Part shown: positions 1 to 64,000 of the stretch, one piece after another
Layout: every line of letters starts with the position of its first letter
Numbering within the stretch: position 1 is the stretch's first letter
Origin: Microlunatus soli
GTDB taxonomy: Bacteria > Actinomycetota > Actinomycetes > Propionibacteriales > Propionibacteriaceae
Direction: 5' to 3'
Assembly: GCF_900105385.1 (NCBI RefSeq)
Contig: NZ_LT629772.1
Span: 4,898,001 to 4,962,000, forward strand
Length of the DNA: 64,000 nucleotides
Notes under the pieces: generated by a model
The model's input: only the letters and a program-made list of their open reading frames with translations
Told to the model about the DNA's origin: nothing
Databases searched by the model: none
Translations under genes and position numbers: made by a program

Positions 1-684
1 GCCACCCATGAGATCCGGTTCGGCGACAACGACCGGCTGGCTGCCCTGGTGGCGCATCTGGTGCACGCCGATGCGCTGCTGCTGCTCAGCGACGTCGACT
101 CGCTCTACACGTCCAATCCGTCCCAGCCCGGAGCTCACCGGGTGCTGGAGGTGAGCGGCCCGGAGGACCTCGCCGGTATCGACGTCACCGCCGCCGGCGC
201 CTCCGGGGTCGGCACCGGCGGAATGGCGACCAAGATCAACGCAGCCCAGATCGCCACCTCGGCAGGGATTCCGGTGGTGCTCGCGGCCGCCGACGTCGCG
301 GCCGAGGCGTTGGCCGGCAAGCCGGTCGGCACCTACTTCCACCCGACCGGCAAACGCCGACCCTCCCGGCTGCTGTGGTTGGCGCACGCCACCGACGCCA
401 GCGGTGAGTTGATCTTGGACGCCGGTGCCGTCGATGCCGTGCTGCGGCGCAAGGCGTCGTTGCTGCCGGCCGGTGTCACCGAGGTCCGCGGCGACTTCAG
501 CGCCGGTGACCCGGTCAACCTGGTCGGACCGGACGGTGTGCTGATCGCCCGCGGGCTGGCCAATTACGATTCCGCGGAGCTGCCCGATCTGCTCGGACGG
601 CACACCGACGAGCTGCTCGCCGAGCTCGGCGAGGGCTACGACCGTACGGTGGTGCATCGCGACGCGCTGATCGTCCTGGTCTGA
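1..684 (+). CDS. proB: Glutamate 5-kinase, C-terminal 227 residues (5' end outside window)
   Basis: ATP-dependent phosphorylation of glutamate to gamma-glutamyl phosphate, the first step of proline synthesis, in the cytosol. The frame is open from base 1 and starts mid-protein. The kinase-domain signature RFGDNDRLAALVAHL is followed by ALLLLSDVDSLYT and by GVGTGGMATKINAA, both typical of the amino-acid kinase fold of ProB. The last ~90 residues (from about GELILDAGAVDAV) match the C-terminal PUA domain found in full-length bacterial ProB, so the 3' end is intact. The next step, proA, is not adjacent but lies at 37306. The start is outside the window. Confidence 0.96.
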   Translation, partial: ATHEIRFGDNDRLAALVAHLVHADALLLLSDVDSLYTSNPSQPGAHRVLEVSGPEDLAGIDVTAAGASGVGTGGMATKINAAQIATSAGIPVVLAAADVAAEALAGKPVGTYFHPTGKRRPSRLLWLAHATDASGELILDAGAVDAVLRRKASLLPAGVTEVRGDFSAGDPVNLVGPDGVLIARGLANYDSAELPDLLGRHTDELLAELGEGYDRTVVHRDALIVLV

Positions 685-699
685 GGCGCCGGTCCGATC

Positions 700-1638
700 A
701 TGCGGTCTCACCCCGAGGACATCACCGACGAAGAGATCGCCACCGCGGTCGCCGAGCACTGGTCGATCGACGTCGACCGGATCGAGCCGGCGCTGATCGG
801 CTTCGGCAGTCATCACTGGGTCGCCACCGATCCGTCGCAGAAGACTTGGTTCGTCACCGCGGACCGGGTGGCCGATGATCAGGTCCGCGGTCGTCGGCTG
901 GCGGCCGCACTGCGGACCGCCTACCGGCTCCGGCACGACTGCGCTCTGGACTTCGTGGTCGCGCCGCTGGTCGGTCGTGATGATCAACTCCAGGTCGTCA
1001 CCGGCGGCTATGCCGTCGCGCTCTACCCTTATCTGGAACGATCCTGCGATGACGGCGCCGATACCGGGCAGTTGATCACGATGGTGGCCGGCATCCACGC
1101 CGCGACGTCGCGGCTCGTCGACGTCGCCCCGATCGACGACTTCGCGGTGGACGGCCGCGACATCCTGCAGGCGGCGATCGCCGATCCGGGATCGATCGGC
1201 GACACCGGCCCGTACGCCGGCGATTTCGCCGCACTCGTCGATCGGTACCGGCAGCCGATCACGGCGGCGTTCGACCGCTATGACGCGATGGTGTCGGAGA
1301 CTGCGGGGGACCGCTCGGACTGGGTGGTCACCCACGGCGAGCCGAAGCCCAACAACACGATGATCACCGCAGCCGGCCCGATGCTGATCGACTGGGACAC
1401 CGTCCGGCTCGCCCCGGCGGCCCGTGATCTGTGGATGACCGGCGGCGTCCAGGACTACACCCGATCGACCGGCCGGACGATAGTGTCAGAGGAGCTCGAC
1501 CTCTATCGGCTGCGGTGGGACCTGGAGGATCTGGGCAGCTACAGCAGCTGGTTCGCCGGCCGACACCGGCGGACCGCGGACACCGAACTCGGCTGGCAGG
1601 GCTGTGTCGCGATCTGCCGCCGGTTCGCCGGGGAATAA
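700..1638 (+). CDS. APH-family phosphotransferase (small-molecule kinase)
   Basis: A 312-residue cytosolic protein of the aminoglycoside phosphotransferase/choline kinase fold. The catalytic loop reads THGEPKPNN at about residues 213-221 and the metal-binding segment LIDWDTVRLAP follows about 15 residues later. The HGE form, instead of the usual HGD, is the version I associate with the spectinomycin-phosphotransferase-like subgroup. The start ATG lies 16 bases after the proB stop, so it may be co-transcribed with proB. Substrate unknown: many members act on metabolites and not on drugs, and no resistance role can be claimed from sequence. A second, dissimilar APH-like gene lies at 61870-62775. 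Confidence 0.82.
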   Translation: MRSHPEDITDEEIATAVAEHWSIDVDRIEPALIGFGSHHWVATDPSQKTWFVTADRVADDQVRGRRLAAALRTAYRLRHDCALDFVVAPLVGRDDQLQVVTGGYAVALYPYLERSCDDGADTGQLITMVAGIHAATSRLVDVAPIDDFAVDGRDILQAAIADPGSIGDTGPYAGDFAALVDRYRQPITAAFDRYDAMVSETAGDRSDWVVTHGEPKPNNTMITAAGPMLIDWDTVRLAPAARDLWMTGGVQDYTRSTGRTIVSEELDLYRLRWDLEDLGSYSSWFAGRHRRTADTELGWQGCVAICRRFAGE

Positions 1639-1668
1639 TCGTCGCCGACCGAGGAGTTGGCAACGGAT

Positions 1669-2592
1669 ATGAGAGCAATCGCCTACCAGGAATTCGGTTC
1701 GGCCGACGTGCTGCAGCCGACCGACCTGCCGACGCCGCACATCGGACCCGACACGCTGCTGGTCAAGGTCAAGGCCGCCGGGGTGAACCCGGTGGACTAC
1801 AAGATCAGGCAGGGTTACCTGGAGGGGCTGCTCGACGTCCGGTTCCCGGTGGTGCCCGGCTGGGATGTCGCCGGCGTCGTCGAGCAGCCGGGTCTGGACA
1901 CACCTGAATTCCAAGCCGGAGACGAGATCCTCGCCTACGCTCGGGCCGACCTCGTCTCCGGCGGCACGCTGGCCGAATACGCGGCGGTCCCGGTGCGGAC
2001 GGCTGCGCACAAGCCCGCCGGACTGAGCTTCGAACAGGCTGCTGCATTGCCGTTGGCCGGGCTGACCGCGTTCCAGTCGGTCCGCCGATCCGGGTTGGGG
2101 GCATCGTCGACGGTGCTGATCCACGGCGCTGCCGGTGGGGTCGGCGCATTCGGCGCGCAGCTGGCCGTGCATGCCGGGGCGACGGTGGTCGGCACCGCAT
2201 CGCCGGGCAATCACGATTTCCTGGCCGGCTTGGGAGTCCGGCCGATCGACTACCACGGTGATCTCGTCTCAGCTGCCCGACGGATCGCACCGGACGGCTT
2301 CGACGTGATCTTGGATTTCGCCGGTGTCGGGGCGATGGACACGGTGCCGGACCTGCTGAAGACCGGCGGTAACGTGACGTCGATCCTGGACGCCCGGGCT
2401 CGCGACGATTTCGGTGGCCAGTATGTCTGGGTCCGTCCCGACAGCCACGACCTTGCCGAGCTGGCCGGACTGGTGGCGAGCGGAACGATCAACGTCGAGA
2501 TCGCACAGACCTTCGACCTCGAACACGCCGCCGACGCGCATCGGGCGGTCGAGTCCGGACACACCCGCGGCAAGGTCGTCGTCACCGTCTGA
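1669..2592 (+). CDS. Zinc-independent MDR oxidoreductase (quinone-oxidoreductase-like)
   Basis: A 307-residue NAD(P)H-dependent medium-chain dehydrogenase/reductase. Visible features are the GroES-like N-terminal half (VKAAGVNPVDYKIRQG, VPGWDVAGVVE) and the Rossmann dinucleotide motif HGAAGGVGAFGAQLA near residue 150. The catalytic-zinc Cys/His ligands of alcohol dehydrogenases are absent, which fits the quinone-oxidoreductase/zeta-crystallin type. I chose ATG 1669, 12 bases after GAGGAG; a TTG at 1657 in the same frame abuts that Shine-Dalgarno and is unlikely. Natural substrate unknown. The gene follows the APH-like kinase in the same orientation. Confidence 0.88.
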   Translation: MRAIAYQEFGSADVLQPTDLPTPHIGPDTLLVKVKAAGVNPVDYKIRQGYLEGLLDVRFPVVPGWDVAGVVEQPGLDTPEFQAGDEILAYARADLVSGGTLAEYAAVPVRTAAHKPAGLSFEQAAALPLAGLTAFQSVRRSGLGASSTVLIHGAAGGVGAFGAQLAVHAGATVVGTASPGNHDFLAGLGVRPIDYHGDLVSAARRIAPDGFDVILDFAGVGAMDTVPDLLKTGGNVTSILDARARDDFGGQYVWVRPDSHDLAELAGLVASGTINVEIAQTFDLEHAADAHRAVESGHTRGKVVVTV

Positions 2593-2666
2593 CAGGATCT
2601 CCTCGTCGAAGGCGGAGATGCGATGCGGATCGGCCCTCGACCCGCACCCGACGACCGGAGGACCCG

Positions 2667-3818
2667 ATGAAGATCACCGGCTATCGCACCCTGACCACCC
2701 ACTTCCCGTGGCAGCGGGCGATCGGGGACGCCAACGGATCGCTGCCGGACGCGGTCACCGCGGTACCGGTGGTGATCGTCGAGACCGACACCGGACTGGA
2801 GGGCATCGGGATCGGGTCGCACGCCGATCTCGATCGGCTGTTCCCGGCGGTCGAAGGTGAGGACCCACGTGCTGCTTCGGCGCTGTACGACCGGATGCTC
2901 GCCCAGGTCTTCAAGAGTGGTCACGCCGGTGCGACCTACGGCGGGATCGCGGCGCTGGACTCGGCGATCTGGGATCTGAAGGCCAAGGCCGCCGACGAGC
3001 CGCTGTGGCGGCTGCTCGGCGGTCGGGACCGGTTCGTCCCGGGCTATGCCTCCGGGCTGGACATCGCCCTGGACGACGAGGACCTGCATCGCTTCTACGC
3101 CGACTACGCCGACCTCGGGTTCGTCGCCGGCAAGCTGAAGGGCGGACTTGATCTGGCCGCGGACCAGCGGCGGCTCGGGATCGTCGCTGACGCGCTGTCG
3201 GCGCACACCGATCATCCGGGCCTGATGATCGACGCCAACGAGTCCTGGCAGCTGAAGCAGGCCGTCCGCCATCTGTCGGCATTGGAGGAACACTTCGACC
3301 TGACCTGGGTCGAGGAACCGTTGCGTCGTTGGGATGCGGCCGGTCACGCTCGGCTCAGCCGGGCGGTCCGAGCCGCTGTCGCGACCGGCGAGAACCTGAC
3401 CGGTGTCGACCAGTTCCGAGGTCTGATCGAGGCCGGAGCGGTCGACATCGTGCAGGCCGGTGCGGTCTGGGGCGTGACCCATTTCCTCCGGTTGGCCTAC
3501 GCCGCGGACCTGCATGACCTGCCGATCAGCATCGTCGGTCACAACGCCAACCCCGCGGTCGCACATGCCGCCGCGGCCGTTCCCAATCACCTCACCACCG
3601 AGGTGCAGGCCTTGACCTGGGCACCCGGTGTGGTCGTCGATCAGGAGATCGGCGACGGCGGCATCCTGCTCGGACAGGCGCCCGGGGCAGGGATCAGCCT
3701 CACCGAAGGCAAGATCATCGGCGACCCGCCCGGCGCCGGCTGGGCCGACCCGAGCGGTCCGCACCGCCGCCCGTCCCGAGCCGGATTGCGGCTGCTGCTG
3801 GACGGGATCGAACGCTGA
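2667..3818 (+). CDS. Enolase-superfamily (mandelate racemase/muconate lactonizing type) enzyme
   Basis: A 383-residue TIM-barrel enzyme that should abstract the proton alpha to a carboxylate, probably a sugar-acid dehydratase or a racemase/epimerase. An N-terminal capping domain (1-~120) is followed by the KxK lysines K156/K158, metal ligands in MIDAN (D189), WVEEP (E216/E217) and TGEN (E242), and a candidate general-base His at H292 in IVGHNANP. The usual Asp after VQ on the sixth strand, partner of that His in many members, is replaced by VQAG (263-265), so a standard His-Asp dyad is not obvious. The GGAGG ribosome site lies 5 bases before the ATG. The next gene (mannitol-type dehydrogenase) converges on it. 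Exact substrate cannot be read. Confidence 0.85.
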   Translation: MKITGYRTLTTHFPWQRAIGDANGSLPDAVTAVPVVIVETDTGLEGIGIGSHADLDRLFPAVEGEDPRAASALYDRMLAQVFKSGHAGATYGGIAALDSAIWDLKAKAADEPLWRLLGGRDRFVPGYASGLDIALDDEDLHRFYADYADLGFVAGKLKGGLDLAADQRRLGIVADALSAHTDHPGLMIDANESWQLKQAVRHLSALEEHFDLTWVEEPLRRWDAAGHARLSRAVRAAVATGENLTGVDQFRGLIEAGAVDIVQAGAVWGVTHFLRLAYAADLHDLPISIVGHNANPAVAHAAAAVPNHLTTEVQALTWAPGVVVDQEIGDGGILLGQAPGAGISLTEGKIIGDPPGAGWADPSGPHRRPSRAGLRLLLDGIER

Positions 3819-3828
3819 TCGGAGTCGC

Positions 3829-5304
3829 TCAGCCGACGAGCCGGGCGATGGTCGCCTTCGCGCCGTCGCGGTGCAGCGAGCGCAGCACCTCCAGATAGGG
3901 CTCGGTGAAGCGTTGGTCCTCGATCAGCTTGCCGAACAACTGGTGGTTGGTCAGGAAGGCGAGCTCGTCGGCGTCGCTGCCGACCTGCTTGGCGGCGTAC
4001 TCCTTGAGGGTGTCGGCGATCCGGTCGTTGATCTCGATCGGTTGGCCGTCCTCGTCGATGGCCTCGCAGTAGCGGGCCAGCGAAGCGACGATCGCGGCGG
4101 CCAGCCGAACCTCGCGGCCGGCGGCCAGCTGGTCACGGACCACCGGCAGCACGAACTTCGGGATCCGGTCGGAGGCCTCCAGGCAGAGCCGCTGCACCTG
4201 GTCCCGGACATGCGGGTTGGCGAACCGTTCGAGCAACGAATCCTTGTACTCGTCGAGGTCGACGCCGGGCACCGGCTGCAGCGTCGGGGTGCCCTCGTTG
4301 TCCATGTAGGCACGGACATAGCGAGCCAGTTTCTCGTCCTGGGCGGCCTCGTGCACCAGTCGGTAGCCGGACAGATAGCCGAAGTAGCCGAGCGCCTGAT
4401 GGCCGGCGTTCAAGAGCCGGAGCTTCATCAGTTCGTACGGCAGTACGTCGTCGACGACCTGCACCCCGGCTTCCTCGTACGGCGGACGGCCGAGCGGGAA
4501 AAGATCTTGCAGCACCCATTGGTCGAAGTCCTCGCAGACCACCGGCCAGCCGTCCTTGACGCCATGATCCTTCTCGATGGCGGCGATGTCGTCACCGGTG
4601 GTGGCCGGGGTGATCCGGTCGACCATCGAATTCGGGAAGGCGACGTTGTCGGTGATCCACTGGGCCAGCTCGGGGTCCCTCATCTTCGCGTACGCGGTGA
4701 AGGTGCCCTGGGCGACATGCCCGTTGCCCTGGATGTTGTCACATGACATCACGGTGAACGGTTCGATACCGCGTTCGCGACGACGGCGTAACGCCTCGAC
4801 GACCAACCCGTACACACTCTTCGGCGGATCGTCGGAGCTGGTTTCGGCCACCAGGTCGGGATTCTCGGCGTCGAATTCGCCGGTCACCGCGTCGATGTTG
4901 TAGCCGCCCTCGGTGATCGTCAACGAAACGATCTTGGTCTGCTCGTCGGCCATCTTCTCGATCACCGCATCCGGATCGTCCGGGGCGAACAGGTAGTCGA
5001 TGATCGAACCGATCACGATCACGTTCTCGGTGCCGTGCGGAGGCCGTTCGACCAACGTGTACAGGCAATCCTGCGCCTTCATCACGTCGCGCATCTTGGC
5101 GTCGTGGGGGAGCGCGCCCACCCCGCAGATCGCCCAGTCGGTCTTGCCGTCGCGCAGCAGCCGATCGAGGTACATGGCCTGGTGTGCGCGGTGGAACCCG
5201 CCGACCCCGAAGTGCACGATGGCCGGCTTGAGCTTGGTCCGATCATAGGTCGGCAAGGCGATGGGTTCGGCAGACTCCGGCAACGGAGCGGTGAGATCGA
5301 TCAC
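3829..5304 (-). CDS. Mannitol 2-dehydrogenase family polyol dehydrogenase
   Basis: A 491-residue long-chain polyol dehydrogenase that interconverts a polyol or hexonate and a ketose or keto-acid with NAD(P). The N-terminal nucleotide-binding segment is HFGVGGFHRAHQAMY (31-45). The family catalytic motif K-x4-N-x2-H is seen as K294, N299 and H302 in ELMKLRLLNAGH. The length is usual for mannitol 2-dehydrogenase and the related fructuronate/tagaturonate reductases. N-terminal similarity favours the mannitol branch, but arabinitol or hexuronate substrates cannot be excluded. The gene stands alone on the minus strand, convergent with the enolase-superfamily gene. Confidence 0.88.
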   Translation of the reverse strand: MIDLTAPLPESAEPIALPTYDRTKLKPAIVHFGVGGFHRAHQAMYLDRLLRDGKTDWAICGVGALPHDAKMRDVMKAQDCLYTLVERPPHGTENVIVIGSIIDYLFAPDDPDAVIEKMADEQTKIVSLTITEGGYNIDAVTGEFDAENPDLVAETSSDDPPKSVYGLVVEALRRRRERGIEPFTVMSCDNIQGNGHVAQGTFTAYAKMRDPELAQWITDNVAFPNSMVDRITPATTGDDIAAIEKDHGVKDGWPVVCEDFDQWVLQDLFPLGRPPYEEAGVQVVDDVLPYELMKLRLLNAGHQALGYFGYLSGYRLVHEAAQDEKLARYVRAYMDNEGTPTLQPVPGVDLDEYKDSLLERFANPHVRDQVQRLCLEASDRIPKFVLPVVRDQLAAGREVRLAAAIVASLARYCEAIDEDGQPIEINDRIADTLKEYAAKQVGSDADELAFLTNHQLFGKLIEDQRFTEPYLEVLRSLHRDGAKATIARLVG

Positions 5305-5404
5305 GGTGCGTCATCCTCCTCGAGATGGTGCTGGGCCCATCGTAGGGTGCGGGCGATTCGTCGCCGGGACGGGACCGGTCGTCGACTACGCTCCTCACCG
5401 TGTT

Positions 5405-5422
5405 CTGGTCACTGTTGACCAG
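5405..5422. promoter_or_regulatory. Inverted repeat, candidate operator upstream of the glycosyltransferase
   Basis: CTGGTCA, four spacer bases, TGACCAG: a perfect 7-bp inverted repeat. It lies 21 bases before the glycosyltransferase ATG, in the divergent promoter region shared with the polyol dehydrogenase. The size suits a dimeric repressor. The regulator is not identified. Confidence 0.4.
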
Positions 5423-5442
5423 TCCGGTGATGCCGCCTGAAG

Positions 5443-7161
5443 ATGACGAGTGAGGACTCTGCCATTTCCAAGCATCTCGTGACACCCGACAGTTTCCTCA
5501 GCGCCGAGGGGCCACTCGCCAGCCGATCGCACTACCGCCGGCAGCGGGTGCTGGAGTGCGTTCCAGCGGCACTGCTGCTGGTGACGATTCCGCTGCCGCT
5601 GCTGCTCTGGGCATTCTCGGCCCAGCTGGCCTACCTCGTGCTCTGCGGCTATCTGATCTACCTGGCCGTGCTCTCGATCGACATGGCGGCGCGGCAGGCA
5701 CTGGAGTTCGTCCGGCTGCGGCGACTCGGCCGGGTCGACTGGCGGAGCAGACTCGCCGCACTGAACAACCCGTACGAACGGTTGGAACAGATCGCCCGAC
5801 TGCCCAGGCTCAGCCGCAACGTCAGTGAGGAACGGGCCGGGTTGCTGCGCTGGATCCACGCCGGCGCCGACGCACCCGGTCCGAACGGACTCTGGCATCT
5901 GGTCGTGCTCCCGGTGGCCAACGAGAGCTCCGAGATCCTCGAACAGACCCTGGACGCGTTGCTGGCCGTGGACTATGACCACCGGCGGCTGGTGGTCTGT
6001 CTGTCCTTCGAGGCCCGTTGCCGGGACTGGGACGACGAGGCGATCGCCCGGTTGGCGGCGCCGTACCGGGACCGGTTCGCGATGCTGCTGACGCTCCGTC
6101 ATCCCGACGGGTTGCCCGGTGAGGCCAGGGTGAAGGGTGCCAACATCACCTGGGCGACCAGGCAGGCGAGGATGGCGCTGCTGCAAGCCGGCATCGACGA
6201 CGAGCAGGTGGTGGTGTCGGCGTTCGACTGTGACACCCGGGCGTCGGTCGACTACTTCACCGTGTTGGCCTGGACCTATCTCACCGATCCGGATCGGGAT
6301 GTGAACGCCTATCAGCCGATCCTGCTGTTCCACAACAACGTGTGGCAGGTACCCGCGGTCTCGCGGCTGATCGGTCACCTGGCGACGATGTGGACGATGG
6401 CGGATTCGACCCAGCCGCGGCGGATGCGGATCTTCTCCTCGCACGCGATCGGGATGCGGGCGTTGGTCCGGGTCGACTTCTGGGCGATCAACGTGGTGCC
6501 CGACGACTCGCGACAGTACTGGCGGCTCTACTACGGCACCGATGGACGATCCTCGACCCGGCCGCTGCATGTGCCGGTCTATCTGGATGCCGTGCAGGGC
6601 AAGGGATACCTGCGGACCCTCGTCGAGCAGTATCTGCAGATCCGCCGCTGGTCCTACGGCGTGATCGACTTCCCCTACATCATGGGCCGCAACGTGACCA
6701 CACCGTCGATCCCGTTGCCGCGCCGCGCCTGGCAGACGCTGCGGCAGCTGTCCAACTTCCACAAGTGGGCGATCACTCCGGTGTTGCTCTTCGTGGCCAG
6801 CCGGATCGTCGACCAGTTGGCGATCCCGTTGACGGTCGAGGGGAGCCGGCTGACCGATCTGGCCGGCTGGCTGCACGCCTGGACGCCGTTCGTCGGCGGA
6901 CTGTCGATGATCATCGGGATGGCGATCTCGCTGGCCATGCTGCCGACCCGGCCGACCGGCCGGTCGCGGCTGGCTTATCTCAAACTCGGTGCCGAGTGGT
7001 TGCTGCTCCCGGTGCTGCTGCCGCTGTTCTTGTCGCTGCCGGCACTGGAGGTCCAGCTACGGCTGGTCGTCCGGCGCTACCTCGGCTTCCGGGTCACGGT
7101 GAAGAGCCGGCTGGCCCGGTCGCGTCGCGCCTACTCGCCGACGCTCCCTGAGACCGAGTGA
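5443..7161 (+). CDS. Membrane glycosyltransferase, family-2-like
   Basis: A 572-residue integral membrane protein. Two N-terminal hydrophobic segments (about 40-80) are followed by a cytosolic GT-A-like domain (about 150-330) beginning WHLVVLPVANESSEIL, with a DxD-type metal site FDCD (261-264). The C-terminal third (about 435-545) holds further membrane spans. This layout fits processive or lipid-linked sugar transferases (GT2 group). ATG 5443 is the first plausible start and no upstream alternative is better. The neighbouring TetR gene is convergent and ends 2 bases away. Donor and acceptor unknown; exopolysaccharide or cell-wall glycan synthesis is the likely setting (inference). Confidence 0.8.
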   Translation: MTSEDSAISKHLVTPDSFLSAEGPLASRSHYRRQRVLECVPAALLLVTIPLPLLLWAFSAQLAYLVLCGYLIYLAVLSIDMAARQALEFVRLRRLGRVDWRSRLAALNNPYERLEQIARLPRLSRNVSEERAGLLRWIHAGADAPGPNGLWHLVVLPVANESSEILEQTLDALLAVDYDHRRLVVCLSFEARCRDWDDEAIARLAAPYRDRFAMLLTLRHPDGLPGEARVKGANITWATRQARMALLQAGIDDEQVVVSAFDCDTRASVDYFTVLAWTYLTDPDRDVNAYQPILLFHNNVWQVPAVSRLIGHLATMWTMADSTQPRRMRIFSSHAIGMRALVRVDFWAINVVPDDSRQYWRLYYGTDGRSSTRPLHVPVYLDAVQGKGYLRTLVEQYLQIRRWSYGVIDFPYIMGRNVTTPSIPLPRRAWQTLRQLSNFHKWAITPVLLFVASRIVDQLAIPLTVEGSRLTDLAGWLHAWTPFVGGLSMIIGMAISLAMLPTRPTGRSRLAYLKLGAEWLLLPVLLPLFLSLPALEVQLRLVVRRYLGFRVTVKSRLARSRRAYSPTLPETE

Positions 7162-7163
7162 GG

Positions 7164-7793
7164 TCAGCGGTTGCGCAACAGCTGGGGCAGCAGCAACCGG
7201 ATCCGTTGCTCCAGGACGGTGCCGGCCTCCGGGTCACCGGCGACCTCGGACTGGACGGCCCGCTGGAAGACCCCGTCGAAGACCGCATAGGCAGTGTCGG
7301 GGTCGGGGATCAGTTCCTGGCCGGCCAGCTCGGCGTAACGGCCGATGATCCGCCAGACCATGGCCCGTAGTTCGTCGTCGATGGCGGCGACGTCGGCACG
7401 GAAGGCCGGCTCGAACAGGCTCTCCGAACGCATGTCGTACCAGAGCCGTTGCTCCGACGTGTCGTCGTGCAGGGTCAGCAACAGCGCAGCGATGAAGTTG
7501 GCCGCGACCTCATCGGCGGTGGTCGCGTCGGTGACGTGGTCGTAGCGCCGCACGCAGCGTCGCTTGTAGAGCCGAACGCAGTGGCTGATCAGATCGGTCT
7601 TGTCGGCGAAGTAGTAGTGCAGGACGCCGTGCGAGTACTCCGAATTCTGGGCGACGTCGCGGATCGAGGTGTTGGCGTAGCCACGCTCACCCAACGTGCG
7701 CAGGGCAGCCGTCGCCAGCTCGTCGCGTCGCGCCATCGCCTTGGTGACCGCGTCGGCGACGACGGGGGAGTCCGCCTCGGGCCTGGTCGTCAC
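7164..7793 (-). CDS. TetR-family transcriptional regulator
   Basis: A 209-residue DNA-binding repressor with an N-terminal helix-turn-helix (TSIRDVAQNSEYSHGVLHYYF) and a ligand-binding C-terminal domain typical of TetR proteins. The YSHGVLHYYFADK segment resembles regulators of the BetI/DUF-type group. I chose GTG 7793: the frame extends to a TTG at 7859, but that extension covers repeated GACGATTG elements that look like upstream control DNA. GAGAGG precedes the GTG by 12 bases. The target is unknown. The gene is convergent with the glycosyltransferase. Confidence 0.82.
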   Translation of the reverse strand: MTTRPEADSPVVADAVTKAMARRDELATAALRTLGERGYANTSIRDVAQNSEYSHGVLHYYFADKTDLISHCVRLYKRRCVRRYDHVTDATTADEVAANFIAALLLTLHDDTSEQRLWYDMRSESLFEPAFRADVAAIDDELRAMVWRIIGRYAELAGQELIPDPDTAYAVFDGVFQRAVQSEVAGDPEAGTVLEQRIRLLLPQLLRNR

Positions 7794-7823
7794 CTGATCA
7801 CCGTACCTCTCACGGTCTGGGTG

Positions 7824-7859
7824 GACGATTGCCGGACGGTTCTCTTGACGATTGTCCAA
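7824..7859. promoter_or_regulatory. Repeated GACGATTG element upstream of the TetR gene
   Basis: GACGATTG occurs at 7824-7831 and again at 7847-7854, 23 bases apart. The second copy sits in an imperfect palindrome, TTGACGATTGTCCAA. Position directly upstream of the preferred start suggests autoregulatory operators. This is inference from position only. Confidence 0.3.
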
Positions 7860-7971
7860 TTATGGTGCACGGTGGAGGGATATCGGGCCGCCCGTGCCAA
7901 TGGTGATACCGATAGCGGTGCGACGCTGCTTGGTAGCCCCCGAACCACAGTCCGGCGTCCTGCGATCGGTT

Positions 7972-8382
7972 CTACGCTTCTGGTACGGGTCGGCTCCGAT
8001 ATCGAGCATCGTCGGTGACGGGCGTGAAGAGATTGATCAGATTGCCGTCCGGATCCCGAAGCAGCAGCGCACGGTTGCCCCATGGCATGTCCGTCGGCTC
8101 GGTGACCACCTCGGTCTCCAGATCCTTCAGACGCCGGTATTCGGCGTCGACGTCATCGACCAGATACTCCACGATCGCGCTCCGGTTGGCGGCCGGCTCG
8201 GCACTGCCCTCGGCGAACAGGCTCACCGTCCGGTCGCTTCCGATCGCCAGCACAGCCCCCGGCGTCCGGATCTCGGCGAACAGCGGGCTGGCCCAGGCGG
8301 CCGTCCCCTCGGTCAGCTGCTCGTAGAAGGTGACGAGTCGTGGCACGTCGGCGGTGATGATGCGGATCGAGTTGAGTCTCAT
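7972..8382 (-). CDS. VOC-family (glyoxalase/bleomycin-resistance fold) protein
   Basis: A 136-residue cytosolic protein with two beta-alpha-beta-beta-beta units. It opens LNSIRIITADVPRLVTFYEQL and ends with LLRDPDGNLINLFTPV, the standard VOC C-terminal motif. VOC proteins are metal-dependent lyases, dioxygenases or drug-sequestering proteins. Substrate not readable. The next gene downstream on the same strand is the TetR gene, separated by about 180 bases. Three further VOC-type proteins occur at 25073, 58090 and here, none alike enough to suggest recent duplication. Confidence 0.85.
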   Translation of the reverse strand: MRLNSIRIITADVPRLVTFYEQLTEGTAAWASPLFAEIRTPGAVLAIGSDRTVSLFAEGSAEPAANRSAIVEYLVDDVDAEYRRLKDLETEVVTEPTDMPWGNRALLLRDPDGNLINLFTPVTDDARYRSRPVPEA

Positions 8383-8511
8383 GGCTGCGACGCTACGAGG
8401 TCTTCAGGACAGGTCTCGTCCGCTACTCGCCGACGTGGCGTGCCGATGCCAGGTCGGCGTCGACTCGTCGCAGCCCCAGGCGTCCCAGCCGTCCGGTCGA
8501 CCTCCTGGAGC

Positions 8512-11148
8512 TCAGCTGACGTCGGTGAGCAGCTTGCCGCGGGCCTCGCGACGGCGGTGCTGCTCGGCCGGATCGGGCACCGGGACAGCAGCGATCAGTC
8601 GCTTGGTGTAGTCCTGCTGCGGCTTGTTCAGCACCTGCTGGCGATCGCCGATCTCGACCAGCTCACCGTGCTGCATCACCGCGACCCGATGGGCCAGCGA
8701 GTCGACGACGGCCAGGTCGTGGCTGATGAACAGGCAGGCGAACTGCAGTTCGGCCTGCAGCTCGTCGAAGAGCTCCAGCACCCGGGCCTGGACCGACACG
8801 TCCAGGGCGGAAGTGGGTTCGTCGGCGATCAGCAGATCGGGATCGAGGGCAAGGGCTCGGGCCAGGCTGACCCGTTGCCGTTGGCCACCGGAGAGCTCGT
8901 GCGGATAGCGGCCGGCGTAGTTGCCGGGCAGCTGGACCCGATCCAGCAGCTGCTGAACCTTGGCCCTCTGATCGGCGGCCGACAGCGGACTCTGGACGTG
9001 CAACGGCTCGGCGATGCAGTCGGCGATCGTCAGGTGGGGGTTCAGCGAAGCGGCCGGGTCCTGGAAGACGAAGCCGAACCGTCCCCGATGGCTGCGCAGC
9101 TGGGCGTCGGTCAGCTCGGAGATCTCGGTGCCGCTGACGGTCACCGATCCGGAGGTCGGCTTCTGCAGGCCGACGCAGGTCCGGCCGACGGTCGACTTGC
9201 CCGAGCCGGACTCGCCGACCAGGCCGAGGACCTCGCCGCGGTGGATCTCGAACCCGACCCGATCGACGGCCCGGAACGACGGCTGGCCGATCCGGCCGGG
9301 GAACTCCACCACCAGATCGTCAACGGTCAGCACGAGTTGGTCGGCCTTGTCGCCGGCCGGTGTGGTGCCGGTGCCGCGGCCCAGGTGCGGAACAGCCTCC
9401 AGCAACCGCTGGGTGTAGGGATGCTGCGGGGTGTCGAACAGTGACTCGACCGGAGCCTCCTCCACGACGTTGCCGCGATACATCACCACCACCCGGTCGG
9501 CGATGTCGGCGACCACACCCATGTTGTGGGTGATCAACACGATCGCCGTGCCGAGCCGGTCGCGCAGCGACAGCAGCAGCTCCAGGATCGCTGCCTGGAC
9601 GGTGACATCGAGGGCGGTGGTCGGCTCATCGGCGATGATCACATCGGGTTCGCAGGCGATCGCCATCGCGATCACCACCCGCTGCTTCTGGCCGCCGGAC
9701 AGCTGATGCGGGTAGTAGTCGACCCGACGCTCCGGGTCGGGCAGACCGACCAGATCCAACAGCTCGATCGCGCGGGCACGGGCGTCCTTGCGGCTGATCT
9801 TGCGATGGGCCCGGATCCCTTCGGCCAGCTGCCAGCCGACCGTGTAGACCGGGTTCAGCGCCGTCGACGGCTCCTGGAAGATCATCGAGATCTGGTCCCC
9901 TCGGACCGGCCGGAGCGCACCCGAGGACAGGCCCAGCAATTCACGGTCGCGAAGTTTGGCCGACCCTGCTGCATGCGCGGTCGACGGCAGCAGGCCGAGG
10001 ACGGCTCGGGTGCTGACCGACTTACCGGACCCGGATTCGCCGACCACCGCGACCACCTCGCCGGGATCGACGGCGAAGCTCACCCCGTTGACCGCGTTCA
10101 CGATGCCGGCGTCGGTGTCGAAACGGACGGTCAGATCCTGCAGGCTGAGGGTGGCGACCTTCTTCCGCTCCTTGTCGTCGATCACCACCGGTTCGGTGAT
10201 CTTGGCGTCGGTACCGACCGTGGACTCGAACTCGGATGCGACTTCCTGCTCGTCGGCCGAGCCACCGCCGGAACGGGTCCGCAGCAGCGGATTGAGGACG
10301 TCGTTCAGGCTCTCGCCGACCAGGGTCACGCCGAGCACCATCAACACGATCGCCAGCCCCGGGAAGATCCCGGTCCACCAGATTCCGTTGGTGGCATCGG
10401 ACATCGCCCGATTGAGGTCGTAACCCCACTCGGCCGCGGCCGACGGCTCGATGCCCAGGCCGAGGAACCCCAAGCCGGCAAGGGTGAGGATGGCTTCGGA
10501 GGCATTCAGGGTGGCGATCACCGGCAACGTGCCGGCGACATTGGACAGGATGTGCTTGAACAGGATCCGCGGAGTCCGGGCGCCGACGACCCGAGCGGCG
10601 TCGACGTAGGGCTCCACCTTGACCGAGACGGTGGCGTTGCGCACCACCCGGAAATACTGCGGGATGAACACCACGGTGATCGAGATCGCCGCGGCCAGGA
10701 TGCCGGTGACCAGCCCGCTCTGGCCGCCGCCGACGATGATCGACACCACGATCGCCAGCAGTAGCGAGGGGAAGCTGTACATCGCGTCCATGATCAACAC
10801 CAGTACGCGGTCGACCGGTCCGCCGAGGTATCCGGAGATCAGACCCAGCGGGACCCCGACGACGATCGAGATGATCACCGCGACGATGATCACGATCACT
10901 GCAGTGCGGGCACCGTAGACGACCCGGGAGAGTACGTCCTGGCCACCGACCGTGGTGCCGAACCAGTGCGCTGCGGACGGGTGTTGCTGGGTGCCGAAGA
11001 CGGCGCTGCCGATCCGGTCGGCGTTGAAGCCGTACGGGGCGATCAGTGGGGCGAAGATCGCCAGCAGGATGAAGAAGGCGACGATGGCGAAGCCGGCGAA
11101 CAGCATGAAGCGCTGCAGTCCGCGGGTCATCCGGATAGTGGAAAGCAT
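8512..11148 (-). CDS. Dipeptide/oligopeptide ABC transporter: DppC-type permease fused to two ATPases (DppD-DppF)
   Basis: An 878-residue fusion. Residues 1-~290 are a DppC-like inner permease with about six spans. A linker (about 290-335) follows. The first ATPase has Walker A GESGSGKS (370-377), signature LSGGQ (484-488) and Walker B IIADEP (504-509). The second has Walker A at about 645-652 (GESGSGKS), LSGGQ (753-757) and LLIADEP. In most bacteria these are three separate subunits. I chose ATG 11148, 9 bases after GGGAG; the in-frame TTG 11154 is too close to that site. It lies 14 bases after the DppB permease gene and is surely co-transcribed. Both ATPase sites look intact. It should power peptide import with the SBP and permease upstream. 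Confidence 0.93.
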   Translation of the reverse strand: MLSTIRMTRGLQRFMLFAGFAIVAFFILLAIFAPLIAPYGFNADRIGSAVFGTQQHPSAAHWFGTTVGGQDVLSRVVYGARTAVIVIIVAVIISIVVGVPLGLISGYLGGPVDRVLVLIMDAMYSFPSLLLAIVVSIIVGGGQSGLVTGILAAAISITVVFIPQYFRVVRNATVSVKVEPYVDAARVVGARTPRILFKHILSNVAGTLPVIATLNASEAILTLAGLGFLGLGIEPSAAAEWGYDLNRAMSDATNGIWWTGIFPGLAIVLMVLGVTLVGESLNDVLNPLLRTRSGGGSADEQEVASEFESTVGTDAKITEPVVIDDKERKKVATLSLQDLTVRFDTDAGIVNAVNGVSFAVDPGEVVAVVGESGSGKSVSTRAVLGLLPSTAHAAGSAKLRDRELLGLSSGALRPVRGDQISMIFQEPSTALNPVYTVGWQLAEGIRAHRKISRKDARARAIELLDLVGLPDPERRVDYYPHQLSGGQKQRVVIAMAIACEPDVIIADEPTTALDVTVQAAILELLLSLRDRLGTAIVLITHNMGVVADIADRVVVMYRGNVVEEAPVESLFDTPQHPYTQRLLEAVPHLGRGTGTTPAGDKADQLVLTVDDLVVEFPGRIGQPSFRAVDRVGFEIHRGEVLGLVGESGSGKSTVGRTCVGLQKPTSGSVTVSGTEISELTDAQLRSHRGRFGFVFQDPAASLNPHLTIADCIAEPLHVQSPLSAADQRAKVQQLLDRVQLPGNYAGRYPHELSGGQRQRVSLARALALDPDLLIADEPTSALDVSVQARVLELFDELQAELQFACLFISHDLAVVDSLAHRVAVMQHGELVEIGDRQQVLNKPQQDYTKRLIAAVPVPDPAEQHRRREARGKLLTDVS

Positions 11149-11162
11149 GATCAACTACTCCC

Positions 11163-12248
11163 TCAGAACCGGACGCGGGGGTCGACGAGTGCGACGATGA
11201 AATCGATCAACACCGACACCAACGCGACGATGATCGCGAACACCGTGACGATGCCCTGGACGGCGATGAAGTCGCGTTTGAGCAGGTACTGGCCGAGCGT
11301 GTAACCCAGGCCCTGCCACTCGAAGGTGGTCTCGGTCAACAATGCGCCACCGAGCATCATCGCGATCTGCATGCCCATCACGGTGACGACCGGCACCAGG
11401 GCGTTGCGGAAGGCGTGCTTGTTGAGCACCCGGCGTTCGTTGATGCCGCGGGCCCGGGCGGCGATCACGTAGTCCATCCGCAACGTCTGCAGCAGATTGA
11501 CCCGGACCAGTCGCAGGAAGACCCCGCCGGTCAACAGGCCGAGGGCGACCGCGGGCAGCACCGCATGTTGCAGCACGTCGGTGATCAGCTTGGGGTCTCC
11601 CCACAGGACCGCGTCGACGAGCATGATGTGGGTGCGCGGCTGGACGTGTTGCAGGGTCAACTCGGTGGCGGTACTCGCCCGGCCGGCGACCGGCCAGCCG
11701 AACGGCGCGAACGCCAGCTTGAGCAGCAGTCCGAGGAAGAAGACCGGTGCCGCGTAAACCAGGATCGCGAACAGCCGGAGGGCGACGTCGGGCAACCGAT
11801 CCCGGTAGCGGGCTGCGATCCGGCCCAGCGGAATCCCGATCAGGAACGCGACGATCAAGGCATACACCGACAACTCGAAGGTCGCCGCACCGTTGACCTT
11901 GAGGATCTCACTGATCGCCCGGTGATCGGTCAGGGTGGTGCCGAAGTCGAGCCGGACGATGCCGCCCAGGTATTCGCCGTACTGCACGATCAGCGGCCGG
12001 TCCAGGCCCGCCTCGGCCTTGCGCAACGCGATCTGTTCCGGGCTCATCTTGCCGCCCAGCGCTGCGCTGATCGGATCGCCGATCACCCGCATCAGCAGGA
12101 AGACCAGGGTGACCAGGATCCACAACATCGGGATCACCAGCCCGATCCGGACCAGCATGTAGCGCAGCAGCGGCGGCATCCCGCGGCGACCGCGGGTCAC
12201 CGGCGCGGCGGGCGGCTCGGTCGGGGCCAGAAGTTCGGTGGTTGCCAT
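11163..12248 (-). CDS. Dipeptide/oligopeptide ABC transporter permease, DppB type
   Basis: A 361-residue inner-membrane protein with a first span at about residues 30-55 (LLRYMLVRIGLVIPMLWILV) and the DppB/OppB hallmark of a long periplasmic-side segment. The cytoplasmic EAA loop is visible near DYVIAARARGINERRVLNKH, about 80 residues from the end. It pairs with the permease domain fused to the ATPases in the next gene, 14 bases downstream. The SBP gene is 91 bases upstream across a strong hairpin. Confidence 0.94.
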   Translation of the reverse strand: MATTELLAPTEPPAAPVTRGRRGMPPLLRYMLVRIGLVIPMLWILVTLVFLLMRVIGDPISAALGGKMSPEQIALRKAEAGLDRPLIVQYGEYLGGIVRLDFGTTLTDHRAISEILKVNGAATFELSVYALIVAFLIGIPLGRIAARYRDRLPDVALRLFAILVYAAPVFFLGLLLKLAFAPFGWPVAGRASTATELTLQHVQPRTHIMLVDAVLWGDPKLITDVLQHAVLPAVALGLLTGGVFLRLVRVNLLQTLRMDYVIAARARGINERRVLNKHAFRNALVPVVTVMGMQIAMMLGGALLTETTFEWQGLGYTLGQYLLKRDFIAVQGIVTVFAIIVALVSVLIDFIVALVDPRVRF

Positions 12249-12267
12249 GTGATTTCCCCTCGCAGGC

Positions 12268-12303
12268 CAACGGCGGGCCGAGCACAGGGCTGGCCCGCCG
12301 TTG
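12268..12303 (-). terminator. Intercistronic hairpin between SBP and permease genes
   Basis: A perfect 12-bp stem (12268-12279 with 12292-12303) around a 12-base loop, very GC-rich and without a U-run. It lies after the solute-binding protein gene and before the permease genes on the minus strand. Such hairpins often stop 3' exonucleases or attenuate read-through, giving excess SBP over membrane subunits. That role is inferred from position. Confidence 0.65.
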
Positions 12304-12339
12304 TCGCTGACTATGGCGTGGTCGTTCGGGTTCGGGACG

Positions 12340-13941
12340 TCACTTCGACAGTGAGGTGAAACGGAACTTGAAGCTCGGGTCGAGGGTGTTCTTCACACCC
12401 TTGACCTCATTCTTGGCGACCGCGACCTGCGACCCGGTCAGCAGCGGCAGGATCGAGACCTCCTTGGCCGACAGATCCTGGATCTTGACCAGGGTCTTCT
12501 TGCGGCTGGCCTCATCGGAGTCGGTGACCTCGGAGTCCAGCAGCTTGGTCATCGCCGGGTTCTCGTAATGGTTGTCCACGAAGTTGTCCGGCGCGAAGAA
12601 CGGCGTCAGGTAGTTGTCGGAATCAGGGAAGTCGGGGAACCAGCCGAGCTGGTAGATCGGGTAGCTGTCCTTGACCCGCTCGGCGTTGTAGGTGGTCCAC
12701 TCCGCCGACTGCAGCTTGACCGTGAACAGGCCGGTGGCCTCCAGCTGCCGCTTGATCGCGTTGTACTCGTCGGCCGAGCTGGAACCGTAGTGATCCGGGT
12801 TGTACCACAGGTCGAGGTTGACCGGTGCCTTCACTCCGGCATCCTTCAGATACTTGGCGGCCTTGGCCTTGTCGGGCTTCTCGCCGTACAGATCCTTGAA
12901 CGGGGTCGCGGCGGCCAGCTGGCCCTCGGGAATCGGGGACCACTCCGGGGTCACGGTGCCCTTGTAGACCTCGTCGGCGATCGCCTGCCGGTCGACCGAG
13001 GACGCCATCGCCTGCCGGATCGCCAGCTTCTGCTTGTCGTTGTCGCCCGGCATCGTCTTCAGGTTGAACACCAGGTAGCGCGACTCGCCGCCCGGGCCGG
13101 TGTGCACGGTCAGGCCGTCGACACCCTTCAGGTTGGCGATGTCGGTCGGGGTCAGCGACCGGTAGGCGACGTCGATGTCCTTGTTCTGGATGTCCAGCTT
13201 GAGGTTGTTGGCGTCGGCGTAGTACTTCATCGTCACTGCATCCAGCTTCGGCTTGCCGTAGGTGCCGTTGTAGTCCGGATTGGCCTTGAACTCGGCCAGC
13301 TGGTTCTTCTGGTAGCTGGTGATCGTGTACGGCCCCGAGGTGCCCTTGGACTTCACCACCTCGTCATCGCTGAGCACCTTGTCGGCCGGGTAGCTCTCCT
13401 CGTCGACGATCGGACCGGCGGAGGTGACCAACACCTGCGGGAAGGTCTGATCGTTGGGCGACTTGAGGGTGAAGACGACCTTGTTGCCCTCGGCCTTCAC
13501 CGACTTCATCGCGCCCAACAGGGCGGCCGGACCGTTCGGGTCGTTGATCTTGCGGATCCGGTTGAACGAGAAGGCGACGTCGGACGCGCTCAGCTCGTGG
13601 CCGTTGGCGAACTTCAGCCCGTCCTTCATCTCGCAGGTGTAGACGGTGGGCTTGGTGAAGTCGCAGCTCTTGGCCGCGTCGGGCTGCGGGGTGGTCTCGC
13701 CCTCTGGGAAGTTCAGCAGGTAGGAATAGACCTGGGTCTGCACGTTGAGTGAGCCGTTGTCATACGAACCGGCGGGGTCGATCGAGACCACCTTGTCCGT
13801 CGTTCCGACGATGACGGCGGCTGCATTGCCGCCCTCGCCACCGCCGCCACTGTTTCCGGGGTTGCCGGCGCCGCAACCGGCAATGGCCAGGGTCAGCGAT
13901 CCGAGCCCCGCGACGAGGGCTGCTGCGCGCTTGCGATTCAA
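12340..13941 (-). CDS. Peptide ABC transporter substrate-binding lipoprotein (SBP family 5)
   Basis: A 533-residue secreted lipoprotein. The signal peptide NRKRAAALVAGLGSLTLAIAG is followed by lipobox Cys (LAIAGC) at about residue 22-23 and a low-complexity G/N linker. Mature-domain motifs include the DPAGSYDNGSLNVQTQVYSYL opening typical of DppA/OppA. I chose TTG 13941, seven bases after AGGAG, because it gives a normal lipoprotein signal; an in-frame extension to 14064 has no signal-like content. It leads the operon with the DppB permease and the fused permease/ATPase. It binds peptides or a similar ligand at the outer face of the membrane. Confidence 0.92.
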   Translation of the reverse strand: MNRKRAAALVAGLGSLTLAIAGCGAGNPGNSGGGGEGGNAAAVIVGTTDKVVSIDPAGSYDNGSLNVQTQVYSYLLNFPEGETTPQPDAAKSCDFTKPTVYTCEMKDGLKFANGHELSASDVAFSFNRIRKINDPNGPAALLGAMKSVKAEGNKVVFTLKSPNDQTFPQVLVTSAGPIVDEESYPADKVLSDDEVVKSKGTSGPYTITSYQKNQLAEFKANPDYNGTYGKPKLDAVTMKYYADANNLKLDIQNKDIDVAYRSLTPTDIANLKGVDGLTVHTGPGGESRYLVFNLKTMPGDNDKQKLAIRQAMASSVDRQAIADEVYKGTVTPEWSPIPEGQLAAATPFKDLYGEKPDKAKAAKYLKDAGVKAPVNLDLWYNPDHYGSSSADEYNAIKRQLEATGLFTVKLQSAEWTTYNAERVKDSYPIYQLGWFPDFPDSDNYLTPFFAPDNFVDNHYENPAMTKLLDSEVTDSDEASRKKTLVKIQDLSAKEVSILPLLTGSQVAVAKNEVKGVKNTLDPSFKFRFTSLSK

Positions 13942-14172
13942 CTCGGTTCTCCTGAAGTCGGGTCCTCGTTCTGGTCGCCGCTGGTCGACCGGGGGTCCCG
14001 AACAACGGCATGTCCGTATGCTGGACGGGACCTTAACACTTGCGAGCCCGCAGGACGCATTCATGCTGGTCGCTCGGGGATCGGCGGCAACGGCACAAGT
14101 TTGATCGTGATGTCCGATTTCCGCTGCCGAATTCGCTGCGTTCTGTCGGTAATGACAGTCAGACTGTTATCC

Positions 14173-14667
14173 ATGAACGCCGTCAGAAGTCTGCGCACCC
14201 AGGTCGGCACCCTGACCGTCGAGGCCGACGATGCGGGTCTGCGATCTGTGCACTGGGGAGCGGACACCGAACAGCCGGGGTCGCCCGAAGCCGCTGGTAT
14301 CGCCGAGCAGGCGGTGCGGCAACTGGAGGAGTACTTCGCCGGCGAGCGGAGCAGCTTCGAGCTGCCGGTCGACCTGACCGGGCTCGGGGCCGCCAGCACG
14401 GCGGTGCTGACCGCCCTGAAGGACACCGTCGGCTACGGCGAGACCGTCACCTACGGCGAGCTCGCCGCCCGCAGCGGCTCGTCGGTTCCGGCCCGGGCGA
14501 TCGGCTCGATCATGGGCAGCAACCCGCTGCCGATCGTGATCGGCTGCCACCGCGTCGTGGCCGCCGACGGATTGGGTGGCTATTCCGGCGGCGAGCCGGG
14601 GCAGGGTCGACAGACCAAGGTGTGGTTGCTGGAGCATGAGGGCGCGCTGCCGCCGGCCCTGATCTGA
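14173..14667 (+). CDS. ogt: Methylated-DNA-protein-cysteine methyltransferase (variant active site)
   Basis: A 164-residue suicide repair enzyme that takes alkyl groups from O6-alkylguanine. The arginine-finger helix is VPARAIGSIMGSNPLP (R108, N117) and the acceptor cysteine C125 lies in IGCHRVV. Nearly all family members have PCHRV; here the proline is Gly124. Cys, His and Arg are kept, so activity is likely. I chose ATG 14173 because homologues start here; an upstream extension to 14101 has no recognisable content. No clear Shine-Dalgarno precedes this ATG. It diverges from the peptide transporter operon and converges on the DeoR gene. Confidence 0.88.
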   Translation: MNAVRSLRTQVGTLTVEADDAGLRSVHWGADTEQPGSPEAAGIAEQAVRQLEEYFAGERSSFELPVDLTGLGAASTAVLTALKDTVGYGETVTYGELAARSGSSVPARAIGSIMGSNPLPIVIGCHRVVAADGLGGYSGGEPGQGRQTKVWLLEHEGALPPALI

Positions 14668-14670
14668 GGT

Positions 14671-15480
14671 TCAGTCGGGCAGCAGCACCTCGACACCTGC
14701 CGCGTCCAGGGCCTCGGCCAACGGCGGTGCGGGCGGCGCGTCGGTGACCAGGTAGTCGGCCGCTGCGAGGTCGGAGATCTTGGCGAACAGCCGACGGCCG
14801 AACTTCTGCGCGTCGGCCAGCACGGCCACTCGTTCGGCGCAGTTCATCATCTCCCGCATCATCGCCGCCTCCGCGAGGTTGCTGGTGGTGAAGCCGGCGT
14901 CGGCCGAGACGGCTCCGACGCCGATCAGCGCCAGGTCGCCGTTGATGTCGAGTTCGTTGCCGCCGGCGTCGCGGAAGCTGACCGGCCCGATGGTGGCCAG
15001 GGTGGTGGCCCGGACCGCGCCGCCGAACATGTACACCTCGCGCACCACCGACGAACCGAACGCCGGTGGCACCAGCAGGTTGTTGGTGGCGACGGTGAGG
15101 TCGTGGTGGTCGCGCAGGGCGCGCGCCACCGCGAGCACCGTGGTGCCGCCGTTCATGATGATCGTCGAGCCGTTGTCGACCAGCCGGGCCGCGACCTCGG
15201 CGATCCGGCCCTTCTCCGCCTCCTGCTCGGTCAGCCGGACGTCGACCGCTCGATCCAGCTGGCGGGCGGCGGCCGAGCTGACGGCCCCGCCGTAGGTGCG
15301 GACCAATCGGCCGTCGGCGCTGAGTCGGTCCAGATCGCGACGGATGGTGTCGATCGAGACGCCGAAGCGCTCGGCGAGTGACCCGACGGTCACCTGGCCG
15401 ACCTCGTCGAGGTGGGCCAGCAGGCGTGCCTTCCGACCGGCCGGCAGTTGGCGCTGCCCGTCGTCGCCGGCTGCGGGCAT
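14671..15480 (-). CDS. DeoR/GlpR-family transcriptional regulator
   Basis: A 269-residue repressor. The N-terminal helix-turn-helix is VTVGSLAERFGVSIDTIRRDL at about 31-51, with the DeoR signature DLDRLSADGRLVRTYGGAV after it. The C-terminal sugar-phosphate sensor domain shows IIMNGGTTVLAVARAL and VATNNLLV. DeoR proteins usually sense a phosphorylated sugar. It is divergent from the sugar importer/aldolase/kinase operon at 15664-20937, which is the likely target. Two related 26-bp elements lie in the shared promoter region. Confidence 0.93.
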   Translation of the reverse strand: MPAAGDDGQRQLPAGRKARLLAHLDEVGQVTVGSLAERFGVSIDTIRRDLDRLSADGRLVRTYGGAVSSAAARQLDRAVDVRLTEQEAEKGRIAEVAARLVDNGSTIIMNGGTTVLAVARALRDHHDLTVATNNLLVPPAFGSSVVREVYMFGGAVRATTLATIGPVSFRDAGGNELDINGDLALIGVGAVSADAGFTTSNLAEAAMMREMMNCAERVAVLADAQKFGRRLFAKISDLAAADYLVTDAPPAPPLAEALDAAGVEVLLPD

Positions 15481-15547
15481 GGTGCTCCTTGCGCTCGGAT
15501 CCGTTCAGGAGCTGCAGACTATCGCAACTTCTCGGCAGGTGTCGCAC

Positions 15548-15573
15548 AGAAGCGCAGTAAACGCAGCAAACTG
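15548..15573. promoter_or_regulatory. Candidate DeoR operator, copy 1
   Basis: Begins AGAAGCGCA and shares 18 of 26 positions with a second element that starts 53 bases downstream, about five helical turns. It also contains a perfect inverted repeat, CGCAGT (15553-15558) with ACTGCG (15570-15575). Location between the DeoR gene and the sugar importer suggests DeoR binding, by inference. Confidence 0.5.
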
Positions 15574-15600
15574 CGGTGCGTGCCTCTTGCGATGCCGCAG

Positions 15601-15626
15601 AGAAGCGCATTAACCTGCACAAACCG
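15601..15626. promoter_or_regulatory. Candidate DeoR operator, copy 2, over the importer promoter
   Basis: Direct repeat of the element at 15548 (AGAAGCGCA, TAA and CAAAC conserved). It covers the region where a -10 box would fall for TTGCGA (15587-15592) with a 17-base spacer. Binding here would block the importer promoter; binding both copies would allow looping. Inferred. Confidence 0.5.
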
Positions 15627-15663
15627 GCACAGATCGGTATTCATCTGAACAAGGGAGTTGACG

Positions 15664-16962
15664 ATGACAGTGCCTCGCAGGCTGCTGCGCCGCGCGACCC
15701 GGCTGGTGACCGTGCTGGTCGCCGCGACGATCCTCGCCGTACTGCCCGGCTGCAGTTCGGACTCCGGATCCGACGACGGACCGGTGACCCTCGAGTTCGC
15801 CCAGTGGTGGGCGGCCGAACTGCCCGACGGCGCGTTGGCGAAGCTGGTCACCGAGTTCGAGTCGCAGAACCCGGGGATCAAGATCAAGTTGCTGACCGCA
15901 CCCTTCGCCTCCACAAAACAACAGTTGATCTCCGGTGCGGCGTCCCGGACGCTGCCCGACGTGATGGGCCTGGACGGCTCCTGGGTCAACGACTTCACCC
16001 GCCAGCACGCGATCGCCGACCTGTCGGAGCTGATGACCCAGGCGAAGTACGACCCGAGCCAGCTCGCCAGCCAGGTCAAGGTCGACGGCAAGACGACGAT
16101 GATCCCGGTGGTCAACTTCGTCTACCCGATGTTCGTCAACAAGGACCTGCTGAAGAAGGCCGGTGTGTCGAAGGTGCCCTCGACACGGAGTGAGTTCAAG
16201 CGAGCCGCGATCAAGATCAGCAAGCTCGGTGGCAACGTCAAGGGCTGGGCACTGCCACTGGACTCCTCGGTCCCGGTCGGTGTCGGCAATGACGTGATGT
16301 CCTGGGCGTGGGCCTCCGGCGGCAGCATGCTCACCCCGGACGGCAAACCCGACCTCACCGGGCCGCAGGTGACCAGCGTCGTGCAGTACCTCAACGAGCT
16401 GAACGCCGCCGGCGTGATCTCCCCGGGCTACCTGACGATGAAGGAACAGGACAAGGTCGAGAAGTTCACCACCGGACAGGTCGGGATGGCGATCGACACG
16501 CTGGCTCACATCAACCTGATCCGGAAGAACAATCCGGAGCTCAACTTCACCGTCGCCCCGATCCCGGCGGTCGACGGCTACACCGGCAAACGCGGGCTGC
16601 CGTACGCGTCCTGGGGGATCGGTATCGCCGAATCGTCGGAGCACAAGGAAGAAGCGTTCAAGTTCGTCCAGTTCCTGCTCAGCAAGAAGGCCAACGGTGA
16701 GTTGAGCACACTGGCCAACGGATTCCCGGGCAACAAGACCGCCAAGCCCGACCTCAGCGAGAGTGATCCGCTGTTCCGCACCGCCTACGGCATCTACCGG
16801 AAGAGCAAGATCACCAACGAATTCGTCGGGATGCCGAAGTCGGAGGATCTGATGCGCAGCTTCGACGAGCAACTGCAACAGACGATGACCGGCAAGAAGA
16901 AGCCCGATGCCGCACTGGCAACCGCTCAACAGAGCTGGACGACGGCCATCTCGGGGTCCTGA
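15664..16962 (+). CDS. Sugar ABC transporter substrate-binding lipoprotein (SBP family 1)
   Basis: A 432-residue lipoprotein. A twin-basic signal peptide runs into lipobox LAVLPGC, then DGPVTLEFAQWWAAEL, the usual family-1 SBP opening. The body includes EFESQNPGIKIKLLTAPF and LPDVMGLDGSWVNDF, typical of MalE/UgpB-like proteins. I chose ATG 15664, 6 bases after AAGGGAG; a TTG at 15658 is too close. It is first in the operon SBP-permease-permease-aldolase-kinase. No ATPase gene is present in the operon. The ligand is probably an oligosaccharide or polyol; identity unknown. Confidence 0.93.
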   Translation: MTVPRRLLRRATRLVTVLVAATILAVLPGCSSDSGSDDGPVTLEFAQWWAAELPDGALAKLVTEFESQNPGIKIKLLTAPFASTKQQLISGAASRTLPDVMGLDGSWVNDFTRQHAIADLSELMTQAKYDPSQLASQVKVDGKTTMIPVVNFVYPMFVNKDLLKKAGVSKVPSTRSEFKRAAIKISKLGGNVKGWALPLDSSVPVGVGNDVMSWAWASGGSMLTPDGKPDLTGPQVTSVVQYLNELNAAGVISPGYLTMKEQDKVEKFTTGQVGMAIDTLAHINLIRKNNPELNFTVAPIPAVDGYTGKRGLPYASWGIGIAESSEHKEEAFKFVQFLLSKKANGELSTLANGFPGNKTAKPDLSESDPLFRTAYGIYRKSKITNEFVGMPKSEDLMRSFDEQLQQTMTGKKKPDAALATAQQSWTTAISGS

Positions 16963-17930
16963 TGAGATCGACGCTCGAGATGCCCACTCGGTCCGGGCCC
17001 GCGTCGCCGGTGTCGACGCCCGGCCCGGTGCGGCCCGCCCCGGTGCGTCGTCGCCGTCGTCTGCATCGGCTGGTCCCGTACGGCTACCTGTCGCCGACAG
17101 CGTTGTTGATCATCGTACTGATGGTGATCCCGATCGTGATGGTGATCGGCTACTCCTTCGCCGACAACGTGATCGTCGAGCCCAACCCGGTGTTCGCCGG
17201 GCTGGCCAACTACGTCAAGGTGCTGACCGACCCGAACTTCCTGGCCGCGCTCCGGCACACGGTCGCGTTCATCATGATCAGTACAGCGGCCCACCTGTTT
17301 CTCGGGCTGACCTTCGCCAGGATGTTGAACTCGCCGCTGCTGGGTGGTCTGGCGAAGGCGATCTTCCGGCTGGTCTACATCCTGCCGTGGCTGTTCACGA
17401 TCGCCGTGGTGGCGGTGATCTGGCGGCTGTTGCTGGACCCGTACGGTGTGGTCAACTACGTGCTGCAGACGATCGGCATTCTGCAGCACGGGGTGGACTG
17501 GCTGGCCGATCCGTCGCTCGCCCTGTGGGCGGTGACGTTCGTCAACATCTGGTCCGGCTATCCGTTCTTCATGATCAGCCTGCTGGCCGGGCTGCAGGGC
17601 ATCTCGCCGGAGCTCTACGAGGCCGCCGCCGTCGACGGTGCCGGTGGGGTCAGCCAGTTCTTCCACGTCACGATCCCGCAGCTGAAGCCGATTCTGCTGA
17701 GCATGACGGTGCTCGACCTGATCTGGACCTCCCAGCAGTTCGCCCTGATCTGGATGACCACCGGCGGCGGGCCACTGAATGTCACCGAGATGCTCAGCAC
17801 CTACACCTACAAGCAGGCCTTCAGCAGCTACGAGTTCGCCACCGCGTCGGCCAGTGCGGTGATCGTCCTCGGGTTGAGTCTGATCCTCGCGCTGTGCTAC
17901 GTCCGTTCGCAACGGGAGGTGACACGATGA
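16962..17930 (+). CDS. Sugar ABC transporter permease (MalF/UgpA type)
   Basis: A 322-residue inner-membrane permease with a basic, proline-rich N-terminal tail (1-~45) and six spans. The EAA loop is ELYEAAAVDGAGGVSQFFHVTIP near residues 218-240. The start ATG shares one base with the SBP stop (TGATG). The next permease starts inside the 3' end of this gene (ATGA overlap), so translation is coupled. It forms a heterodimeric channel with the following gene product. Confidence 0.94.
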   Translation: MRSTLEMPTRSGPASPVSTPGPVRPAPVRRRRRLHRLVPYGYLSPTALLIIVLMVIPIVMVIGYSFADNVIVEPNPVFAGLANYVKVLTDPNFLAALRHTVAFIMISTAAHLFLGLTFARMLNSPLLGGLAKAIFRLVYILPWLFTIAVVAVIWRLLLDPYGVVNYVLQTIGILQHGVDWLADPSLALWAVTFVNIWSGYPFFMISLLAGLQGISPELYEAAAVDGAGGVSQFFHVTIPQLKPILLSMTVLDLIWTSQQFALIWMTTGGGPLNVTEMLSTYTYKQAFSSYEFATASASAVIVLGLSLILALCYVRSQREVTR

Positions 17931-18769
17931 GGACATCACCCGCGCGCGTGCTGCTGATGAGGATCGGCCTGATCGCCGGTCTGCTGCTCGGCGCCGCCTT
18001 CGCCGCGCTGCCGGTGGTCTGGATGCTGTCCACCTCGTTCAAGACCAACGGTGAGGTGTTCGCGCTGCCCCCGAGGTTGATCACCAGGCATTTCTCCTTC
18101 GACGCCTACGCTGCGATCCTGGGCAACCCGTCCCAGCTGCGGTTCTTCGCCAACAGCTACATCGTCGCCGGCTGTGTGACGGTGCTGACGCTGCTGGTGG
18201 CGGTCCTCGCCGGATACGGCTTCAGCCGACACGAGTTCCGTTTCAAATCCAGCATCAACGTGATCATCATCGCGGTCCAGGCGGTGCCGCCGATGACTCT
18301 GGTGATCCCGTACTTCGGGTTGGTGGTCGCCCTCGGGCTGTACAACACCTATCCCGGCCTGATCCTGACCCACATGGTGTTCACGCTGCCTTACGCCATC
18401 ATCATGATCACCGCCTACTTCAACCGGTTGCCGCGGGAGCTGGACGAGTCGGTGAAGGTCGACGGCGGTGGCGGCTGGGGAGCGCTCTGGCGGGTGCTGG
18501 TGCCGATCTCGGTGCCCGGCCTGATCGCCGTCGGCGTCTACACCTTCATGATCAGCTGGAACGAGTACCTGTTCGCACTGACCCTGACCCGGACCGACGA
18601 CATGCGCACCGTGCCGATCGGTATCCAGCTGCTGATGGGGCAGCACTCCTATGAATGGAACCAGATGATGGCGATGAGCATCCTCGGTTCCGTCCCGGTG
18701 CTGATCGTTTTCCTGATCTTCCAACGTCGCTTCATCGGCGGGCTGACTGCAGGAGCGGTCAAGGCCTGA
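17927..18769 (+). CDS. Sugar ABC transporter permease (MalG/UgpE type)
   Basis: A 280-residue six-span permease. Its start is ATG 17927, overlapping the upstream stop by four bases, with GGGAGG 7 bases before. The MalG signature is ELDESVKVDGGGGWGALWRV, and the N-terminal MLSTSFKTNGEVF segment is typical. A much longer open frame extends upstream through the previous gene but has no content. Partner of the 16962 permease. The needed ATPase must come from elsewhere. Confidence 0.94.
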   Translation: MRTSPARVLLMRIGLIAGLLLGAAFAALPVVWMLSTSFKTNGEVFALPPRLITRHFSFDAYAAILGNPSQLRFFANSYIVAGCVTVLTLLVAVLAGYGFSRHEFRFKSSINVIIIAVQAVPPMTLVIPYFGLVVALGLYNTYPGLILTHMVFTLPYAIIMITAYFNRLPRELDESVKVDGGGGWGALWRVLVPISVPGLIAVGVYTFMISWNEYLFALTLTRTDDMRTVPIGIQLLMGQHSYEWNQMMAMSILGSVPVLIVFLIFQRRFIGGLTAGAVKA

Positions 18770-18797
18770 GCCGGCGCACCGACTGCAACCCGACAGA

Positions 18798-18848
18798 CCA
18801 AGATCAATTCGACCCCAAGATCAATCCGACCCCAAGATCAATTCGACC
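18798..18848 (+). repeat. Three tandem 17-bp repeats before the aldolase gene
   Basis: Three head-to-tail copies of CCAAGATCAATTCGACC (18798-18814, 18815-18831, 18832-18848); the middle copy differs by one base (T to C). They fill the space between the permease and aldolase genes and end where the AAGGAG ribosome site begins. Possible roles are an operator array, a translational control element or a recent slippage expansion. Confidence 0.9.
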
Positions 18849-18865
18849 AAGGAGAAAGACGTCCC

Positions 18866-19726
18866 ATGCTCACCACCGGTAAGGCCATTCTCGATGTCGC
18901 CAACGAGCACAACTTCGCCGTCCCGGCCTTCAACATCAGTGACTACGCCATGTTCAACGGCATCGTCGACGTGAGCGAGGAGCTGGACGCCCCACTGATC
19001 GTGGCGATCCATCCCAGCGAGGTCGCTCACATCGGCCCGGACGTGAATGCCGCCATCGCCCAGCGCGCCCATCGGTCGTCGGTCCCGATCGCAGTGCACT
19101 GGGACCACGGGGCGAGCTATGCCGAGATCATCACCGCGATCAAGACCGGCTTCACCTCGGTGATGATCGACGGGTCGATGCTGCCTTTCGAGGACAACAT
19201 CGCCGTATCGTCGAAGGTGGTCGAGGCAGCGCACGCGGTCGGCGTCTCGGTCGAGGCCGAGCTCGGAACGATCGGACAGACCGATACCCAGGCCGAGGCC
19301 GGCACGTCGTCGATCATCTACACCGATCCGACCGACGCGGTCGACTTCGTCAAGCGGTCCGGAGTGGACAGTCTGGCGGTGGCGATCGGGACCTACCACG
19401 GCATCTACCCCTCGACCCTGAAGCCGGAACTCAAGCTGGACCTGCTGCGTGAGATCAAGGAACGGGTCGAGCTGCCGCTGGTGCTGCACGGCGGGTCGAA
19501 CAATCCCGACGACGAGATCGGTCAGGCCGTCAAGCTCGGCATCAACAAGATCAACATCTCCAGCGACATCAAGGTCGCCTACCACGATGCGTTGCGCGAG
19601 GTGCTGAAGGATCCGGCGCTGCGCGAACCGAACGTCATCCAACCGGCTGCGGTGCAGGCGATGAAGGTGGTCGCCGCCCAGAAGATCTCCCTCTTCGACG
19701 CAGCCGGACGCGGTGCGCTCTACTGA
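18866..19726 (+). CDS. Class II ketose-bisphosphate aldolase (FbaA/GatY/KbaY family)
   Basis: A 286-residue zinc-dependent aldolase that splits a ketose 1,6-bisphosphate (fructose or tagatose type) into triose phosphates. Key residues seen: D80 and H81 in HWDHG, H178 in GTYHG, H208 in VLHGGSN, and the phosphate-binding NISSDIK. Length is standard. AAGGAG lies 11 bases before the ATG. The stop overlaps the kinase start (TGATG), so the two enzymes are translationally coupled. Beside a sugar importer and a kinase this points to a ketose-phosphate catabolic route; fructose versus tagatose or another stereoisomer cannot be told. Confidence 0.93.
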   Translation: MLTTGKAILDVANEHNFAVPAFNISDYAMFNGIVDVSEELDAPLIVAIHPSEVAHIGPDVNAAIAQRAHRSSVPIAVHWDHGASYAEIITAIKTGFTSVMIDGSMLPFEDNIAVSSKVVEAAHAVGVSVEAELGTIGQTDTQAEAGTSSIIYTDPTDAVDFVKRSGVDSLAVAIGTYHGIYPSTLKPELKLDLLREIKERVELPLVLHGGSNNPDDEIGQAVKLGINKINISSDIKVAYHDALREVLKDPALREPNVIQPAAVQAMKVVAAQKISLFDAAGRGALY

Positions 19727-20937
19727 TGCGCTCCGACGTCGTACTCGGTCTCGGCGGCGGCATCGACTACGAGCTGACGCTGTCCGCGCCGGTCCTGGAC
19801 GCGCTGGTCGAGGAGTACCGGATCGGTGCCGACGAACTCGATCGGCGCGCGGAGATCCGCACCGAACGTGATCTGGTGATCTCGATCCTGGATCACCTCA
19901 GGCACGGTGAAGGTGGCGAGCACTTCGTCGTCGACCCCGAGGTGATCACCACCTTCGCCGCGCGGATGCCGCGCAGGATCACGCTCGGTGGTTCGTCGGT
20001 CCGGGCGGGGTTGGTGTTGAGCAGATCGGGGATCGACCCGACCCTGCATTTGGTCACCGTCAATGATCATCTTCGGCGGCTGCTGCCGGCGAACTGTCAC
20101 TACGTCTGCAGCGGGACCGAGGACAGCAGCTACCCGCACCTGATCGCGCAATACGAACGCGGCCTCCGGGTCCGGGTCGGAGAGCGGGAACTCACGGCGG
20201 CCCGGGCCAACCGGTTGATCTACGTCAACGACCCGCCCAACGAGGAGATGGTGCTGCGCGACGACCTCGGTGATCTGCTGTCCCGAGCACGGGTCTTCAT
20301 GTTCGCCGGACTGAACGGGATCCGGCGCAGCGACCTGCTGCAGGACCGGCTCGCCACCCTGCGCCGGGCGCTGTCCCGGCTGCCGCCGGAGGCACTGGTC
20401 TACTACGAGGACGCCGGCTTCCACGTCGAGGAGTTCAAGCCGATCGTGCAGCGCGCCCTGCTCGACCGGATCGACGTGTTCGGGCTCAACGAGGACGAGC
20501 TGCAGAGCTATCTCGGTCGACGGGTCGACCTGCTGTCGGCCGATCACATGCTGACCGCCCTGCGTCAGGTGCGGACCATCGTGCCGGCCAGGACCCTCGT
20601 CGTGCACACCGCCCACTGGGCCGCGGCGGTCGGGGAGCGGGCCGCTGACTGGCGAGCCGCACTCGACGCCGGTGTCACCCATGCCGGCGCCCGGTACGCC
20701 TACGGCGACGACTGCACCGACGACCAGCTCGACCGGGTCCGCCGGGGCCTGCGGCAGCCGCAGGCGGTCACGTTCGCCGAGGGCCTGGAGCGTCGGTGGG
20801 GTCCGGGACTGGTGTGCCGGCCCGCCGCTCGACTGGACGTCGAGCATCCGACGACGATCGGGCTCGGCGACACCTTCGTCGGCGGATTCCTGTCCGCCGT
20901 CGTGCCGGTGGGCGCCGATGTGGGTGGTGGTCTCTAG
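19726..20937 (+). CDS. ADP-dependent phosphofructokinase/glucokinase-family sugar kinase
   Basis: A 403-residue protein of the ribokinase superfamily. The C-terminal anion-hole/catalytic motif is TIGLGDTFVGGF at about residues 377-388, with the catalytic Asp in GLGD. FGLNEDEL near residue 258-265 is the nucleotide-site NxxE motif. The overall length, about 100 residues longer than PfkB, and the segment layout fit the ADP-dependent PFK/GK family (known mainly from archaea and some bacteria). I read family membership from motifs; ADP versus ATP use is inference. The gene is coupled to the aldolase upstream (TGATG). Together they would phosphorylate a ketose phosphate and cleave it. Confidence 0.75.
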   Translation: MRSDVVLGLGGGIDYELTLSAPVLDALVEEYRIGADELDRRAEIRTERDLVISILDHLRHGEGGEHFVVDPEVITTFAARMPRRITLGGSSVRAGLVLSRSGIDPTLHLVTVNDHLRRLLPANCHYVCSGTEDSSYPHLIAQYERGLRVRVGERELTAARANRLIYVNDPPNEEMVLRDDLGDLLSRARVFMFAGLNGIRRSDLLQDRLATLRRALSRLPPEALVYYEDAGFHVEEFKPIVQRALLDRIDVFGLNEDELQSYLGRRVDLLSADHMLTALRQVRTIVPARTLVVHTAHWAAAVGERAADWRAALDAGVTHAGARYAYGDDCTDDQLDRVRRGLRQPQAVTFAEGLERRWGPGLVCRPAARLDVEHPTTIGLGDTFVGGFLSAVVPVGADVGGGL

Positions 20938-20995
20938 TCTGGTGGTCGGTCCGATGACCGACCGCAGATCTACTGGGTGCCGTGAGGGGTGGGCG

Positions 20996-23900
20996 ATGAT
21001 CGACCTGTCCGACGACGCCATCGGCAACCTGGTCGGTTGGAACACCCTCTACCGCGGTGTGGAGTATGCGGCGTCCGGGCGCGTCGAGCGGGTCAACTGG
21101 TCGCAGGGGCAGAGTGTGCTGGACGGTGTGGTCTCCGGTTCCCGACCTCAGCCCTATCGGGTGAACATCCTGTTCAACGGCGGTCGGACCTCCCGGCCGA
21201 CGGTCGGGGTCTGTTCGTGCCCGATGCACATCAACTGCAAACACGTCGCCGCCACCCTGATCGGCGCTCGGCAGCCGTCCGAAGACGACGCCGGGTCGAC
21301 GTCGTGGCGTCGGATGCTGGAGCCGTTGGTCCGGCACAACACTGCGCCGGTCACGGCGGTGGCACTGCAACTCGACCTGCGCTCGTCCTCACCCGAGCCA
21401 CTGCGGGCCCGGCCGGTGGTCAAGGGCAAGAGCGGACGGTGGATCCGCGGCGACGTCGGCTGGCAGCTGTTCGGCACATCCTCGCCGGCCGGAGACTTCG
21501 ACCCCGGGCACCACCAGCTGCTGGCCGCGATCCGAGGGCTCGGCCGCGATCAATGGTCCCATCAGCAGAACTGGAAGCGGCTCGACGACGTCTCCAGTTC
21601 GGCACTGTGGGCCCTGCTCGGCGACGTCCGGCGCTCCGGACTGACCCTGATCGGTGACGACAGCGGAGCCCCGGTGCTGATCGACGACGAGCCGGTCCGG
21701 GTCTGGCTCGAGGCCCACCGTGACGACGACGGACTCACGTTGGCGCCGGTCTTCGAACAACAGGGGGAGACCTTCGATCCGACCAAGACCACCGTGGTCG
21801 GCGTACCGCAGCAGCTGTTGGCCCGCCGCGACGACGACGGCGGACTCCGGTTCGCGATGCTGGAGCAGCCACTCGATCCGGCGATCAGCCGGCTGCTGAT
21901 CAGCGGTCAGTCGCTGGTGGTGCCCGGGGAGGACGAGCAGAAGTTCCTGGACGACTACTTCCCGCGTCTTCGGACCACCATCGCGGTCCGCTCCAGTGAC
22001 CACAGTTTCGTACCACCTGCCCGCCGCGAGCCGGTGCTGGCGCTGGAGCTCAGGCCTCGGTCGGATCACCAGATGGAGTTGCGCTGGGACTGGTGGTATC
22101 GACGGGGTGAGGACGATCCGGGTGAACGGTTCTCGCTGGTCGTCGGCGCTGGATCGCAGAATCGTGATCTGCCCGCCGAGCAGGAGATCCTGACCCGGCT
22201 GGACCTCAAACGCTTCGACGTGCTGTTGGACAGCTCGGTCTCGCGTTCGCTGCTGGCCCGCAACAAGCTCGGCACCGAGGACATGATCCACTTCGTTTCC
22301 GAGGTGCTGCCGCAGTTGGACGGGCAGGCTGGCTTGATGATCATCTTCGAGGGTCAGCTGCCGGAATACTCCGAAGCCTCCCGGCCGCCGATGATCAAGG
22401 TCAAGACCGAGCACATCCGTGGCGAACGGGATTGGTTCGAGCTGTCGGTGACCGTCGAGGTCGACGGTGAACGGGTGGAGTTCGCCACCCTGTTCAAGGC
22501 GCTGGCCAAGGGCGAACCCATGTTGGTGCTGCCCAGCGGCACCTACTTCCGGTTGAACCGCCCGGAGTTCCGGCAGCTGGCCGATCTGATCGCCGAGGCC
22601 AGGGCGATCGGCGAACCGACGGCCGACGGTGTGACGGTCAGCCGCTTCCAGGTCGACTGGTGGGAAGAGATCGAGAAGCTCGGCGTCGATCTGGAGCAGG
22701 CGGCCGAGTGGCGGTCGGCGATCAGCGGATTGCGCAGCGCCGGTGAGGTGGAGCGGATCGAACCACCCGCCGGGTTCACCGCGACCCTGCGCGACTACCA
22801 GCGCGACGGCCTGGACTGGCTGGCCTATCTTCATGATCACGGGCTGGGCGGGGTGCTCGCCGACGACATGGGACTGGGCAAGACGTTGCAGACCCTGGCC
22901 CTGATCTGTCACGCCCGGGAGCGGGGGACCGGCGGATCCGAGCCCTACCTCGTGGTCGCGCCGACCAGCGTGGTCGGCAACTGGGCTGCCGAAGCCTCCC
23001 GGTTCGCTCCCGACCTGAAGGTGGTCGCGATCACCGAGACCGAAGGCAAGTCCGGCGTCGCGCTCCCCGATGCCGTGGCCGGCGCCGATCTGGTGCTCAC
23101 CTCGTACACGCTGTTGCGGATCGACTTCGACAACTATGCCGCGCTGCGCTGGGCCGGGATGATGTTGGACGAGGCGCAGTTCGTGAAGAACCATCAGTCC
23201 CGGGCCTACCAGTGCGTCCGGATGATCGACGCGCCGTTCAAGGTGGCGATCACCGGGACGCCGATGGAGAACAACCTGATGGAGCTCTGGTCGATGTTCT
23301 CCATCACCGCGCCGGGTCTGTTCCCCGGCCCGACAGCGTTCCGGGACGACTACGCCAAGCCGATCGAACGCAACCATGATCAAACTCTGCTGGACCGGCT
23401 GCGTAGCCGGGTGCGCCCGTTCATGCTGCGGCGGACCAAGGAACAAGTGGCAGCGGAACTGCCGCCGCGGCAGGAACAGGTGATCGCCCTGGATCTGCTG
23501 CCCAAACATCGCAAGGTCTACCAGACCCATCTGCACCGCGAACGGCAGAAGATCCTCGGCCTGCTCGATGATCTTGATGCCAACCGTTTCGAGGTGTTCC
23601 GCTCACTGACCCTGCTGCGGCAACTCAGCCTGGACGCCTCACTGCACGACGACCAGTACGCCGACGTGCCGTCCACGAAGCTCGAGGCGCTGGCGGATCT
23701 GGTCACCGAGATCCTCGCCGAGGAACACCGGTTGTTGATCTTCAGTCAGTTCACCGGATTCCTCACCAAGGTCGCCGAGCAACTCACCGCCGCAGGCATC
23801 GACTACGCCTACCTGGACGGGCGGACCAAGAACCGGCCCGAAGTGATCGACACCTTCAAACGCGGTGCGGTGCCGATCTTCCTGATCAGCCTGAAGGCCG

Positions 23901-24175
23901 GCGGCTTCGGTCTCAACCTGACCGAGGCCGACTACTGCATCCTGCTCGACCCCTGGTGGAACCCGGCCTCCGAGCAGCAGGCCATCGACCGGATCCACCG
24001 GATCGGGCAGACCCGCAATGTCATGGTCTACCGGCTCGTCGCCAAGGACACCATCGAGGAGAAGGTGATGGCGTTGAAGGCCGACAAGGCCAAACTCTTC
24101 GCCAGCGTGATGGACGGCGCTGCCGCGTCCGGCTCGCGGCTTTCCGCGGCCGAGATCCGGTCCCTGATCGCCTGA
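20996..24175 (+). CDS. SWIM zinc-finger / SNF2-type helicase
   Basis: A 1059-residue protein. The N-terminal SWIM motif is CxCxnCxH (C73, C75, C81, H83). The SNF2 ATPase core follows: DDMGLGKT (Walker A, about residue 622), LDEAQ (motif II, about 724), ITGTPMENN (motif III) and RIHRIGQTRNVMVYRL (motif VI, about 1000). SNF2 proteins use ATP to translocate on DNA or remodel protein-DNA complexes. ATG 20996 has an AGGGG upstream; an open frame to 20672 overlaps the kinase gene and is noncoding. It stands alone; its cellular job in actinobacteria is not defined. A nested inverted repeat at its stop may terminate it. Confidence 0.93.
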   Translation: MIDLSDDAIGNLVGWNTLYRGVEYAASGRVERVNWSQGQSVLDGVVSGSRPQPYRVNILFNGGRTSRPTVGVCSCPMHINCKHVAATLIGARQPSEDDAGSTSWRRMLEPLVRHNTAPVTAVALQLDLRSSSPEPLRARPVVKGKSGRWIRGDVGWQLFGTSSPAGDFDPGHHQLLAAIRGLGRDQWSHQQNWKRLDDVSSSALWALLGDVRRSGLTLIGDDSGAPVLIDDEPVRVWLEAHRDDDGLTLAPVFEQQGETFDPTKTTVVGVPQQLLARRDDDGGLRFAMLEQPLDPAISRLLISGQSLVVPGEDEQKFLDDYFPRLRTTIAVRSSDHSFVPPARREPVLALELRPRSDHQMELRWDWWYRRGEDDPGERFSLVVGAGSQNRDLPAEQEILTRLDLKRFDVLLDSSVSRSLLARNKLGTEDMIHFVSEVLPQLDGQAGLMIIFEGQLPEYSEASRPPMIKVKTEHIRGERDWFELSVTVEVDGERVEFATLFKALAKGEPMLVLPSGTYFRLNRPEFRQLADLIAEARAIGEPTADGVTVSRFQVDWWEEIEKLGVDLEQAAEWRSAISGLRSAGEVERIEPPAGFTATLRDYQRDGLDWLAYLHDHGLGGVLADDMGLGKTLQTLALICHARERGTGGSEPYLVVAPTSVVGNWAAEASRFAPDLKVVAITETEGKSGVALPDAVAGADLVLTSYTLLRIDFDNYAALRWAGMMLDEAQFVKNHQSRAYQCVRMIDAPFKVAITGTPMENNLMELWSMFSITAPGLFPGPTAFRDDYAKPIERNHDQTLLDRLRSRVRPFMLRRTKEQVAAELPPRQEQVIALDLLPKHRKVYQTHLHRERQKILGLLDDLDANRFEVFRSLTLLRQLSLDASLHDDQYADVPSTKLEALADLVTEILAEEHRLLIFSQFTGFLTKVAEQLTAAGIDYAYLDGRTKNRPEVIDTFKRGAVPIFLISLKAGGFGLNLTEADYCILLDPWWNPASEQQAIDRIHRIGQTRNVMVYRLVAKDTIEEKVMALKADKAKLFASVMDGAAASGSRLSAAEIRSLIA

Positions 24176-24216
24176 CCCGAGGAAGGTCACGCGGCCGGGG
24201 CGATCGCCGCGGGTCA
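24173..24216. terminator. Nested inverted repeats at a convergent gene junction
   Basis: TGACCCG (24173-24179) pairs with CGGGTCA (24210-24216), and GCGGC (24191-24195) with GCCGC (24206-24210) inside. The outer arms contain the stop codons of both convergent genes. No U-run. Could serve as a bidirectional terminator. Confidence 0.4.
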
Positions 24217-24936
24217 ATCGGCATCCTCGACACTGTTGACGATCCGCGCGAGGTCACCGGGGTCCGGGGACTGTCGGAGGCCGACTTCTCCGACGGCGAT
24301 CAACATCGTGACGCCGCCCTCGGAATCGGACCATCCGAGAATGGCGATCACCGCCGCCTCTCCGTCGCAGGGATCGTCCGACGGTGCGAGGTCGATGCGC
24401 GCGGAAAGCGCCGCGGTGCCGCCCTTGGCGTCGTCCTGACCGATCTTCAGCTGGTGTGAACGGTCGGAGTAGAACTCGTCGGCCGAGTGCTGCACCTCGG
24501 CCCGTACCGTCTTCCGCGCGTTCTTGGCGTGCCGCTTCTGCGTGAGCACAACCATGCCGAGCGACTCGCTCGGGTTGGACGTGCAGAACCCCTGGGCATA
24601 CGTCGGCCTCGGGACCGTCGTGTTACCGCGCTGCACGGTGCGGATCTTCCAGTCTGGTGGAACGTAGTAGCGCAGGTGCCCGTACGTCACCGGTTGCCAG
24701 TCCGAGGGCACCTCGGAGGATGACGAACTCGGCCGTGGTGGCTTCGTCGACGGTGTCGCCGGGTGACTTGTCACCGAGGTGGGCTCGGGGGTCGACGTCG
24801 ATTGCACGTCCGACGTCGACTGCGCGTCCGGTGTCCCGCACGCTCCGAACAGGGCCAGGGCGGCGATCATTCCCGCGACAACGGCGGGACCGCGCGGCCG
24901 AGTCCTGCCGACCCGCGGCCGATGGGTAGTCCTCAC
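24214..24936 (-). CDS. Hypothetical lipoprotein
   Basis: A 240-residue secreted lipoprotein. A basic N-terminus and hydrophobic core end in lipobox FGAC at about residue 33, followed by a Ser/Thr/Pro linker (about 35-75) and a compact domain starting WQPVTYGHLRYYVPPDW. No family recognised. The domain is devoid of catalytic-looking motifs and has several tryptophans. It is convergent with the helicase gene, with a nested inverted repeat at the junction. Function unknown. Confidence 0.75.
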   Translation of the reverse strand: MRTTHRPRVGRTRPRGPAVVAGMIAALALFGACGTPDAQSTSDVQSTSTPEPTSVTSHPATPSTKPPRPSSSSSEVPSDWQPVTYGHLRYYVPPDWKIRTVQRGNTTVPRPTYAQGFCTSNPSESLGMVVLTQKRHAKNARKTVRAEVQHSADEFYSDRSHQLKIGQDDAKGGTAALSARIDLAPSDDPCDGEAAVIAILGWSDSEGGVTMLIAVGEVGLRQSPDPGDLARIVNSVEDAD

Positions 24937-25036
24937 CCGACGTCTCCTTCGGTGATCGTGCTGTCCTGTGACGGCGCATCACGGTAGCGACCCGGAAGGG
25001 GATCTGGCGGGAACTTCGATCAAGCTCGAATAAGGT

Positions 25037-25055
25037 CCCTGAGGTTGTCGAAGGG
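25037..25055. repeat. Short dispersed repeat-like element (TGTCGAAGG type)
   Basis: CCCTGAGGTTGTCGAAGGG lies in the gap between a lipoprotein and a VOC gene. Its TGTCGAAGG core recurs at 42372-42400. It resembles the small REP-like elements of the form TGAGCCTGTCGAAGGG that are common in many genomes (from memory). Confidence 0.45.
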
Positions 25056-25072
25056 CAGTGGGGCTGTGGGGG

Positions 25073-25423
25073 CTAGAACTGGACCAGGCAGAACGGGTGG
25101 CCGATGGGGTCGGCCAGAACGGTGAAGTTGTCACCACCGCCGTCCAGTCGGGTGGCGCCCAGCTGGACGGCCCGCAGCGTCGCCTCGGCAAGATCATCGA
25201 CTCTCGCGTCCAGATGCAGGAACTGCGGGCGTTCGCCGGTCGGCCAGGTCGGTGGTCGGTAGTTGTCGACCTGCCGGAAGCACAGGCCGGGCCGATCGGC
25301 GGAATCGCCGATCACGATCGGGGAGTCCTGCACTCTGATCATGCCGAGCAGATCTTGGTAGAAGGTCGCCAGCGACTCCGGGTCGGGGCAGTCGATGACG
25401 ATGCCGTGCAGTCGTCCGATCAT
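25073..25423 (-). CDS. VOC-family protein (glyoxalase fold)
   Basis: A 116-residue protein opening MIGRLHGIVIDCPDPESLATFYQDLLG, the canonical VOC start, and ending ADPIGHPFCLVQF. I chose ATG 25423 because it matches the family start; an extension to 25507 adds no recognisable content. The C-terminal half is short, giving one compact module likely to dimerise. Ligand unknown. The SDR gene lies 61 bases upstream on the same strand. Confidence 0.85.
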   Translation of the reverse strand: MIGRLHGIVIDCPDPESLATFYQDLLGMIRVQDSPIVIGDSADRPGLCFRQVDNYRPPTWPTGERPQFLHLDARVDDLAEATLRAVQLGATRLDGGGDNFTVLADPIGHPFCLVQF

Positions 25424-25484
25424 GGATCGAACCCTAGCCGGACGCCCTGACAAGCGCCGGGAGCGAGTTCCTCGAAGTGCTCGA

Positions 25485-26210
25485 TCACCAGGGCACGACG
25501 CCGGCATCCTCGAAGAAGCCGCCGGTCGGGCCGTCGTCGGGCAGGGTGGCGAGCTTGATCGCGATCGCCGCGCCCTGCTCGGGGGTGCGGTGGCCGCGGA
25601 AGCCGTTCAGATCGGTGGCGACGAAGCCGGGGCAGCCGGCATTGATCAGGATGTTGGTGTCGGCGAGTTCCTTGACGTACTGGATGGTGACCGCGTTCAG
25701 CAACGACTTGGACGGGGAGTAGGCGATCGAGATCGGTCCGGTCTGCCCTTCCGGATCGGTCTGCCGGGTCAACGAGCCGACGCTGCTGGACATGTTCACG
25801 ATCCGCGGTGACGTCGAACGGCGCAGTAGCGGCAACACGGCGTTGGTCAGGCTGATCACGCCGAGCACGTTGGTCTCGAGCACGGCCCGGATGGTCGGCA
25901 GGTCGGCGGCGGTCGGCTGTTGCAGCGGGCCACCTGTGATGCCGGCGTTGTTGATCAACACGTCGAGCCGGCCGGCACGTGCCTCGAGCTGTTGTGCGGC
26001 GGCAGCGACGCTGGCTTCGTCTGTGACGTCCAGCGGCACCCCGAACGCGTCGGCTCCGCCCGCCCGTAGTTTCGCCACGGCCTCCGCACGGCGACCGTCA
26101 TCACGAGCGCCGACGCCGACCTGCCAGCCGAGCTTGCCCAGGCCGGCGGCGATCTCGTATCCGATGCCTTTGTTCGCGCCGGTGACCAGCGCGATCGTCT
26201 GTTCTGTCAT
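25485..26210 (-). CDS. Short-chain dehydrogenase/reductase
   Basis: A 241-residue NAD(P)H-dependent SDR. Cofactor motif VTGANKGIG (TGxxxGxG) lies at residues 10-17, NNAG near 90, and catalytic Ser (VNMSSSVGS) and Tyr/Lys (AYSPSKSLLN). The ANKGIGYE N-terminus resembles carbonyl-reductase-like SDRs. Start ATG 26210 or the in-frame ATG 26219 are both possible. The gene is divergent from a LysR regulator, with a perfect palindrome between them, so it is probably that regulator's target. Substrate unknown. Confidence 0.9.
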   Translation of the reverse strand: MTEQTIALVTGANKGIGYEIAAGLGKLGWQVGVGARDDGRRAEAVAKLRAGGADAFGVPLDVTDEASVAAAAQQLEARAGRLDVLINNAGITGGPLQQPTAADLPTIRAVLETNVLGVISLTNAVLPLLRRSTSPRIVNMSSSVGSLTRQTDPEGQTGPISIAYSPSKSLLNAVTIQYVKELADTNILINAGCPGFVATDLNGFRGHRTPEQGAAIAIKLATLPDDGPTGGFFEDAGVVPW

Positions 26211-26264
26211 GGCGCCCATGCTGCTCCGTGGTGGTGCTCGGACCAACACCGATCGGGTGTCTAG

Positions 26265-26283
26265 CGATACCCCAGGGGTATCG
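26265..26283. promoter_or_regulatory. Perfect 19-bp palindrome, likely LysR operator
   Basis: CGATACCCCAGGGGTATCG is a perfect 9+1+9 palindrome containing ATAC-N7-GTAT, the T-N11-A layout of LysR-type sites. It lies midway between the divergent SDR and LysR starts. Confidence 0.7.
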
Positions 26284-26315
26284 GTTGCGGCGGAGTGGAA
26301 GTAGCGTTTGCGATC

Positions 26316-27164
26316 ATGGAGACGCGGGAGTTGCGCTACTTCGTTGCGGTGGCCGAGGAGCTGCACTTCGGCAGGGCCGCCGAGCGGCTCGGGATCGCTC
26401 AGCCGCCGTTGTCCCGGGCGATCAGGCAACTCGAACGGCGACTGGGCGCGCCGCTGCTGGAACGCACCAGTCGCTCGGTCGGGCTGACCGAGGCGGGCGT
26501 GGTCCTGTTGCGGGAGAGTCGGACGGCACTGGATGCGGTCGACGCCGCGGAGCGGCGCACCCGGCGGGCCGCCCTTGCGCCCACGGGCGACCCTGGCGTG
26601 GTGCTCGCGACGAAGGCCGGTGCCTCCAACGGACTGTTGTCCAAGCTGCTCGACGTCTACGCCGCCGAACCCGGTGCGGTCAGCGTCGAGGTCGTGCTCT
26701 GCGGGATCGGTGAGCAGGAACAGTTGCTCCGGGACGGCCGAGCAGACGTCGCGTTGTTGCATCGGCCGTTCGACGGCACGGCCGGTTTCGACACCGAGGA
26801 TCTCGGGTCCGAGAGTCAGCTGCTGGTGTTGCCTGCCGGCCACCCGCTGACCGGCCGGACCGATCTCCGGATGGCCGACGTCGCTGCACTGACCGCCCCG
26901 CCGATGGCTCGATGGCCGCGCACGGACGGCAGCTATCCCGACGGGCCGGGACCGCAGGTGCGCGAGCATTCCCAACTGCTCCAGTTGATCGCCCTCGGTC
27001 GGGCCGCCGCGCTGCTGCCGGAGTCGGTGCGCTCGCATTTGGGCGAGGACCTGGTGTCGGTGCCGGTGATCGATGCACCGACCGTCACGACCGTGATCGC
27101 CTGGCCCCCGCAAAGCCGGTCGACCGCCGTTGCCGGACTGGTCCGGACCGCCACCCGACTCTGA
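26316..27164 (+). CDS. LysR-family transcriptional regulator
   Basis: A 282-residue regulator. The N-terminal winged helix-turn-helix is ELRYFVAVAEELHFGRAAERL then QPPLSRAIRQLERRLGAPLLERT, a textbook LysR N-terminus. The effector-binding domain follows from about residue 90. ATG 26316 begins METRELRYF, the usual start. It is divergent from the SDR gene with a 19-bp palindrome between them, so it probably regulates that gene and itself. Confidence 0.94.
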   Translation: METRELRYFVAVAEELHFGRAAERLGIAQPPLSRAIRQLERRLGAPLLERTSRSVGLTEAGVVLLRESRTALDAVDAAERRTRRAALAPTGDPGVVLATKAGASNGLLSKLLDVYAAEPGAVSVEVVLCGIGEQEQLLRDGRADVALLHRPFDGTAGFDTEDLGSESQLLVLPAGHPLTGRTDLRMADVAALTAPPMARWPRTDGSYPDGPGPQVREHSQLLQLIALGRAAALLPESVRSHLGEDLVSVPVIDAPTVTTVIAWPPQSRSTAVAGLVRTATRL

Positions 27165-27179
27165 GTGCCGTGTCACGCT

Positions 27180-27229
27180 GCAAAAGATTTGCGTTTTGGG
27201 TTGGAATTCTCCGATGATCTAGCTAATGT
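27180..27229 (+). promoter_or_regulatory. Promoter and operator-like repeat of the second sugar-import operon
   Basis: A consensus-like promoter, TTGGAA (27201-27206), 17-base spacer, TAATGT (27224-27229), lies 39 bases before the SBP start. Just upstream is a perfect inverted repeat, GCAAA-AGA-TTTGC (27180-27192), where a regulator such as the RpiR protein of this cluster could bind. Regulator assignment is inferred. Confidence 0.6.
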
Positions 27230-27267
27230 CTTGCAGACGTGTGGGCGACCGGTCGAGGGGGATCACG

Positions 27268-28590
27268 ATGGCGACACCGCGTACCGGCTCCGGCCGACTG
27301 AGCCGGCGACGGTTGCTGGCGGCCACCGGTGCCGCCGCAGCGGCCGGCGTGCTGCCGGCCTGTGGCAGGAGGACACCGTCCGGTGACGGACCGCTCCAGG
27401 TCTGGGGCGGTGTGCCGGCGGAGTCCGGTCCGGCGGATCTGATCAAGGACTTCGAGCGGAGCCACCCCGGCACCAAGATCAACTACACCCGCTACGTCAA
27501 CGACGAACGTGGCAACCTGAAGCTGGACTCCGCGCTGCAGGGCGGAGTCGACATCGACATCTACTTCACCTACCTGCCCGCCTCACTGGCACTGCGCTCG
27601 GAATCCGGGCTGACCGCCGACCTCACCGACCGCGTTCGGGCGGACCCCGAATTGGCACCGTTCCTGGATCGGCGACAGCCGCGCGCATTCTGGTCCGGCG
27701 ACCGCATCCACGGACTCGCGACGACCCGGGAACCCAACTTCGTGTTGATCAACGAGAAGCTGCGTCGACGGGCCGGCGCCGAGCTGCCGACCGCCTGGAC
27801 GATCGAGGACTACCGGGATTATGCCCGACGACTGACCACCGATCGGACGGCCGGCGCCTACACGGTTCCCGATGTCGCGCGGATCGCCCTCGGTTCGGAC
27901 TACTGGTACACCGCTGACGGCAGATCCAACTTCGGCGACCCGCACTTCCTGCAGGGGCTGCGACTCGGCCAGCAGATGATCGCCGAGGGCAGTCTCTATC
28001 CGTGGCGCGAAGTGCTGGCCCGGCAACTGGATGCCTATCAGCAGAATGCCTTCCTGGCCGGCGACTTCGCGATCTGGCCGACGGCGCCGTTCAACCTGCG
28101 CTACCTGAACGACGACGAGGAATACGCCCACGACTTCCGGGTCAGCTGTGCACCGGTGCCGACCGTGTCGGGTGGCGGTGACTGGGATACCGGGACCTAC
28201 GGCAACTTCATCATGATCAATCCGACATCGCGTCGCCAGGACCTGGCCTGGGAGTTCGCCCGGCACTGGGTCACCGAAGGAGCAGCCCCGATGATCACTG
28301 CCGGCAAGATGCCTGCCTTGGACACGGTCGACCCCGAGACGGTGCTGACCGGGCTGCTCGGCCAGCAGCCCGACAAGCACTTCGATGTCGACTCCTTCCA
28401 TCGGGTGCTGGTCGACCAGCACCCCAAGCTGGTGATGGATACCGAGCTGTCCGGTTATCCGGAGATCGAGCTCGCCTACTCCCAACAGCGCGACCTGTGC
28501 TGGCTGGAGGAAAAGGCACCCGAGGCGGCGATCGCCGAGGCCGAGAAGCTCGCCGACGCCGCGATCCGACGCGACATCGGGACGGAGTGA
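27268..28590 (+). CDS. Sugar ABC transporter substrate-binding lipoprotein (SBP family 1)
   Basis: A 440-residue protein. The signal region has a twin-arginine-like RRRLL followed by LAATGAAAAAGVLPAC, combining a possible Tat motif with a lipobox Cys. The mature part begins PLQVWGGVPAESGPADLIKDFERSHPGTKI. ATG 27268 is 7 bases after GAGGGGG. It heads a cluster with two permeases, an unrecognised protein, RpiR and an FAD oxidoreductase. No ATPase gene is present. Ligand probably a glycoside or oligosaccharide; unknown. Confidence 0.92.
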   Translation: MATPRTGSGRLSRRRLLAATGAAAAAGVLPACGRRTPSGDGPLQVWGGVPAESGPADLIKDFERSHPGTKINYTRYVNDERGNLKLDSALQGGVDIDIYFTYLPASLALRSESGLTADLTDRVRADPELAPFLDRRQPRAFWSGDRIHGLATTREPNFVLINEKLRRRAGAELPTAWTIEDYRDYARRLTTDRTAGAYTVPDVARIALGSDYWYTADGRSNFGDPHFLQGLRLGQQMIAEGSLYPWREVLARQLDAYQQNAFLAGDFAIWPTAPFNLRYLNDDEEYAHDFRVSCAPVPTVSGGGDWDTGTYGNFIMINPTSRRQDLAWEFARHWVTEGAAPMITAGKMPALDTVDPETVLTGLLGQQPDKHFDVDSFHRVLVDQHPKLVMDTELSGYPEIELAYSQQRDLCWLEEKAPEAAIAEAEKLADAAIRRDIGTE

Positions 28591-28592
28591 TC

Positions 28593-29546
28593 ATGGTCGC
28601 CTCCACAGCCGTTCGCCCGACATCGGTCGACACCGCCGGTCCCGCCGACCGGTCGCGTCGGAATCGTTCCGAGCCCAGTGGTTGGGTCGGATTGGCCTTC
28701 ATCGCGCCGAACCTGATCGGGGTGCTCGCCTTCACGATCATTCCGTTGGTCTCGGTTGTGGTGCTGGCCTTCACCGACTGGAACGTGGTCTCCGGCATCG
28801 ACGGGATCCACTTCATCGGCCTGCAGAACTTCGTCAGCATCGCCCGCGACCCCGGCTTCTGGAACGCGCTGCTGCTGACGGTGATCTACGCCGGTGTCAG
28901 CGTCCCGGTGACGGTTGTGCTCGGACTGTTCCTCGCGCTGGCGCTGAATCGGGACCTGCCCGGTCGCGCAGCCCTGCGGGCGATCTTCTTCATGCCTTAC
29001 ATCGTCAGTGTGGTGGCGATCGGCATGACCTGGCTGATGATCATGAACCCTCGGGCCGGACTGATCAACCAGGTGCTGTCGTTCTTCGGTCTGCAACATC
29101 TCCCCGGCTGGTTCGCCTCCTCGCACTGGGCGCTGCCCGCCCTGATCCTGATGGCGATCTGGGGGAGTGTCGGCTATGCCTCGCTGATCTATCTGTCGGC
29201 TCTGCAGGACGCACCGACCCAGTTGTACGAGGCCGCCGACGTCGACGGGGCAGGCGTCTGGGCGAAATTCCGGATGATCACCTGGCCGGCGATGTTGCCG
29301 ACCACGGTCTTCCTGCTGGTCACCCTGTTCATCGGCGCGTCCCAGGGCTTCGGCGTGATCGCCCTGATCACCTCCGGCGGTCCGGGCAACTCGACGACCA
29401 CTTTGTCCTATTACATGTATCAGAACGGCTTCCAGTTCTACCGGTTCGGCTATGCCTCGGCGATCGGCCTGGTGACCTTCGCCGGGGTGCTCGTCCTCAC
29501 CCTGCTGACCTGGCGGGCCCAACGCGGGAAGGCACTCCATGACTGA
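28593..29546 (+). CDS. Sugar ABC transporter permease (MalF/UgpA type)
   Basis: A 317-residue permease with a hydrophilic N-terminal tail (1-~30) and six spans. The EAA loop is QLYEAADVDGAGVWAKFRMITWP near 210-232. ATG 28593 lies two bases after the SBP stop, with GGAG in the 3' end of the SBP gene. It overlaps the next permease by 8 bases. It forms the channel with that gene product. Confidence 0.94.
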   Translation: MVASTAVRPTSVDTAGPADRSRRNRSEPSGWVGLAFIAPNLIGVLAFTIIPLVSVVVLAFTDWNVVSGIDGIHFIGLQNFVSIARDPGFWNALLLTVIYAGVSVPVTVVLGLFLALALNRDLPGRAALRAIFFMPYIVSVVAIGMTWLMIMNPRAGLINQVLSFFGLQHLPGWFASSHWALPALILMAIWGSVGYASLIYLSALQDAPTQLYEAADVDGAGVWAKFRMITWPAMLPTTVFLLVTLFIGASQGFGVIALITSGGPGNSTTTLSYYMYQNGFQFYRFGYASAIGLVTFAGVLVLTLLTWRAQRGKALHD

Positions 29547-30363
29547 CCGCAAACGCCGTTGGCTGTGGGGGATCCCGCTGTGGATCCTGGCGTTGGCCTT
29601 TCTGGCACCGTTCGCCTGGATGCTGTCCACATCGCTGAAACAGAGTGTCGATGCCTACCGGATCCCGATGGAGTGGATCCCGAAGCCTGCGGAGTGGAAG
29701 AACTACGCCGAGGTGCTGGTCGGCGAGACCTCGGTGCTGCCGGCGTTCCTGAACTCGATCTTCGTCGCGTTCATGCGGGTGGGCGGTGAACTGATCACGG
29801 CGACGATGGCCGGCTACGCCTTCGCCCGGATCCGCTTCCGCGGTCGGGAGAAGATCTTCCTGCTCTATCTGGCCACCGCGATCATCCCGTCCCAGCTGTT
29901 GCTGGTGCCACGGTTCATCTACTTCCAGAAGATCGGCCTCTACGACACCCTCTGGTCGCTGATCCTGCCCGGTATGTTCACCGTGCTCGGCACCTTCCTG
30001 ATGCGGCAGTTCTTCATCAGCCAGCCGGCCGAATTCGCCGAAGCGGCTCGGATGGACGGTGCCGGCGAGTTCCGGATCTTCGCCTCCATCTATCTGCCGC
30101 TGGCCGCGCCAGTGATGAGCGCGCTCGGCATCCTGGCCTTCGTCTGGTCCTGGAACGACTACGAGTCCCCGCTGGTGTTGATCAGCAACCCCGACGTGTA
30201 CACGCTGCCGCTCAGCCTGACCAACTTCGTCGACGAGCAGGGACAGATGGATCCAGGACTGTCGATGGCCGCCTCGGTCGTCTCGATCGTCCCGGTGCTG
30301 ATCGTCTTCGTCCTGCTGCAACGCAGGTTCGTCGCTGCCATGACTCACACCGGAATCAAATGA
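29539..30363 (+). CDS. Sugar ABC transporter permease (MalG/UgpE type)
   Basis: A 274-residue six-span permease. The EAA loop is EFAEAARMDGAGEFRIFASIYLP near 172-194, and MLSTSLKQSVDAYRIP marks the N-terminal MalG-type segment. Translation is coupled to the upstream permease by an 8-base overlap. Its stop overlaps an ATG (30360) of the next frame, although the best start of the next gene is a little further down. Confidence 0.94.
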   Translation: MTDRKRRWLWGIPLWILALAFLAPFAWMLSTSLKQSVDAYRIPMEWIPKPAEWKNYAEVLVGETSVLPAFLNSIFVAFMRVGGELITATMAGYAFARIRFRGREKIFLLYLATAIIPSQLLLVPRFIYFQKIGLYDTLWSLILPGMFTVLGTFLMRQFFISQPAEFAEAARMDGAGEFRIFASIYLPLAAPVMSALGILAFVWSWNDYESPLVLISNPDVYTLPLSLTNFVDEQGQMDPGLSMAASVVSIVPVLIVFVLLQRRFVAAMTHTGIK

Positions 30364-30401
30364 TGACCTCGGCCTCATCGTCACCCGCGAAAGGAAGCTG
30401 C

Positions 30402-31778
30402 GTGCTCAACTTCTCCGGAATCGTGCCGTCGGTCGCCCAGGTCGGCGACTTCGGTCCGCCGCGTAGTGAGATCGGCGTCGGTTCCCTGATCCCCTGGAAC
30501 AGCTACCTCTACGTCCAGAACTACAACTCCCACAAGGCCGACAGCGGCAGCGGGGTGAGCCTGCGCCGGATCGCCGCGGACCTGACGATGGAGGTGGTTC
30601 CCGAGACGCTCGGTGTGGACGGCACCTACACCAACCGGTTCGTGCATTTCCCGACCTCGCAACTCGTCCTCGGGCCGCACGTGATCACCGCCGAGCACAA
30701 GATCATCACCATCGACGAACTGGTGCCGCACCGACTCTGCGGTACCGCGCGGCACCTGACCGATCCCGACACCCGGGTCTACGTCCTGGCGATGGAGGGA
30801 GAGATCTTCGAACTCGACCTGATCGACTACACCGCCACCCAACTGTGGGATCTGAACGACGAGCTCGGCACCGAGGGTGAGTTCAAGGTGCACTACAAGG
30901 ACTGCTACACCAGCTTCGGGCGGTTGGTGATCTGCTCCAACGAGTACGGCGAGGATGAATGGGCCGGCCGGCAGAGCCGCGGCCGGCTGGCCGAGTACGA
31001 CGGCAGCCGCTGGACGATCATCGAGCGATTGCCGTTCACCGCGATCGGCGGCCGGCACGAGTTCGGCGGGACGATCTTCGCCACCGGCTGGGACCAGGCG
31101 TCGGCCATCCTGGAGGTGTTCACCGAAGCCGACCTGAGCTGGACGCGTTATCGGCTGCCGAAGGCCTCACACTGCTTCGACCACAAATGGCAGACGGAGT
31201 GGCCGCGGATCCGGGAGACCGAGCACGAACGGCTGTTGATGGATCACCACGGGATGTTCTACGAGCTGTCGCCGTGGGCCTACGGCGGTCGGGTCTGGGG
31301 TGTCCGGCCGATCTCCACCCACCTCAGTGTGCTCGGTGATTTCTGTTCCTGGCAAGGGATGCTGGTGCTCGGTGCCGACAACGCCTCACCCAGTCATGGG
31401 CTCAATCCGTACACCGCCGAGCCACAGTCCGGTCTCTGGTTCGGCAAGACCGATGACCTGTGGGGCTACGGCAAGCCGAGTGGGTGGGGCGGACCATGGT
31501 GGCAGGCGGAGGTGCGGGCCGGTGTGCCCTCCGACCCGTACCTGATGACGGGCTTCGACAACAAGTGCCTGCACGTGGAGAACCTCGGAGACCTGGCCGC
31601 GACGATCACGATCGAGATCGACTTCGCCGGACACGGTCGGTTCGGCCGGACCGAGGACCTGGTCGTCCCTCCCGGACGGACGGCGAGCCACGTGTTTCCG
31701 GCCGGATTCAGTGCTCATTGGGTGCGACTGGTCAGTGACACCGACACCGTCGCAACGGCACAATTCATCTACACCTGA
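30402..31778 (+). CDS. Unrecognised 458-residue protein of the sugar-import cluster
   Basis: I do not recognise this family. The protein has no signal peptide or membrane span. It is rich in short beta-like repeats with aromatic and Gly-Asp turns (for example VYVLAMEGEIFELDLIDY, WTIIERLPFTAIGGRHEFGG, LGDFCSWQGMLVLGADN), which suggests a beta-propeller. The last ~65 residues look like a separate beta-sandwich (ATITIEIDFAGHGRFGRTEDLVV). I prefer GTG 30402, four bases after AAAGGAAG; ATG 30360 overlaps the permease stop but has a poor ribosome site. Location between importer and RpiR/FAD genes suggests a role in handling the imported sugar, such as a lyase, epimerase or lactonase. That is inference. 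Confidence 0.8.
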   Translation: MLNFSGIVPSVAQVGDFGPPRSEIGVGSLIPWNSYLYVQNYNSHKADSGSGVSLRRIAADLTMEVVPETLGVDGTYTNRFVHFPTSQLVLGPHVITAEHKIITIDELVPHRLCGTARHLTDPDTRVYVLAMEGEIFELDLIDYTATQLWDLNDELGTEGEFKVHYKDCYTSFGRLVICSNEYGEDEWAGRQSRGRLAEYDGSRWTIIERLPFTAIGGRHEFGGTIFATGWDQASAILEVFTEADLSWTRYRLPKASHCFDHKWQTEWPRIRETEHERLLMDHHGMFYELSPWAYGGRVWGVRPISTHLSVLGDFCSWQGMLVLGADNASPSHGLNPYTAEPQSGLWFGKTDDLWGYGKPSGWGGPWWQAEVRAGVPSDPYLMTGFDNKCLHVENLGDLAATITIEIDFAGHGRFGRTEDLVVPPGRTASHVFPAGFSAHWVRLVSDTDTVATAQFIYT

Positions 31779-31792
31779 TCACAGGAGGCAGG

Positions 31793-32779
31793 GTGGCCAA
31801 GCACACACCGGGGTCGGAGACCAGAGCGCAGCCGGCGAACCCGTTGCAGTTGATCACCGACGCGTTGCCACGGCTGCGCGGTGGCACCGCACGGGTGGCG
31901 CGGACGATCCTCACCTCTCCCGACGAGATCGCTGCTGGTTCGATCACCCGGTTGGCGGCGGCCGCCGACACCGCGCCGGCAACCGTCACCCGGCTCGCCA
32001 CCCACCTCGGCTTCGACGGCTACCCGGCTCTCCGGGCAGCGATCGCGCGGGAATCGGGACGGGCCGCCCAATCGGCCTGGGAATCCGACATCGGCTCGGC
32101 GATCGCACCGGGCGATCCGGCCGACAAGGTCCTCAATGTGCTGGCCAGTACCGAGGTGAACGCACTCCGCAATGCTTTGGCCTCGATCGACCTGGCGGCG
32201 GTCGAGCGGGCGGCCGATGCGATCGCGGCGGCCGAGCGGGTGCACGTCTACGGCGAGTGGGGCGACGCCATCCCGGCGCAGGAGCTGTCCATCCGGCTGC
32301 TGAGGATCGGGGTCCCGGTCTGGTTCCACGATGGCAACCAGTCCTCTCGGATCGGAGCCGGGCTGCTGTCCACCGGCGACGTCGGCATCGTGGTGGCTCG
32401 GTCCGGAAACGACCCGATCGCCGAGGAATTCGTCCGGCTGGCGTCGGCACAGGGGGCGACCACCGTGGTGATCACCGGCGAGGTCGATTCCGCGGTGGCC
32501 GGGGCCGGCGACATCGTGCTGTTCACCGGCACCCGCAACGGGCGGATCTGGACCGAGTTCTTCGCCGGCCGTGCCAGTGACGTGTTGACCGCCGGACTGC
32601 TCTTCGTGCTGGTCGCCCAGCGAGTTCCCGATCGGGTCGCCGCTCACAACCCGTATGGCCCCGAGCACCCGTTCGCCGGCCCGGCTGCCGGCCAGACCGG
32701 CATCGACGACCTGCCGACAACTCTGCCGCAGACCTTGCGGGTGGAGATCGACGAACCCCTTCCGACCGACCGGAGATGA
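31793..32779 (+). CDS. RpiR/MurR-family transcriptional regulator with SIS domain
   Basis: A 328-residue regulator. The N-terminal RpiR helix-turn-helix includes SITRLAAAADTAPATVTRLATHLGFDGYPALRAAIA. The C-terminal SIS domain binds a phosphosugar: VHVYGEWGDAIPAQELSIRLLRIG and VVARSGNDPIAEEFVRLA. The GTG start has AGGAGG upstream. A ~35-residue C-terminal tail follows the SIS domain. It is embedded in the operon and probably controls it, perhaps through the inverted repeat at 27180. Confidence 0.92.
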   Translation: MAKHTPGSETRAQPANPLQLITDALPRLRGGTARVARTILTSPDEIAAGSITRLAAAADTAPATVTRLATHLGFDGYPALRAAIARESGRAAQSAWESDIGSAIAPGDPADKVLNVLASTEVNALRNALASIDLAAVERAADAIAAAERVHVYGEWGDAIPAQELSIRLLRIGVPVWFHDGNQSSRIGAGLLSTGDVGIVVARSGNDPIAEEFVRLASAQGATTVVITGEVDSAVAGAGDIVLFTGTRNGRIWTEFFAGRASDVLTAGLLFVLVAQRVPDRVAAHNPYGPEHPFAGPAAGQTGIDDLPTTLPQTLRVEIDEPLPTDRR

Positions 32780-32784
32780 CAACG

Positions 32785-35022
32785 ATGAAGACCGAGTCCG
32801 TACACAGCGACATCACCGTGATCGGCGGCGGCCTGGCCGGCGTCTGCGCCGCCATCGGAGCAGCCCGCAACGGATCCGAGGTCGCGCTGATCCAGAATCG
32901 GCCGGTGCTGGGCGGCAACTCGTCCAGCGAGGTCCGCGTCTGGGTCTGCGGTGCCACCGCCCACGGGGTGCAACACTTCGCCCGGGAGACCGGCGTGATG
33001 GGCGAACTCTTCGTGGAGAACCAGTTCGTCAATCCCGAAGGCAATCCGTACTACTGGGATCTGACGGTCTTGGAGGCGGTCCGGGCCGAGCCGAGGATCA
33101 CGCTCTACCTGAACACCGACGTCCGCGAAGTCGCCGCCGACGGCCCCGACGATGCGCGGGTGATCAACTCCGTCACCGGCTGGCAGATGGGCTCGGAGAA
33201 GTTGATCACCTTCACCAGTGACCAGTTCATCGACTGCAGCGGTGACGGTCTGATCGGCCTGCTGGCCGGCGCGGAGTATCGCACCGGCCGTGAAGCCCGT
33301 TCCGTCTACGACGAGTCCTGGGCGCCGGAGGTGCCGGACAACAATACGCTGGGCAGCACGATCCTCTTCTACAGCAAGGACATCGGCCAGCCGTCGAAGT
33401 TCGTCCCGCCGTCCTTCGCCAAGGACATCGTGGCCGCCGGCATCCCCGAGCACCGGGTGATCCGCACCGACATGAACGGCTGCGCCTTCTGGTGGATCGA
33501 GTGGGGCGGCGAGTACGACGTCGTCGATGACAACGAACAGGTCCGCGACGAACTGCAAGGCGTGGTGTACGGGATCTGGGACTACATCAAGAACTCCGGC
33601 GAGTTCGATGCCGACAATCTCACCCTGGAGTGGATCGGTTCGGTGCCCGGCAAACGGGAGTATCGCCGTTTCATCGGTGATCATGTGCTGACCCAGGCCG
33701 ATGTGCTGGGACAGACCCCCTTCGAAGACCGGGTCGCCTTCGGCGGCTGGTCGATCGATCTGCACCCGCCCGGCGGTGTCTACGCCACCGAACGCGGATC
33801 CAAGCACTGGCACCCGGACGGCAACTACCACATCCCGTTGCGGAGCCTGTATTCGATCAATGTCGGCAACCTGTGGATGGCCGGCCGCAACATCAGCGCC
33901 TCGCATGTCGCCTTCGGCACCACGCGGGTGATGGCGACCTGTGCGGTGATCGGCGAGGCCGCCGGCATCGGCGCCTCGGTCGCAGCCCGGGACGGGTTCA
34001 CCCCGCGGCAGCTCGGGCACGAAGAGTTCTACCGCGTCCGTCGGGCCATGCTGCGGGCCGATGCGTCCACCCTCGGGGTCCGCAACGACGATCCCGATGA
34101 TCTTGCCCTGACCGCTCGTGCGTCGGCGTCGTCGGTGCTGCGCCGGGTGTCGGTGGAGGAGCCCGCCGACCGGTATCGGTTGGACGCCGCGCTCGGGATG
34201 GTGGTGCCGGTAGGGGGACGGTTCGGCGGGATCGAGGTGCTGCTGGACGCCGACGAGGACACCGAGCTCGGCTGTCAGCTGCACGATCCGCTCAAGCCGC
34301 AGAACTACCTGCCGCTGAAGCTCATCGAGAAGACCACCGTTGCTGTCCCGGCGGGGGAGAAGCAGTGGGTCCGCTTCGAGCTCGACTGGACCCCCGAGCA
34401 GCCGCAGAACGCGTTCCTGGTCTTCGCCGCCAACCCCGCGATCTCGGTGCACACCGCCGAACAGAGGGTCACCGGCAGCATCCTGCTGGGGCATCGCGAG
34501 CCGGCTGCCGACGAGCAGTACACCGAGCAGTTCCGCAGCTGGAAGCAGGTGCTGCATCGCCAGGGCCTGTGTCACCGGCTGCTCGAGCCGACCGACGTGT
34601 TCGAACCGGAGCAGGTGATCGGCGGCTACGCCCGTCCCTACGGCGGCCCGCAGCTGTGGTCCTCGGAATCGCTCGCGCTCGATCCCGAACCGTGGATCGA
34701 GTTGGGCTGGGACCAACCACAGAGCATCGCCGAGCTGGTGATCATCTTCGATGACGACGTCGAGGAGGACCTGATCAACCTGCATCACCATCGGACGCCG
34801 TTCGATGCACTGCCCAGCGTCGTCCGCGACTATCGGGTCGAGGCTCGGGTCGACGGCCGGTGGCAGTCGGTCGCGTCGGTCGAGGGCAACCATCGCCGGC
34901 ACGGACGGCACCGGTTCGCCGATCCGATCGGTACCGATCGGATCCGGGTGGTCGTCAGTGCGACCAACGGCGCCGACCAGGCGCACGTGGTGGCGATCCG
35001 CGCCTACGGTCAGAGCCGCTGA
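32785..35022 (+). CDS. FAD-dependent oxidoreductase (FAD-oxidored type) with C-terminal beta domain
   Basis: A 745-residue flavoprotein. The Rossmann FAD site is ITVIGGGLAGVCAAIGAARNG (near residues 8-28) followed by VLGGNSSSEVRVWVCG, typical of the FAD_oxidored family. Near residue 370, LWMAGRNISASHVAFGTTRVM is the second FAD contact. The last ~140 residues (FEPEQVIGGYARPYGG to the end) look like a discoidin-type carbohydrate-binding beta-sandwich. I prefer ATG 32785, 9 bases after GGAG; an ATG at 32776 overlaps the RpiR stop. The protein probably oxidises a sugar or sugar acid. It overlaps the convergent siderophore-binding gene by 13 bases at its 3' end. Confidence 0.85.
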   Translation: MKTESVHSDITVIGGGLAGVCAAIGAARNGSEVALIQNRPVLGGNSSSEVRVWVCGATAHGVQHFARETGVMGELFVENQFVNPEGNPYYWDLTVLEAVRAEPRITLYLNTDVREVAADGPDDARVINSVTGWQMGSEKLITFTSDQFIDCSGDGLIGLLAGAEYRTGREARSVYDESWAPEVPDNNTLGSTILFYSKDIGQPSKFVPPSFAKDIVAAGIPEHRVIRTDMNGCAFWWIEWGGEYDVVDDNEQVRDELQGVVYGIWDYIKNSGEFDADNLTLEWIGSVPGKREYRRFIGDHVLTQADVLGQTPFEDRVAFGGWSIDLHPPGGVYATERGSKHWHPDGNYHIPLRSLYSINVGNLWMAGRNISASHVAFGTTRVMATCAVIGEAAGIGASVAARDGFTPRQLGHEEFYRVRRAMLRADASTLGVRNDDPDDLALTARASASSVLRRVSVEEPADRYRLDAALGMVVPVGGRFGGIEVLLDADEDTELGCQLHDPLKPQNYLPLKLIEKTTVAVPAGEKQWVRFELDWTPEQPQNAFLVFAANPAISVHTAEQRVTGSILLGHREPAADEQYTEQFRSWKQVLHRQGLCHRLLEPTDVFEPEQVIGGYARPYGGPQLWSSESLALDPEPWIELGWDQPQSIAELVIIFDDDVEEDLINLHHHRTPFDALPSVVRDYRVEARVDGRWQSVASVEGNHRRHGRHRFADPIGTDRIRVVVSATNGADQAHVVAIRAYGQSR

Positions 35023-35999
35023 AGGTACGGCTCGAGGTCGTCCAACAGGGCAGGGATGCTCAGCACGGTAGGAATGTTGTAGGCCGTCACCCAGGTCAGG
35101 TCGACCTGGTCGGCGGTCTTCTTCCGCACCGGTGTCAGTCGACTGAAGATCGGATCCTTGGCCAGTTTCGCGGCCAGCTCGGGGCTGCTCGATCCCATGA
35201 TCACCAGGTCGACGTCGTTCAGATCGGTGAAGCGTTCCTTGGACAGCACGACCCGGGGCTCGGAGCCGGCTCCGGGTAGCTTGGCCAGCCTCAGTCCGAG
35301 GCTGCGCAGGAACAGTGCCGAGGACGCGCTGTCGCTGTTGGTGCAGACGAATTCCGAGGAGCTGAGGAAGTTGCCCAGCTGCACGGTCTTGCCGGCGATC
35401 TGCGGGTTGTCGCGCTTGACCCGGGCGATCTTCGCCAGCACCTGGTCGACGACCTGCCGGGCCCGGTCGGCGCGGCCGGTCGCCTTGCCGATGGTCAGTG
35501 CGCTGGACTGCCAGGTGGGCACCTCGGCGTTGTCGTCGGTGTTCAGCGCCAGCACCACGGTCGGCGCGATCTTCTTCAGCTTGGCATAGGTCGCTGCGTC
35601 GACCTGGTAGTCGCTGCCGATGATCAGGTCAGGTGTATAGCCGGCGACCTTCTCGGCCGGGATGCCGTCGAACGGTGGGATCGCGTACACGGCGCTGTTC
35701 TGCTGGTCGATCTTCCCGTCGGCCCACGGGCCCAAGGGTGTGCCGGGCTTCGGCCCGCCGATCGGGGTGAGTCCGATCGCGGCCGCGGTCTCCACCAACT
35801 GGTCGTTGAGCAGCACCACCCGCTGTGGCTGCTTGTCGATCGTGATCGGTCCGTTGACCGACGGCAGCGTCACCGGGAATCCGCCACCCGCCGATCCGGT
35901 GGCTGTCTGCGGGGTCTCCGAACCGGCCCCGCTGCTGCAGCCTGCCGTCAGCAAGACGATTCCCGACATCAGCCCGACCATCTGCCGTCGCTTCACCAT
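35010..35999 (-). CDS. Iron-siderophore ABC transporter substrate-binding lipoprotein
   Basis: A 329-residue lipoprotein with lipobox LLTAGC near residue 21 and a Gly/Ser linker. Family motifs of the periplasmic-binding (FecB/FepB) fold include PQRVVLLNDQLVETAAAIGLTPIGG, TPDLIIGSDYQV and KIAPTVVLALNTDD. No permease or ATPase gene is adjacent, so it is an orphan receptor. A DtxR/IdeR-type box lies 19-38 bases upstream of the ATG, so expression should rise in iron starvation. The long N-terminal linker is usual for lipoproteins of high-GC Gram-positives. Confidence 0.92.
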   Translation of the reverse strand: MVKRRQMVGLMSGIVLLTAGCSSGAGSETPQTATGSAGGGFPVTLPSVNGPITIDKQPQRVVLLNDQLVETAAAIGLTPIGGPKPGTPLGPWADGKIDQQNSAVYAIPPFDGIPAEKVAGYTPDLIIGSDYQVDAATYAKLKKIAPTVVLALNTDDNAEVPTWQSSALTIGKATGRADRARQVVDQVLAKIARVKRDNPQIAGKTVQLGNFLSSSEFVCTNSDSASSALFLRSLGLRLAKLPGAGSEPRVVLSKERFTDLNDVDLVIMGSSSPELAAKLAKDPIFSRLTPVRKKTADQVDLTWVTAYNIPTVLSIPALLDDLEPYLQRL

Positions 36000-36017
36000 G
36001 AACCCCCAGACAAGATC

Positions 36018-36037
36018 AACTTAGGTCAGCCTAAGTT
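36018..36037. promoter_or_regulatory. DtxR/IdeR-type iron box
   Basis: AACTTAGGTCAGCCTAAGTT is a perfect 8+4+8 palindrome with the TTAGG...CCTAA core of DtxR/IdeR sites. It lies 19 bases before the siderophore-binding protein start on the minus strand. Iron-loaded DtxR/IdeR would repress here. Strong match to known consensus; regulator itself not in the window. Confidence 0.85.
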
Positions 36038-36088
36038 AGCATGATACGAGTGGCCGTGGGTGGCGTGTTCGACAATCGGGATCGAGCA

Positions 36089-36107
36089 GCCGGCAGCCGC
36101 TGCCGGC
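36089..36107. repeat. Perfect 19-bp palindrome
   Basis: GCCGGCAGCCGCTGCCGGC, 9+1+9 with no mismatch. It lies 52 bases beyond the iron box. Purpose unknown. Confidence 0.7.
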
Positions 36108-36138
36108 AACCGGTGGCAAGGCCGACGATGACGGCCCA

Positions 36139-36160
36139 GATCCCTGTTGACACAGGGATC
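36139..36160. repeat. 9+4+9 hairpin flanked by 8-bp direct repeats
   Basis: GATCCCTGT, TGAC, ACAGGGATC form a perfect hairpin. GACGGCCC stands on each side (36130-36137 and 36161-36168). The arrangement could be a compound operator or the trace of a small insertion with target duplication. Confidence 0.65.
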
Positions 36161-36229
36161 GACGGCCCGATGTGATGTGCACGACATCGGCCGGATCCGA
36201 TTTGATCCGCCGGCTGTCGCGGCCCTACT

Positions 36230-36245
36230 ATTTCGACGTCGAAAT
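36230..36245. repeat. Perfect 16-bp palindrome
   Basis: ATTTCGACGTCGAAAT, fully self-complementary and much richer in A/T than its surroundings. Looks like a dimeric protein site; regulator unknown. Confidence 0.65.
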
Positions 36246-36251
36246 CGATCG

Positions 36252-36403
36252 GGTTCTCCGAAAACGGGGCGACGAAACCCGGCGCTCGCGCCGACCCCAC
36301 ATCCCTCCGGGCTACCCGGAGAACCACATTTCCCAGCCCGGAACGGGCAGTGCACACAGCTATGCCGTCGCGCGCTCTTGCGCGCCACGGCACGGGTCCG
36401 TGC
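36252..36403 (+). ncRNA. Candidate structured RNA or leader element
   Basis: GGTTCTCCG (36252-36260) pairs perfectly with CGGAGAACC (36317-36325) around a segment holding CGGCGC-TC-GCGCCG (36280-36293). CCGGG-CTA-CCCGG (36307-36319) competes with that outer stem. Downstream are GCCCG-GAA-CGGGC (36336-36348), a 6+1+6 stem with TCTT loop (36363-36392) and GCACGG-GT-CCGTGC (36390-36403), the last two mutually exclusive. Competing folds are what a riboswitch or attenuator would show. GC richness makes chance hairpins common, so this is tentative; strand assumed from the downstream gene. Confidence 0.35.
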
Positions 36404-36540
36404 GCCCTGCTCACCATGATCATCCAGGACGCTCCGCACGGTGCGCCCATGATCAACTGCGCCCTCGTCGAAGCCGATGTGAACGCGACCGGGACGGGCC
36501 CAACTTCACAGCCCAGCAGAGTGTTCGTCGGCCACCGGGG

Positions 36541-37227
36541 GTGGCAGAAAGCAAGATCGAAGTGATCGTCGATGTCCTTGGTTGGACGGCCGGTGTCTAT
36601 GGCGCCTGCGTCGCCCTGCCGCTGATCGCGCGGGTCGCCCGGACCCGCTCCACCGCCGGAATCTCCCGACTCTCCTGGCAGTCCAGCCTGGCCAGCAACC
36701 TGTCCTGGGTGTCCTACGGCGCCATCACCCACCACATCAATCTCTGGCTGCCGTGTCTGTTGGTCTCGGTCTGCGCGGCCGGCATGTTGATCATGATCGA
36801 ACGGGATCGTCGCCCGCTGTCCGGCGGCGTGGTCCGCCGCCGGTTCGGGGGACTGGACGGCGGTGCGATCATCCGCACCTTCTGCCTGCCGGCGGCGGCC
36901 GCGCTGGTCGCCCTCACGCTGGCGGCGACCGTCGGGTCGTTGGCGTTCGCGGTTGCGGTCTTCATCGCCGCGTCGGTCGCTCAGTTGCTGCAGCTGCGCA
37001 GCCTGATGGTCTGCCGCGACATCTCCGCCATCTCGGTGCCGTACCTGGCGATGGGGGTGATCGGCCAGCTGCTCTGGTTCAGCTGGGGACTGCTTGCCGA
37101 CGACATCTCCAACCAGCTGGTCGCCGGCTTCCTGATCGTGCTGACCACGGCAAACCTGGGCTGCTACGCGCTGCGCCGCTCCGGCGTACGGCCGAGGCCG
37201 TTCGCCACCAGAGTTGTCAGAACGTAG
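36541..37227 (+). CDS. PQ-loop/SemiSWEET-like membrane protein
   Basis: A 228-residue integral membrane protein with seven or so spans. Two repeated units are visible: WTAGVYGACVALPLIARVARTRSTAGISRLSW near the N-terminus and LLQLRSLMVCRDISAISVPYLAMGVIGQLLW near residue 150. Each resembles a PQ-loop three-helix bundle, although the PQ dipeptide itself is replaced. Such proteins move sugars, amino acids or cofactors. The start is uncertain (GTG 36541 or GTG 36562); neither has a strong ribosome site. It follows the palindrome-rich region, which might regulate it. Substrate unknown. Confidence 0.7.
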   Translation: MAESKIEVIVDVLGWTAGVYGACVALPLIARVARTRSTAGISRLSWQSSLASNLSWVSYGAITHHINLWLPCLLVSVCAAGMLIMIERDRRPLSGGVVRRRFGGLDGGAIIRTFCLPAAAALVALTLAATVGSLAFAVAVFIAASVAQLLQLRSLMVCRDISAISVPYLAMGVIGQLLWFSWGLLADDISNQLVAGFLIVLTTANLGCYALRRSGVRPRPFATRVVRT

Positions 37228-37260
37228 GTGGGCCATCGCGCAACGACCGCCTGACAACTC
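37211..37260 (+). terminator. 10-bp inverted repeat around the stop codon upstream of proA
   Basis: GAGTTGTCAG (37211-37220) is perfectly repeated in inverted form as CTGACAACTC (37251-37260), 30 bases apart, enclosing the membrane-protein stop codon. It could be a terminator or a regulatory stem; the loop is long and no U-run follows. Confidence 0.4.
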
Positions 37261-37268
37261 GGGGGAGT

Positions 37269-37299
37269 TTGCTGCCGAGCGGTGTCGGACGGTGATAAT
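37269..37299 (+). promoter_or_regulatory. proA promoter, apparently leaderless
   Basis: TTGCTG (37269-37274) and GATAAT (37294-37299) are spaced by 19 bases. The -10 box ends 6 bases before the GTG start at 37306, so transcription would begin at or next to the start codon. No Shine-Dalgarno is present, consistent with a leaderless mRNA. Confidence 0.5.
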
Positions 37300-37305
37300 T
37301 GTCGG

Positions 37306-38559
37306 GTGACCGAACAGAACCCGGCCGCCGTTGCCGATCTCGCCCGCAGGTCCCGGATCGCCGGCCGTTCGCTGGCCGGCGCGAATCGCGGTGTCAAGGA
37401 CCGCGCGCTGCACGCCATGGCCGATGCGTTGGCCAAGGCCGAGGACGCGGTCCTGGCGGCCAACGAGTCCGATGTCGCCGCCGCCGAGCAGGCAGGGACG
37501 GCACCGGGGCTGGTCGACCGGCTGCGACTGGACCCGGGGCGGGTCGGTGGGATGGCCGACGGACTCCGCGCGTTGGCCGGGCTGCCCGATCCGATCGGTG
37601 ACGTCGTGCGCGGCTGGACCAATCCGAACGGCGTCCAGGTGCGACAGGTCCGGGTCCCGCTCGGGGTGGTCGGCATCATCTACGAGGCCCGTCCCAACGT
37701 GACCGCCGACGCGGCCGGGATCTGTCTGAAGTCGGGTAACACCGTGCTGCTCCGCGGCTCGTCCTCGGCCGCCGCTTCCAATGCCGCCGTGGTGACCGCG
37801 CTGCGCAGTGGGATCCGGGCCACCGGCCTGCCCGCCGACGTCGTCCAACTGGTGCCAGGGCCGCGAACGGTGACCGATGAGCTGATGGCGGCCCGTGGCC
37901 TGGTCGATGTGCTGATCCCGCGGGGAGGTGCAGGGCTGATCGATCACGTCGTCGGCAACAGCCGGGTGCCGGTGATCGAGACCGGGGTCGGCAACTGTCA
38001 TCTGTATGTCGATGCCGACGCCGACACCGAGATGGCGCTGGAGATCATGATCAACGCCAAGGTGCAGCGGCCGAGCGTCTGCAATGCGATCGAGACGCTG
38101 CTGGTGCATCGGGAGATCGCCGAGGACTTCCTGCCGGCAGCGCTGCGCCGGCTCGCCGAGGCCGGCGTCACGGTGCACGGTGATGAACGGGTGGCCGGCT
38201 ACGGCACCGTTGTCCCGGTCACCGACGAGGACTTCGGCACCGAATACAACTCCCTCGATCTCGCCGCCGCCGAGGTCGACTCCCTGGATGACGCGATCGA
38301 CCACATCCGGCGCTACAGCACCGGGCACTCGGAGACCATCGTCACCGACTCCCAGTCGGCGGCCGCCCGGTTCGTCGCCGAGATCGACGCGGCCGCGGTG
38401 CTGGTCAACGCCTCCAGCCGATTCGTCGACGGCGGCGAATTCGGGTTCGGCGCCGAGATCGGCATCTCCACCCAGAAGCTGCATGCCCGGGGACCGATGG
38501 GGCTGCCGGAGATGACCAGCACCAAATTCGTCGTCAGCGGAGCCGGTCAGATCCGCTGA
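37306..38559 (+). CDS. proA: Gamma-glutamyl phosphate reductase
   Basis: A 417-residue NADPH-dependent enzyme for the second step of proline synthesis. Hallmarks are [34 protein letters not shown], the catalytic Cys259 in [14 protein letters not shown], and the C-terminal [23 protein letters not shown]. Length is standard and the protein looks intact. Start GTG 37306 has no ribosome site and a -10 box close upstream. Its partner proB ends at 684, about 36.6 kb away; the two share no operon here. The 3' end overlaps the convergent DUF418 gene by 26 bases. Confidence 0.97.
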
Positions 38560-39742
38560 CGACGGCTTCGCGCTCCGGCTGCGGCTTCGACAGCACCCGG
38601 TCCAACCCACTGTTGATCTTGTCGTAGCACCAGGTCCAGGCAAGCTCGACCGGACCACGGGCGAAGCGCAGCTGCCAGAGTGCTGCGAACAGTGCGATCA
38701 GGACCGCGGTGGCGGCGAAGATGATCATCGTCCCCGGGACCCGCCACTCGTCCGACATCCTGGTCGCCAGGCCGAATCCCCAGCCGTAGCAGAGGATCGA
38801 CGCGATCAGGTTCTGGGCGACGTAGCTGCTCAGGGCCATCCGGCCGATCTGCTCGAGGCGGCGGCTGAACCAACCGGCCCGGGTCCGCAGCACGATCTCG
38901 GTGACCAGCGCGAGCAGCCCGAGCGAGACCAGGGCGGCCGTCGTGTATCGACCGAAGAGTACGCCGTCCGAGCCGCCGACCACCTGGATCACGAAGTCGA
39001 CGACGAAGCCGGCACCGCCGATGATCATCAGTCGCCGACGGAGCATCGCGCCGGCCGGCTCCAGGACGCCGGCGCGGAGCAGCCGCGCGCCGAGCAGGAA
39101 CATGAAGATCGAATAGCCGGTGATCAGGATCGGCTCGAGTCGGAAGATCCCCGGGTTCTGGACCCGGAGCAGCAGCAGGTCCCACCAGCTGCCCTCGGCG
39201 TAGACGTTGGTCCGCATCGGGGGATAAGCGGCAGTTCCGGGCTGGGTGATCAACAGGACCGTCAAGGCACTGATCACCAGCACGTGCACCGATCCGGTGA
39301 CGATCATCCAGGTCCGCTGAGCTCGATCACTGGTCACCACCAGATAGGAGACGACCGCACCGGTGACCGCGTATCCCATCAGGACGTCGAACTCGACCAC
39401 CAGGACGTAGTGCAGCACCCCGTCCAACAACAGCAGCGCCGCCCGCCACGGATAGCGGCCCGGCCAGGGCCGACCGCGCCGTATCGCCGACCGCCGCTGG
39501 ATCTCCAGTCCGATCCCGAACATCAGGGTGAGCAGCCCGAGGAACTTGCCCTGGGCGAGTTGCTGCAGCACCTGGCCGATCGCTGCCCAGCCGGCCGGCG
39601 TGCCCGGCGGGATCGGTGCGGCAAGGTAGCCGAGCAGGCCGTACGGATTGGTGAAGAGCCAGACATTGGTGCCGAGGGTGCCGAGAATCGCCAGGCCGCG
39701 CAGGACGTCGAGGGAACGGAGGCGCTGTGCAGGAGGCGTCAT
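38534..39742 (-). CDS. DUF418-family membrane protein
   Basis: A 402-residue integral membrane protein. It opens [24 protein letters not shown], the usual start of the DUF418/YeiB group, and ends with a conserved segment ([26 protein letters not shown], then [10 protein letters not shown]). About ten hydrophobic spans. Function of the family is unknown; transport or acyl transfer has been proposed for relatives. I chose ATG 39742; TANNNT-type TACGCT lies 7 bases upstream on the minus strand, so the mRNA may be leaderless. It is divergent from a TetR gene with a perfect palindrome between. Confidence 0.9.
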
Positions 39743-39755
39743 GACATCCAGCGTA

Positions 39756-39771
39756 CAATACGACCGTATTG
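39756..39771. promoter_or_regulatory. Perfect 16-bp palindrome, likely TetR operator
   Basis: CAATACGACCGTATTG (7+2+7) lies between the divergent DUF418 and TetR starts and overlaps a TACAAT -10-like box (39754-39759). Typical placement for TetR autorepression and control of the divergent gene. Confidence 0.7.
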
Positions 39772-39788
39772 GTGAGAGGATCTGGCCC

Positions 39789-40391
39789 ATGCCCGACGCA
39801 TCCAAGCCCGAATCGACTGCCGCTCCCCGGGACCGGCTGCTCGATGCCGTCGTCGAGCTGATGCTGGCCGACGGGTTCGAGGGCGTCAGCGTCCGGCGGG
39901 TCGCCACCGCTGCCGGGGTGTCGATCGGCGCGGTGCAACACCATTTCCCGACGAAGTCGGCGATGCTGGCGGCCGCGATGGACCGGGTCTCTGACCAGTT
40001 CACCGCTCGCCTGCAGTGCAACGCCGAGGGCCAGCAGGATCCGGAGCTGCTGCTGCGCGCGGTCCTCACCGAGTTGCTCGGCGCCGGGGAGGAACGGCGC
40101 CCTGGGACGGTGATCTGGCTGCAGCGGCTGGCCCGGGCCGCCGTCGACGAGCAGGCGGCCGCAGCGCACGCCAAGGACTGGCGGGACATCGAAGCACTGA
40201 TCGCCGAACTGCTGCGGCAGTGTCGGCCGGACAGCGAACCGAACTGGCGCCAGGACATGGCCGCCGACCTGCTGGGCCTGCTGGACGGGTTGGCGGCGGC
40301 CCTGGTCACCGAGCCGGACCGGATGCCGCGGGACCGGGCCGAACGGCTGCTCGACCGACGCCTGCGCGAAGTCCTCGGTACGGGACGGTAG
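39789..40391 (+). CDS. TetR-family transcriptional regulator
   Basis: A 200-residue repressor. The helix-turn-helix is VSVRRVATAAGVSIGAVQHHFPTKSAML at about 36-63. ATG 39789 follows GAGAGG by 9 bases. Its own promoter contains the palindrome at 39756. It most likely represses the divergent DUF418 membrane-protein gene. The GVSIGAVQHHF form resembles BetI-like regulators. Confidence 0.9.
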   Translation: MPDASKPESTAAPRDRLLDAVVELMLADGFEGVSVRRVATAAGVSIGAVQHHFPTKSAMLAAAMDRVSDQFTARLQCNAEGQQDPELLLRAVLTELLGAGEERRPGTVIWLQRLARAAVDEQAAAAHAKDWRDIEALIAELLRQCRPDSEPNWRQDMAADLLGLLDGLAAALVTEPDRMPRDRAERLLDRRLREVLGTGR

Positions 40392-40402
40392 GCTGTCCAG
40401 CT

Positions 40403-40567
40403 ATGACGCTCGGCTCGGCCCTCACCACCCCCATCGCGCTGCAGATCGCCGCGATGGAGACCGAACTGCCAGTCCACCCCATCATCTTCGGACTGATCGC
40501 CTTCCTCTGCCTGCTGGCGATGTTGGCCGTCGTCCTCTCGATCGGGAAGGGCCGGCCGCACAGCTGA
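40403..40567 (+). CDS. 54-residue single-span membrane protein
   Basis: A tiny protein with one hydrophobic helix, [20 protein letters not shown] (about 25-44), flanked by an acidic N-terminal side and a basic tail, SIGKGRPHS. It sits 11 bases after the TetR gene and 34 bases before nadD. Small proteins ending GKGRPHS beside nadD are, to my recollection, conserved in actinobacteria, which argues for a real gene. Function unknown. Confidence 0.65.
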
Positions 40568-40601
40568 GCCCTCGGGCTCGGCGCACCATCGCCGTACATA
40601 C

Positions 40602-41366
40602 GTGACCGAACGCACCGCAGGGCTGGCACGAGATCGCAACCGCCCGCCGCGCCACCGCTATCGCCTCGGGGTGATGGGTGGCACCTTCGACCCGATCCAC
40701 CACGGCCACCTGGTCGCCGCCAGCGAGGTGGCTCGACGGTTCGCCCTGGACGAGGTCGTCTTCGTCCCGACCGGACGTCCGTGGCAGAAGGACGCCCGCG
40801 AAGTGTCCGAGGCCGAGGACCGTTACCTGATGACGGTGATCGCCACGGCGTCCAATCCGCGCTTCACCGTCAGCCGGGTGGACATCGACCGACCCGGGCC
40901 GACCTACACCGTGGACACGCTGCGTGACCTGCGCACCGAACGCGGCGACGATGTCGACTTCTTCTTCATCACCGGCGCCGACGCGCTGTCGGCCATCCTC
41001 ACCTGGCGCGGCGTCGAGGAACTCTTCGGGCTCGCGCACTTCGTCGGCGTCACCCGGCCGGGGCACGAGCTGAGCGTGCCGCCGAAGGAGCAGGTGCCGG
41101 AGGGGCGGCTCACCCTGATGGAGGTGCCAGCGCTGTCCATCTCGTCCACGGGCTGTCGGGATCGTGTCTCCGAGGGTGACCCGATCTGGTATCTGGTGCC
41201 GGACGGGATCGTCCAGTACATCGCCAAGCGCGGGCTCTACCACGACGACGAGCCCGACCATGCCGGCCATCAGACGGCGCCGGCCGGTGGCGGCTCTGGT
41301 CTGCCGGCCAATCGCCTACCCGACATCGAACGAGCATCGGGCACCGAACGAGGGGGAATACTCTGA
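40602..41366 (+). CDS. nadD: Nicotinate-nucleotide adenylyltransferase
   Basis: A 254-residue enzyme that adenylates nicotinate mononucleotide in NAD synthesis. The nucleotidyltransferase HxGH motif is in [13 protein letters not shown] (about 25-37), and [10 protein letters not shown] near residue 180 is the ISSTxxR motif. After the catalytic core a ~45-residue Gly/Pro-rich tail is added ([16 protein letters not shown] to the end), absent in many homologues. The start GTG 40602 lacks a clear ribosome site. The stop overlaps the rsfS start. Confidence 0.95.
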
Positions 41367-41731
41367 CTGCCACCGAACGCGCCATCGAACTGGCCAAGGC
41401 GGCCGCGGCAGCGGCCTCGGACAAGCTCGGCGCCAACATCGTCGCCTACGACGTGTCGGACCAACTGGCGATCACCGACGTCTTCCTGGTCGTCAGTGCG
41501 ACCAACGAACGGCAGGTCGGCGCGATCGTCGACGGAATCGAGGAGCGGCTCCGCGACCTGGACGCCAAACCGGTCCGCCGCGAAGGTGACCGCGAACTGC
41601 GCTGGGTGCTGCTGGACTACCTCGATGTCGTGGTGCACGTGCAGCATGTCGAGGAACGCACCTTCTATGCCCTGGAACGGATCTGGCACGACTGCCCGGA
41701 GATCGATCTCGATCTCGAGGAGCAGCAGTGA
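41363..41731 (+). CDS. rsfS: Ribosomal silencing factor RsfS, CTG start
   Basis: A 122-residue protein that binds ribosomal protein uL14 and prevents subunit joining. Family body: [40 protein letters not shown], then [22 protein letters not shown]. Homologues begin TATERA; the only codon available there is CTG 41363, which follows AGGGGG by 6 bases. ATG, GTG or TTG in this frame occur only about 30 residues later, which would delete the conserved first helix. The start overlaps the nadD stop by four bases. A CTG start is rare and should be confirmed. Confidence 0.9.
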
Positions 41732-42363
41732 CCGCCCGCCGGCTGATCGTCTGGCGGCATGGCCGGACCGAATGGAACGCGACCGGCCGCTACCAGGGGC
41801 AGGCCGACATCCCGCTGGACGAACTCGGTCAGCGGCAGGCCGCCGCTGCGGCGAAGATGATCAAGGACCTGGAGCCGACCGCGATCGTCGCCAGCGACCT
41901 GTCTCGAGCCGCGGCCACCGCGCAGGCCCTGGCTGCCGAGACCGGCCTCACGGTGGTCCATGATCAACGGCTCCGGGAGATCCACGTCGGCAGCTGGGAA
42001 GGGCTGACCGTCGACCAGGCCCGCGAGGTTGACCCCGAATCGGTCGAGGCGGTGGCCAAGGGCTTGGACGTCCGGCGCTCACCGACCGGCGAGCTGACCA
42101 GTGAGGTCGCGGCACGAGTCGCGGCAGCGTTCAGTGAGATCGTCGAGCGGGCCGACGACGAGGCGGTGGTGGTCGCCACCATGCACGGCTTGGCCGGGCG
42201 GGTCGGCATCGCCGAATTCCTCGGCATCGACCACACCGCCCTCGGTGGGCTGCGCAATTGCGCCTGGGTGATCCTGGACCGGCACCCGCTCGGGCACTGG
42301 TACATCGCCAACTACAACCTGCAGGCCGAACTCAGCGTCCCCGACGACGACCGCGTCGCCTAG
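41728..42363 (+). CDS. Histidine-phosphatase-family (phosphoglycerate mutase-like) enzyme
   Basis: A 211-residue phosphatase. Catalytic RHG motif in VWRHGRTEWNATGRYQGQ (His at about residue 11) and the second His in ATMHGLAGRVG (about residue 151). The GTG start overlaps the rsfS stop (GTGA). In Mycobacterium the gene at the same place after nadD-rsfS is glucosyl-3-phosphoglycerate phosphatase, so that role is possible; it rests on synteny as I remember it. It may equally be a general cofactor-independent phosphatase. Confidence 0.9.
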   Translation: MTARRLIVWRHGRTEWNATGRYQGQADIPLDELGQRQAAAAAKMIKDLEPTAIVASDLSRAAATAQALAAETGLTVVHDQRLREIHVGSWEGLTVDQAREVDPESVEAVAKGLDVRRSPTGELTSEVAARVAAAFSEIVERADDEAVVVATMHGLAGRVGIAEFLGIDHTALGGLRNCAWVILDRHPLGHWYIANYNLQAELSVPDDDRVA

Positions 42364-42371
42364 CTCCCTGG

Positions 42372-42400
42372 GCCTGTCGAAGGTCCCGGAGCCTGTCGAA
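42372..42400. repeat. Paired GCCTGTCGAA repeat-like element
   Basis: GCCTGTCGAA occurs at 42372-42381 and 42391-42400 with 9 bases between. The same TGTCGAA core is in the element at 25037. Located between convergent genes; resembles dispersed REP-like sequences. Confidence 0.5.
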
Positions 42401-42409
42401 CGGCCGAAC

Positions 42410-43075
42410 TCAACCTCCGGACAGCAACTCCCGGACCACCGGAGCGAGGGCAACTCCGAGATCGCGATTGTTCTGCTCGGTGAAGTGGATCCCGTCGACG
42501 CCGTCGGTGCTGATCACACTGCCGGCGTCGAAGAAATGGACGCCGGTGAAGTCGGCGAGCGCCGCGTACAGACCGGACAGCGCCTCGGTCTTCTGCCGGC
42601 CGCCGACCCAGATCGCCTCGAACCACGGATGCGGGATCTCGGTCAGCGGCGGTGGCGCCACCAGCAGCAGCTTCGGTGCCGGATACTCGGTGCCGACACC
42701 GCCGGTCGAGCCCTGTATCTGGCCGACCAGGATCGACATCGCCGCGGCGATGTCGATCGGCTCCCGATGCAAGAAGGCCTTGGTGTCGTTGGTGCCGAGC
42801 ATCATGATCACCAGATCGAGCGGCAGTTGACTGGCCAGCGCAGCCGGCAGATAGTCGGCGGCGGCCAGTCGGTCGTCGGTGTGATCACCGGCGACGGTCC
42901 GCCCGCTCAGTCCTTCCTCGATGATCACGGTGTCGGCGCCGAGTTCGCGGCTCAGCACACCGGTCCAGCGGACGTCGGGGGAGTAGCGCTCGCTCGGCGC
43001 CCCACCCGGCACCGGCACCCAGCCCCAGGTCAGGGAATCCCCGAAACACATGATCCTGCGTACGTCGTCGGCCAT
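42410..43075 (-). CDS. SGNH hydrolase, arylesterase/acyltransferase (MsAcT-like)
   Basis: A 221-residue esterase of the SGNH/GDSL fold. Block I is CFGDSLTWGW (S14), block III GTNDTKA (N97), block V DGVDGIHF (D194, H197). The opening region closely matches what I remember of the Mycobacterium smegmatis acyltransferase MsAcT (for example APSERYSPDVRWTGVLSRELGA), which forms an octamer and favours transacylation in water. The start ATG is 72 bases from the tRNA on the opposite strand. Physiological substrate unknown. Confidence 0.9.
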   Translation of the reverse strand: MADDVRRIMCFGDSLTWGWVPVPGGAPSERYSPDVRWTGVLSRELGADTVIIEEGLSGRTVAGDHTDDRLAAADYLPAALASQLPLDLVIMMLGTNDTKAFLHREPIDIAAAMSILVGQIQGSTGGVGTEYPAPKLLLVAPPPLTEIPHPWFEAIWVGGRQKTEALSGLYAALADFTGVHFFDAGSVISTDGVDGIHFTEQNNRDLGVALAPVVRELLSGG

Positions 43076-43101
43076 GTCCGTACGCTACCGGTCACCCCGA
43101 T

Positions 43102-43131
43102 TTCGCATCCGCGGCAGGTGCACGCTAAGAT
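43102..43131 (+). promoter_or_regulatory. tRNA promoter
   Basis: TAAGAT (43126-43131) is a good -10 box placed 17 bases before the tRNA 5' end. A weak -35, TTCGCA (43102-43107), is 18 bases upstream. Deduced from position. Confidence 0.45.
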
Positions 43132-43147
43132 CGCATCCGCTGTTCAA

Positions 43148-43220
43148 GGGGCTTTGGCGCAGTTGGTAGCGCGTTTCCATGGCATGGAAAAGGTCAGGGG
43201 TTCGAATCCCCTAAGCTCCA
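43148..43220 (+). tRNA. tRNA-Ala, anticodon GGC
   Basis: A 73-base cloverleaf. The 7-bp acceptor stem carries the G3:U70 wobble that defines tRNA-Ala. D stem GCGC/GCGC, anticodon stem TTTCC/GGAAA around loop ATGGCAT, giving anticodon GGC for codon GCC. T arm AGGGG-TTCGAAT-CCCCT. Discriminator A73; CCA is not encoded. A terminator hairpin follows within 20 bases. Confidence 0.97.
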
Positions 43221-43237
43221 CAGGAGAGTCGAGGTTC

Positions 43238-43281
43238 GAGCCCTGTCTCGCGTTATCGCGAGGCGGGGCTCCTTCGTTCTG
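43238..43281 (+). terminator. Rho-independent terminator after tRNA-Ala
   Basis: GAGCCC (43238-43243) to CTCGCG (43247-43252) pairs with CGCGAG (43257-43262) to GGGCTC (43266-43271): a 15-pair stem with two G-U pairs and a TTAT loop. A U-rich TTCGTTCTGT tail follows. Confidence 0.9.
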
Positions 43282-43312
43282 TCGGGGTGTCGGAGACGAT
43301 GTCGGAATCGGG

Positions 43313-43960
43313 TCAGTGCGGCAGACTCGCCCGTTTCACGGCAGCCTCGAATGCTGGCGCGAGTGGCAGCAAGGCGGCCCGCATCCGCTCGGCCAATGAG
43401 CCGGCGGGGACGACGAATCCGGTGCTCGATGCGGATACCGCAACCGATGTCAGCCAGTCGTGAATGGCCACTCGTGCGGCCGCACCGACGCCGGCAGCGA
43501 GCACCCGTGCGGTCAGTGGATCGATGTCGGGTGCGCGCTCTATGAGCGCGTCTGCCAGCGGCCGCTCGCTGATCGCGACGCTGTCTGCATACGACTCTCG
43601 GAGAGCGGGACTGGTGGTGATCATCAACAGCACGTCCCGTGCCTGATCCCCGGGGTCGGCGTATTGCTCGACGATCGCGCTGATCACCGCCTCGGACAGG
43701 CTGATCTCGTCCGGCCGGGTGGCAATCGCGGTCACGATGCGCTGTTCCCGGTCCGCGGTGATGGCGGCGACGATCGCCTGCTCCCGACTCGAGAAGTAGT
43801 TGTTGTACGTCCTCGGCGAGACGCCACTCGCTTCGGCGATGTCGTGGACACGGACGTTGTCGGGGCCACGTTCCAGCGCGAGGCGCAGCGCGGCGTCGCG
43901 CAGTGCCACACGGGTGGCCTGCTTCTTCCGCTCCCGCAGTCCGATGTCGTCCTCGGTCAC
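43313..43960 (-). CDS. TetR-family transcriptional regulator
   Basis: A 215-residue repressor. The helix-turn-helix is VRVHDIAEASGVSPRTYNNYFSSREQAIV at about 34-62, a form (RTYNNYF) common in actinobacterial TetR proteins. I chose GTG 43960, giving VTEDDIGLRERKKQAT as N-terminus; the frame extends to 44035 but that part overlaps the operator-like palindrome. Divergent from the 44058 gene, with a large palindrome in between. Confidence 0.9.
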   Translation of the reverse strand: MTEDDIGLRERKKQATRVALRDAALRLALERGPDNVRVHDIAEASGVSPRTYNNYFSSREQAIVAAITADREQRIVTAIATRPDEISLSEAVISAIVEQYADPGDQARDVLLMITTSPALRESYADSVAISERPLADALIERAPDIDPLTARVLAAGVGAAARVAIHDWLTSVAVSASSTGFVVPAGSLAERMRAALLPLAPAFEAAVKRASLPH

Positions 43961-43982
43961 GTCCTCAGTGTCGCAGCCCACA

Positions 43983-44010
43983 TGCGCGCCAGCAAATTTG
44001 CGTGCGCGCA
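43983..44010. promoter_or_regulatory. 28-bp near-perfect palindrome, likely TetR operator
   Basis: 12 of 14 half-site positions match. The outer arms are TGCGCGC and GCGCGCA; the centre is GCAAATTTGC. Sits between the divergent TetR and 44058 genes, 48 bases before the latter start codon. Typical for a TetR dimer or dimer pair. Confidence 0.75.
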
Positions 44011-44057
44011 GTTTTGTGTAGAGTCGTGGCACCACTCGACGGAAGGAGCATCACGAG

Positions 44058-45089
44058 ATGCGAGGCAGGGGCATGACCTACGACACGGGCTTTGTCCGTC
44101 ACGGCAGCAACTCCCGGGAGGTCTTCGACGCAGCACGGGTCGAGGAGGAACTGAGGATCATCCGCAACGATCTGAACTGCAACGCCGTTCAGCTCGTCGG
44201 CGGCGACCCGGAACGTTTGGAGATCGCGGCCGGTTTCGCGGCAGAACTCGGGATGGAGGTCTGGTTCTCCCCGTACCCACTGGAGCAGACCACCGACCAG
44301 ATCCTCGACCTTTTCACCGACTGCGCCGAGCGAGCCGAGCGGCTTCGGGTGGCCGGCGCGGACATCGTGTTCGTCGCCGGTGTCGAGCTGAGCGTGATGA
44401 ATCGTGGGTTCATCGACGGCGACGGTGTCAACGCGCGGCTGTCCACGCTGCTGGCCACTGCCGAAGGGCGAGCCGAGCGGCTCGCCGGAGTGAGTCGGCG
44501 ACTCAATGCCTTTCTCGCCGAAGCTGTGACGGCCGTCAGAGAGTATTTCCGTGGGCCGGTCAGTTACGCCGCCATCCAGTTCGAAGCCGTCGACTGGGAC
44601 CCGTTCGACGTCGTGACGGTGGAACTCATCCGCTCCGCAGCCGTCGCCGACATCTTCCGATCCGGTGTGCGCACCCTGGTTGCGCAGAGTTCGAAACCTG
44701 TCGCCATCACCGGCTTCGGCGCCGCCACCTGGCGAGGCGCCGGCGACCTGGCTCCGCGCAGCATGGAGATCATCGAGAACGATCCCGAGACCGGGGCACC
44801 GACCCGACTGAGCGACGTCGTCGAACGCGACGAGGCCGGTCAGGCGGGCTACCTCGGTGAACTGCTGGCGATCTTCGACAGCGAGGGAGTGGACAGTGCC
44901 TTCGTCTTCCTCTTCGCCCTCGACAACCTTCCGCATCGTCCCGACGGCGACCCGCGCGACGACCTGGATCTCGCCAGCTTCGGCATCGTCAAAGTCCTCG
45001 AGGAACGGACCGGTAGCAGCTATCCGGGGATGCCGTGGGAACCCAAAGCTGCCTTCGCCGCGGTTGCCGAGTTCTACGCTCAGGGTTGA
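44058..45089 (+). CDS. TIM-barrel-like protein, function not recognised
   Basis: A 343-residue cytosolic protein. It opens GMTYDTGFVRHGSNSREVFDAARVEEELRIIRNDL, then CNAVQLVGGDPERLE, LGMEVWFSPYPLE and a C-terminal DSAFVFLFALDNLPHR, consistent with strands of a barrel like those of glycosidases or xylose-isomerase-like folds. As I recall, database relatives carry the label abortive phage infection protein; I see nothing in the sequence that shows such a role. GGAAGGAG lies 9 bases before the ATG. Expression is probably controlled by the divergent TetR protein. Confidence 0.75.
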   Translation: MRGRGMTYDTGFVRHGSNSREVFDAARVEEELRIIRNDLNCNAVQLVGGDPERLEIAAGFAAELGMEVWFSPYPLEQTTDQILDLFTDCAERAERLRVAGADIVFVAGVELSVMNRGFIDGDGVNARLSTLLATAEGRAERLAGVSRRLNAFLAEAVTAVREYFRGPVSYAAIQFEAVDWDPFDVVTVELIRSAAVADIFRSGVRTLVAQSSKPVAITGFGAATWRGAGDLAPRSMEIIENDPETGAPTRLSDVVERDEAGQAGYLGELLAIFDSEGVDSAFVFLFALDNLPHRPDGDPRDDLDLASFGIVKVLEERTGSSYPGMPWEPKAAFAAVAEFYAQG

Positions 45090-45120
45090 GCAGGCGCCGG
45101 CCAGCTCGGGCCGGTCCTGC
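45090..45120. terminator. GC-rich hairpin between convergent genes
   Basis: GCAGG (45090-45094) and CCGGCC (45097-45102) pair with GGCCGG (45109-45114) and CCTGC (45116-45120) with a small internal bulge and a 6-base loop. It occupies the gap between two convergent genes and can serve both; no U-run. Confidence 0.65.
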
Positions 45121-45131
45121 GACGGGTTCGC

Positions 45132-45488
45132 TCAGCGGCGTCCGAGACGGCGCTCACCGGACGCGCCGGGTTGGTAGGCGATCCCGTAGTGGGAGAAGAT
45201 CTCCGGCTCCAGGGCGGCATCGAGTTCGCCGTCGGTGTCGATCGCCGGAGCGTCCTTGGCAGTCTTCTTGTCGGTCAGCACCCGGACATGTTTGGGCGAC
45301 ACCCGCGCGCCGTCGAGGGGGACGAAGATCAGTCGTCCACCGCCGGGGAATCCGACCTTGACCGTGGCAAAAGATGCCTGCTGGGTTGCGGTGTCGTAGT
45401 AGACACCCTCCAGGTTGCCGATCTTGGAGCCGTCTTCGTCCACGACGGGCTCACCTCTCCAGTCGCGGATGTCATCTGCTTCAAACAT
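45132..45488 (-). CDS. PRC-barrel domain protein
   Basis: A 118-residue protein. The N-terminal ~80 residues form a PRC barrel (DDIRDWRGEPVVDEDGSKIGNLEGVYYD, then RLIFVPLDGARV). The remaining 35 residues are charged. PRC-barrel proteins of this kind bind RNA or act as adaptor modules; their actinobacterial roles are not settled. ATG 45488 has AAGGGA 4 bases upstream; an in-frame extension to 45539 lacks a ribosome site. Confidence 0.85.
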   Translation of the reverse strand: MFEADDIRDWRGEPVVDEDGSKIGNLEGVYYDTATQQASFATVKVGFPGGGRLIFVPLDGARVSPKHVRVLTDKKTAKDAPAIDTDGELDAALEPEIFSHYGIAYQPGASGERRLGRR

Positions 45489-45555
45489 CTGATTCCCTTG
45501 TTCGACGGATCCCCGATGATTTCGCATCGTACTCAGCAACCCGGCTCATCTGGGA

Positions 45556-46308
45556 TCAGCGAGCACTCCAGCCACCGTCCATGGTGTAGGACGCTCCGGT
45601 CACCATGCCCGCATCCGGCCCGGCCAGCCATACCGCCAGCGACGCGACCTCGGTCGGCTCGACCAGCCGTTTGATACTGGACTCGGTGAGCATCACCCGT
45701 TCCAGCACGTCGGACTCGGCGATGCCATGCTGCCGGGCCTGATCGGCGATCTGGCCCTCGACCAGCGGAGTCCGGACGTAGCCGGGGTTGATGCAGTTAC
45801 TGGTCACCCCGTGCGGCCCGCCCTCCAGGGCGGTCACCTTCGACATTCCTTCCAGACCGTGCTTGGCGGCGACGTACGCCGACTTGTAGGCCGAGGCTCG
45901 CAGGCCGTGCACGCTGGAGATGTTGATCACTCGACCGTGACCCCGGGCGTACATCGCCGGCAGCGCGGCCCGGACCAGCAGGAACGGTGCCTCCAGCATG
46001 ATCGTGATGATCCGACGGAACATCGCCGGATCGAACTCCTCGATCGGGCTGACCCGCTGGATACCCGCATTGTTGACCAGGATGTCGCAATCCAGGTGCA
46101 GATCCTCCAGCGCCTCGGTCGCGGAGAGGTCGATCCGCCACGGCGTGCCGCCGATCGTGGCTGCCATCGCCTCCGCAGCATCGCCGTCGATGTCGGCCAC
46201 CGTCACCCGGGCGCCGGCATCGGCAAAGGCGGTGGCGATCGCGGCTCCGATACCGCTCGCACCGCCGGTCACCACTGCCGTCCGCTCGGCCAGTCCTCGG
46301 GATGCCAT
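45556..46308 (-). CDS. 3-hydroxybutyrate dehydrogenase (SDR)
   Basis: A 250-residue SDR. TGGASGIG (cofactor), NNAGIQ, catalytic Ser in ISSVHGL, and YVAAKHGLEG for Tyr/Lys. The segments IQRVSPIEEF and NPGYVRTPLVEGQI are characteristic of D-3-hydroxybutyrate dehydrogenase, which oxidises 3-hydroxybutyrate to acetoacetate. Length is standard. It stands alone on the minus strand. Polyhydroxybutyrate or ketone-body use is the expected setting. Confidence 0.88.
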   Translation of the reverse strand: MASRGLAERTAVVTGGASGIGAAIATAFADAGARVTVADIDGDAAEAMAATIGGTPWRIDLSATEALEDLHLDCDILVNNAGIQRVSPIEEFDPAMFRRIITIMLEAPFLLVRAALPAMYARGHGRVINISSVHGLRASAYKSAYVAAKHGLEGMSKVTALEGGPHGVTSNCINPGYVRTPLVEGQIADQARQHGIAESDVLERVMLTESSIKRLVEPTEVASLAVWLAGPDAGMVTGASYTMDGGWSAR

Positions 46309-46432
46309 CGGGTCTCCTTCGCACTCTTGACGTTCGTTGTGAGGAGGGACACACTAAGCCTTAGACGCGCCACTGGCCGGTGGTGAAGCATTGCAAGCGA
46401 TACGGGCGACAGCCCGCGACCGCCGCAAGGGG

Positions 46433-46465
46433 TTCGGCCTCCTCGGGGTTTCGGAGGAGGCCGAA
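46433..46465. terminator. 12-bp perfect hairpin downstream of rskA
   Basis: TTCGGCCTCCTC (46433-46444) pairs with GAGGAGGCCGAA (46454-46465) around a 9-base loop. It follows the rskA stop on the minus strand and precedes the hydroxybutyrate dehydrogenase gene. No U-run on the minus strand; on the plus strand TTCTT follows. Confidence 0.7.
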
Positions 46466-46492
46466 TTCTTGTCCCGGCTCAGGCCATCCGGC

Positions 46493-47245
46493 TCACAAGG
46501 ACTGCACCGCGAACGGATCGCCGGTCGGCGTCGAGGACCCACCCTCCGGTTCGAGTGTGACACCGACCGCCGCCGTCGAGCGGATGTCCCCGGTCAGCAG
46601 GATCGGACCTGCGTCGGCAGCGAACGTCCGATCCGGGCGAAAGACCTTGTCGCCCCCGCGAACCGTCACCGTCCAGAGCTGATAGGTGCGGTCCACCCCC
46701 GGGGCGGTGACCTCCGACGGTACGGCCAGCGCGGCGTTGCGCTGTTCGGAGACGATGTAGGTCATCCGCATCCCGTTCGGAGCGGTCTGCCGGTAGGTGC
46801 GCGCATCGGGTGCGGACAGCACCCGGGAGATCGCCACACCGTCGGCTCGCTGCTGCTCGGCGAGTCGGTGCCGGCCCCACGCCCAACCACCGAGGGCCAC
46901 CGCCGCCACCAGAGCGGCAGCACCGATCAGTGCCGTCACCGAACGGACCAACCGGCCGCGGCCCGGCCGTGCCCGGTTCAACGGGACGGGCTGCTCGCCG
47001 TGCGCCGGGACCGGGTCCTCCTGCCGGACCTGGCCGATCGCTGTCAGCACGTCGGTCCGCAGCTGCGGCGGCGGGGCGGTGTCGCTCAGCGCGGACAACT
47101 CCGAGATCGCCGGGCCGAATTCGCTGAGTTCGCGACGACAGTCGTCACAGGAGTCCAGGTGCTCCTCGAAACGGGCGCGATCCTCGGGGTCGAGGGCGTC
47201 CAACGCATATCCGGACAGCAGCTGGTGCGGATCATGATCGGTCAT
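46493..47245 (-). CDS. rskA: Anti-sigma-K factor RskA
   Basis: A 250-residue single-span membrane protein. The cytosolic N-terminal zinc-anti-sigma-like domain has HLDSCDDC (residues near 29-36) and LDALDPEDRARFEEH. One hydrophobic helix near 103-122 (SVTALIGAAALVAAVALGGW) is followed by an extracytoplasmic domain with YQLWTVTVRGGDKVF, typical of RskA. It holds SigK inactive until cleaved. The start overlaps the sigK stop (ATGA). Confidence 0.93.
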   Translation of the reverse strand: MTDHDPHQLLSGYALDALDPEDRARFEEHLDSCDDCRRELSEFGPAISELSALSDTAPPPQLRTDVLTAIGQVRQEDPVPAHGEQPVPLNRARPGRGRLVRSVTALIGAAALVAAVALGGWAWGRHRLAEQQRADGVAISRVLSAPDARTYRQTAPNGMRMTYIVSEQRNAALAVPSEVTAPGVDRTYQLWTVTVRGGDKVFRPDRTFAADAGPILLTGDIRSTAAVGVTLEPEGGSSTPTGDPFAVQSL

Positions 47246-47793
47246 GCTCGCACCTCCAGCGCGTCTCGAAGTTTGATCAAGCCATCTCTCATTCTCGTCT
47301 TCACCGTGCCGAGCGGTATCTCCAACAGGCCGGCGATCTGGCTCTGGCTGTAGCCACCGAAGTAGGCCAACGTGACGGCCTCACGCTGCAACTCGGTCAG
47401 CTGCGCCAACCCGGCCCGGACCCGATCGGTGTCCCACCGCTGTTCGACCGACTCGGCAACATCATCCCGCGGCTCGGCCATCGTCTGCCGGGAGTAGCGC
47501 TCCTCGCGGTCGGTCCGACTCTGAGCCGAGCGGATCCGGTCGACACCGCGGCGATGCGCGATCGTCAGCATCCAGGTCAGCACGGTGCCCCGGTCGAGGC
47601 GATAGCGAGTGCAGGTCCGCCAGATCTCCACGAACACCTCCTGGGTCACCTCCGCCGCCTGATCCGACGACCGCAGCACCCGCAGGATCACTCCGTAGAC
47701 CCGGGACGCGGTCAGGTCGTACAGCTCGGCGAAGGCGTCCTCGTGCCCGAGTGCTGACCGCCGTACCAGGTCGGCGAGCAGGTCCTCATCCAT
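47242..47793 (-). CDS. sigK: ECF RNA polymerase sigma factor SigK
   Basis: A 183-residue extracytoplasmic-function sigma factor. Region 2: AFAELYDLTASRVYGVILRVLRSSDQAAEVTQEVFVEIWR. Region 4 helix-turn-helix: LAYFGGYSQSQIAGLLEIPLGTVKTRMRDGLIKL. I chose ATG 47793, four bases after GGAGG, because the length matches homologues; ATG 47886 gives a longer N-terminus without family content. It is co-transcribed with rskA. It probably directs the neighbouring sortase and ferritin-like genes as well as itself; no SigK-type promoter could be assigned. Confidence 0.92.
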   Translation of the reverse strand: MDEDLLADLVRRSALGHEDAFAELYDLTASRVYGVILRVLRSSDQAAEVTQEVFVEIWRTCTRYRLDRGTVLTWMLTIAHRRGVDRIRSAQSRTDREERYSRQTMAEPRDDVAESVEQRWDTDRVRAGLAQLTELQREAVTLAYFGGYSQSQIAGLLEIPLGTVKTRMRDGLIKLRDALEVRA

Positions 47794-48139
47794 CCGGCCT
47801 CCAGCCTCGGGCCGGCGGGCCCGATCGGCATCGGCCGCACCGCTGTCGGGATCGGGCGGGCCATCCGGAACAACGAACAGGTTCATCGTCCCCGAACCCT
47901 GTCCGTCGACATCAACGTCAGGGGGCATCGTACGGCCTGCTCTGTGGCGCGATGCCGCGGTCGGTCCCGACTGTTGCACCTCACGGTCACCTCCATCCCG
48001 AACGGCACTCGCCAGGTGTTCGCCACGGAGGCGGATTCGGATTGCCCGGAAAGCCGACCAATCCGGTCGACCGTCGTCACCGAACAGCTCCCAGAAGGCA
48101 CGGACACGCAGACACCGTTCCGACCCGGAGGAGCCGCAG
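47794..48139. other. Divergent intergenic region between sigK and sortase
   Basis: 346 bases without a supported gene if SigK starts at 47793. It must hold the promoters of both divergent units. A longer SigK reading frame runs through part of it. I find no consensus SigK site (CCATCC is seen near 47993 but has no matching -10 at the right distance). GGAGGAG before the sortase start is a clear ribosome site. Confidence 0.5.
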
Positions 48140-48886
48140 ATGTCGATCGACAGTCCCCAACCGAACCAGCGCCGACCACGGTGGTGGAAGCGGATCCTCA
48201 TCGGCGGACCGATCCTGGCCGTCGTCGCCGTCGGCCCGTGGCTGATTCCGTGGGACTCGATCACCGGACGTGCCGACGCCCAACAGCCCACCGTGTTGCG
48301 GCAGTTGGAGTCGCCCGGTCCGGACAGCGGCTCGAGCCGCGCGGCGTCACCGGCGGACGAGGCGCCGGACGATCAGGCCGTCCGGGACGTGACCGAGAGG
48401 ATGTCGTCGCAGGGCAGCATCGGCTACGACCTACCGGTCTCGCCCGCGGATCTTTCCGCCGTCAAGACCAAACCGGGGCCGTACGTCAAACTCGGCCGGC
48501 TCCGGGTGCCGGCGATCAACCTCGATGTCCCTTACGGAGAAGGCGTTTTCGCCAAAACGCTGGAGAAGGGGCCCGGGCACTGGCCGGGGACGCCGATGCC
48601 GGGCCATCGGGGCAATGCCGTGATCTCCGGTCACCGCAACACCCACACCCAACCGTTCAAGTACCTCAACCTGCTGAAGCCGGGGAACAAGATCATCTCG
48701 ACCTACGGCAAGGAGGACCCGGTCAGCTACCGGGTGCAGAAGACCACCATCGTCCCGGAGGCGAAGTTCAAGGACTTCGTCGTCGAGCAGCCCAGTGACG
48801 ACAACGCGAAGCAGATCACCTTGTTCGCCTGTCATCCGGAGGGCAATCCTATCTACCGCATCGTCGTCCGAGCTGAGGCCGAGTGA
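48140..48886 (+). CDS. Sortase (class E/F-like)
   Basis: A 248-residue type-II membrane protein: N-terminal basic stretch, one span (about 19-37), a Pro/Ser-rich stalk and a C-terminal sortase domain. Catalytic residues seen are H165 in ISGHRNTHT, C231 in TLFACHP and R240 in YRIVVRAE. Sortases anchor proteins to the cell wall by cleaving a C-terminal sorting signal. I see no sortase substrate with an LPxTG-like signal nearby. It is divergent from sigK-rskA. GGAGGAG lies 6 bases before the ATG. Confidence 0.9.
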   Translation: MSIDSPQPNQRRPRWWKRILIGGPILAVVAVGPWLIPWDSITGRADAQQPTVLRQLESPGPDSGSSRAASPADEAPDDQAVRDVTERMSSQGSIGYDLPVSPADLSAVKTKPGPYVKLGRLRVPAINLDVPYGEGVFAKTLEKGPGHWPGTPMPGHRGNAVISGHRNTHTQPFKYLNLLKPGNKIISTYGKEDPVSYRVQKTTIVPEAKFKDFVVEQPSDDNAKQITLFACHPEGNPIYRIVVRAEAE

Positions 48887-48957
48887 CCACCGACGCGACG
48901 CGGACCGTACGGGGACAAAGAAGGGGGTGACCACCGAGCGCGCAGGTGCTGGCAATC

Positions 48958-48973
48958 GGACCACAGATGGTCC
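48958..48973. promoter_or_regulatory. 6+4+6 inverted repeat before the ferritin-like genes
   Basis: GGACCA-CAGA-TGGTCC, perfect. It lies 48 bases before the first ferritin-like start. Could be an operator; regulator unknown. Confidence 0.35.
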
Positions 48974-49020
48974 AGATCCGAACATCAGGATCCGTACACA
49001 CGAAGAGGAAGTTGTTTGAC

Positions 49021-49695
49021 ATGACTGATCAAGTAAGCGCTGCGGGCGGATCACCGCAGGACGGGCCGCCGGAAGTCTTCGACGGCAAGCCGGTGATCAA
49101 TTTCCGTGACAACGACGTGCGCCGGCGGTTCCTCAAGACCGCCGCGGTGATCGGTGCGGGATCGACCCTCGCAGCCGCGACCCGGATGGATTCGCGGGCC
49201 TGGGGTGATTCCAAGACCAACGATCTGGACATCCTCAACTACGCGCTCACGCTGGAATACCTGGAAGCCGACTTCTACACCCAGGGGATTCAGGGCGACG
49301 CGTTGTCCGGCCGGGCGCTGGAGCTGATCAAGCCGATCCGTGATCACGAGCAGGAGCACGTGAAGGCGGTCAAGGCGACGATCAAGGACCTCGGTGGTAA
49401 GGCCGTCGACAAACCGAAGTTCAAGTATCCCGAAGGGACGTTCACCAGTCGATCGAAGTTCCTGAAGACGGCCTCGACCTTCGAAGAGCTCGGTGTCACG
49501 GCTTACCACGGTCAGGTCGCCCGAGTGAAGGACGGCGACATCCTTGCCGCTGCCGCGTCGATCGCGGGCGTCGAGTCCCGACATGCCGCAGTTCTGGCCT
49601 ACCTGATCGAGGGCGACCCGTTCCCGGAGCCGTTCGAAAAGCGGATGACCATGGACCAGGTGCTGGCCGCGGCGAAGCCGTTCATCAAGAGCTGA
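49021..49695 (+). CDS. Tat-type exported ferritin-like domain protein
   Basis: A 224-residue protein. A twin-arginine signal, RRRFLKTAAVIGAGSTLAAATR, begins at about residue 35 after an N-terminal lead. The mature part is a four-helix ferritin-like domain: NYALTLEYLEADFY, IRDHEQEHVKAV, FEELGVTAYHG, and GVESRHAAVLAYL, which supply the expected Glu/His metal ligands. Metal binding is predicted and enzymatic role is unknown. GAGGAA lies about 12 bases before ATG 49021. The next gene is a shorter paralogue. Folded, metal-loaded export by Tat would suit such a protein. Confidence 0.88.
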   Translation: MTDQVSAAGGSPQDGPPEVFDGKPVINFRDNDVRRRFLKTAAVIGAGSTLAAATRMDSRAWGDSKTNDLDILNYALTLEYLEADFYTQGIQGDALSGRALELIKPIRDHEQEHVKAVKATIKDLGGKAVDKPKFKYPEGTFTSRSKFLKTASTFEELGVTAYHGQVARVKDGDILAAAASIAGVESRHAAVLAYLIEGDPFPEPFEKRMTMDQVLAAAKPFIKS

Positions 49696-49719
49696 CCGCG
49701 GAAATCTGAGGAGGAAGCA

Positions 49720-50328
49720 ATGAAACGACGCGATCTGATCAAGGGCGCCGCGGCCGTCATTCCGGCCGGCATCGCGCTGGAGATGCTCGGCACCAAATGG
49801 GCCTTCGCCGACGACAACGACTTCGACGGTCCGATGGATGTGCTGAACTACGCACTCACCTTGGAATACCTGGAGGCCGAGTTCTACCGGCAGGGCAACG
49901 GACACGAGCTGCTCCACGGCAGGGCGAAGAAGTACCTCGAGACGGTACAGACCGACGAAGAGGCACATGTGATGGCCATCCAGGACACGATCAAGAAGCT
50001 CGGCGGCTCGGTGATGCCGGCGCCGGAGGTCGACTTCGGAGCATCGTTCAAGTCCAAGCACAGTTTCCTGGATGCGGCCTACACCTTCGAGAACCTGGGG
50101 GTGCAGGCCTATCTCGGCGCGGCACCGTCGCTGTTCCAGGAGAAGGAGTTGTTGACCGCAGCGGCCAGCATCTTCGGTGTCGAGGCGCGGCATGCCGCGA
50201 TCATCGGAGTGCTGCAGAAGCGCGAGGCGGAGGGCGGCGTGTACAAGGGCGCCTTCGAGACCCCGCAGACCAAGAGCAAGGTACTGCAGGCCGCGAGTCC
50301 GTTCATCGTCTCGGCACAGACGCTGTAG
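49720..50328 (+). CDS. Second exported ferritin-like domain protein
   Basis: A 202-residue paralogue of the preceding product. MKRRDLIKGAAAVIPAGIALEML is a Tat-like signal. The core has NYALTLEYLEAEFYRQG, QTDEEAHVMAI, FENLGVQAYLG and GVEARHAAIIGVL, with Glu/His ligands kept. GAGGAGG lies 7 bases before the ATG. The 24-base gap and shared motifs show tandem duplication followed by divergence. A manganese/iron Nramp gene follows by 10 bases, which supports a metal-related role. Confidence 0.88.
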   Translation: MKRRDLIKGAAAVIPAGIALEMLGTKWAFADDNDFDGPMDVLNYALTLEYLEAEFYRQGNGHELLHGRAKKYLETVQTDEEAHVMAIQDTIKKLGGSVMPAPEVDFGASFKSKHSFLDAAYTFENLGVQAYLGAAPSLFQEKELLTAAASIFGVEARHAAIIGVLQKREAEGGVYKGAFETPQTKSKVLQAASPFIVSAQTL

Positions 50329-50338
50329 GCACACCGCG

Positions 50339-51580
50339 ATGGTGATCACCGAGCTCCCCGCCACGGCAGCGCGACCGGCCCGCCGCCGGCTGGTGGGGAT
50401 GCTCGGCCCCGCGCTGGTCGCCGGGATCGCCTATCTGGACCCGGGGAACGTCGCGGCCAACATGACCGCCGGAGCCCGGTACGGATTCCTGTTGGTGTGG
50501 GTGGTGGTGCTGGCCAACCTGATCGCCTGGCTGGTGCAGTATCTGGCGGCCAAGCTGGGGCTGGCCGCCGACCGCAGCCTGGCGGACCTGTTGGCCGAGC
50601 GGATCCGTGGCCGGTGGCCGCGACGGCTCTACTGGCTGCAGGCCGAACTGGTCACGATGGCCACCGATGTCGCCGAGGTGATCGGTGGCGCGGTCGCCCT
50701 CGATCTGCTCTTCAGCCTCCCGCTGCTGGTCGGAGGTGCGATCACCGCCGTCGTTTCCCTTCTCCTGCTAGGAATCCGGTCGGCCGGCCGACAACGGTTC
50801 TTCGAACGGGTGATCATCGGACTGCTGCTGATGATCGTGATCGGATTCACCGCCAGCCTGTTCGTACGCCCGCCGTCGCCGACCGTCGTCGTCGGCGGAC
50901 TGGTCCCGCGGCTCGACGGGACGGGGTCCCTGCTGCTGGCTGCCTCGATCCTCGGGGCGACCGTGATGCCGCACGCGATCTACGCCCACTCGGCTCTCGC
51001 TCGTGATCGCTATGCCGGGCACAATGCGCCGGGCAGCATCCGGCAGACCCTGCGAGCCGCCCGCTGGGACGTCACGATCGCGCTGGTCATCGCCGGCGGC
51101 GTCAACCTGGCCATCCTCGTCTCCGCGGGCACGCTGCTCCGCGGCCAGCAGGGCACCGACTCGCTCCCCGGGGCGTTCGCCGCGATCCGGGAAGGCGCCG
51201 GGCCGGTCATCGCGATGATCTTCGCGATCGGACTGCTGGCGTCCGGGCTGGCCTCCACCGCCGTCGGTGGATACGCCGGCGGTGAGGTGATGCAGAGCCT
51301 GCTCCGGATCCGGCTCGGCGTGCTGACGCGCCGGTTGATCACCGCTGTTCCGGCGATGATCATCCTCGGCGCGGGACTGGATCCGACAAAAGCCCTGGTG
51401 CTCAGCCAGGTGTTGTTGTCCTTCGGCATCCCGTTCGCCCTGCTGCCGCTGCTCTGGCTGACCTCGCAACGGAGCCTGATGGGACGGCTGCGTAACCGCC
51501 GACCGACGATGATCGCCGGAGGGGTCAGCGGACTCGCGCTGACCGCACTCAATGTGGTCCTGATCGTCCTGACGCTCTAG
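50339..51580 (+). CDS. mntH: Nramp-family divalent metal transporter
   Basis: A 413-residue, eleven-span proton-coupled importer of Mn2+/Fe2+. The metal-binding DPGN motif is in IAYLDPGNVAANM (about residue 31-34) and MPH in ATVMPHAIYAHS (about residue 212-214). ATG 50339 lies 10 bases after the ferritin-like gene. Length is at the short end for the family, but the visible motifs are intact. Mn2+ or Fe2+ preference cannot be read. Confidence 0.93.
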   Translation: MVITELPATAARPARRRLVGMLGPALVAGIAYLDPGNVAANMTAGARYGFLLVWVVVLANLIAWLVQYLAAKLGLAADRSLADLLAERIRGRWPRRLYWLQAELVTMATDVAEVIGGAVALDLLFSLPLLVGGAITAVVSLLLLGIRSAGRQRFFERVIIGLLLMIVIGFTASLFVRPPSPTVVVGGLVPRLDGTGSLLLAASILGATVMPHAIYAHSALARDRYAGHNAPGSIRQTLRAARWDVTIALVIAGGVNLAILVSAGTLLRGQQGTDSLPGAFAAIREGAGPVIAMIFAIGLLASGLASTAVGGYAGGEVMQSLLRIRLGVLTRRLITAVPAMIILGAGLDPTKALVLSQVLLSFGIPFALLPLLWLTSQRSLMGRLRNRRPTMIAGGVSGLALTALNVVLIVLTL

Positions 51581-51581
51581 G

Positions 51582-52040
51582 GTGCACCGGATGCAAGGAT
51601 CAGTGACAGTGCCGATGCGGGCCGATGCCGACAAGATCTGGGCGTTGCTCAGCGACCCGACCCGAATCGGTCGCTACAGCCCCGAGACCTTCGAAGGGGA
51701 GTGGACCCACGGGTCCACCGGGCCGGAGGTCGGCGCCCGGTTCCGCGGGCACGTCCGGCGCAACGGCCGCGGGCCGGTCTACTGGACGCCGTGTGTGGTG
51801 ACCGACTCCGTACCCGGTCGACGCTTCGAATTCGCCGTCGGGCGTGCCGATCGGCCGGTCATCCGGTGGGGATACGAACTGACACCGACCGCCGACGGGA
51901 CCGACGTCCGGGAGTACTTCGCCGCGGTGCCGTCCCGGCTCCTGAACGTCTACTGGGCGATCGTCGGACGGGCCCGGACACGAACCAACCTGCGCGATAT
52001 GCGGGCCACCCTGGAACGGATCCGCGCCGAGGTGGAGTGA
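51582..52040 (+). CDS. SRPBCC-family (START/polyketide-cyclase-like) protein
   Basis: A 152-residue small ligand-binding protein. The opening SVTVPMRADADKIWALLSDPTRIGRYSPE and the segment FRGHVRRNGRGPVYWTPCVVTD are typical of the SRPBCC fold. Start GTG 51582 or ATG 51591. It begins one base after the nramp stop and is likely co-transcribed. Ligand unknown. Confidence 0.85.
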   Translation: MHRMQGSVTVPMRADADKIWALLSDPTRIGRYSPETFEGEWTHGSTGPEVGARFRGHVRRNGRGPVYWTPCVVTDSVPGRRFEFAVGRADRPVIRWGYELTPTADGTDVREYFAAVPSRLLNVYWAIVGRARTRTNLRDMRATLERIRAEVE

Positions 52041-52056
52041 GCCGGCGACCGCCGGG

Positions 52057-53112
52057 TCAGATCGGCAGCGTGCCGAGCAGCGGCGCACCGATCTGCACCG
52101 TCAGCGGAGTGGCGAAGTCACGACCGGTCGCCGGGGCCCGGTCGGCGTCGATGATCACCACGGTGCCGTCGACGACTCCGGCAAAGCTGGTGCCGTCGGC
52201 GCGGGATCGCTCCAGCCGATCGGTGACCGCCCGCCGGACGGCCGCTGAGACGAAGGTCAGCCCGTGCGGGAATTCTTCGGTCAGTAGATGCTGTTGCCGG
52301 CCGTGCTCGATCCGGCTACCGGTGCTGAACCGCGCCGAGACGATCTGGTCACCGTGCAGCGTGACCTGAAAGGAGCCGTTGGACTGCGGGCGGTTGCAGA
52401 TCTGTTGTGGTGGATAGTGGCAGTCGTAGCCACCGTCCAGCAGGTCGCCGACCGCCGCGCTCATCGTTGTCGCGTAGTGCTCGGCGCCGAACGGCCAGCT
52501 GTCGACGGATCGGCCGCGTACGGAGACGATCAGGCCGTTCAGGCTCGAATAGGAGTAGCCGGCGTGGCGATCGGACCAGGTCCGGCTCGCTACACCGTCG
52601 GCCTCGGGTTCGCCCCGGCGTTGCCGCAGTCGGCTGTAGTACTCGTCGACCTCGGTGGCGACGGCGAGCCGAGGCTTCAGCCACGCCGTCCGCAGGCTCG
52701 CCACGGCGGCCCGGGTCACCGCATCACCGGGGTCCCGATCGGCCGGCTCGTCGGGCTCGGGAAACCAGGCCCAGACCAGTTGATCTTGGTCGTCCATCAG
52801 GAACTGAGCCACCTGGACGGTGCGCCAACCATCGGTCAGTCGACTGGTCCGGCACCAGACCGCCCGGCCGTCGCTGTTGCGACGGACCTGGGCGCAGAAC
52901 CATCCGTCGGCGACCAACGGAGCAGTCAGCCGGCGCGCGGTACCGGCGGGTACCGCGGTCGCCACGGACACCTCGTTGCTCGGAGCATGGTGATAGACCT
53001 CGGCCGTCGGCAGCTCGGCGGCCGGAGCCGTCCAATCGGTGCAACCGGTGAGCATCGTCGCGCAGCTGATCAACAGCGCACCGATGCCGGCACGGAACGC
53101 GGGTCTTGCCAC
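52057..53112 (-). CDS. Hypothetical lipoprotein
   Basis: A 351-residue secreted lipoprotein with lipobox TMLTGC near residue 24. The mature part has four cysteines (in WFCAQV, VWCRTS, DCHYPP and ICNRP) that could pair. No family recognised. It converges on the SRPBCC gene. A TGGTATAC motif lies about 22 bases upstream of the GTG start. Confidence 0.75.
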   Translation of the reverse strand: MARPAFRAGIGALLISCATMLTGCTDWTAPAAELPTAEVYHHAPSNEVSVATAVPAGTARRLTAPLVADGWFCAQVRRNSDGRAVWCRTSRLTDGWRTVQVAQFLMDDQDQLVWAWFPEPDEPADRDPGDAVTRAAVASLRTAWLKPRLAVATEVDEYYSRLRQRRGEPEADGVASRTWSDRHAGYSYSSLNGLIVSVRGRSVDSWPFGAEHYATTMSAAVGDLLDGGYDCHYPPQQICNRPQSNGSFQVTLHGDQIVSARFSTGSRIEHGRQQHLLTEEFPHGLTFVSAAVRRAVTDRLERSRADGTSFAGVVDGTVVIIDADRAPATGRDFATPLTVQIGAPLLGTLPI

Positions 53113-53133
53113 CGGGCCATGGTAGTCGGCTGG

Positions 53134-53141
53134 TGGTATAC
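53134..53141. promoter_or_regulatory. TGGTATAC half-operator upstream of the 52057 lipoprotein
   Basis: Matches the half of the perfect palindrome at 54014 (TTGGTATACCAA). It lies 22 bases before the 53112 start. May be bound by the same regulator. Weak by itself. Confidence 0.3.
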
Positions 53142-53146
53142 GAAAA

Positions 53147-53971
53147 TCAGCGATACTCGTCGATCACGCGGACGATCTCGGTGAAGCCACGGGTCTCGGC
53201 CAGCCGGCGCGGCGAGGTCCCGTGACGGTCGGGCAGCTCCGGGTCGGCACCGGCCTCCAGCAGCATCCGGGCAGCCCGGACGTGACGCTGCGAACCGTCA
53301 CCCAGGACGATCGTCTCGTGCAGTGCGGTCCAGCCGAGGTCGTTGACGTGATCCAGCGGCACGCCGGCATCGATCAGGATGCGCATCGTCGACAGATGCG
53401 CATGCTCGCCGGCCGGGATCAGCGCGGTCCCGCCGTAGCGGTTGAGGCTGTCGACATCGGCGCCGTGCTCGATCGTCGCCCGCAGGATCTCGTCCAGACC
53501 CTCGGCGCCGGCGTACAGGAACGCCGAATCCTCGATCGCGTCCTTGGCATCGGGGTCGGCGCCGTGCTTCAGCAAGGTCCGGGCGATGTCGATCTCGTTC
53601 GCCCGGGTGGCGATGATCAGCGGGGTGCGTCGTGCATCGCCGCGAACCTCCAGGTCCGCGCCGTCGGCGATCGCGGCCCGGACGCCGGCACGGTCGCCGT
53701 CGCGGGTGGCCCGGAGCAGTGCCCGTCCGGCCTCTGTCCTGCTGACACCGTCCGGGCGAGACGTCGACGGCGCCGAACTCGCGGCCGCCGAACTCGACGG
53801 GGTTGAACTCGCTGGGGTTGAACTCGGCGGGGTTGAACTCGCAGGGGACGAACTCGAGGGTGCCGCTGTCGGTGAGGTTGCGCCGGAGCCGCTCGGATCG
53901 GTGGCGGAACAGCCGGCGACCAGCAGCGCCAGTGCGGCCAGGGCCGGGGTCAGGAGCGGTCGAATCGCCAT
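53147..53971 (-). CDS. Ankyrin-repeat lipoprotein
   Basis: A 274-residue lipoprotein. Lipobox LLVAGC near residue 21, then a long Ser/Thr/Pro/Ala linker (about 25-75) encoded by tandem 15-bp DNA units, then five or so ankyrin repeats: DGADLEVRGDARRTPLIIATR, HGADPDAKD, HGADVDSLNRYGGTALIPA, DLGWTALHETI and AGADPELPDRHGTSP. Ankyrin repeats mediate protein binding; outside the cell this is unusual but known. I chose ATG 53971 with AAAGG upstream; an extension to 54160 has no signal peptide. Confidence 0.88.
   Translation of the reverse strand: MAIRPLLTPALAALALLVAGCSATDPSGSGATSPTAAPSSSSPASSTPPSSTPASSTPSSSAAASSAPSTSRPDGVSRTEAGRALLRATRDGDRAGVRAAIADGADLEVRGDARRTPLIIATRANEIDIARTLLKHGADPDAKDAIEDSAFLYAGAEGLDEILRATIEHGADVDSLNRYGGTALIPAGEHAHLSTMRILIDAGVPLDHVNDLGWTALHETIVLGDGSQRHVRAARMLLEAGADPELPDRHGTSPRRLAETRGFTEIVRVIDEYR
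53772..53861. repeat. 15-bp tandem repeat in the lipoprotein linker
   Basis: GAACTC recurs exactly every 15 bases, at 53775, 53790, 53805, 53820, 53835 and 53850. On the minus strand each unit codes for a five-residue S/T/P/A block in the lipoprotein stalk. Unit number could vary between strains by slippage. Confidence 0.9.
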
Positions 53972-54013
53972 CGGCTGGCCTTTCGTGCGGATAGATCGGT
54001 GGAACCTCTGCAA

Positions 54014-54025
54014 TTGGTATACCAA
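54014..54025. promoter_or_regulatory. Perfect palindrome TTGGTATACCAA
   Basis: A 12-bp palindrome in the divergent region between the ankyrin lipoprotein and the MFS gene. The form TGGTATACCA is typical of GntR-family operators (established for that family). Regulator not in the window. Confidence 0.55.
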
Positions 54026-54163
54026 ACGTCTCCAAATTCGCTGCCCCGTCGCAGGGGGCATTACCCTGGACGGGCGACAGTGTGTATCTACCTGGTCCGG
54101 TCGGCGTCGACGGCCCAAGGCGGCACGTGAAATCTGCGGGTCCGCTGCGGGAGGCAGCACACG

Positions 54164-55420
54164 ATGCCAATCACCCGAAGCTCTGGGACTCAGCCGGCCC
54201 AGGCCGTGGCTGAGACCTCCGCCGGCCTGGTGGCCGCCGTCGGCCGGTCCTATTTCCCGATCGCGCTGGTCGCGCGACTCCCGTACGCGATGATGGTGGT
54301 CGGCGTGCTGACCCTGGTGGTCGCGGCCCGTGGGTCGCTCGGACTCGGCGGGCTCACCTCGGCCGTCGCCGGGCTCGGCACAGCGATCTTCGGTCCACTG
54401 ATCGGGGCGGCGGCCGACCGGCTCGGACAGCGCAGGGTCGTGCTGGTCGCCGGGGTCAGCAACAGTCTGGTGCTGTTGATCATGACACTGGTCGTCTACG
54501 GCCCGCTGCCGAACGCCGTGCTGCTCGCTCTGGCCTTCCTGATCGGTGCGACGGCGCCCCAGGTGTCACCGATGTCGCGCAGCCGTCTGGTGGGCATCAT
54601 CAGCACCAAGATCGACCCGGAATGCCGGGCCAGGGTATTCAGCGGCACGATGGCCTATGAGTCGGCTGCCGACGAGATGATCTTCGTCTTCGGCCCGATG
54701 ATCGTCGGCGTACTGGCTGCGGCGATCGGTCCGGCCGCCGCGGTGATCGGCGCTTCGGGGCTCGCGTTGATCTTCGTCTCGGCGTTCGCCCTGCATCGGA
54801 GTGCAGCCGTCGTGACGGTGTCGTCCGGGCAAGACGCCGATCGGGCGCCGCTCTCGGAGATGATCAGACCGGCGTTGATCACCGTCCTGGTCGGCGTCTT
54901 CGGTATCGGTCTGTTCTTCGGCACCACCCTCACCTCCCTGACCTCGCTGATGGCCGATCTCGGACAGGCCGAGCGCGCCGGTCTGGTCTACGGTGTGATG
55001 GGGATCGGGTCCGCTTCGCTGGCGCTGGCAGCGGGCACCTTCCCGTTGCGGTTCACTCTGCGGGCGCGCTGGTTGGTGTTCGCGATGATCATGGTGCTGG
55101 GAGCCGTCGCCTTTGCCGGGGTGAGGACGGTGCCGGCGGCGATCGTTGTGCTGCTGGTGCTCGGCGTCGGGATCGGTCCGACTCTGGTGACCCAGTTCAG
55201 TCTTGCCGCCGAGCGCAGTCCGCGCGGCCGGTCGGCCACCGTCATGACGACGGTCGGCTCGGGCGTCGTCGTCGGCCAGGCGACCGCATCGGCGATCACC
55301 GGCCGGCTGGCCGAGCAGGTCGGTACCGATGCCGCCATGCTGGCACCGTTGGCAGCCGCTGTGGTGATCGCCGGCGCGGGCTTGGTCAACCGGTTCCTGA
55401 CTCCGACCCGGCCGGTCTGA
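54164..55420 (+). CDS. MFS transporter
   Basis: A 418-residue twelve-span membrane protein of the major facilitator superfamily. The signature loop between helices 2 and 3 is GAAADRLGQRRVVLVAGV. It resembles drug/metabolite exporters in general layout, with no substrate indicated. GGGAGG lies 9 bases before the ATG. It is divergent from the ankyrin lipoprotein, sharing the promoter region with the GntR-like palindrome. Confidence 0.9.
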   Translation: MPITRSSGTQPAQAVAETSAGLVAAVGRSYFPIALVARLPYAMMVVGVLTLVVAARGSLGLGGLTSAVAGLGTAIFGPLIGAAADRLGQRRVVLVAGVSNSLVLLIMTLVVYGPLPNAVLLALAFLIGATAPQVSPMSRSRLVGIISTKIDPECRARVFSGTMAYESAADEMIFVFGPMIVGVLAAAIGPAAAVIGASGLALIFVSAFALHRSAAVVTVSSGQDADRAPLSEMIRPALITVLVGVFGIGLFFGTTLTSLTSLMADLGQAERAGLVYGVMGIGSASLALAAGTFPLRFTLRARWLVFAMIMVLGAVAFAGVRTVPAAIVVLLVLGVGIGPTLVTQFSLAAERSPRGRSATVMTTVGSGVVVGQATASAITGRLAEQVGTDAAMLAPLAAAVVIAGAGLVNRFLTPTRPV

Positions 55421-55429
55421 GTCGACGGA

Positions 55430-56458
55430 TCAGAAGTCCAGGTACTCCGGATTCATCGCGGCGGCCAGGGCCAGGTGCTTGTCCGCCCGCGGATCCTGCA
55501 TCCGCCGCAACGTCTTGCCCATCAGGAGTTGCAGGTAGGCATCGTCGGGATGCCGGCTGATCAGTTCCTCCAGTTTGGCCCGGGCCGGTTCCAGGCTTGC
55601 GGTGGCCGCCAGCGCTCGTGCGACCAGGGTCTCGAAGCCTCGGACACCGTCGTACTCCGGACGCAGGGATTCCAACAGATACAGGGCTCCGCGCGGGTTA
55701 CGTTCCTCGATCAGGGTGCGCGCAGCGCGGAAGCTGCGAACCTCGTCGGGCACCGGCCGTGGCGGGTCGGCCAGAGCTGTGGTGATCAGCTCGGCCAGTT
55801 CGTCCGGCGACTGCGGGCCGACACCGATCACCTGATCGTTCAGCACCACGGTCGGCGAGATCGTGAGACCGAGCGCCTGCCCGAACAACTGTGCCTCGCG
55901 GGTCGCTCGCTCGACCGGATCGTCGGCCGGGAAACCGGGCTGCAGGTAGGCCGGAGCGGCATCGGTTCCGTCCAGTCCGACCGGGTCGGGGAGGTCGAAC
56001 CGTTCGGCGATCGAACGCAGGAAGGGCAGCGTGTTGATGTCGACACCGTCGACGAAATGGGCGGTGCCGATCGCCCGGACCACCTCGCGTTGGACACCGG
56101 GACCATGATCAACAGCGGCGGTGATCATCCGCAGCGCCGCCCAACTGCTGGCTCGCCAGGCCGGCGCCCATGGCTGGTATCCGAGCTCGGCGGCGAGCTG
56201 TCCGGCCTCGATCCGGCGGATCCCGGCCTCCAGCCCGGGTGTCGTCTGCTGCAGTGCGGCATCGACGGCCTCGTCCAGCGACGCGGTTGCCAGGTCGACC
56301 GACGGGCTCGGGGCCGTCGGGTCCACCAGCAACGGACGCCAGACGACCTCGACCGGATCGTCGGGGGATTGTGCGACCCGTTCCAGGGCCAGCTCCAGTT
56401 GACGGCTGCCGAGGAAGGCCCACGGCGACACGATGTCGCCGTACAACTCGATGATCAT
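55430..56458 (-). CDS. DsbA-family/thioredoxin-fold protein with C-terminal TPR-like region
   Basis: A 342-residue cytosolic protein. The N-terminal ~220 residues have the DsbA/FrnE-like fold (MIIELYGDIVSPWAFLGSRQ, and LTISPTVVLNDQVIG with the cis-Pro). The CxxC of true oxidoreductases is replaced by SPW, so the redox function is lost or altered, as in 2-hydroxychromene-carboxylate isomerase-type members. The last ~100 residues (RTLIEERNPRGALYLLESL onward) look like TPR helices. The start overlaps the stop of the LigD-type polymerase gene by one base (TGATG), so translation is coupled. Confidence 0.82.
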   Translation of the reverse strand: MIIELYGDIVSPWAFLGSRQLELALERVAQSPDDPVEVVWRPLLVDPTAPSPSVDLATASLDEAVDAALQQTTPGLEAGIRRIEAGQLAAELGYQPWAPAWRASSWAALRMITAAVDHGPGVQREVVRAIGTAHFVDGVDINTLPFLRSIAERFDLPDPVGLDGTDAAPAYLQPGFPADDPVERATREAQLFGQALGLTISPTVVLNDQVIGVGPQSPDELAELITTALADPPRPVPDEVRSFRAARTLIEERNPRGALYLLESLRPEYDGVRGFETLVARALAATASLEPARAKLEELISRHPDDAYLQLLMGKTLRRMQDPRADKHLALAAAMNPEYLDF

Positions 56459-57411
56459 CACGTCTCCTGTGCTCGCTTGCGTCGTTTGCCCTCGTGCATC
56501 GCCGCAACGCGGGCGATCGGGATCTGATTCCCCTCCGTGATCAACTCCGCCGGGAGCGTCTGGTCGGCCGGCATCAGCTGCTTCCACGGATCCCCACCGG
56601 CCAGTCGATCCAGAGCCGTCTCGACGGTGAAGTCCGCCGGCCGGACGTCGGGCAACTCCGACCAGCCGACCGGAAAGGACACCGGTAGTCCGGGTCGGGC
56701 CCGCGGACTGTACGCGGCCACCACGGTCGCGCCACCGGCGCGGGTGGAATCGACGAACACCTTGCCCTCCCGTTCGTCCTTGACGTAGGCGACCGTCGCA
56801 TGATCGGGATCCAGGTCCGCGGTCCGGGCCGCCAGCGCGCGGGTCGCAGCGGCGATGTCGTCGACGGCGTGCGAACGGTCGACCGGGACGACGATGTGCA
56901 CCCCCTTGGAGCCGCTGGTCTTGACCGCCGCGGCCAGTCCGCAACGGTCGAGCACCTCGTGCACCGCCTGGGCGACGGTGATCACGGCGGTGAAGTCTGC
57001 GCCCTCCGGTGGATCGAGGTCGATGACCAGGACCGACTGCCTGCCGACGTCGTCCAGCAGCGCCGGGTGATACTCCACCGCCCGTTGATTGGCCAACCAG
57101 AGCAGCGTTCTGCGGTCCTGGCAGAGGGGATAGTGCACGGTCCGGTGCGAGGTCTCGGACCAGACGTCGATGTGCGGAATCCAGTCCGGCGCGTAATCGG
57201 GCAGATTCTTCTGCATGAACGGTCGCTGGCCGGGGCGGGCCCGGATCACCGACAGAGCGCGCTCGGCCAAGCCCGGCAGCAAGCGATCGGCCACGCCGTC
57301 CAGGTAGTCGACCAAGCGGCGTTTGGTGATGTCGGACCCGTCGAGGATCGGCTGGTCGAGATTGGTCAACTCGACATCGTCGCGGACCTCGACCACACGG
57401 CTCTTCGGCAT
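56458..57411 (-). CDS. LigD-type DNA polymerase/primase domain protein (stand-alone)
   Basis: A 317-residue protein of the archaeo-eukaryotic primase superfamily as found in LigD. Metal-binding DxD: SVLVIDLDPPEG; the nucleotide-binding TSGSKGVHIVVP; the third acidic residue in VFVDSTRAGG, followed by YSPRARPGLPVSFPVGW. In LigD this domain fills and extends ends during non-homologous end joining. No Ku or ligase gene lies nearby. ATG 57411 has GAGGAGG 5 bases upstream; longer reading frames have no content. Confidence 0.92.
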   Translation of the reverse strand: MPKSRVVEVRDDVELTNLDQPILDGSDITKRRLVDYLDGVADRLLPGLAERALSVIRARPGQRPFMQKNLPDYAPDWIPHIDVWSETSHRTVHYPLCQDRRTLLWLANQRAVEYHPALLDDVGRQSVLVIDLDPPEGADFTAVITVAQAVHEVLDRCGLAAAVKTSGSKGVHIVVPVDRSHAVDDIAAATRALAARTADLDPDHATVAYVKDEREGKVFVDSTRAGGATVVAAYSPRARPGLPVSFPVGWSELPDVRPADFTVETALDRLAGGDPWKQLMPADQTLPAELITEGNQIPIARVAAMHEGKRRKRAQET

Positions 57412-57464
57412 GGTGGCCTCCTCGCCGCTGATCGTACTCGTCGCGTCGGGCGGCAAACCGACGT

Positions 57465-57493
57465 TTGTCGGGTCGCGGGCACGCGGATAGGCT
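57465..57493 (+). promoter_or_regulatory. Leaderless promoter of the 57501 TetR gene
   Basis: TTGTCG (57465-57470), 17-base spacer, TAGGCT (57488-57493). The -10 ends 7 bases before the GTG start, so the mRNA would have no leader. It has no ribosome site, consistent with that. Confidence 0.6.
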
Positions 57494-57500
57494 CTTCGGT

Positions 57501-58085
57501 GTGCCCGTCAAGCCAGCCGTACGCCGGATCCGGCCCGTCGCCAATCGCGACGATCCGCGATTCCGTCGTACTCGCGCGCAGATCTGCGCGGCGACCCTCC
57601 GGCTGCTCGACGACACCGATCCCGCGCGGTTGACCTTCGCCCAGGTCGCCTCCGCGGCGGACGTCAACCGCAGCACGGTGCATCAGCATTACGGCAGCCG
57701 GCACGAGTTGGTCGCCGACGCGGTGGCCGGTGAACTGGCCGCGATCGCCGAGCCGTTGGACCGTTGCCGGCTCGACGGCGCCGGCCCGGTGCCCGGCGAA
57801 TTCGTCGACATGTTCGCGGCCGCCGCAGACCATCGCCCCGCACTCAATCGGCTCGGGGCCGCAGACCGCGGCCTGCTTGCCGCACGCCTGACCGAACTGC
57901 TGTCGGCACGGCTCGCGGCCCGCTTCGGTGCAGGCGCCCGCCCGGACGGCTTCGACACCGTCCCGGCGACCGTGCACGCCGACTATGTCGCGGGCGGTCT
58001 GACCAGGATGCTGCTCGGCGCCGACGGCGAGTCGGGGCGGACCGCCGAGCAGGCGTGGGATCTGATCGCGCCGGTCCGCGGCTGA
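57501..58085 (+). CDS. TetR-family transcriptional regulator
   Basis: A 194-residue repressor. The helix-turn-helix is LTFAQVASAADVNRSTVHQHYGSRHELV near 40-67. GTG 57501 was chosen because it directly follows a good promoter and starts the family part; a frame to 57465 would overlap the promoter. It diverges from the LigD-type polymerase gene and converges on a VOC gene. Target unknown. Confidence 0.88.
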   Translation: MPVKPAVRRIRPVANRDDPRFRRTRAQICAATLRLLDDTDPARLTFAQVASAADVNRSTVHQHYGSRHELVADAVAGELAAIAEPLDRCRLDGAGPVPGEFVDMFAAAADHRPALNRLGAADRGLLAARLTELLSARLAARFGAGARPDGFDTVPATVHADYVAGGLTRMLLGADGESGRTAEQAWDLIAPVRG

Positions 58086-58089
58086 AAGC

Positions 58090-58500
58090 TCACGCCTGTT
58101 GGGTGATGTCCACCATCCAGGACACGCCGTACTTGTCGGTGCACATCCCGAAGATGTCGCCCCAGGGCGCCGGCTCCAACGGCATCGTCACCTCGCCGCC
58201 GTCGCTCAACTTGTCCCAGAATCCCCGCAACTCCGCCTCATCCGGTCCGCTCAGTGAGAGTGTCCCGTTGGACTGCCCGCCCGGCATCCCGGTCGGGGTG
58301 TCGGCGCCCATCAGGGTCAGGCCGCCGGGGGAGACCAACTGTGAATGCATCACCTTGTCGGTGTCGGCGGGATTGTCGCTGAGCTGGAAGTCGCCGAACG
58401 TCGAGACGGTCAGCTCACCGCCGAACACCCCCTGGTAGAACTCCATCGCCTCTCGGGCATTGTCGCCGAAGGACAGGTACGGATCGAGACTTGTCGCCAT
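58090..58500 (-). CDS. VOC-family (PhnB-like) protein
   Basis: A 136-residue protein: DPYLSFGDNAREAMEFYQGVFGG at the start and WGDIFGMCTDKYGVSWMVDI at the end are diagnostic of the PhnB-like VOC group. ATG 58500 follows AAGGAGG by 8 bases. It converges on the TetR gene with 4 bases between stops. Biochemical role unknown. Confidence 0.9.
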   Translation of the reverse strand: MATSLDPYLSFGDNAREAMEFYQGVFGGELTVSTFGDFQLSDNPADTDKVMHSQLVSPGGLTLMGADTPTGMPGGQSNGTLSLSGPDEAELRGFWDKLSDGGEVTMPLEPAPWGDIFGMCTDKYGVSWMVDITQQA

Positions 58501-58610
58501 CGGATGATCCTCCTTGATCGGGGCTGCCGTGACCGTGCTCCAGCACCATTCTGCTGCTGTCGGAGTGGCCACGGGAGCGATCGGCGAAATCGGTCGGCTA
58601 CGGTGCCGCC

Positions 58611-59258
58611 ATGCCAACGCTGCTGCAACTCGACTCCTCCGCCGACCTCGACAACTCGGTGTCCCGCGCGGTCACGGCCAGCTTCGTCGATGCCTGGCGC
58701 GGACTCAGCCCCGACCATCGGGTGGTCCGGCGTGATCTGCACACCGATCCGCTGCCGCACCTGGCCGACGCCGCGCTGCACTGGCCGCCGCGGCTGCGCT
58801 CGGCCGACGCGAACCCACCGGCCGACGCCGAGGCCCTGCAGCGGCAGATCATCGACGAACTGATCGCCGCCGACGCGGTCGTGGTCGGTGCGCCGATGTA
58901 CAACTACTCGCTGCCCTCCACACTGAAGGCCTGGATCGACTACATCCACGTACCCGGTGTGACCACGCCCTTCGACGATGACAGCCAGCCGATGGCGGGC
59001 CGTCCGGCCGTGATCATCAGCAGCCGGGGCGGCATCTACGATCCCGGCACCGCCAACGACGGTTGGGATCACACCGTGCCGCCGCTGCAGATCATCCTCG
59101 GTGACGCACTCGGGATGGAGGTGTCGGTGATCACGGCCAGTCGTACGTTGTCCGCCGTTGTTCCGGGACTGGCCGCGGAGGCCGATCGGGCGGCCGCCGA
59201 ACTCGATGCGGCGCATCGCCGTGCCGTCGAACTGGCGGTCGCTGCCGGCAGCAGCTGA
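58611..59258 (+). CDS. FMN-dependent NADH:quinone/azo reductase (AzoR-like)
   Basis: A 215-residue flavodoxin-fold enzyme. The N-terminal phosphate-binding SSADLDNSVSRAV segment, PMYNYSLPSTLKAWIDYI (FMN and subunit contact) and ISSRGGIYDPGTAND are hallmarks of AzoR. It reduces quinones and azo compounds with NADH in two-electron steps. The next gene starts 7 bases later and may be co-transcribed. Confidence 0.93.
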   Translation: MPTLLQLDSSADLDNSVSRAVTASFVDAWRGLSPDHRVVRRDLHTDPLPHLADAALHWPPRLRSADANPPADAEALQRQIIDELIAADAVVVGAPMYNYSLPSTLKAWIDYIHVPGVTTPFDDDSQPMAGRPAVIISSRGGIYDPGTANDGWDHTVPPLQIILGDALGMEVSVITASRTLSAVVPGLAAEADRAAAELDAAHRRAVELAVAAGSS

Positions 59259-59264
59259 CCTCTG

Positions 59265-60548
59265 ATGTCCGATCTCAGCCTCCGCACCGATCCGAGTGCG
59301 GTCCGTGGATCTGCGCCGCCGTGGCACCGGCCGGAACGCTACTGGCCGTCGATCAGCGGGGCGACCGCCGATCAGGACCCGCCGTTCGCGGTCGGCCACC
59401 TGCCGGCGCTGCGGCACAACCTGGCGGAGTTGATCAGGCGAGCGGCGGGTAAGCCGATCCGGATCGCCAGCAAATCCCTGCGGGTCCGTGGATTGGTCGA
59501 GGACTGTCAGCGGGTGCCCGGCGTCCGCGGCGTCCTGGCCTACACCCTGGCCGAGGCGATCTGGCTGGCCGGGACCGTCGACGATGTCGTGGTCGGCTAC
59601 CCGAGTGTCGACCGGACCGCGATCGCGGCACTGATCGCCGATGCCGAGATCTGCCGACGGGTGACGATCATGATCGACGACCCTGCACAGCTGGATCTGA
59701 TCGACGCCATCGCCGCACCGTCGCGCCGTCCCGAGATCGCTGTCTGCCTGGAGCTGGATGCCTCGCTCGACCTGGCCGGCCGGCATCTGGGTGTCTACCG
59801 GTCGCCGCTGCACACTCCCGAGGCCGTGCTGGCGCTGGCCCGGCAGGTGCTGTGCCGTCGGGGATTCCGGTTGGTCGGGCTGATGGCGTACGAGGCCCAG
59901 ATCGCCGGGCTGGGCAACGCGGTGCCGGGACGTCCTGCGCGGTCCGCCGTCGTCCGTCGGATGCAACAGCGGTCGGCCGGCGAACTGGCGCAACGGCGGG
60001 GCAGGGCGGTGCGAGCGATCCGCGAGTTGCTGGCCGCGGCTGGCCGGCCCGATCTGGAGTTCGTCAACGGGGGCGGGACCGGCTCGATCGAGTCGACCAC
60101 CGCCGACGGCTCGGTGACCGAGATCGCTGCTGGTAGTGGGATCTTCGGCTCACACCTGTTCGACGGCTACCGGGACTTCACGCCGGCACCGGCGGTCGGT
60201 TTTGCCTTGTCGGTCGTCCGCCGGCCTCGACCGGGAATCGCCACTGTCCAGGGCGGTGGCTGGATCGCATCAGGACCACCGGGAGCGGACCGGTCGCCGC
60301 TGCCGGTGTGGCCGACCGGACTGTCGTTGATCGGCACCGAAGGCGCCGGCGAGGTGCAGACACCGTTGCGCGGACCCAACGCCGACCGACTCGCGATCGG
60401 TGACCGCGTCTGGTTCCGGCACAGCAAGGCAGGCGAGATCAGCGAGCACGTCGACTCGTTGATGATCATCGACGGTAGCGAGTCGGGGGATTGGACGATC
60501 ATCGACCGACTCCCCACCTACCGTGGCGAGGGGCGGACGTTCCTGTGA
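59265..60548 (+). CDS. PLP-dependent alanine racemase/D-threonine aldolase-like enzyme
   Basis: A 427-residue fold-type-III PLP enzyme. The Schiff-base Lys is K70 in RIASKSLRVRG. FVNGGGTGSIEST near residue 270 is the phosphate-binding loop, and LSLIGTEGAGEV and the end (RLAIGDRVWFRHSKAGE) are typical of the D-threonine aldolase/amino-acid deaminase group. Substrate unknown. GTGA overlap with the next gene (aldonolactone oxidase) shows translational coupling; the pairing suggests linked chemistry. Confidence 0.88.
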   Translation: MSDLSLRTDPSAVRGSAPPWHRPERYWPSISGATADQDPPFAVGHLPALRHNLAELIRRAAGKPIRIASKSLRVRGLVEDCQRVPGVRGVLAYTLAEAIWLAGTVDDVVVGYPSVDRTAIAALIADAEICRRVTIMIDDPAQLDLIDAIAAPSRRPEIAVCLELDASLDLAGRHLGVYRSPLHTPEAVLALARQVLCRRGFRLVGLMAYEAQIAGLGNAVPGRPARSAVVRRMQQRSAGELAQRRGRAVRAIRELLAAAGRPDLEFVNGGGTGSIESTTADGSVTEIAAGSGIFGSHLFDGYRDFTPAPAVGFALSVVRRPRPGIATVQGGGWIASGPPGADRSPLPVWPTGLSLIGTEGAGEVQTPLRGPNADRLAIGDRVWFRHSKAGEISEHVDSLMIIDGSESGDWTIIDRLPTYRGEGRTFL

Positions 60549-61855
60549 GCGCGACGACCGGCTGGCGGACCTGGGGTCGCACCGAGCGGGCCACACCGTC
60601 GGCGATCATCGCGCCGGCTGACGCCGCGGCGATCGTCGACATCGTCGGTCGAGCAGCCTTCCGGGGTGGCACGGTCAAGCCGGTCGGTGCCGGGCACAGC
60701 TTCACGCCGATCGCTGTCACCACAGGGATCCAGCTGGATCTGTGCCGACTCTCGGGGTTGTTCGCGGTCGATGTCGATCAACGGCGGGTGACTCTCGGCG
60801 CGGGGACCCGGCTGGCCGATGTACCGGCACTGATCGGCCCGTACGGGCTGGCGATGACCAACCTCGGCGACATCGATCGGCAGACCGTTGCCGGTGCCAT
60901 CTCCACCGGCACCCACGGCACCGGCAGCCGGTTCGGCGGATTGGCGACCCAGGTGGTGGCGATGGAGATGATCACCGGCACCGGCGAGATGATCACGATC
61001 TCCGAGGCAGATCATCCGGAGCTGTTGGACGCGGCCCGGGTCGGGTTGGGCGCACTGGGGGTGCTCACCGCGGTGACACTGCAGTGTGTGCCGGCCTTCG
61101 TGCTGGCCGCGCAGGAACGACCGGAGCCGCTGGACGAGGTACTGGACACCTTCGCCGGCCGATGCGACGGCGCCGACCACTTCGAGTTCTACTGGTTCCC
61201 GCACACCACGACGGCGCTGACCAAGATCAACACCCGGCTGCCGGCCGGCAGCGAACTCGCCCCGCTGCCTCCGGCCAGACGGTTCATCGATGACACCCTC
61301 GTCGCCAACGAGTTGTTGCGGTTGCTCTGTGCGGTCCAGGCGAGGCTGCCGGCGATCACGCCGTCGATCAATCGCACGGCGGGCCGGGTGACCGGCAACC
61401 GGTCGTTCACCGACCTCTCGCATCGGGTGTTCACCACCAGCCGGCGGGTCCGGTTCCGCGAGATGGAGTACGCACTGCCGCGATCGGCGGTGCCGGATGC
61501 TCTGCGTGCGGTGGCTCGGCTGATCACCGATCGGGGAATGCGGATCTCCTTCCCGATCGAGGTCAGATCGGCAGCCGCCGACCCGATCTGGCTGTCCACC
61601 GCTCACGGCCGGGAGACGGGCTACATCGCGGTCCACCGCTACTGGCGGGACGCCGACACCGCGCCGTACTTCGATGCCGTCGAGCGGATCATGCTCGAGC
61701 ACGACGGCCGCCCGCACTGGGGGAAGTTGCACGGCCTGACCGCCCGGCGACTGGCTGCCTGCTACCCACGGTTCGACGATTTCAGGACGGTCCGGGAGGA
61801 CCTCGATCCGCAGCGCGTGTTCGGCAATGACTATCTTGATCGGGTGCTCGACTGA
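60545..61855 (+). CDS. FAD-linked aldonolactone oxidase (D-arabinono/L-gulono-1,4-lactone oxidase family)
   Basis: A 436-residue flavoprotein of the VAO fold. VGAGHSFTPI near residue 45 contains the His used for covalent FAD in this group. The FAD domain continues with NLGDIDRQTVAGAISTGTHGTG. The C-terminal HWGKLHGL is the aldonolactone-oxidase signature, followed by the end VFGNDYLDRVLD. It should oxidise a sugar-1,4-lactone or an alditol. The GTG start overlaps the PLP-enzyme stop. Substrate not determined. Confidence 0.92.
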   Translation: MSATTGWRTWGRTERATPSAIIAPADAAAIVDIVGRAAFRGGTVKPVGAGHSFTPIAVTTGIQLDLCRLSGLFAVDVDQRRVTLGAGTRLADVPALIGPYGLAMTNLGDIDRQTVAGAISTGTHGTGSRFGGLATQVVAMEMITGTGEMITISEADHPELLDAARVGLGALGVLTAVTLQCVPAFVLAAQERPEPLDEVLDTFAGRCDGADHFEFYWFPHTTTALTKINTRLPAGSELAPLPPARRFIDDTLVANELLRLLCAVQARLPAITPSINRTAGRVTGNRSFTDLSHRVFTTSRRVRFREMEYALPRSAVPDALRAVARLITDRGMRISFPIEVRSAAADPIWLSTAHGRETGYIAVHRYWRDADTAPYFDAVERIMLEHDGRPHWGKLHGLTARRLAACYPRFDDFRTVREDLDPQRVFGNDYLDRVLD

Positions 61856-61869
61856 CGACGACCGGCAGG

Positions 61870-62775
61870 TCAGCCCGGCGCGTAGCGGTCGATCACCTCG
61901 ACACAGCGCCGCAGATAGGGCGGGCCGGCGGGGTTCTGCCAGCCGAGCTTCTCCAGAGCCCAGTCGACGGCGAAGACCGGCACCAGGCCGGCGGCTGCCC
62001 GTTCGGGATCGGCGACCCGGGCGTAGCCGCGGCGCAACAGGTCGGTCCGATCATGCACCAGAGGGCCGGCCGACACCTCCCAGCGGGCCAGATCGAATGC
62101 CGGCGATGCCGGGCCGGCGAACTCCCAGTCGATGACTCCGACGATCGCTCCGCGATCGACCAGCAGATTCTTCGGCATGAAGTCGCCGTGGGCCAGTGCA
62201 TCCGACGGCGTCGGCAGATTGATCACCTGATCGGCCAGGAAGTCGGCGCCGCGCCGGACGATCGCGGCGGCGTCCGGGCCGAACTGCTCGGCGACAATGC
62301 GTACGGCTCGCGCCAACGCGGCGGCGTCGGGCGCTTCCGGCACGTGACGCAAACCCCGGGACGCCGCGACGCTGTGCACCCGGGCGAGTAGCTCGCCACC
62401 GTCCACCACGAGGCGTTCACGGTCGGTCGGCGGCAACCCGGGCAGGACGTCGTCCATCGACCGACCGGGCACGAACCGCTGTACCGAGAACGACAGCAAC
62501 TGACCGTTGTGCCGGTGTTGCTCCAGGCCGAGCACCTCGGCGATCGGCACCCCGGCACCGGCGGCACGTGTCATCAGCTCGGCCTCGTCGATGAACCAGG
62601 GCACAGGTTGGCGCGCGATCCGGACCACGACCGGAGGGTGCTGGTGCAATACGGCGCGGTAGCTCTCGTTCATCCCGCCGCCGCTCAGAGGCGTGAGCCG
62701 CTCGACGTCGGCGGCACAGACCGACCGCAGTACCGATTCGACGATCGGACGGGGCGTCTGCGGCTGATCGGACAC
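61870..62775 (-). CDS. APH-family phosphotransferase
   Basis: A 301-residue kinase-fold protein. The catalytic loop is HGDFMPKNLLVD near residues 195-206, and the metal site GVIDWEFAGPASPAFDLARW follows. The N-terminal lobe is SGGGMNESYRAVL. I chose GTG 62775: GATAAT ends 7 bases upstream, suggesting a leaderless message, and an in-frame ATG at 62838 would overlap the LacI promoter. Substrate unknown. Relation to a macrolide-type or a metabolite kinase cannot be settled. Confidence 0.85.
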   Translation of the reverse strand: MSDQPQTPRPIVESVLRSVCAADVERLTPLSGGGMNESYRAVLHQHPPVVVRIARQPVPWFIDEAELMTRAAGAGVPIAEVLGLEQHRHNGQLLSFSVQRFVPGRSMDDVLPGLPPTDRERLVVDGGELLARVHSVAASRGLRHVPEAPDAAALARAVRIVAEQFGPDAAAIVRRGADFLADQVINLPTPSDALAHGDFMPKNLLVDRGAIVGVIDWEFAGPASPAFDLARWEVSAGPLVHDRTDLLRRGYARVADPERAAAGLVPVFAVDWALEKLGWQNPAGPPYLRRCVEVIDRYAPG

Positions 62776-62837
62776 GGCGACGATTATCGTCCCTGTGGTC
62801 CGCGGGCGCCGTCCAATTTCCGCTGTCACCACCGACA

Positions 62838-62866
62838 TTGACGGTTGTCCGGTTCCGGCCTACTCT
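62838..62866 (+). promoter_or_regulatory. Promoter of the LacI-family gene
   Basis: TTGACG (62838-62843), 17-base spacer, TACTCT (62861-62866). The operator-like palindrome follows immediately downstream. Good match to vegetative promoters. Confidence 0.7.
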
Positions 62867-62878
62867 CGGCTGACGGCA

Positions 62879-62892
62879 TGACAACGATGTCA
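62879..62892. promoter_or_regulatory. LacI-type operator
   Basis: TGACAACGATGTCA: half-sites match in 6 of 7 positions and the centre carries the CG step usual in LacI-family operators. Placed near the transcription start, so binding would repress the LacI gene itself. Confidence 0.65.
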
Positions 62893-62923
62893 GAGAGGGG
62901 ACCGGCGTTCGGCCGAGAAACAG

Positions 62924-63940
62924 ATGAGCAGATCGCCAGGAGCGCAGGCCGCGCCGACACTGGCTCAGGTAGCCAAGCTAGCCGGTGTCAGTGTCAAGAC
63001 GGCCTCGCGCGTCTTCAACGGGGAGCGCTATGTCGCCGAGGCGACCACCGAAAAGGTGCAGCGCGCTGCCAGCATGCTCGGATTCCGGCCCAACCGGATC
63101 GCCCGCGAACTGCGTCGGGGCTCCCGCTCGACGTTGATCGGGATGGTCACCGGCGATCTCGCCAACCCCTTCTATGCTCGGGTCGCCAGTGTCCTGGAGC
63201 GGGAGTTGCGGACGGCCGGCTACCAGTTGATCACTGCCACCAGCGAGACCGATGCGGGTGCGGAGGAGCGGCTGGTGGAGGAGTTCCTGGAGCGCCGGGT
63301 GGCCGGACTCGTGGTGGCCTCATCGGCGAGCGAACACCATCGCTACCTGGCCAATTCCGCCGGCGTACCGGTGATCTTCCTCGACCGTCCGAAGACCGGT
63401 GTGTCAGCCGACATGGTGATGCTCGACGATCGTGCCGGCGCTCGGATGGCGGTACGAAACGTCTTGCAGGCTGGGCATCGGCGGATTGCGGTGATCGGCG
63501 ATCGCGGCCAGCTGGCGACTCATCAGGAACGGATGCGGGGCTTCACCGAGGCCCTGCGCGAGGGCGGCATCGCCGACGTCGAGTGCTACGTCCGCGACGA
63601 GCCGCACACCGCCCGGACCGCGAAGAACGTCGTTGCCGCAGTGATGTCGCGAGGGTTGCCGCCCACTGCGCTGCTGAGCACCGGGAGTCTGATCACGATG
63701 GGGGCGATCAACGCCTTCCAGCGGCTGAACAGGTCGGCGGCGTTGATCGGCTTCGACGACTTCGAACTGGCCGAGGTGCTGGGGATCAGCGTGATCACCC
63801 ACGACGTCTCCGAACTGGCCCGGGAGGGTGCCCGGTTGCTGCTGTCCCGACTGGCCGATGCCGAGCAGCCGCCGCAGACCGTGGTGATTCCGTGTCGGCT
63901 GATCGACCGCGGCTCCGGGCGTCGCTACGAGTTGGTCTGA
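62924..63940 (+). CDS. LacI-family transcriptional regulator
   Basis: A 338-residue repressor. The helix-turn-helix is TLAQVAKLAGVSVKTASRVFNG (12-33) with hinge NRIARELRRG, followed by a periplasmic-binding-protein-like sensor domain (IGMVTGDLANPFYARV onward). The sensor probably binds a sugar. No target genes are visible before the window ends; a TTGACA at 63973 may begin the promoter of a downstream operon. GAGAGGGG is 24 bases before the ATG; no closer ribosome site. Confidence 0.94.
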   Translation: MSRSPGAQAAPTLAQVAKLAGVSVKTASRVFNGERYVAEATTEKVQRAASMLGFRPNRIARELRRGSRSTLIGMVTGDLANPFYARVASVLERELRTAGYQLITATSETDAGAEERLVEEFLERRVAGLVVASSASEHHRYLANSAGVPVIFLDRPKTGVSADMVMLDDRAGARMAVRNVLQAGHRRIAVIGDRGQLATHQERMRGFTEALREGGIADVECYVRDEPHTARTAKNVVAAVMSRGLPPTALLSTGSLITMGAINAFQRLNRSAALIGFDDFELAEVLGISVITHDVSELAREGARLLLSRLADAEQPPQTVVIPCRLIDRGSGRRYELV

Positions 63941-63972
63941 GGCGCATTCGATGTCTGTCCGGTCACGAAATC

Positions 63973-63978
63973 TTGACA
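63973..63978 (+). promoter_or_regulatory. Possible -35 box at the window end
   Basis: TTGACA, a perfect -35 hexamer, downstream of the LacI gene. Its -10 would fall at the edge of the window. May begin the operon that the LacI protein regulates. Confidence 0.35.
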
Positions 63979-64000
63979 AAGCCCTGATCTCCGCGCACAG

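Follow-up and report, generated by a model that had tools for sequence, protein, structure and literature searches.

Inverted repeats upstream of a SWEET-like transporter gene of Microlunatus soli: a probable control region with a predicted MarR-family operator and a small candidate stem at the ribosome site

Background

Is a GC-rich intergenic stretch with many inverted repeats a structured RNA locus, or do its repeats belong to the promoter and leader of a neighbouring gene? The question is raised by positions 36038–36540 of a 64,000 nt window (the whole stretch of DNA analysed) from Microlunatus soli, which an earlier note, made from the sequence alone, had described as one structured non-coding locus, and as a possible new RNA class or regulatory hub. 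The genome consists of one contig of 6.73 Mb (G000, contig C1), and was compared with 19 further genomes of the genus and with the family (198 genomes). The surroundings of the stretch are as follows.

35010–35999, minus strand: gene for the binding protein of an Fe-type ABC transporter (Peripla_BP_2 match)
36018–36037, minus strand: 8-bp dyad AACTTAGG tcag CCTAAGTT before the Fe-type ABC gene
36038–36561: probable control region of the SWEET-like transporter gene, mainly promoter, predicted operator and 5′ leader
36562–37227, plus strand: SWEET/PQ-loop-type membrane protein of 221 aa with a GTG start (PF03083)

Results and discussion

The transporter gene and its relatives

The protein to the right of the stretch is indeed PQ-loop-like, as the earlier note had proposed, since it contains an MtN3_slv domain (PF03083) above the curated score (E 1.9e-8, 34.7 bits, cut-off 23.7), with a SemiSWEET_2 match at E 3.6e-10 that is below the cut-off of that model. 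Using a profile of three genus proteins, relatives of this transporter were detected in 100 of the 198 family genomes and in 6/20 genus genomes (G000, G003, G008, G010, G012 and G016); these six, own genome included, were treated as orthologues, with profile scores for G008, G010 and G016 that were much lower than those for G000, G003 and G012. When GTDB contigs were scanned with the alignment of the three proteins, a single distant locus (L026) was obtained, which was left out. An N-terminal extension of the transporter from a GTG at 36540, in a reading frame that is open in the window, was rejected, as this region is out of frame in G012 and contains stops in G010. There is also a short frame ending in ...WQKARSK-stop (36450–36565), the TGA of which overlaps the transporter GTG in G000 and G003; it was rejected as a leader peptide or coupling frame, with no ribosome site seen before it by eye and no stop in G012.

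The proA gene follows the transporter gene, and a GATAAT sequence at 37290–37310, a short distance ahead of the region where proA begins, points to a separate promoter for proA, with a leader that is very short or absent. On the other side, the dyad at 36018–36037, which we take to be an iron-box-like element of the DtxR/IdeR type, is part of the divergent neighbour and lies outside the transporter control region.

Inverted repeats and folding energy

Every inverted repeat in the earlier list is present in the sequence. Three have 9-bp arms (36089–36107, 36139–36160 and 36252–36260/36317–36325), 36230–36245 has 8-bp arms, and the remaining five have arms of 5–6 bp, with the listed 36307–36319 being the inner portion of a 7-bp stem at 36305–36321. 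We counted perfect arms of ≥8 bp with a spacer of up to 60, using as background 905 windows of the same size from twenty 20-kb stretches of the own genome plus the window outside the locus. There were five such repeats in the region (background mean 1.27, sd 1.24), with five or more present in 18/905 windows, and three repeats with arms of ≥9 bp. The palindromes are therefore real, yet only mildly unusual in number, and the same applies to the supposed excess of perfect 9-bp arms: three are present, but three or more also occur in 12/905 windows.

A similar picture was obtained for folding energy. The plus strand of the stretch gave a z-score of −3.57 (0/100 shuffles as low) and the minus strand −2.60 (1/100 shuffles as low). 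The 64 kb around the stretch has a bias of its own (mean z −1.17, sd 1.31, 160 windows), and the window starting at 36001 on the plus strand was the lowest of these 160 (z −4.41, 25 shuffles each). The stretch does fold lower than its shuffles, a comparison that the earlier note had proposed, but z ≤ −3.57 is reached in 8/160 windows of the 64 kb, the studied region among them. When examined in 120-nt steps, low energy was found in two separate places, one upstream of and across the promoter (36078–36237, z −3.50 and −4.24) and one within the leader (36278–36437, z −4.46 and −3.09). With approximately 40% of its length preceding the inferred start of transcription, the stretch is not one structured unit.

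Promoter region and its conservation

The following features were assigned to the promoter region.

36171–36186, plus strand: Crp-like block TGTGATGTGCACGACA (TGTGATCTGCGTGACA in G003, CGTGATCTGCGTGACA in G012)
36202–36207, plus strand: −35-like sequence TTGATC (TTGATT in G003, TTGTCG in G012)
36226–36231, plus strand: −10-like sequence TACTAT, 18 nt after the −35-like box (TAACAT in G003, TAATAT in G012)
36230–36245, no strand: 16-bp perfect palindrome ATTTCGACGTCGAAAT, predicted MarR-family operator, overlapping the −10-like box
36238–36561, plus strand: inferred 5′ leader of the transporter transcript, with a length of 324 nt for a start at 36238

A DNA search with the region (E up to 0.01) gave matches in 8/20 genus genomes, own genome included, which were located at the locus itself only in G003 and G012, the matches in the other genomes being elsewhere and 28–37 bases in length. 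Alignment of G000, G003 and G012 contained three conserved blocks, at 36171–36186, at 36226–36245 and over the last 30 bases ahead of the start codon. G003 is without approximately 80 bases that are present in the window between ~36423 and ~36502, and a direct repeat CCATGATCA (36414–36422 and 36447–36455) is found at one edge of this segment. None of the three repeats with 9-bp arms was retained as a conserved structure in G003 and G012, the two nearest relatives, where each is broken or missing: 36089–36107 is broken by the aligned G003 bases and absent from G012, 36139–36160 is broken in G003 (with some outer pairs kept) and absent from G012, and the left arm of 36252–36260/36317–36325 is not kept in G003.

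The block at 36171–36186, which resembles the Crp consensus (TGTGA-N6-TcACA), has three mismatches to the G003 form in the window, a match as good as this being expected 0.67 times in 64 kb, and it is a weak candidate for an activator site ~60 nt before the inferred start. A scan for sigma-70-type consensus sequences found no site at the 9-of-12 threshold, with the TTGATC/TACTAT pair scoring 8/12 by eye, and we infer a transcription start at 36238 from the −10-like box.

A predicted MarR-family operator at the transporter promoter

A single exact copy of the palindrome ATTTCGACGTCGAAAT is present in the own genome, at the transporter promoter, with a one-mismatch copy at C1:1783010 and a two-mismatch copy at C1:3947866 that is inside open frames; approximately 0.0007 exact and 0.035–0.036 one-mismatch sites are expected from dinucleotide frequencies. 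The site at C1:1783010 is flanked on one side by a MarR-family gene (PF12802, E 7.2e-11) and on the other by a divergent MFS gene (PF07690, E 1.7e-34).

C1:1782461–1782985: MarR-family gene, with the near-copy of the palindrome upstream

Among the 198 family genomes, the exact palindrome was present in two (G000 and G012), both times at the transporter locus. At the transporter promoters of the six genus relatives it was found in three (exact in G000 and G012, two mismatches in G003), and there was no palindrome in G008, G010 and G016; the transporter promoter sequences are TACTATTTCGACGTCGAAAT, TAACATTTCGGCGTCGAGAT and TAATATTTCGACGTCGAAAT.

Close orthologues of the MarR protein were detected in 16/20 genus genomes, the other four having weak matches only. 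The palindrome was present upstream of MarR in five of these 16 orthologues, with one mismatch to 36230–36245 in G000 and G003, two in G008, three in G012 and four in G004, and the upstream stretches examined for the other 11 contained no palindrome within four mismatches. Its presence at the promoter of MarR itself thus appears to be a property of the own species and some relatives, not of the whole genus, and the absence from 11/16 orthologues means that another protein may bind here. All three carriers of the transporter site are among the five genomes with the MarR site, and G008 contains a MarR site and a transporter relative with the transporter site absent, so that the link between MarR and transporter would hold in 3/6 relatives and be broken by G008. 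The neighbour divergent from MarR was examined in 9/16 genomes. In G000 it was an MFS gene, and inspection by eye gave the same assignment for G003, G004 and G012; an MFS neighbour was not recognised in G008, nor in four examined genomes without the palindrome. The divergent MarR-MFS regions of G000, G003, G004 and G012 have TANTATTTCGAYRTCGAAG in common. At transporter and MarR/MFS promoters alike, the palindrome covers the last bases of a TANNAT hexamer.

The degenerate pattern HYTTCGAYRTCGAARN was found in 23 places in 14/20 genus genomes, comprising two transporter sites, five MarR sites and 16 others. Thirteen of these 16 were examined, and each was overlapped by an open frame; two places, in G012 and G004, were in what is by eye the same gene. 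An open frame in GC-rich DNA does not settle whether the DNA is coding, and such an overlap does not mark these places as chance occurrences, because the MarR site is also overlapped by open frames. The other places may be either chance occurrences or further targets in other species.

Taken as a whole, a DNA operator accounts better for the palindrome than an RNA element does, and it is probably the site of a MarR-type repressor. Among the papers searched, none contained the core TTCGACGTCGAA, and none was found on autoregulation by MarR next to a divergent MFS transporter gene.

The MFS leader (L024 1580–1640; also L064, L065 and L066) displays a strong hairpin with TTTGT or TTTCGTT after it, as in CCCGACACCGG-gat-CGGTGTCGGG. 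Inspection by eye showed this hairpin in G000, G004 and G012, and in G003 in a less clear form; the stem sequences differ, and it is a possible attenuator.

The 5′ leader and the question of a new RNA class

The leader and ribosome site of the transporter gene contain the following features.

36305–36321, plus strand: 7-bp hairpin CTCCGGG cta CCCGGAG, with the same stem in G003 and none recognisable in G012
36350–36405, plus strand: long imperfect hairpin, unrecognisable in G012
36531–36545, plus strand: hairpin GCCACCGGGGGTGGC, immediately 5′ of the ribosome site
36546–36551, plus strand: Shine-Dalgarno-like AGAAAG, conserved (AGAAGG in G016), 10 nt before the GTG at 36562

The predicted leader of the own genome (36238–36561) folds with a z-score of −2.91 (1/200 shuffles as low), and the values for G003 and G012 were −3.84 and −1.61, the latter being slightly better than shuffles. 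The leaders of G016, G008 and G010, with starts set at a −10-like box judged by eye, folded no better than shuffles (z +0.69, +0.52 and +0.43). The inferred length ranges from ~118 to 324 nt across the six relatives, and the last stem and the ribosome site were the only parts for which an alignment of all six was found. Large leader hairpins were common only to G000 and its nearest relative G003: at the base of the hairpin at 36350–36405, 14 pairs are kept between these two sequences, with five varying, none broken and one compensatory change, and the tip is longer in G003, in a comparison of two sequences only. A multi-helix structure with compensatory changes was not found, and across the six relatives only one 5-bp stem covaries.

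At the gathering score, the one match of the window to Rfam 15 was a tRNA at 43148–43220, and there was none in eight related loci. Relaxing the threshold to E up to 5 gave six matches, to animal, archaeal, Pseudomonas and Xanthomonas families, all far below the gathering scores and none credible. A scan for terminators (hairpin with T-run) gave no site in the leader, where an intrinsic-terminator attenuator was consequently not found; its two hits were a weak one overlapping the promoter and one within the iron box, on the opposite strand. Among the papers searched, none joined PQ-loop and riboswitch. There is hence no good evidence for a new RNA class, given that there is no Rfam match at the locus, the listed repeats with 9-bp arms are not conserved and the distant leaders fold no better than shuffles. 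The term regulatory hub applies in a plain sense only, to an iron-box-like dyad, a promoter, a predicted operator and a 5′ leader next to each other.

In other genera, a −10-like box was located by eye at most ~10 bases from the start in at least 5/21 upstream regions (three truncated loci were left out), and the long leader may therefore be a feature of the genus. In these five (L033, L034, L036, L041 and L049), the box is TAGGCT-like and is present within ~10 bases of the transporter relative, which suggests that these transporter mRNAs are leaderless.

A small candidate stem at the ribosome site

The transporter gene had been considered to lack a good ribosome site, but AGAAAG is present at 36546–36551 and conserved, and we take it to be Shine-Dalgarno-like through pairing with the anti-Shine-Dalgarno sequence. 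A 5-bp stem is possible in 6/6 genus relatives, ending 0 or 1 base before AGAAAG. In a test with only six related sequences, with rows cut to begin at the stem, all 30/30 cells were paired (one counted pair in G010 uses a non-adjacent base), six cells were compensatory, and 2/5 pairs had compensatory changes, pair 3 being C-G in three sequences, A-U in two and G-C in one, and pair 4 being A-U in three and G-C in three. The covariation score was 0.533 vs 0.180, with 0/500 shuffles as high, and 0/500 shuffles reached the percentage paired or the number of compensatory cells. Two of the five measures were no better than shuffles, namely pairs changed on both sides (204/500) and pair types (399/500). 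As background, a perfect stem of ≥5 bp ending at AGAARG was found at 6/213 sites in 464 kb, and under a looser rule a stem ending 13–20 nt before the start was found for 42/437 putative gene starts with a ribosome-like site, a rule outside which the G010 loop of 10 would fall.

The stem was part of the lowest-energy fold in 5/6 relatives with the last 45 nt plus the start codon, and in 6/6 with 60 nt before and 30 nt after. It was found in 1/6 whole-leader folds (G003), and in 2/6 (G003 and G016) with 60 nt of the gene added; in the window sequence it is present in the local folds and absent from the whole-leader fold. A stem at the ribosome site is thus supported by comparison of the relatives and would be a candidate structure for the full mRNA, and it is here that the compensatory changes which the earlier note had proposed to look for were found, in a stem that is absent from its list of repeats.

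A model for the control of the transporter gene and its alternatives

We favour, as the probable explanation, that the stretch is mainly an ordinary control region of the SWEET-like gene, which encodes a sugar-transporter-like protein, and comprises a promoter, a predicted MarR operator, a possible Crp-like site and a long leader with a small candidate stem. Transcription of the transporter gene at 36562 would be driven by the promoter TTGATC, 18 nt, TACTAT, and the operator ATTTCGACGTCGAAAT would overlap both the −10 box and the start point. It would most likely be bound by the MarR-family repressor encoded elsewhere at C1:1782461–1782985, which would likewise bind the near-identical operator between its own gene and the divergent MFS gene. 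Upon contact of a ligand with MarR, the repressor would let go and both transporters would be made. The transcript would carry a long GC-rich leader of the predicted extent, in which the small stem before AGAAAG may tune translation, if it forms and acts in the full mRNA. The palindrome, its MarR/MFS copy, its conservation and the compensatory changes of the small stem were computed directly. The low energy of 36278–36397 (z −4.46), for which this explanation does not account, counts against it.

Alternatively, the leader 36238–36561 could be a cis-acting RNA switch that forms alternative structures, two competing states of which one contains the ribosome-site stem, and that controls translation of the transporter according to a ligand or condition. 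The leaders of G000 and G003 fold better than shuffles (z −2.91 and −3.84), the hairpin at 36350–36405 keeps 14/14 counted pairs in G003 with five varying, the ribosome-site stem has compensatory changes, and its bases pair elsewhere or are open in 5/6 whole-leader folds and in 4/6 folds with 60 nt of the gene, as exclusive states would. However, lowest-energy folds of long GC-rich leaders are unreliable and competing pairings are therefore expected by chance, the fold scores fall to −1.61 in G012 and to +0.69, +0.52 and +0.43 in G016, G008 and G010, the leader length varies (~118–324 nt) with only the last stem and ribosome site aligning, and there is neither an Rfam match at the locus nor a terminator-like site in the leader; we consider such a switch unlikely. 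A combined version, in which the stem and the lineage-variable leader form a genus-specific two-state cis-RNA, alternating between the local stem and long-range pairing, that tunes translation of the two-repeat SWEET protein atop a MarR-controlled promoter, is quite improbable, and if true would mean that one substrate is sensed twice.

The palindrome could alternatively be the operator of another regulator, with the MarR/MFS copy as its second target. Two candidates are encoded within 5 kb of the palindrome.

31793–32779: RpiR-like protein, candidate rival regulator
~39651–40391: TetR-family protein, candidate rival regulator

Against this, such a palindrome is located directly before the MarR gene in five genomes, which is a usual place for the site of a self-regulating MarR, and in G012, with the exact palindrome, the neighbouring gene differs from the neighbour in the window, making another regulator an improbable choice. 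Least probable, in our view, is that this is a GC-rich intergenic stretch with somewhat many hairpins arising by chance, and with no function beyond that of a promoter. The equal number of repeats in 18/905 windows, the 8/160 windows that fold as well relative to shuffles and the lack of conservation of several listed repeats are consistent with it, but the second copy of the operator and its conservation are far above the expected number, and the ribosome-site stem has compensatory changes.

Implications and comparison with known systems

To our knowledge, little is known of the bacterial substrates of the SWEET-like family, and at this locus a regulator and a partner gene can be proposed for one such transporter and put to the test. 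If MarR does control both the MFS and the SWEET-like gene, both proteins may handle one compound. The locus also illustrates that an intergenic GC-rich stretch with many palindromes can come down to a single operator and a single small stem when relatives are compared.

Three known systems are relevant here. Translational riboswitches and RNA thermometers have structured 5′ leaders in which a hairpin adjoins the Shine-Dalgarno sequence, and the transporter leader resembles them in having a small conserved stem with compensatory changes before the ribosome site; unlike in those systems, the stem does not include the ribosome site, a larger conserved core was not found, and the remainder of the leader varies across the six relatives. 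DtxR/IdeR iron boxes are represented by the dyad at 36018–36037 before the Fe-type ABC binding protein gene, although this dyad belongs to the divergent neighbour and not to the transporter gene. The closest parallel to the predicted operator is provided by the autoregulated operators of the MarR family, which stand in the intergenic region of marR and a divergently oriented transporter gene. The 16-bp palindromic site before the MarR and divergent MFS genes is placed in the same way, with a near copy at one further promoter; the difference is that this further target is a SWEET-like transporter gene elsewhere on the chromosome, where the operator is a predicted one.
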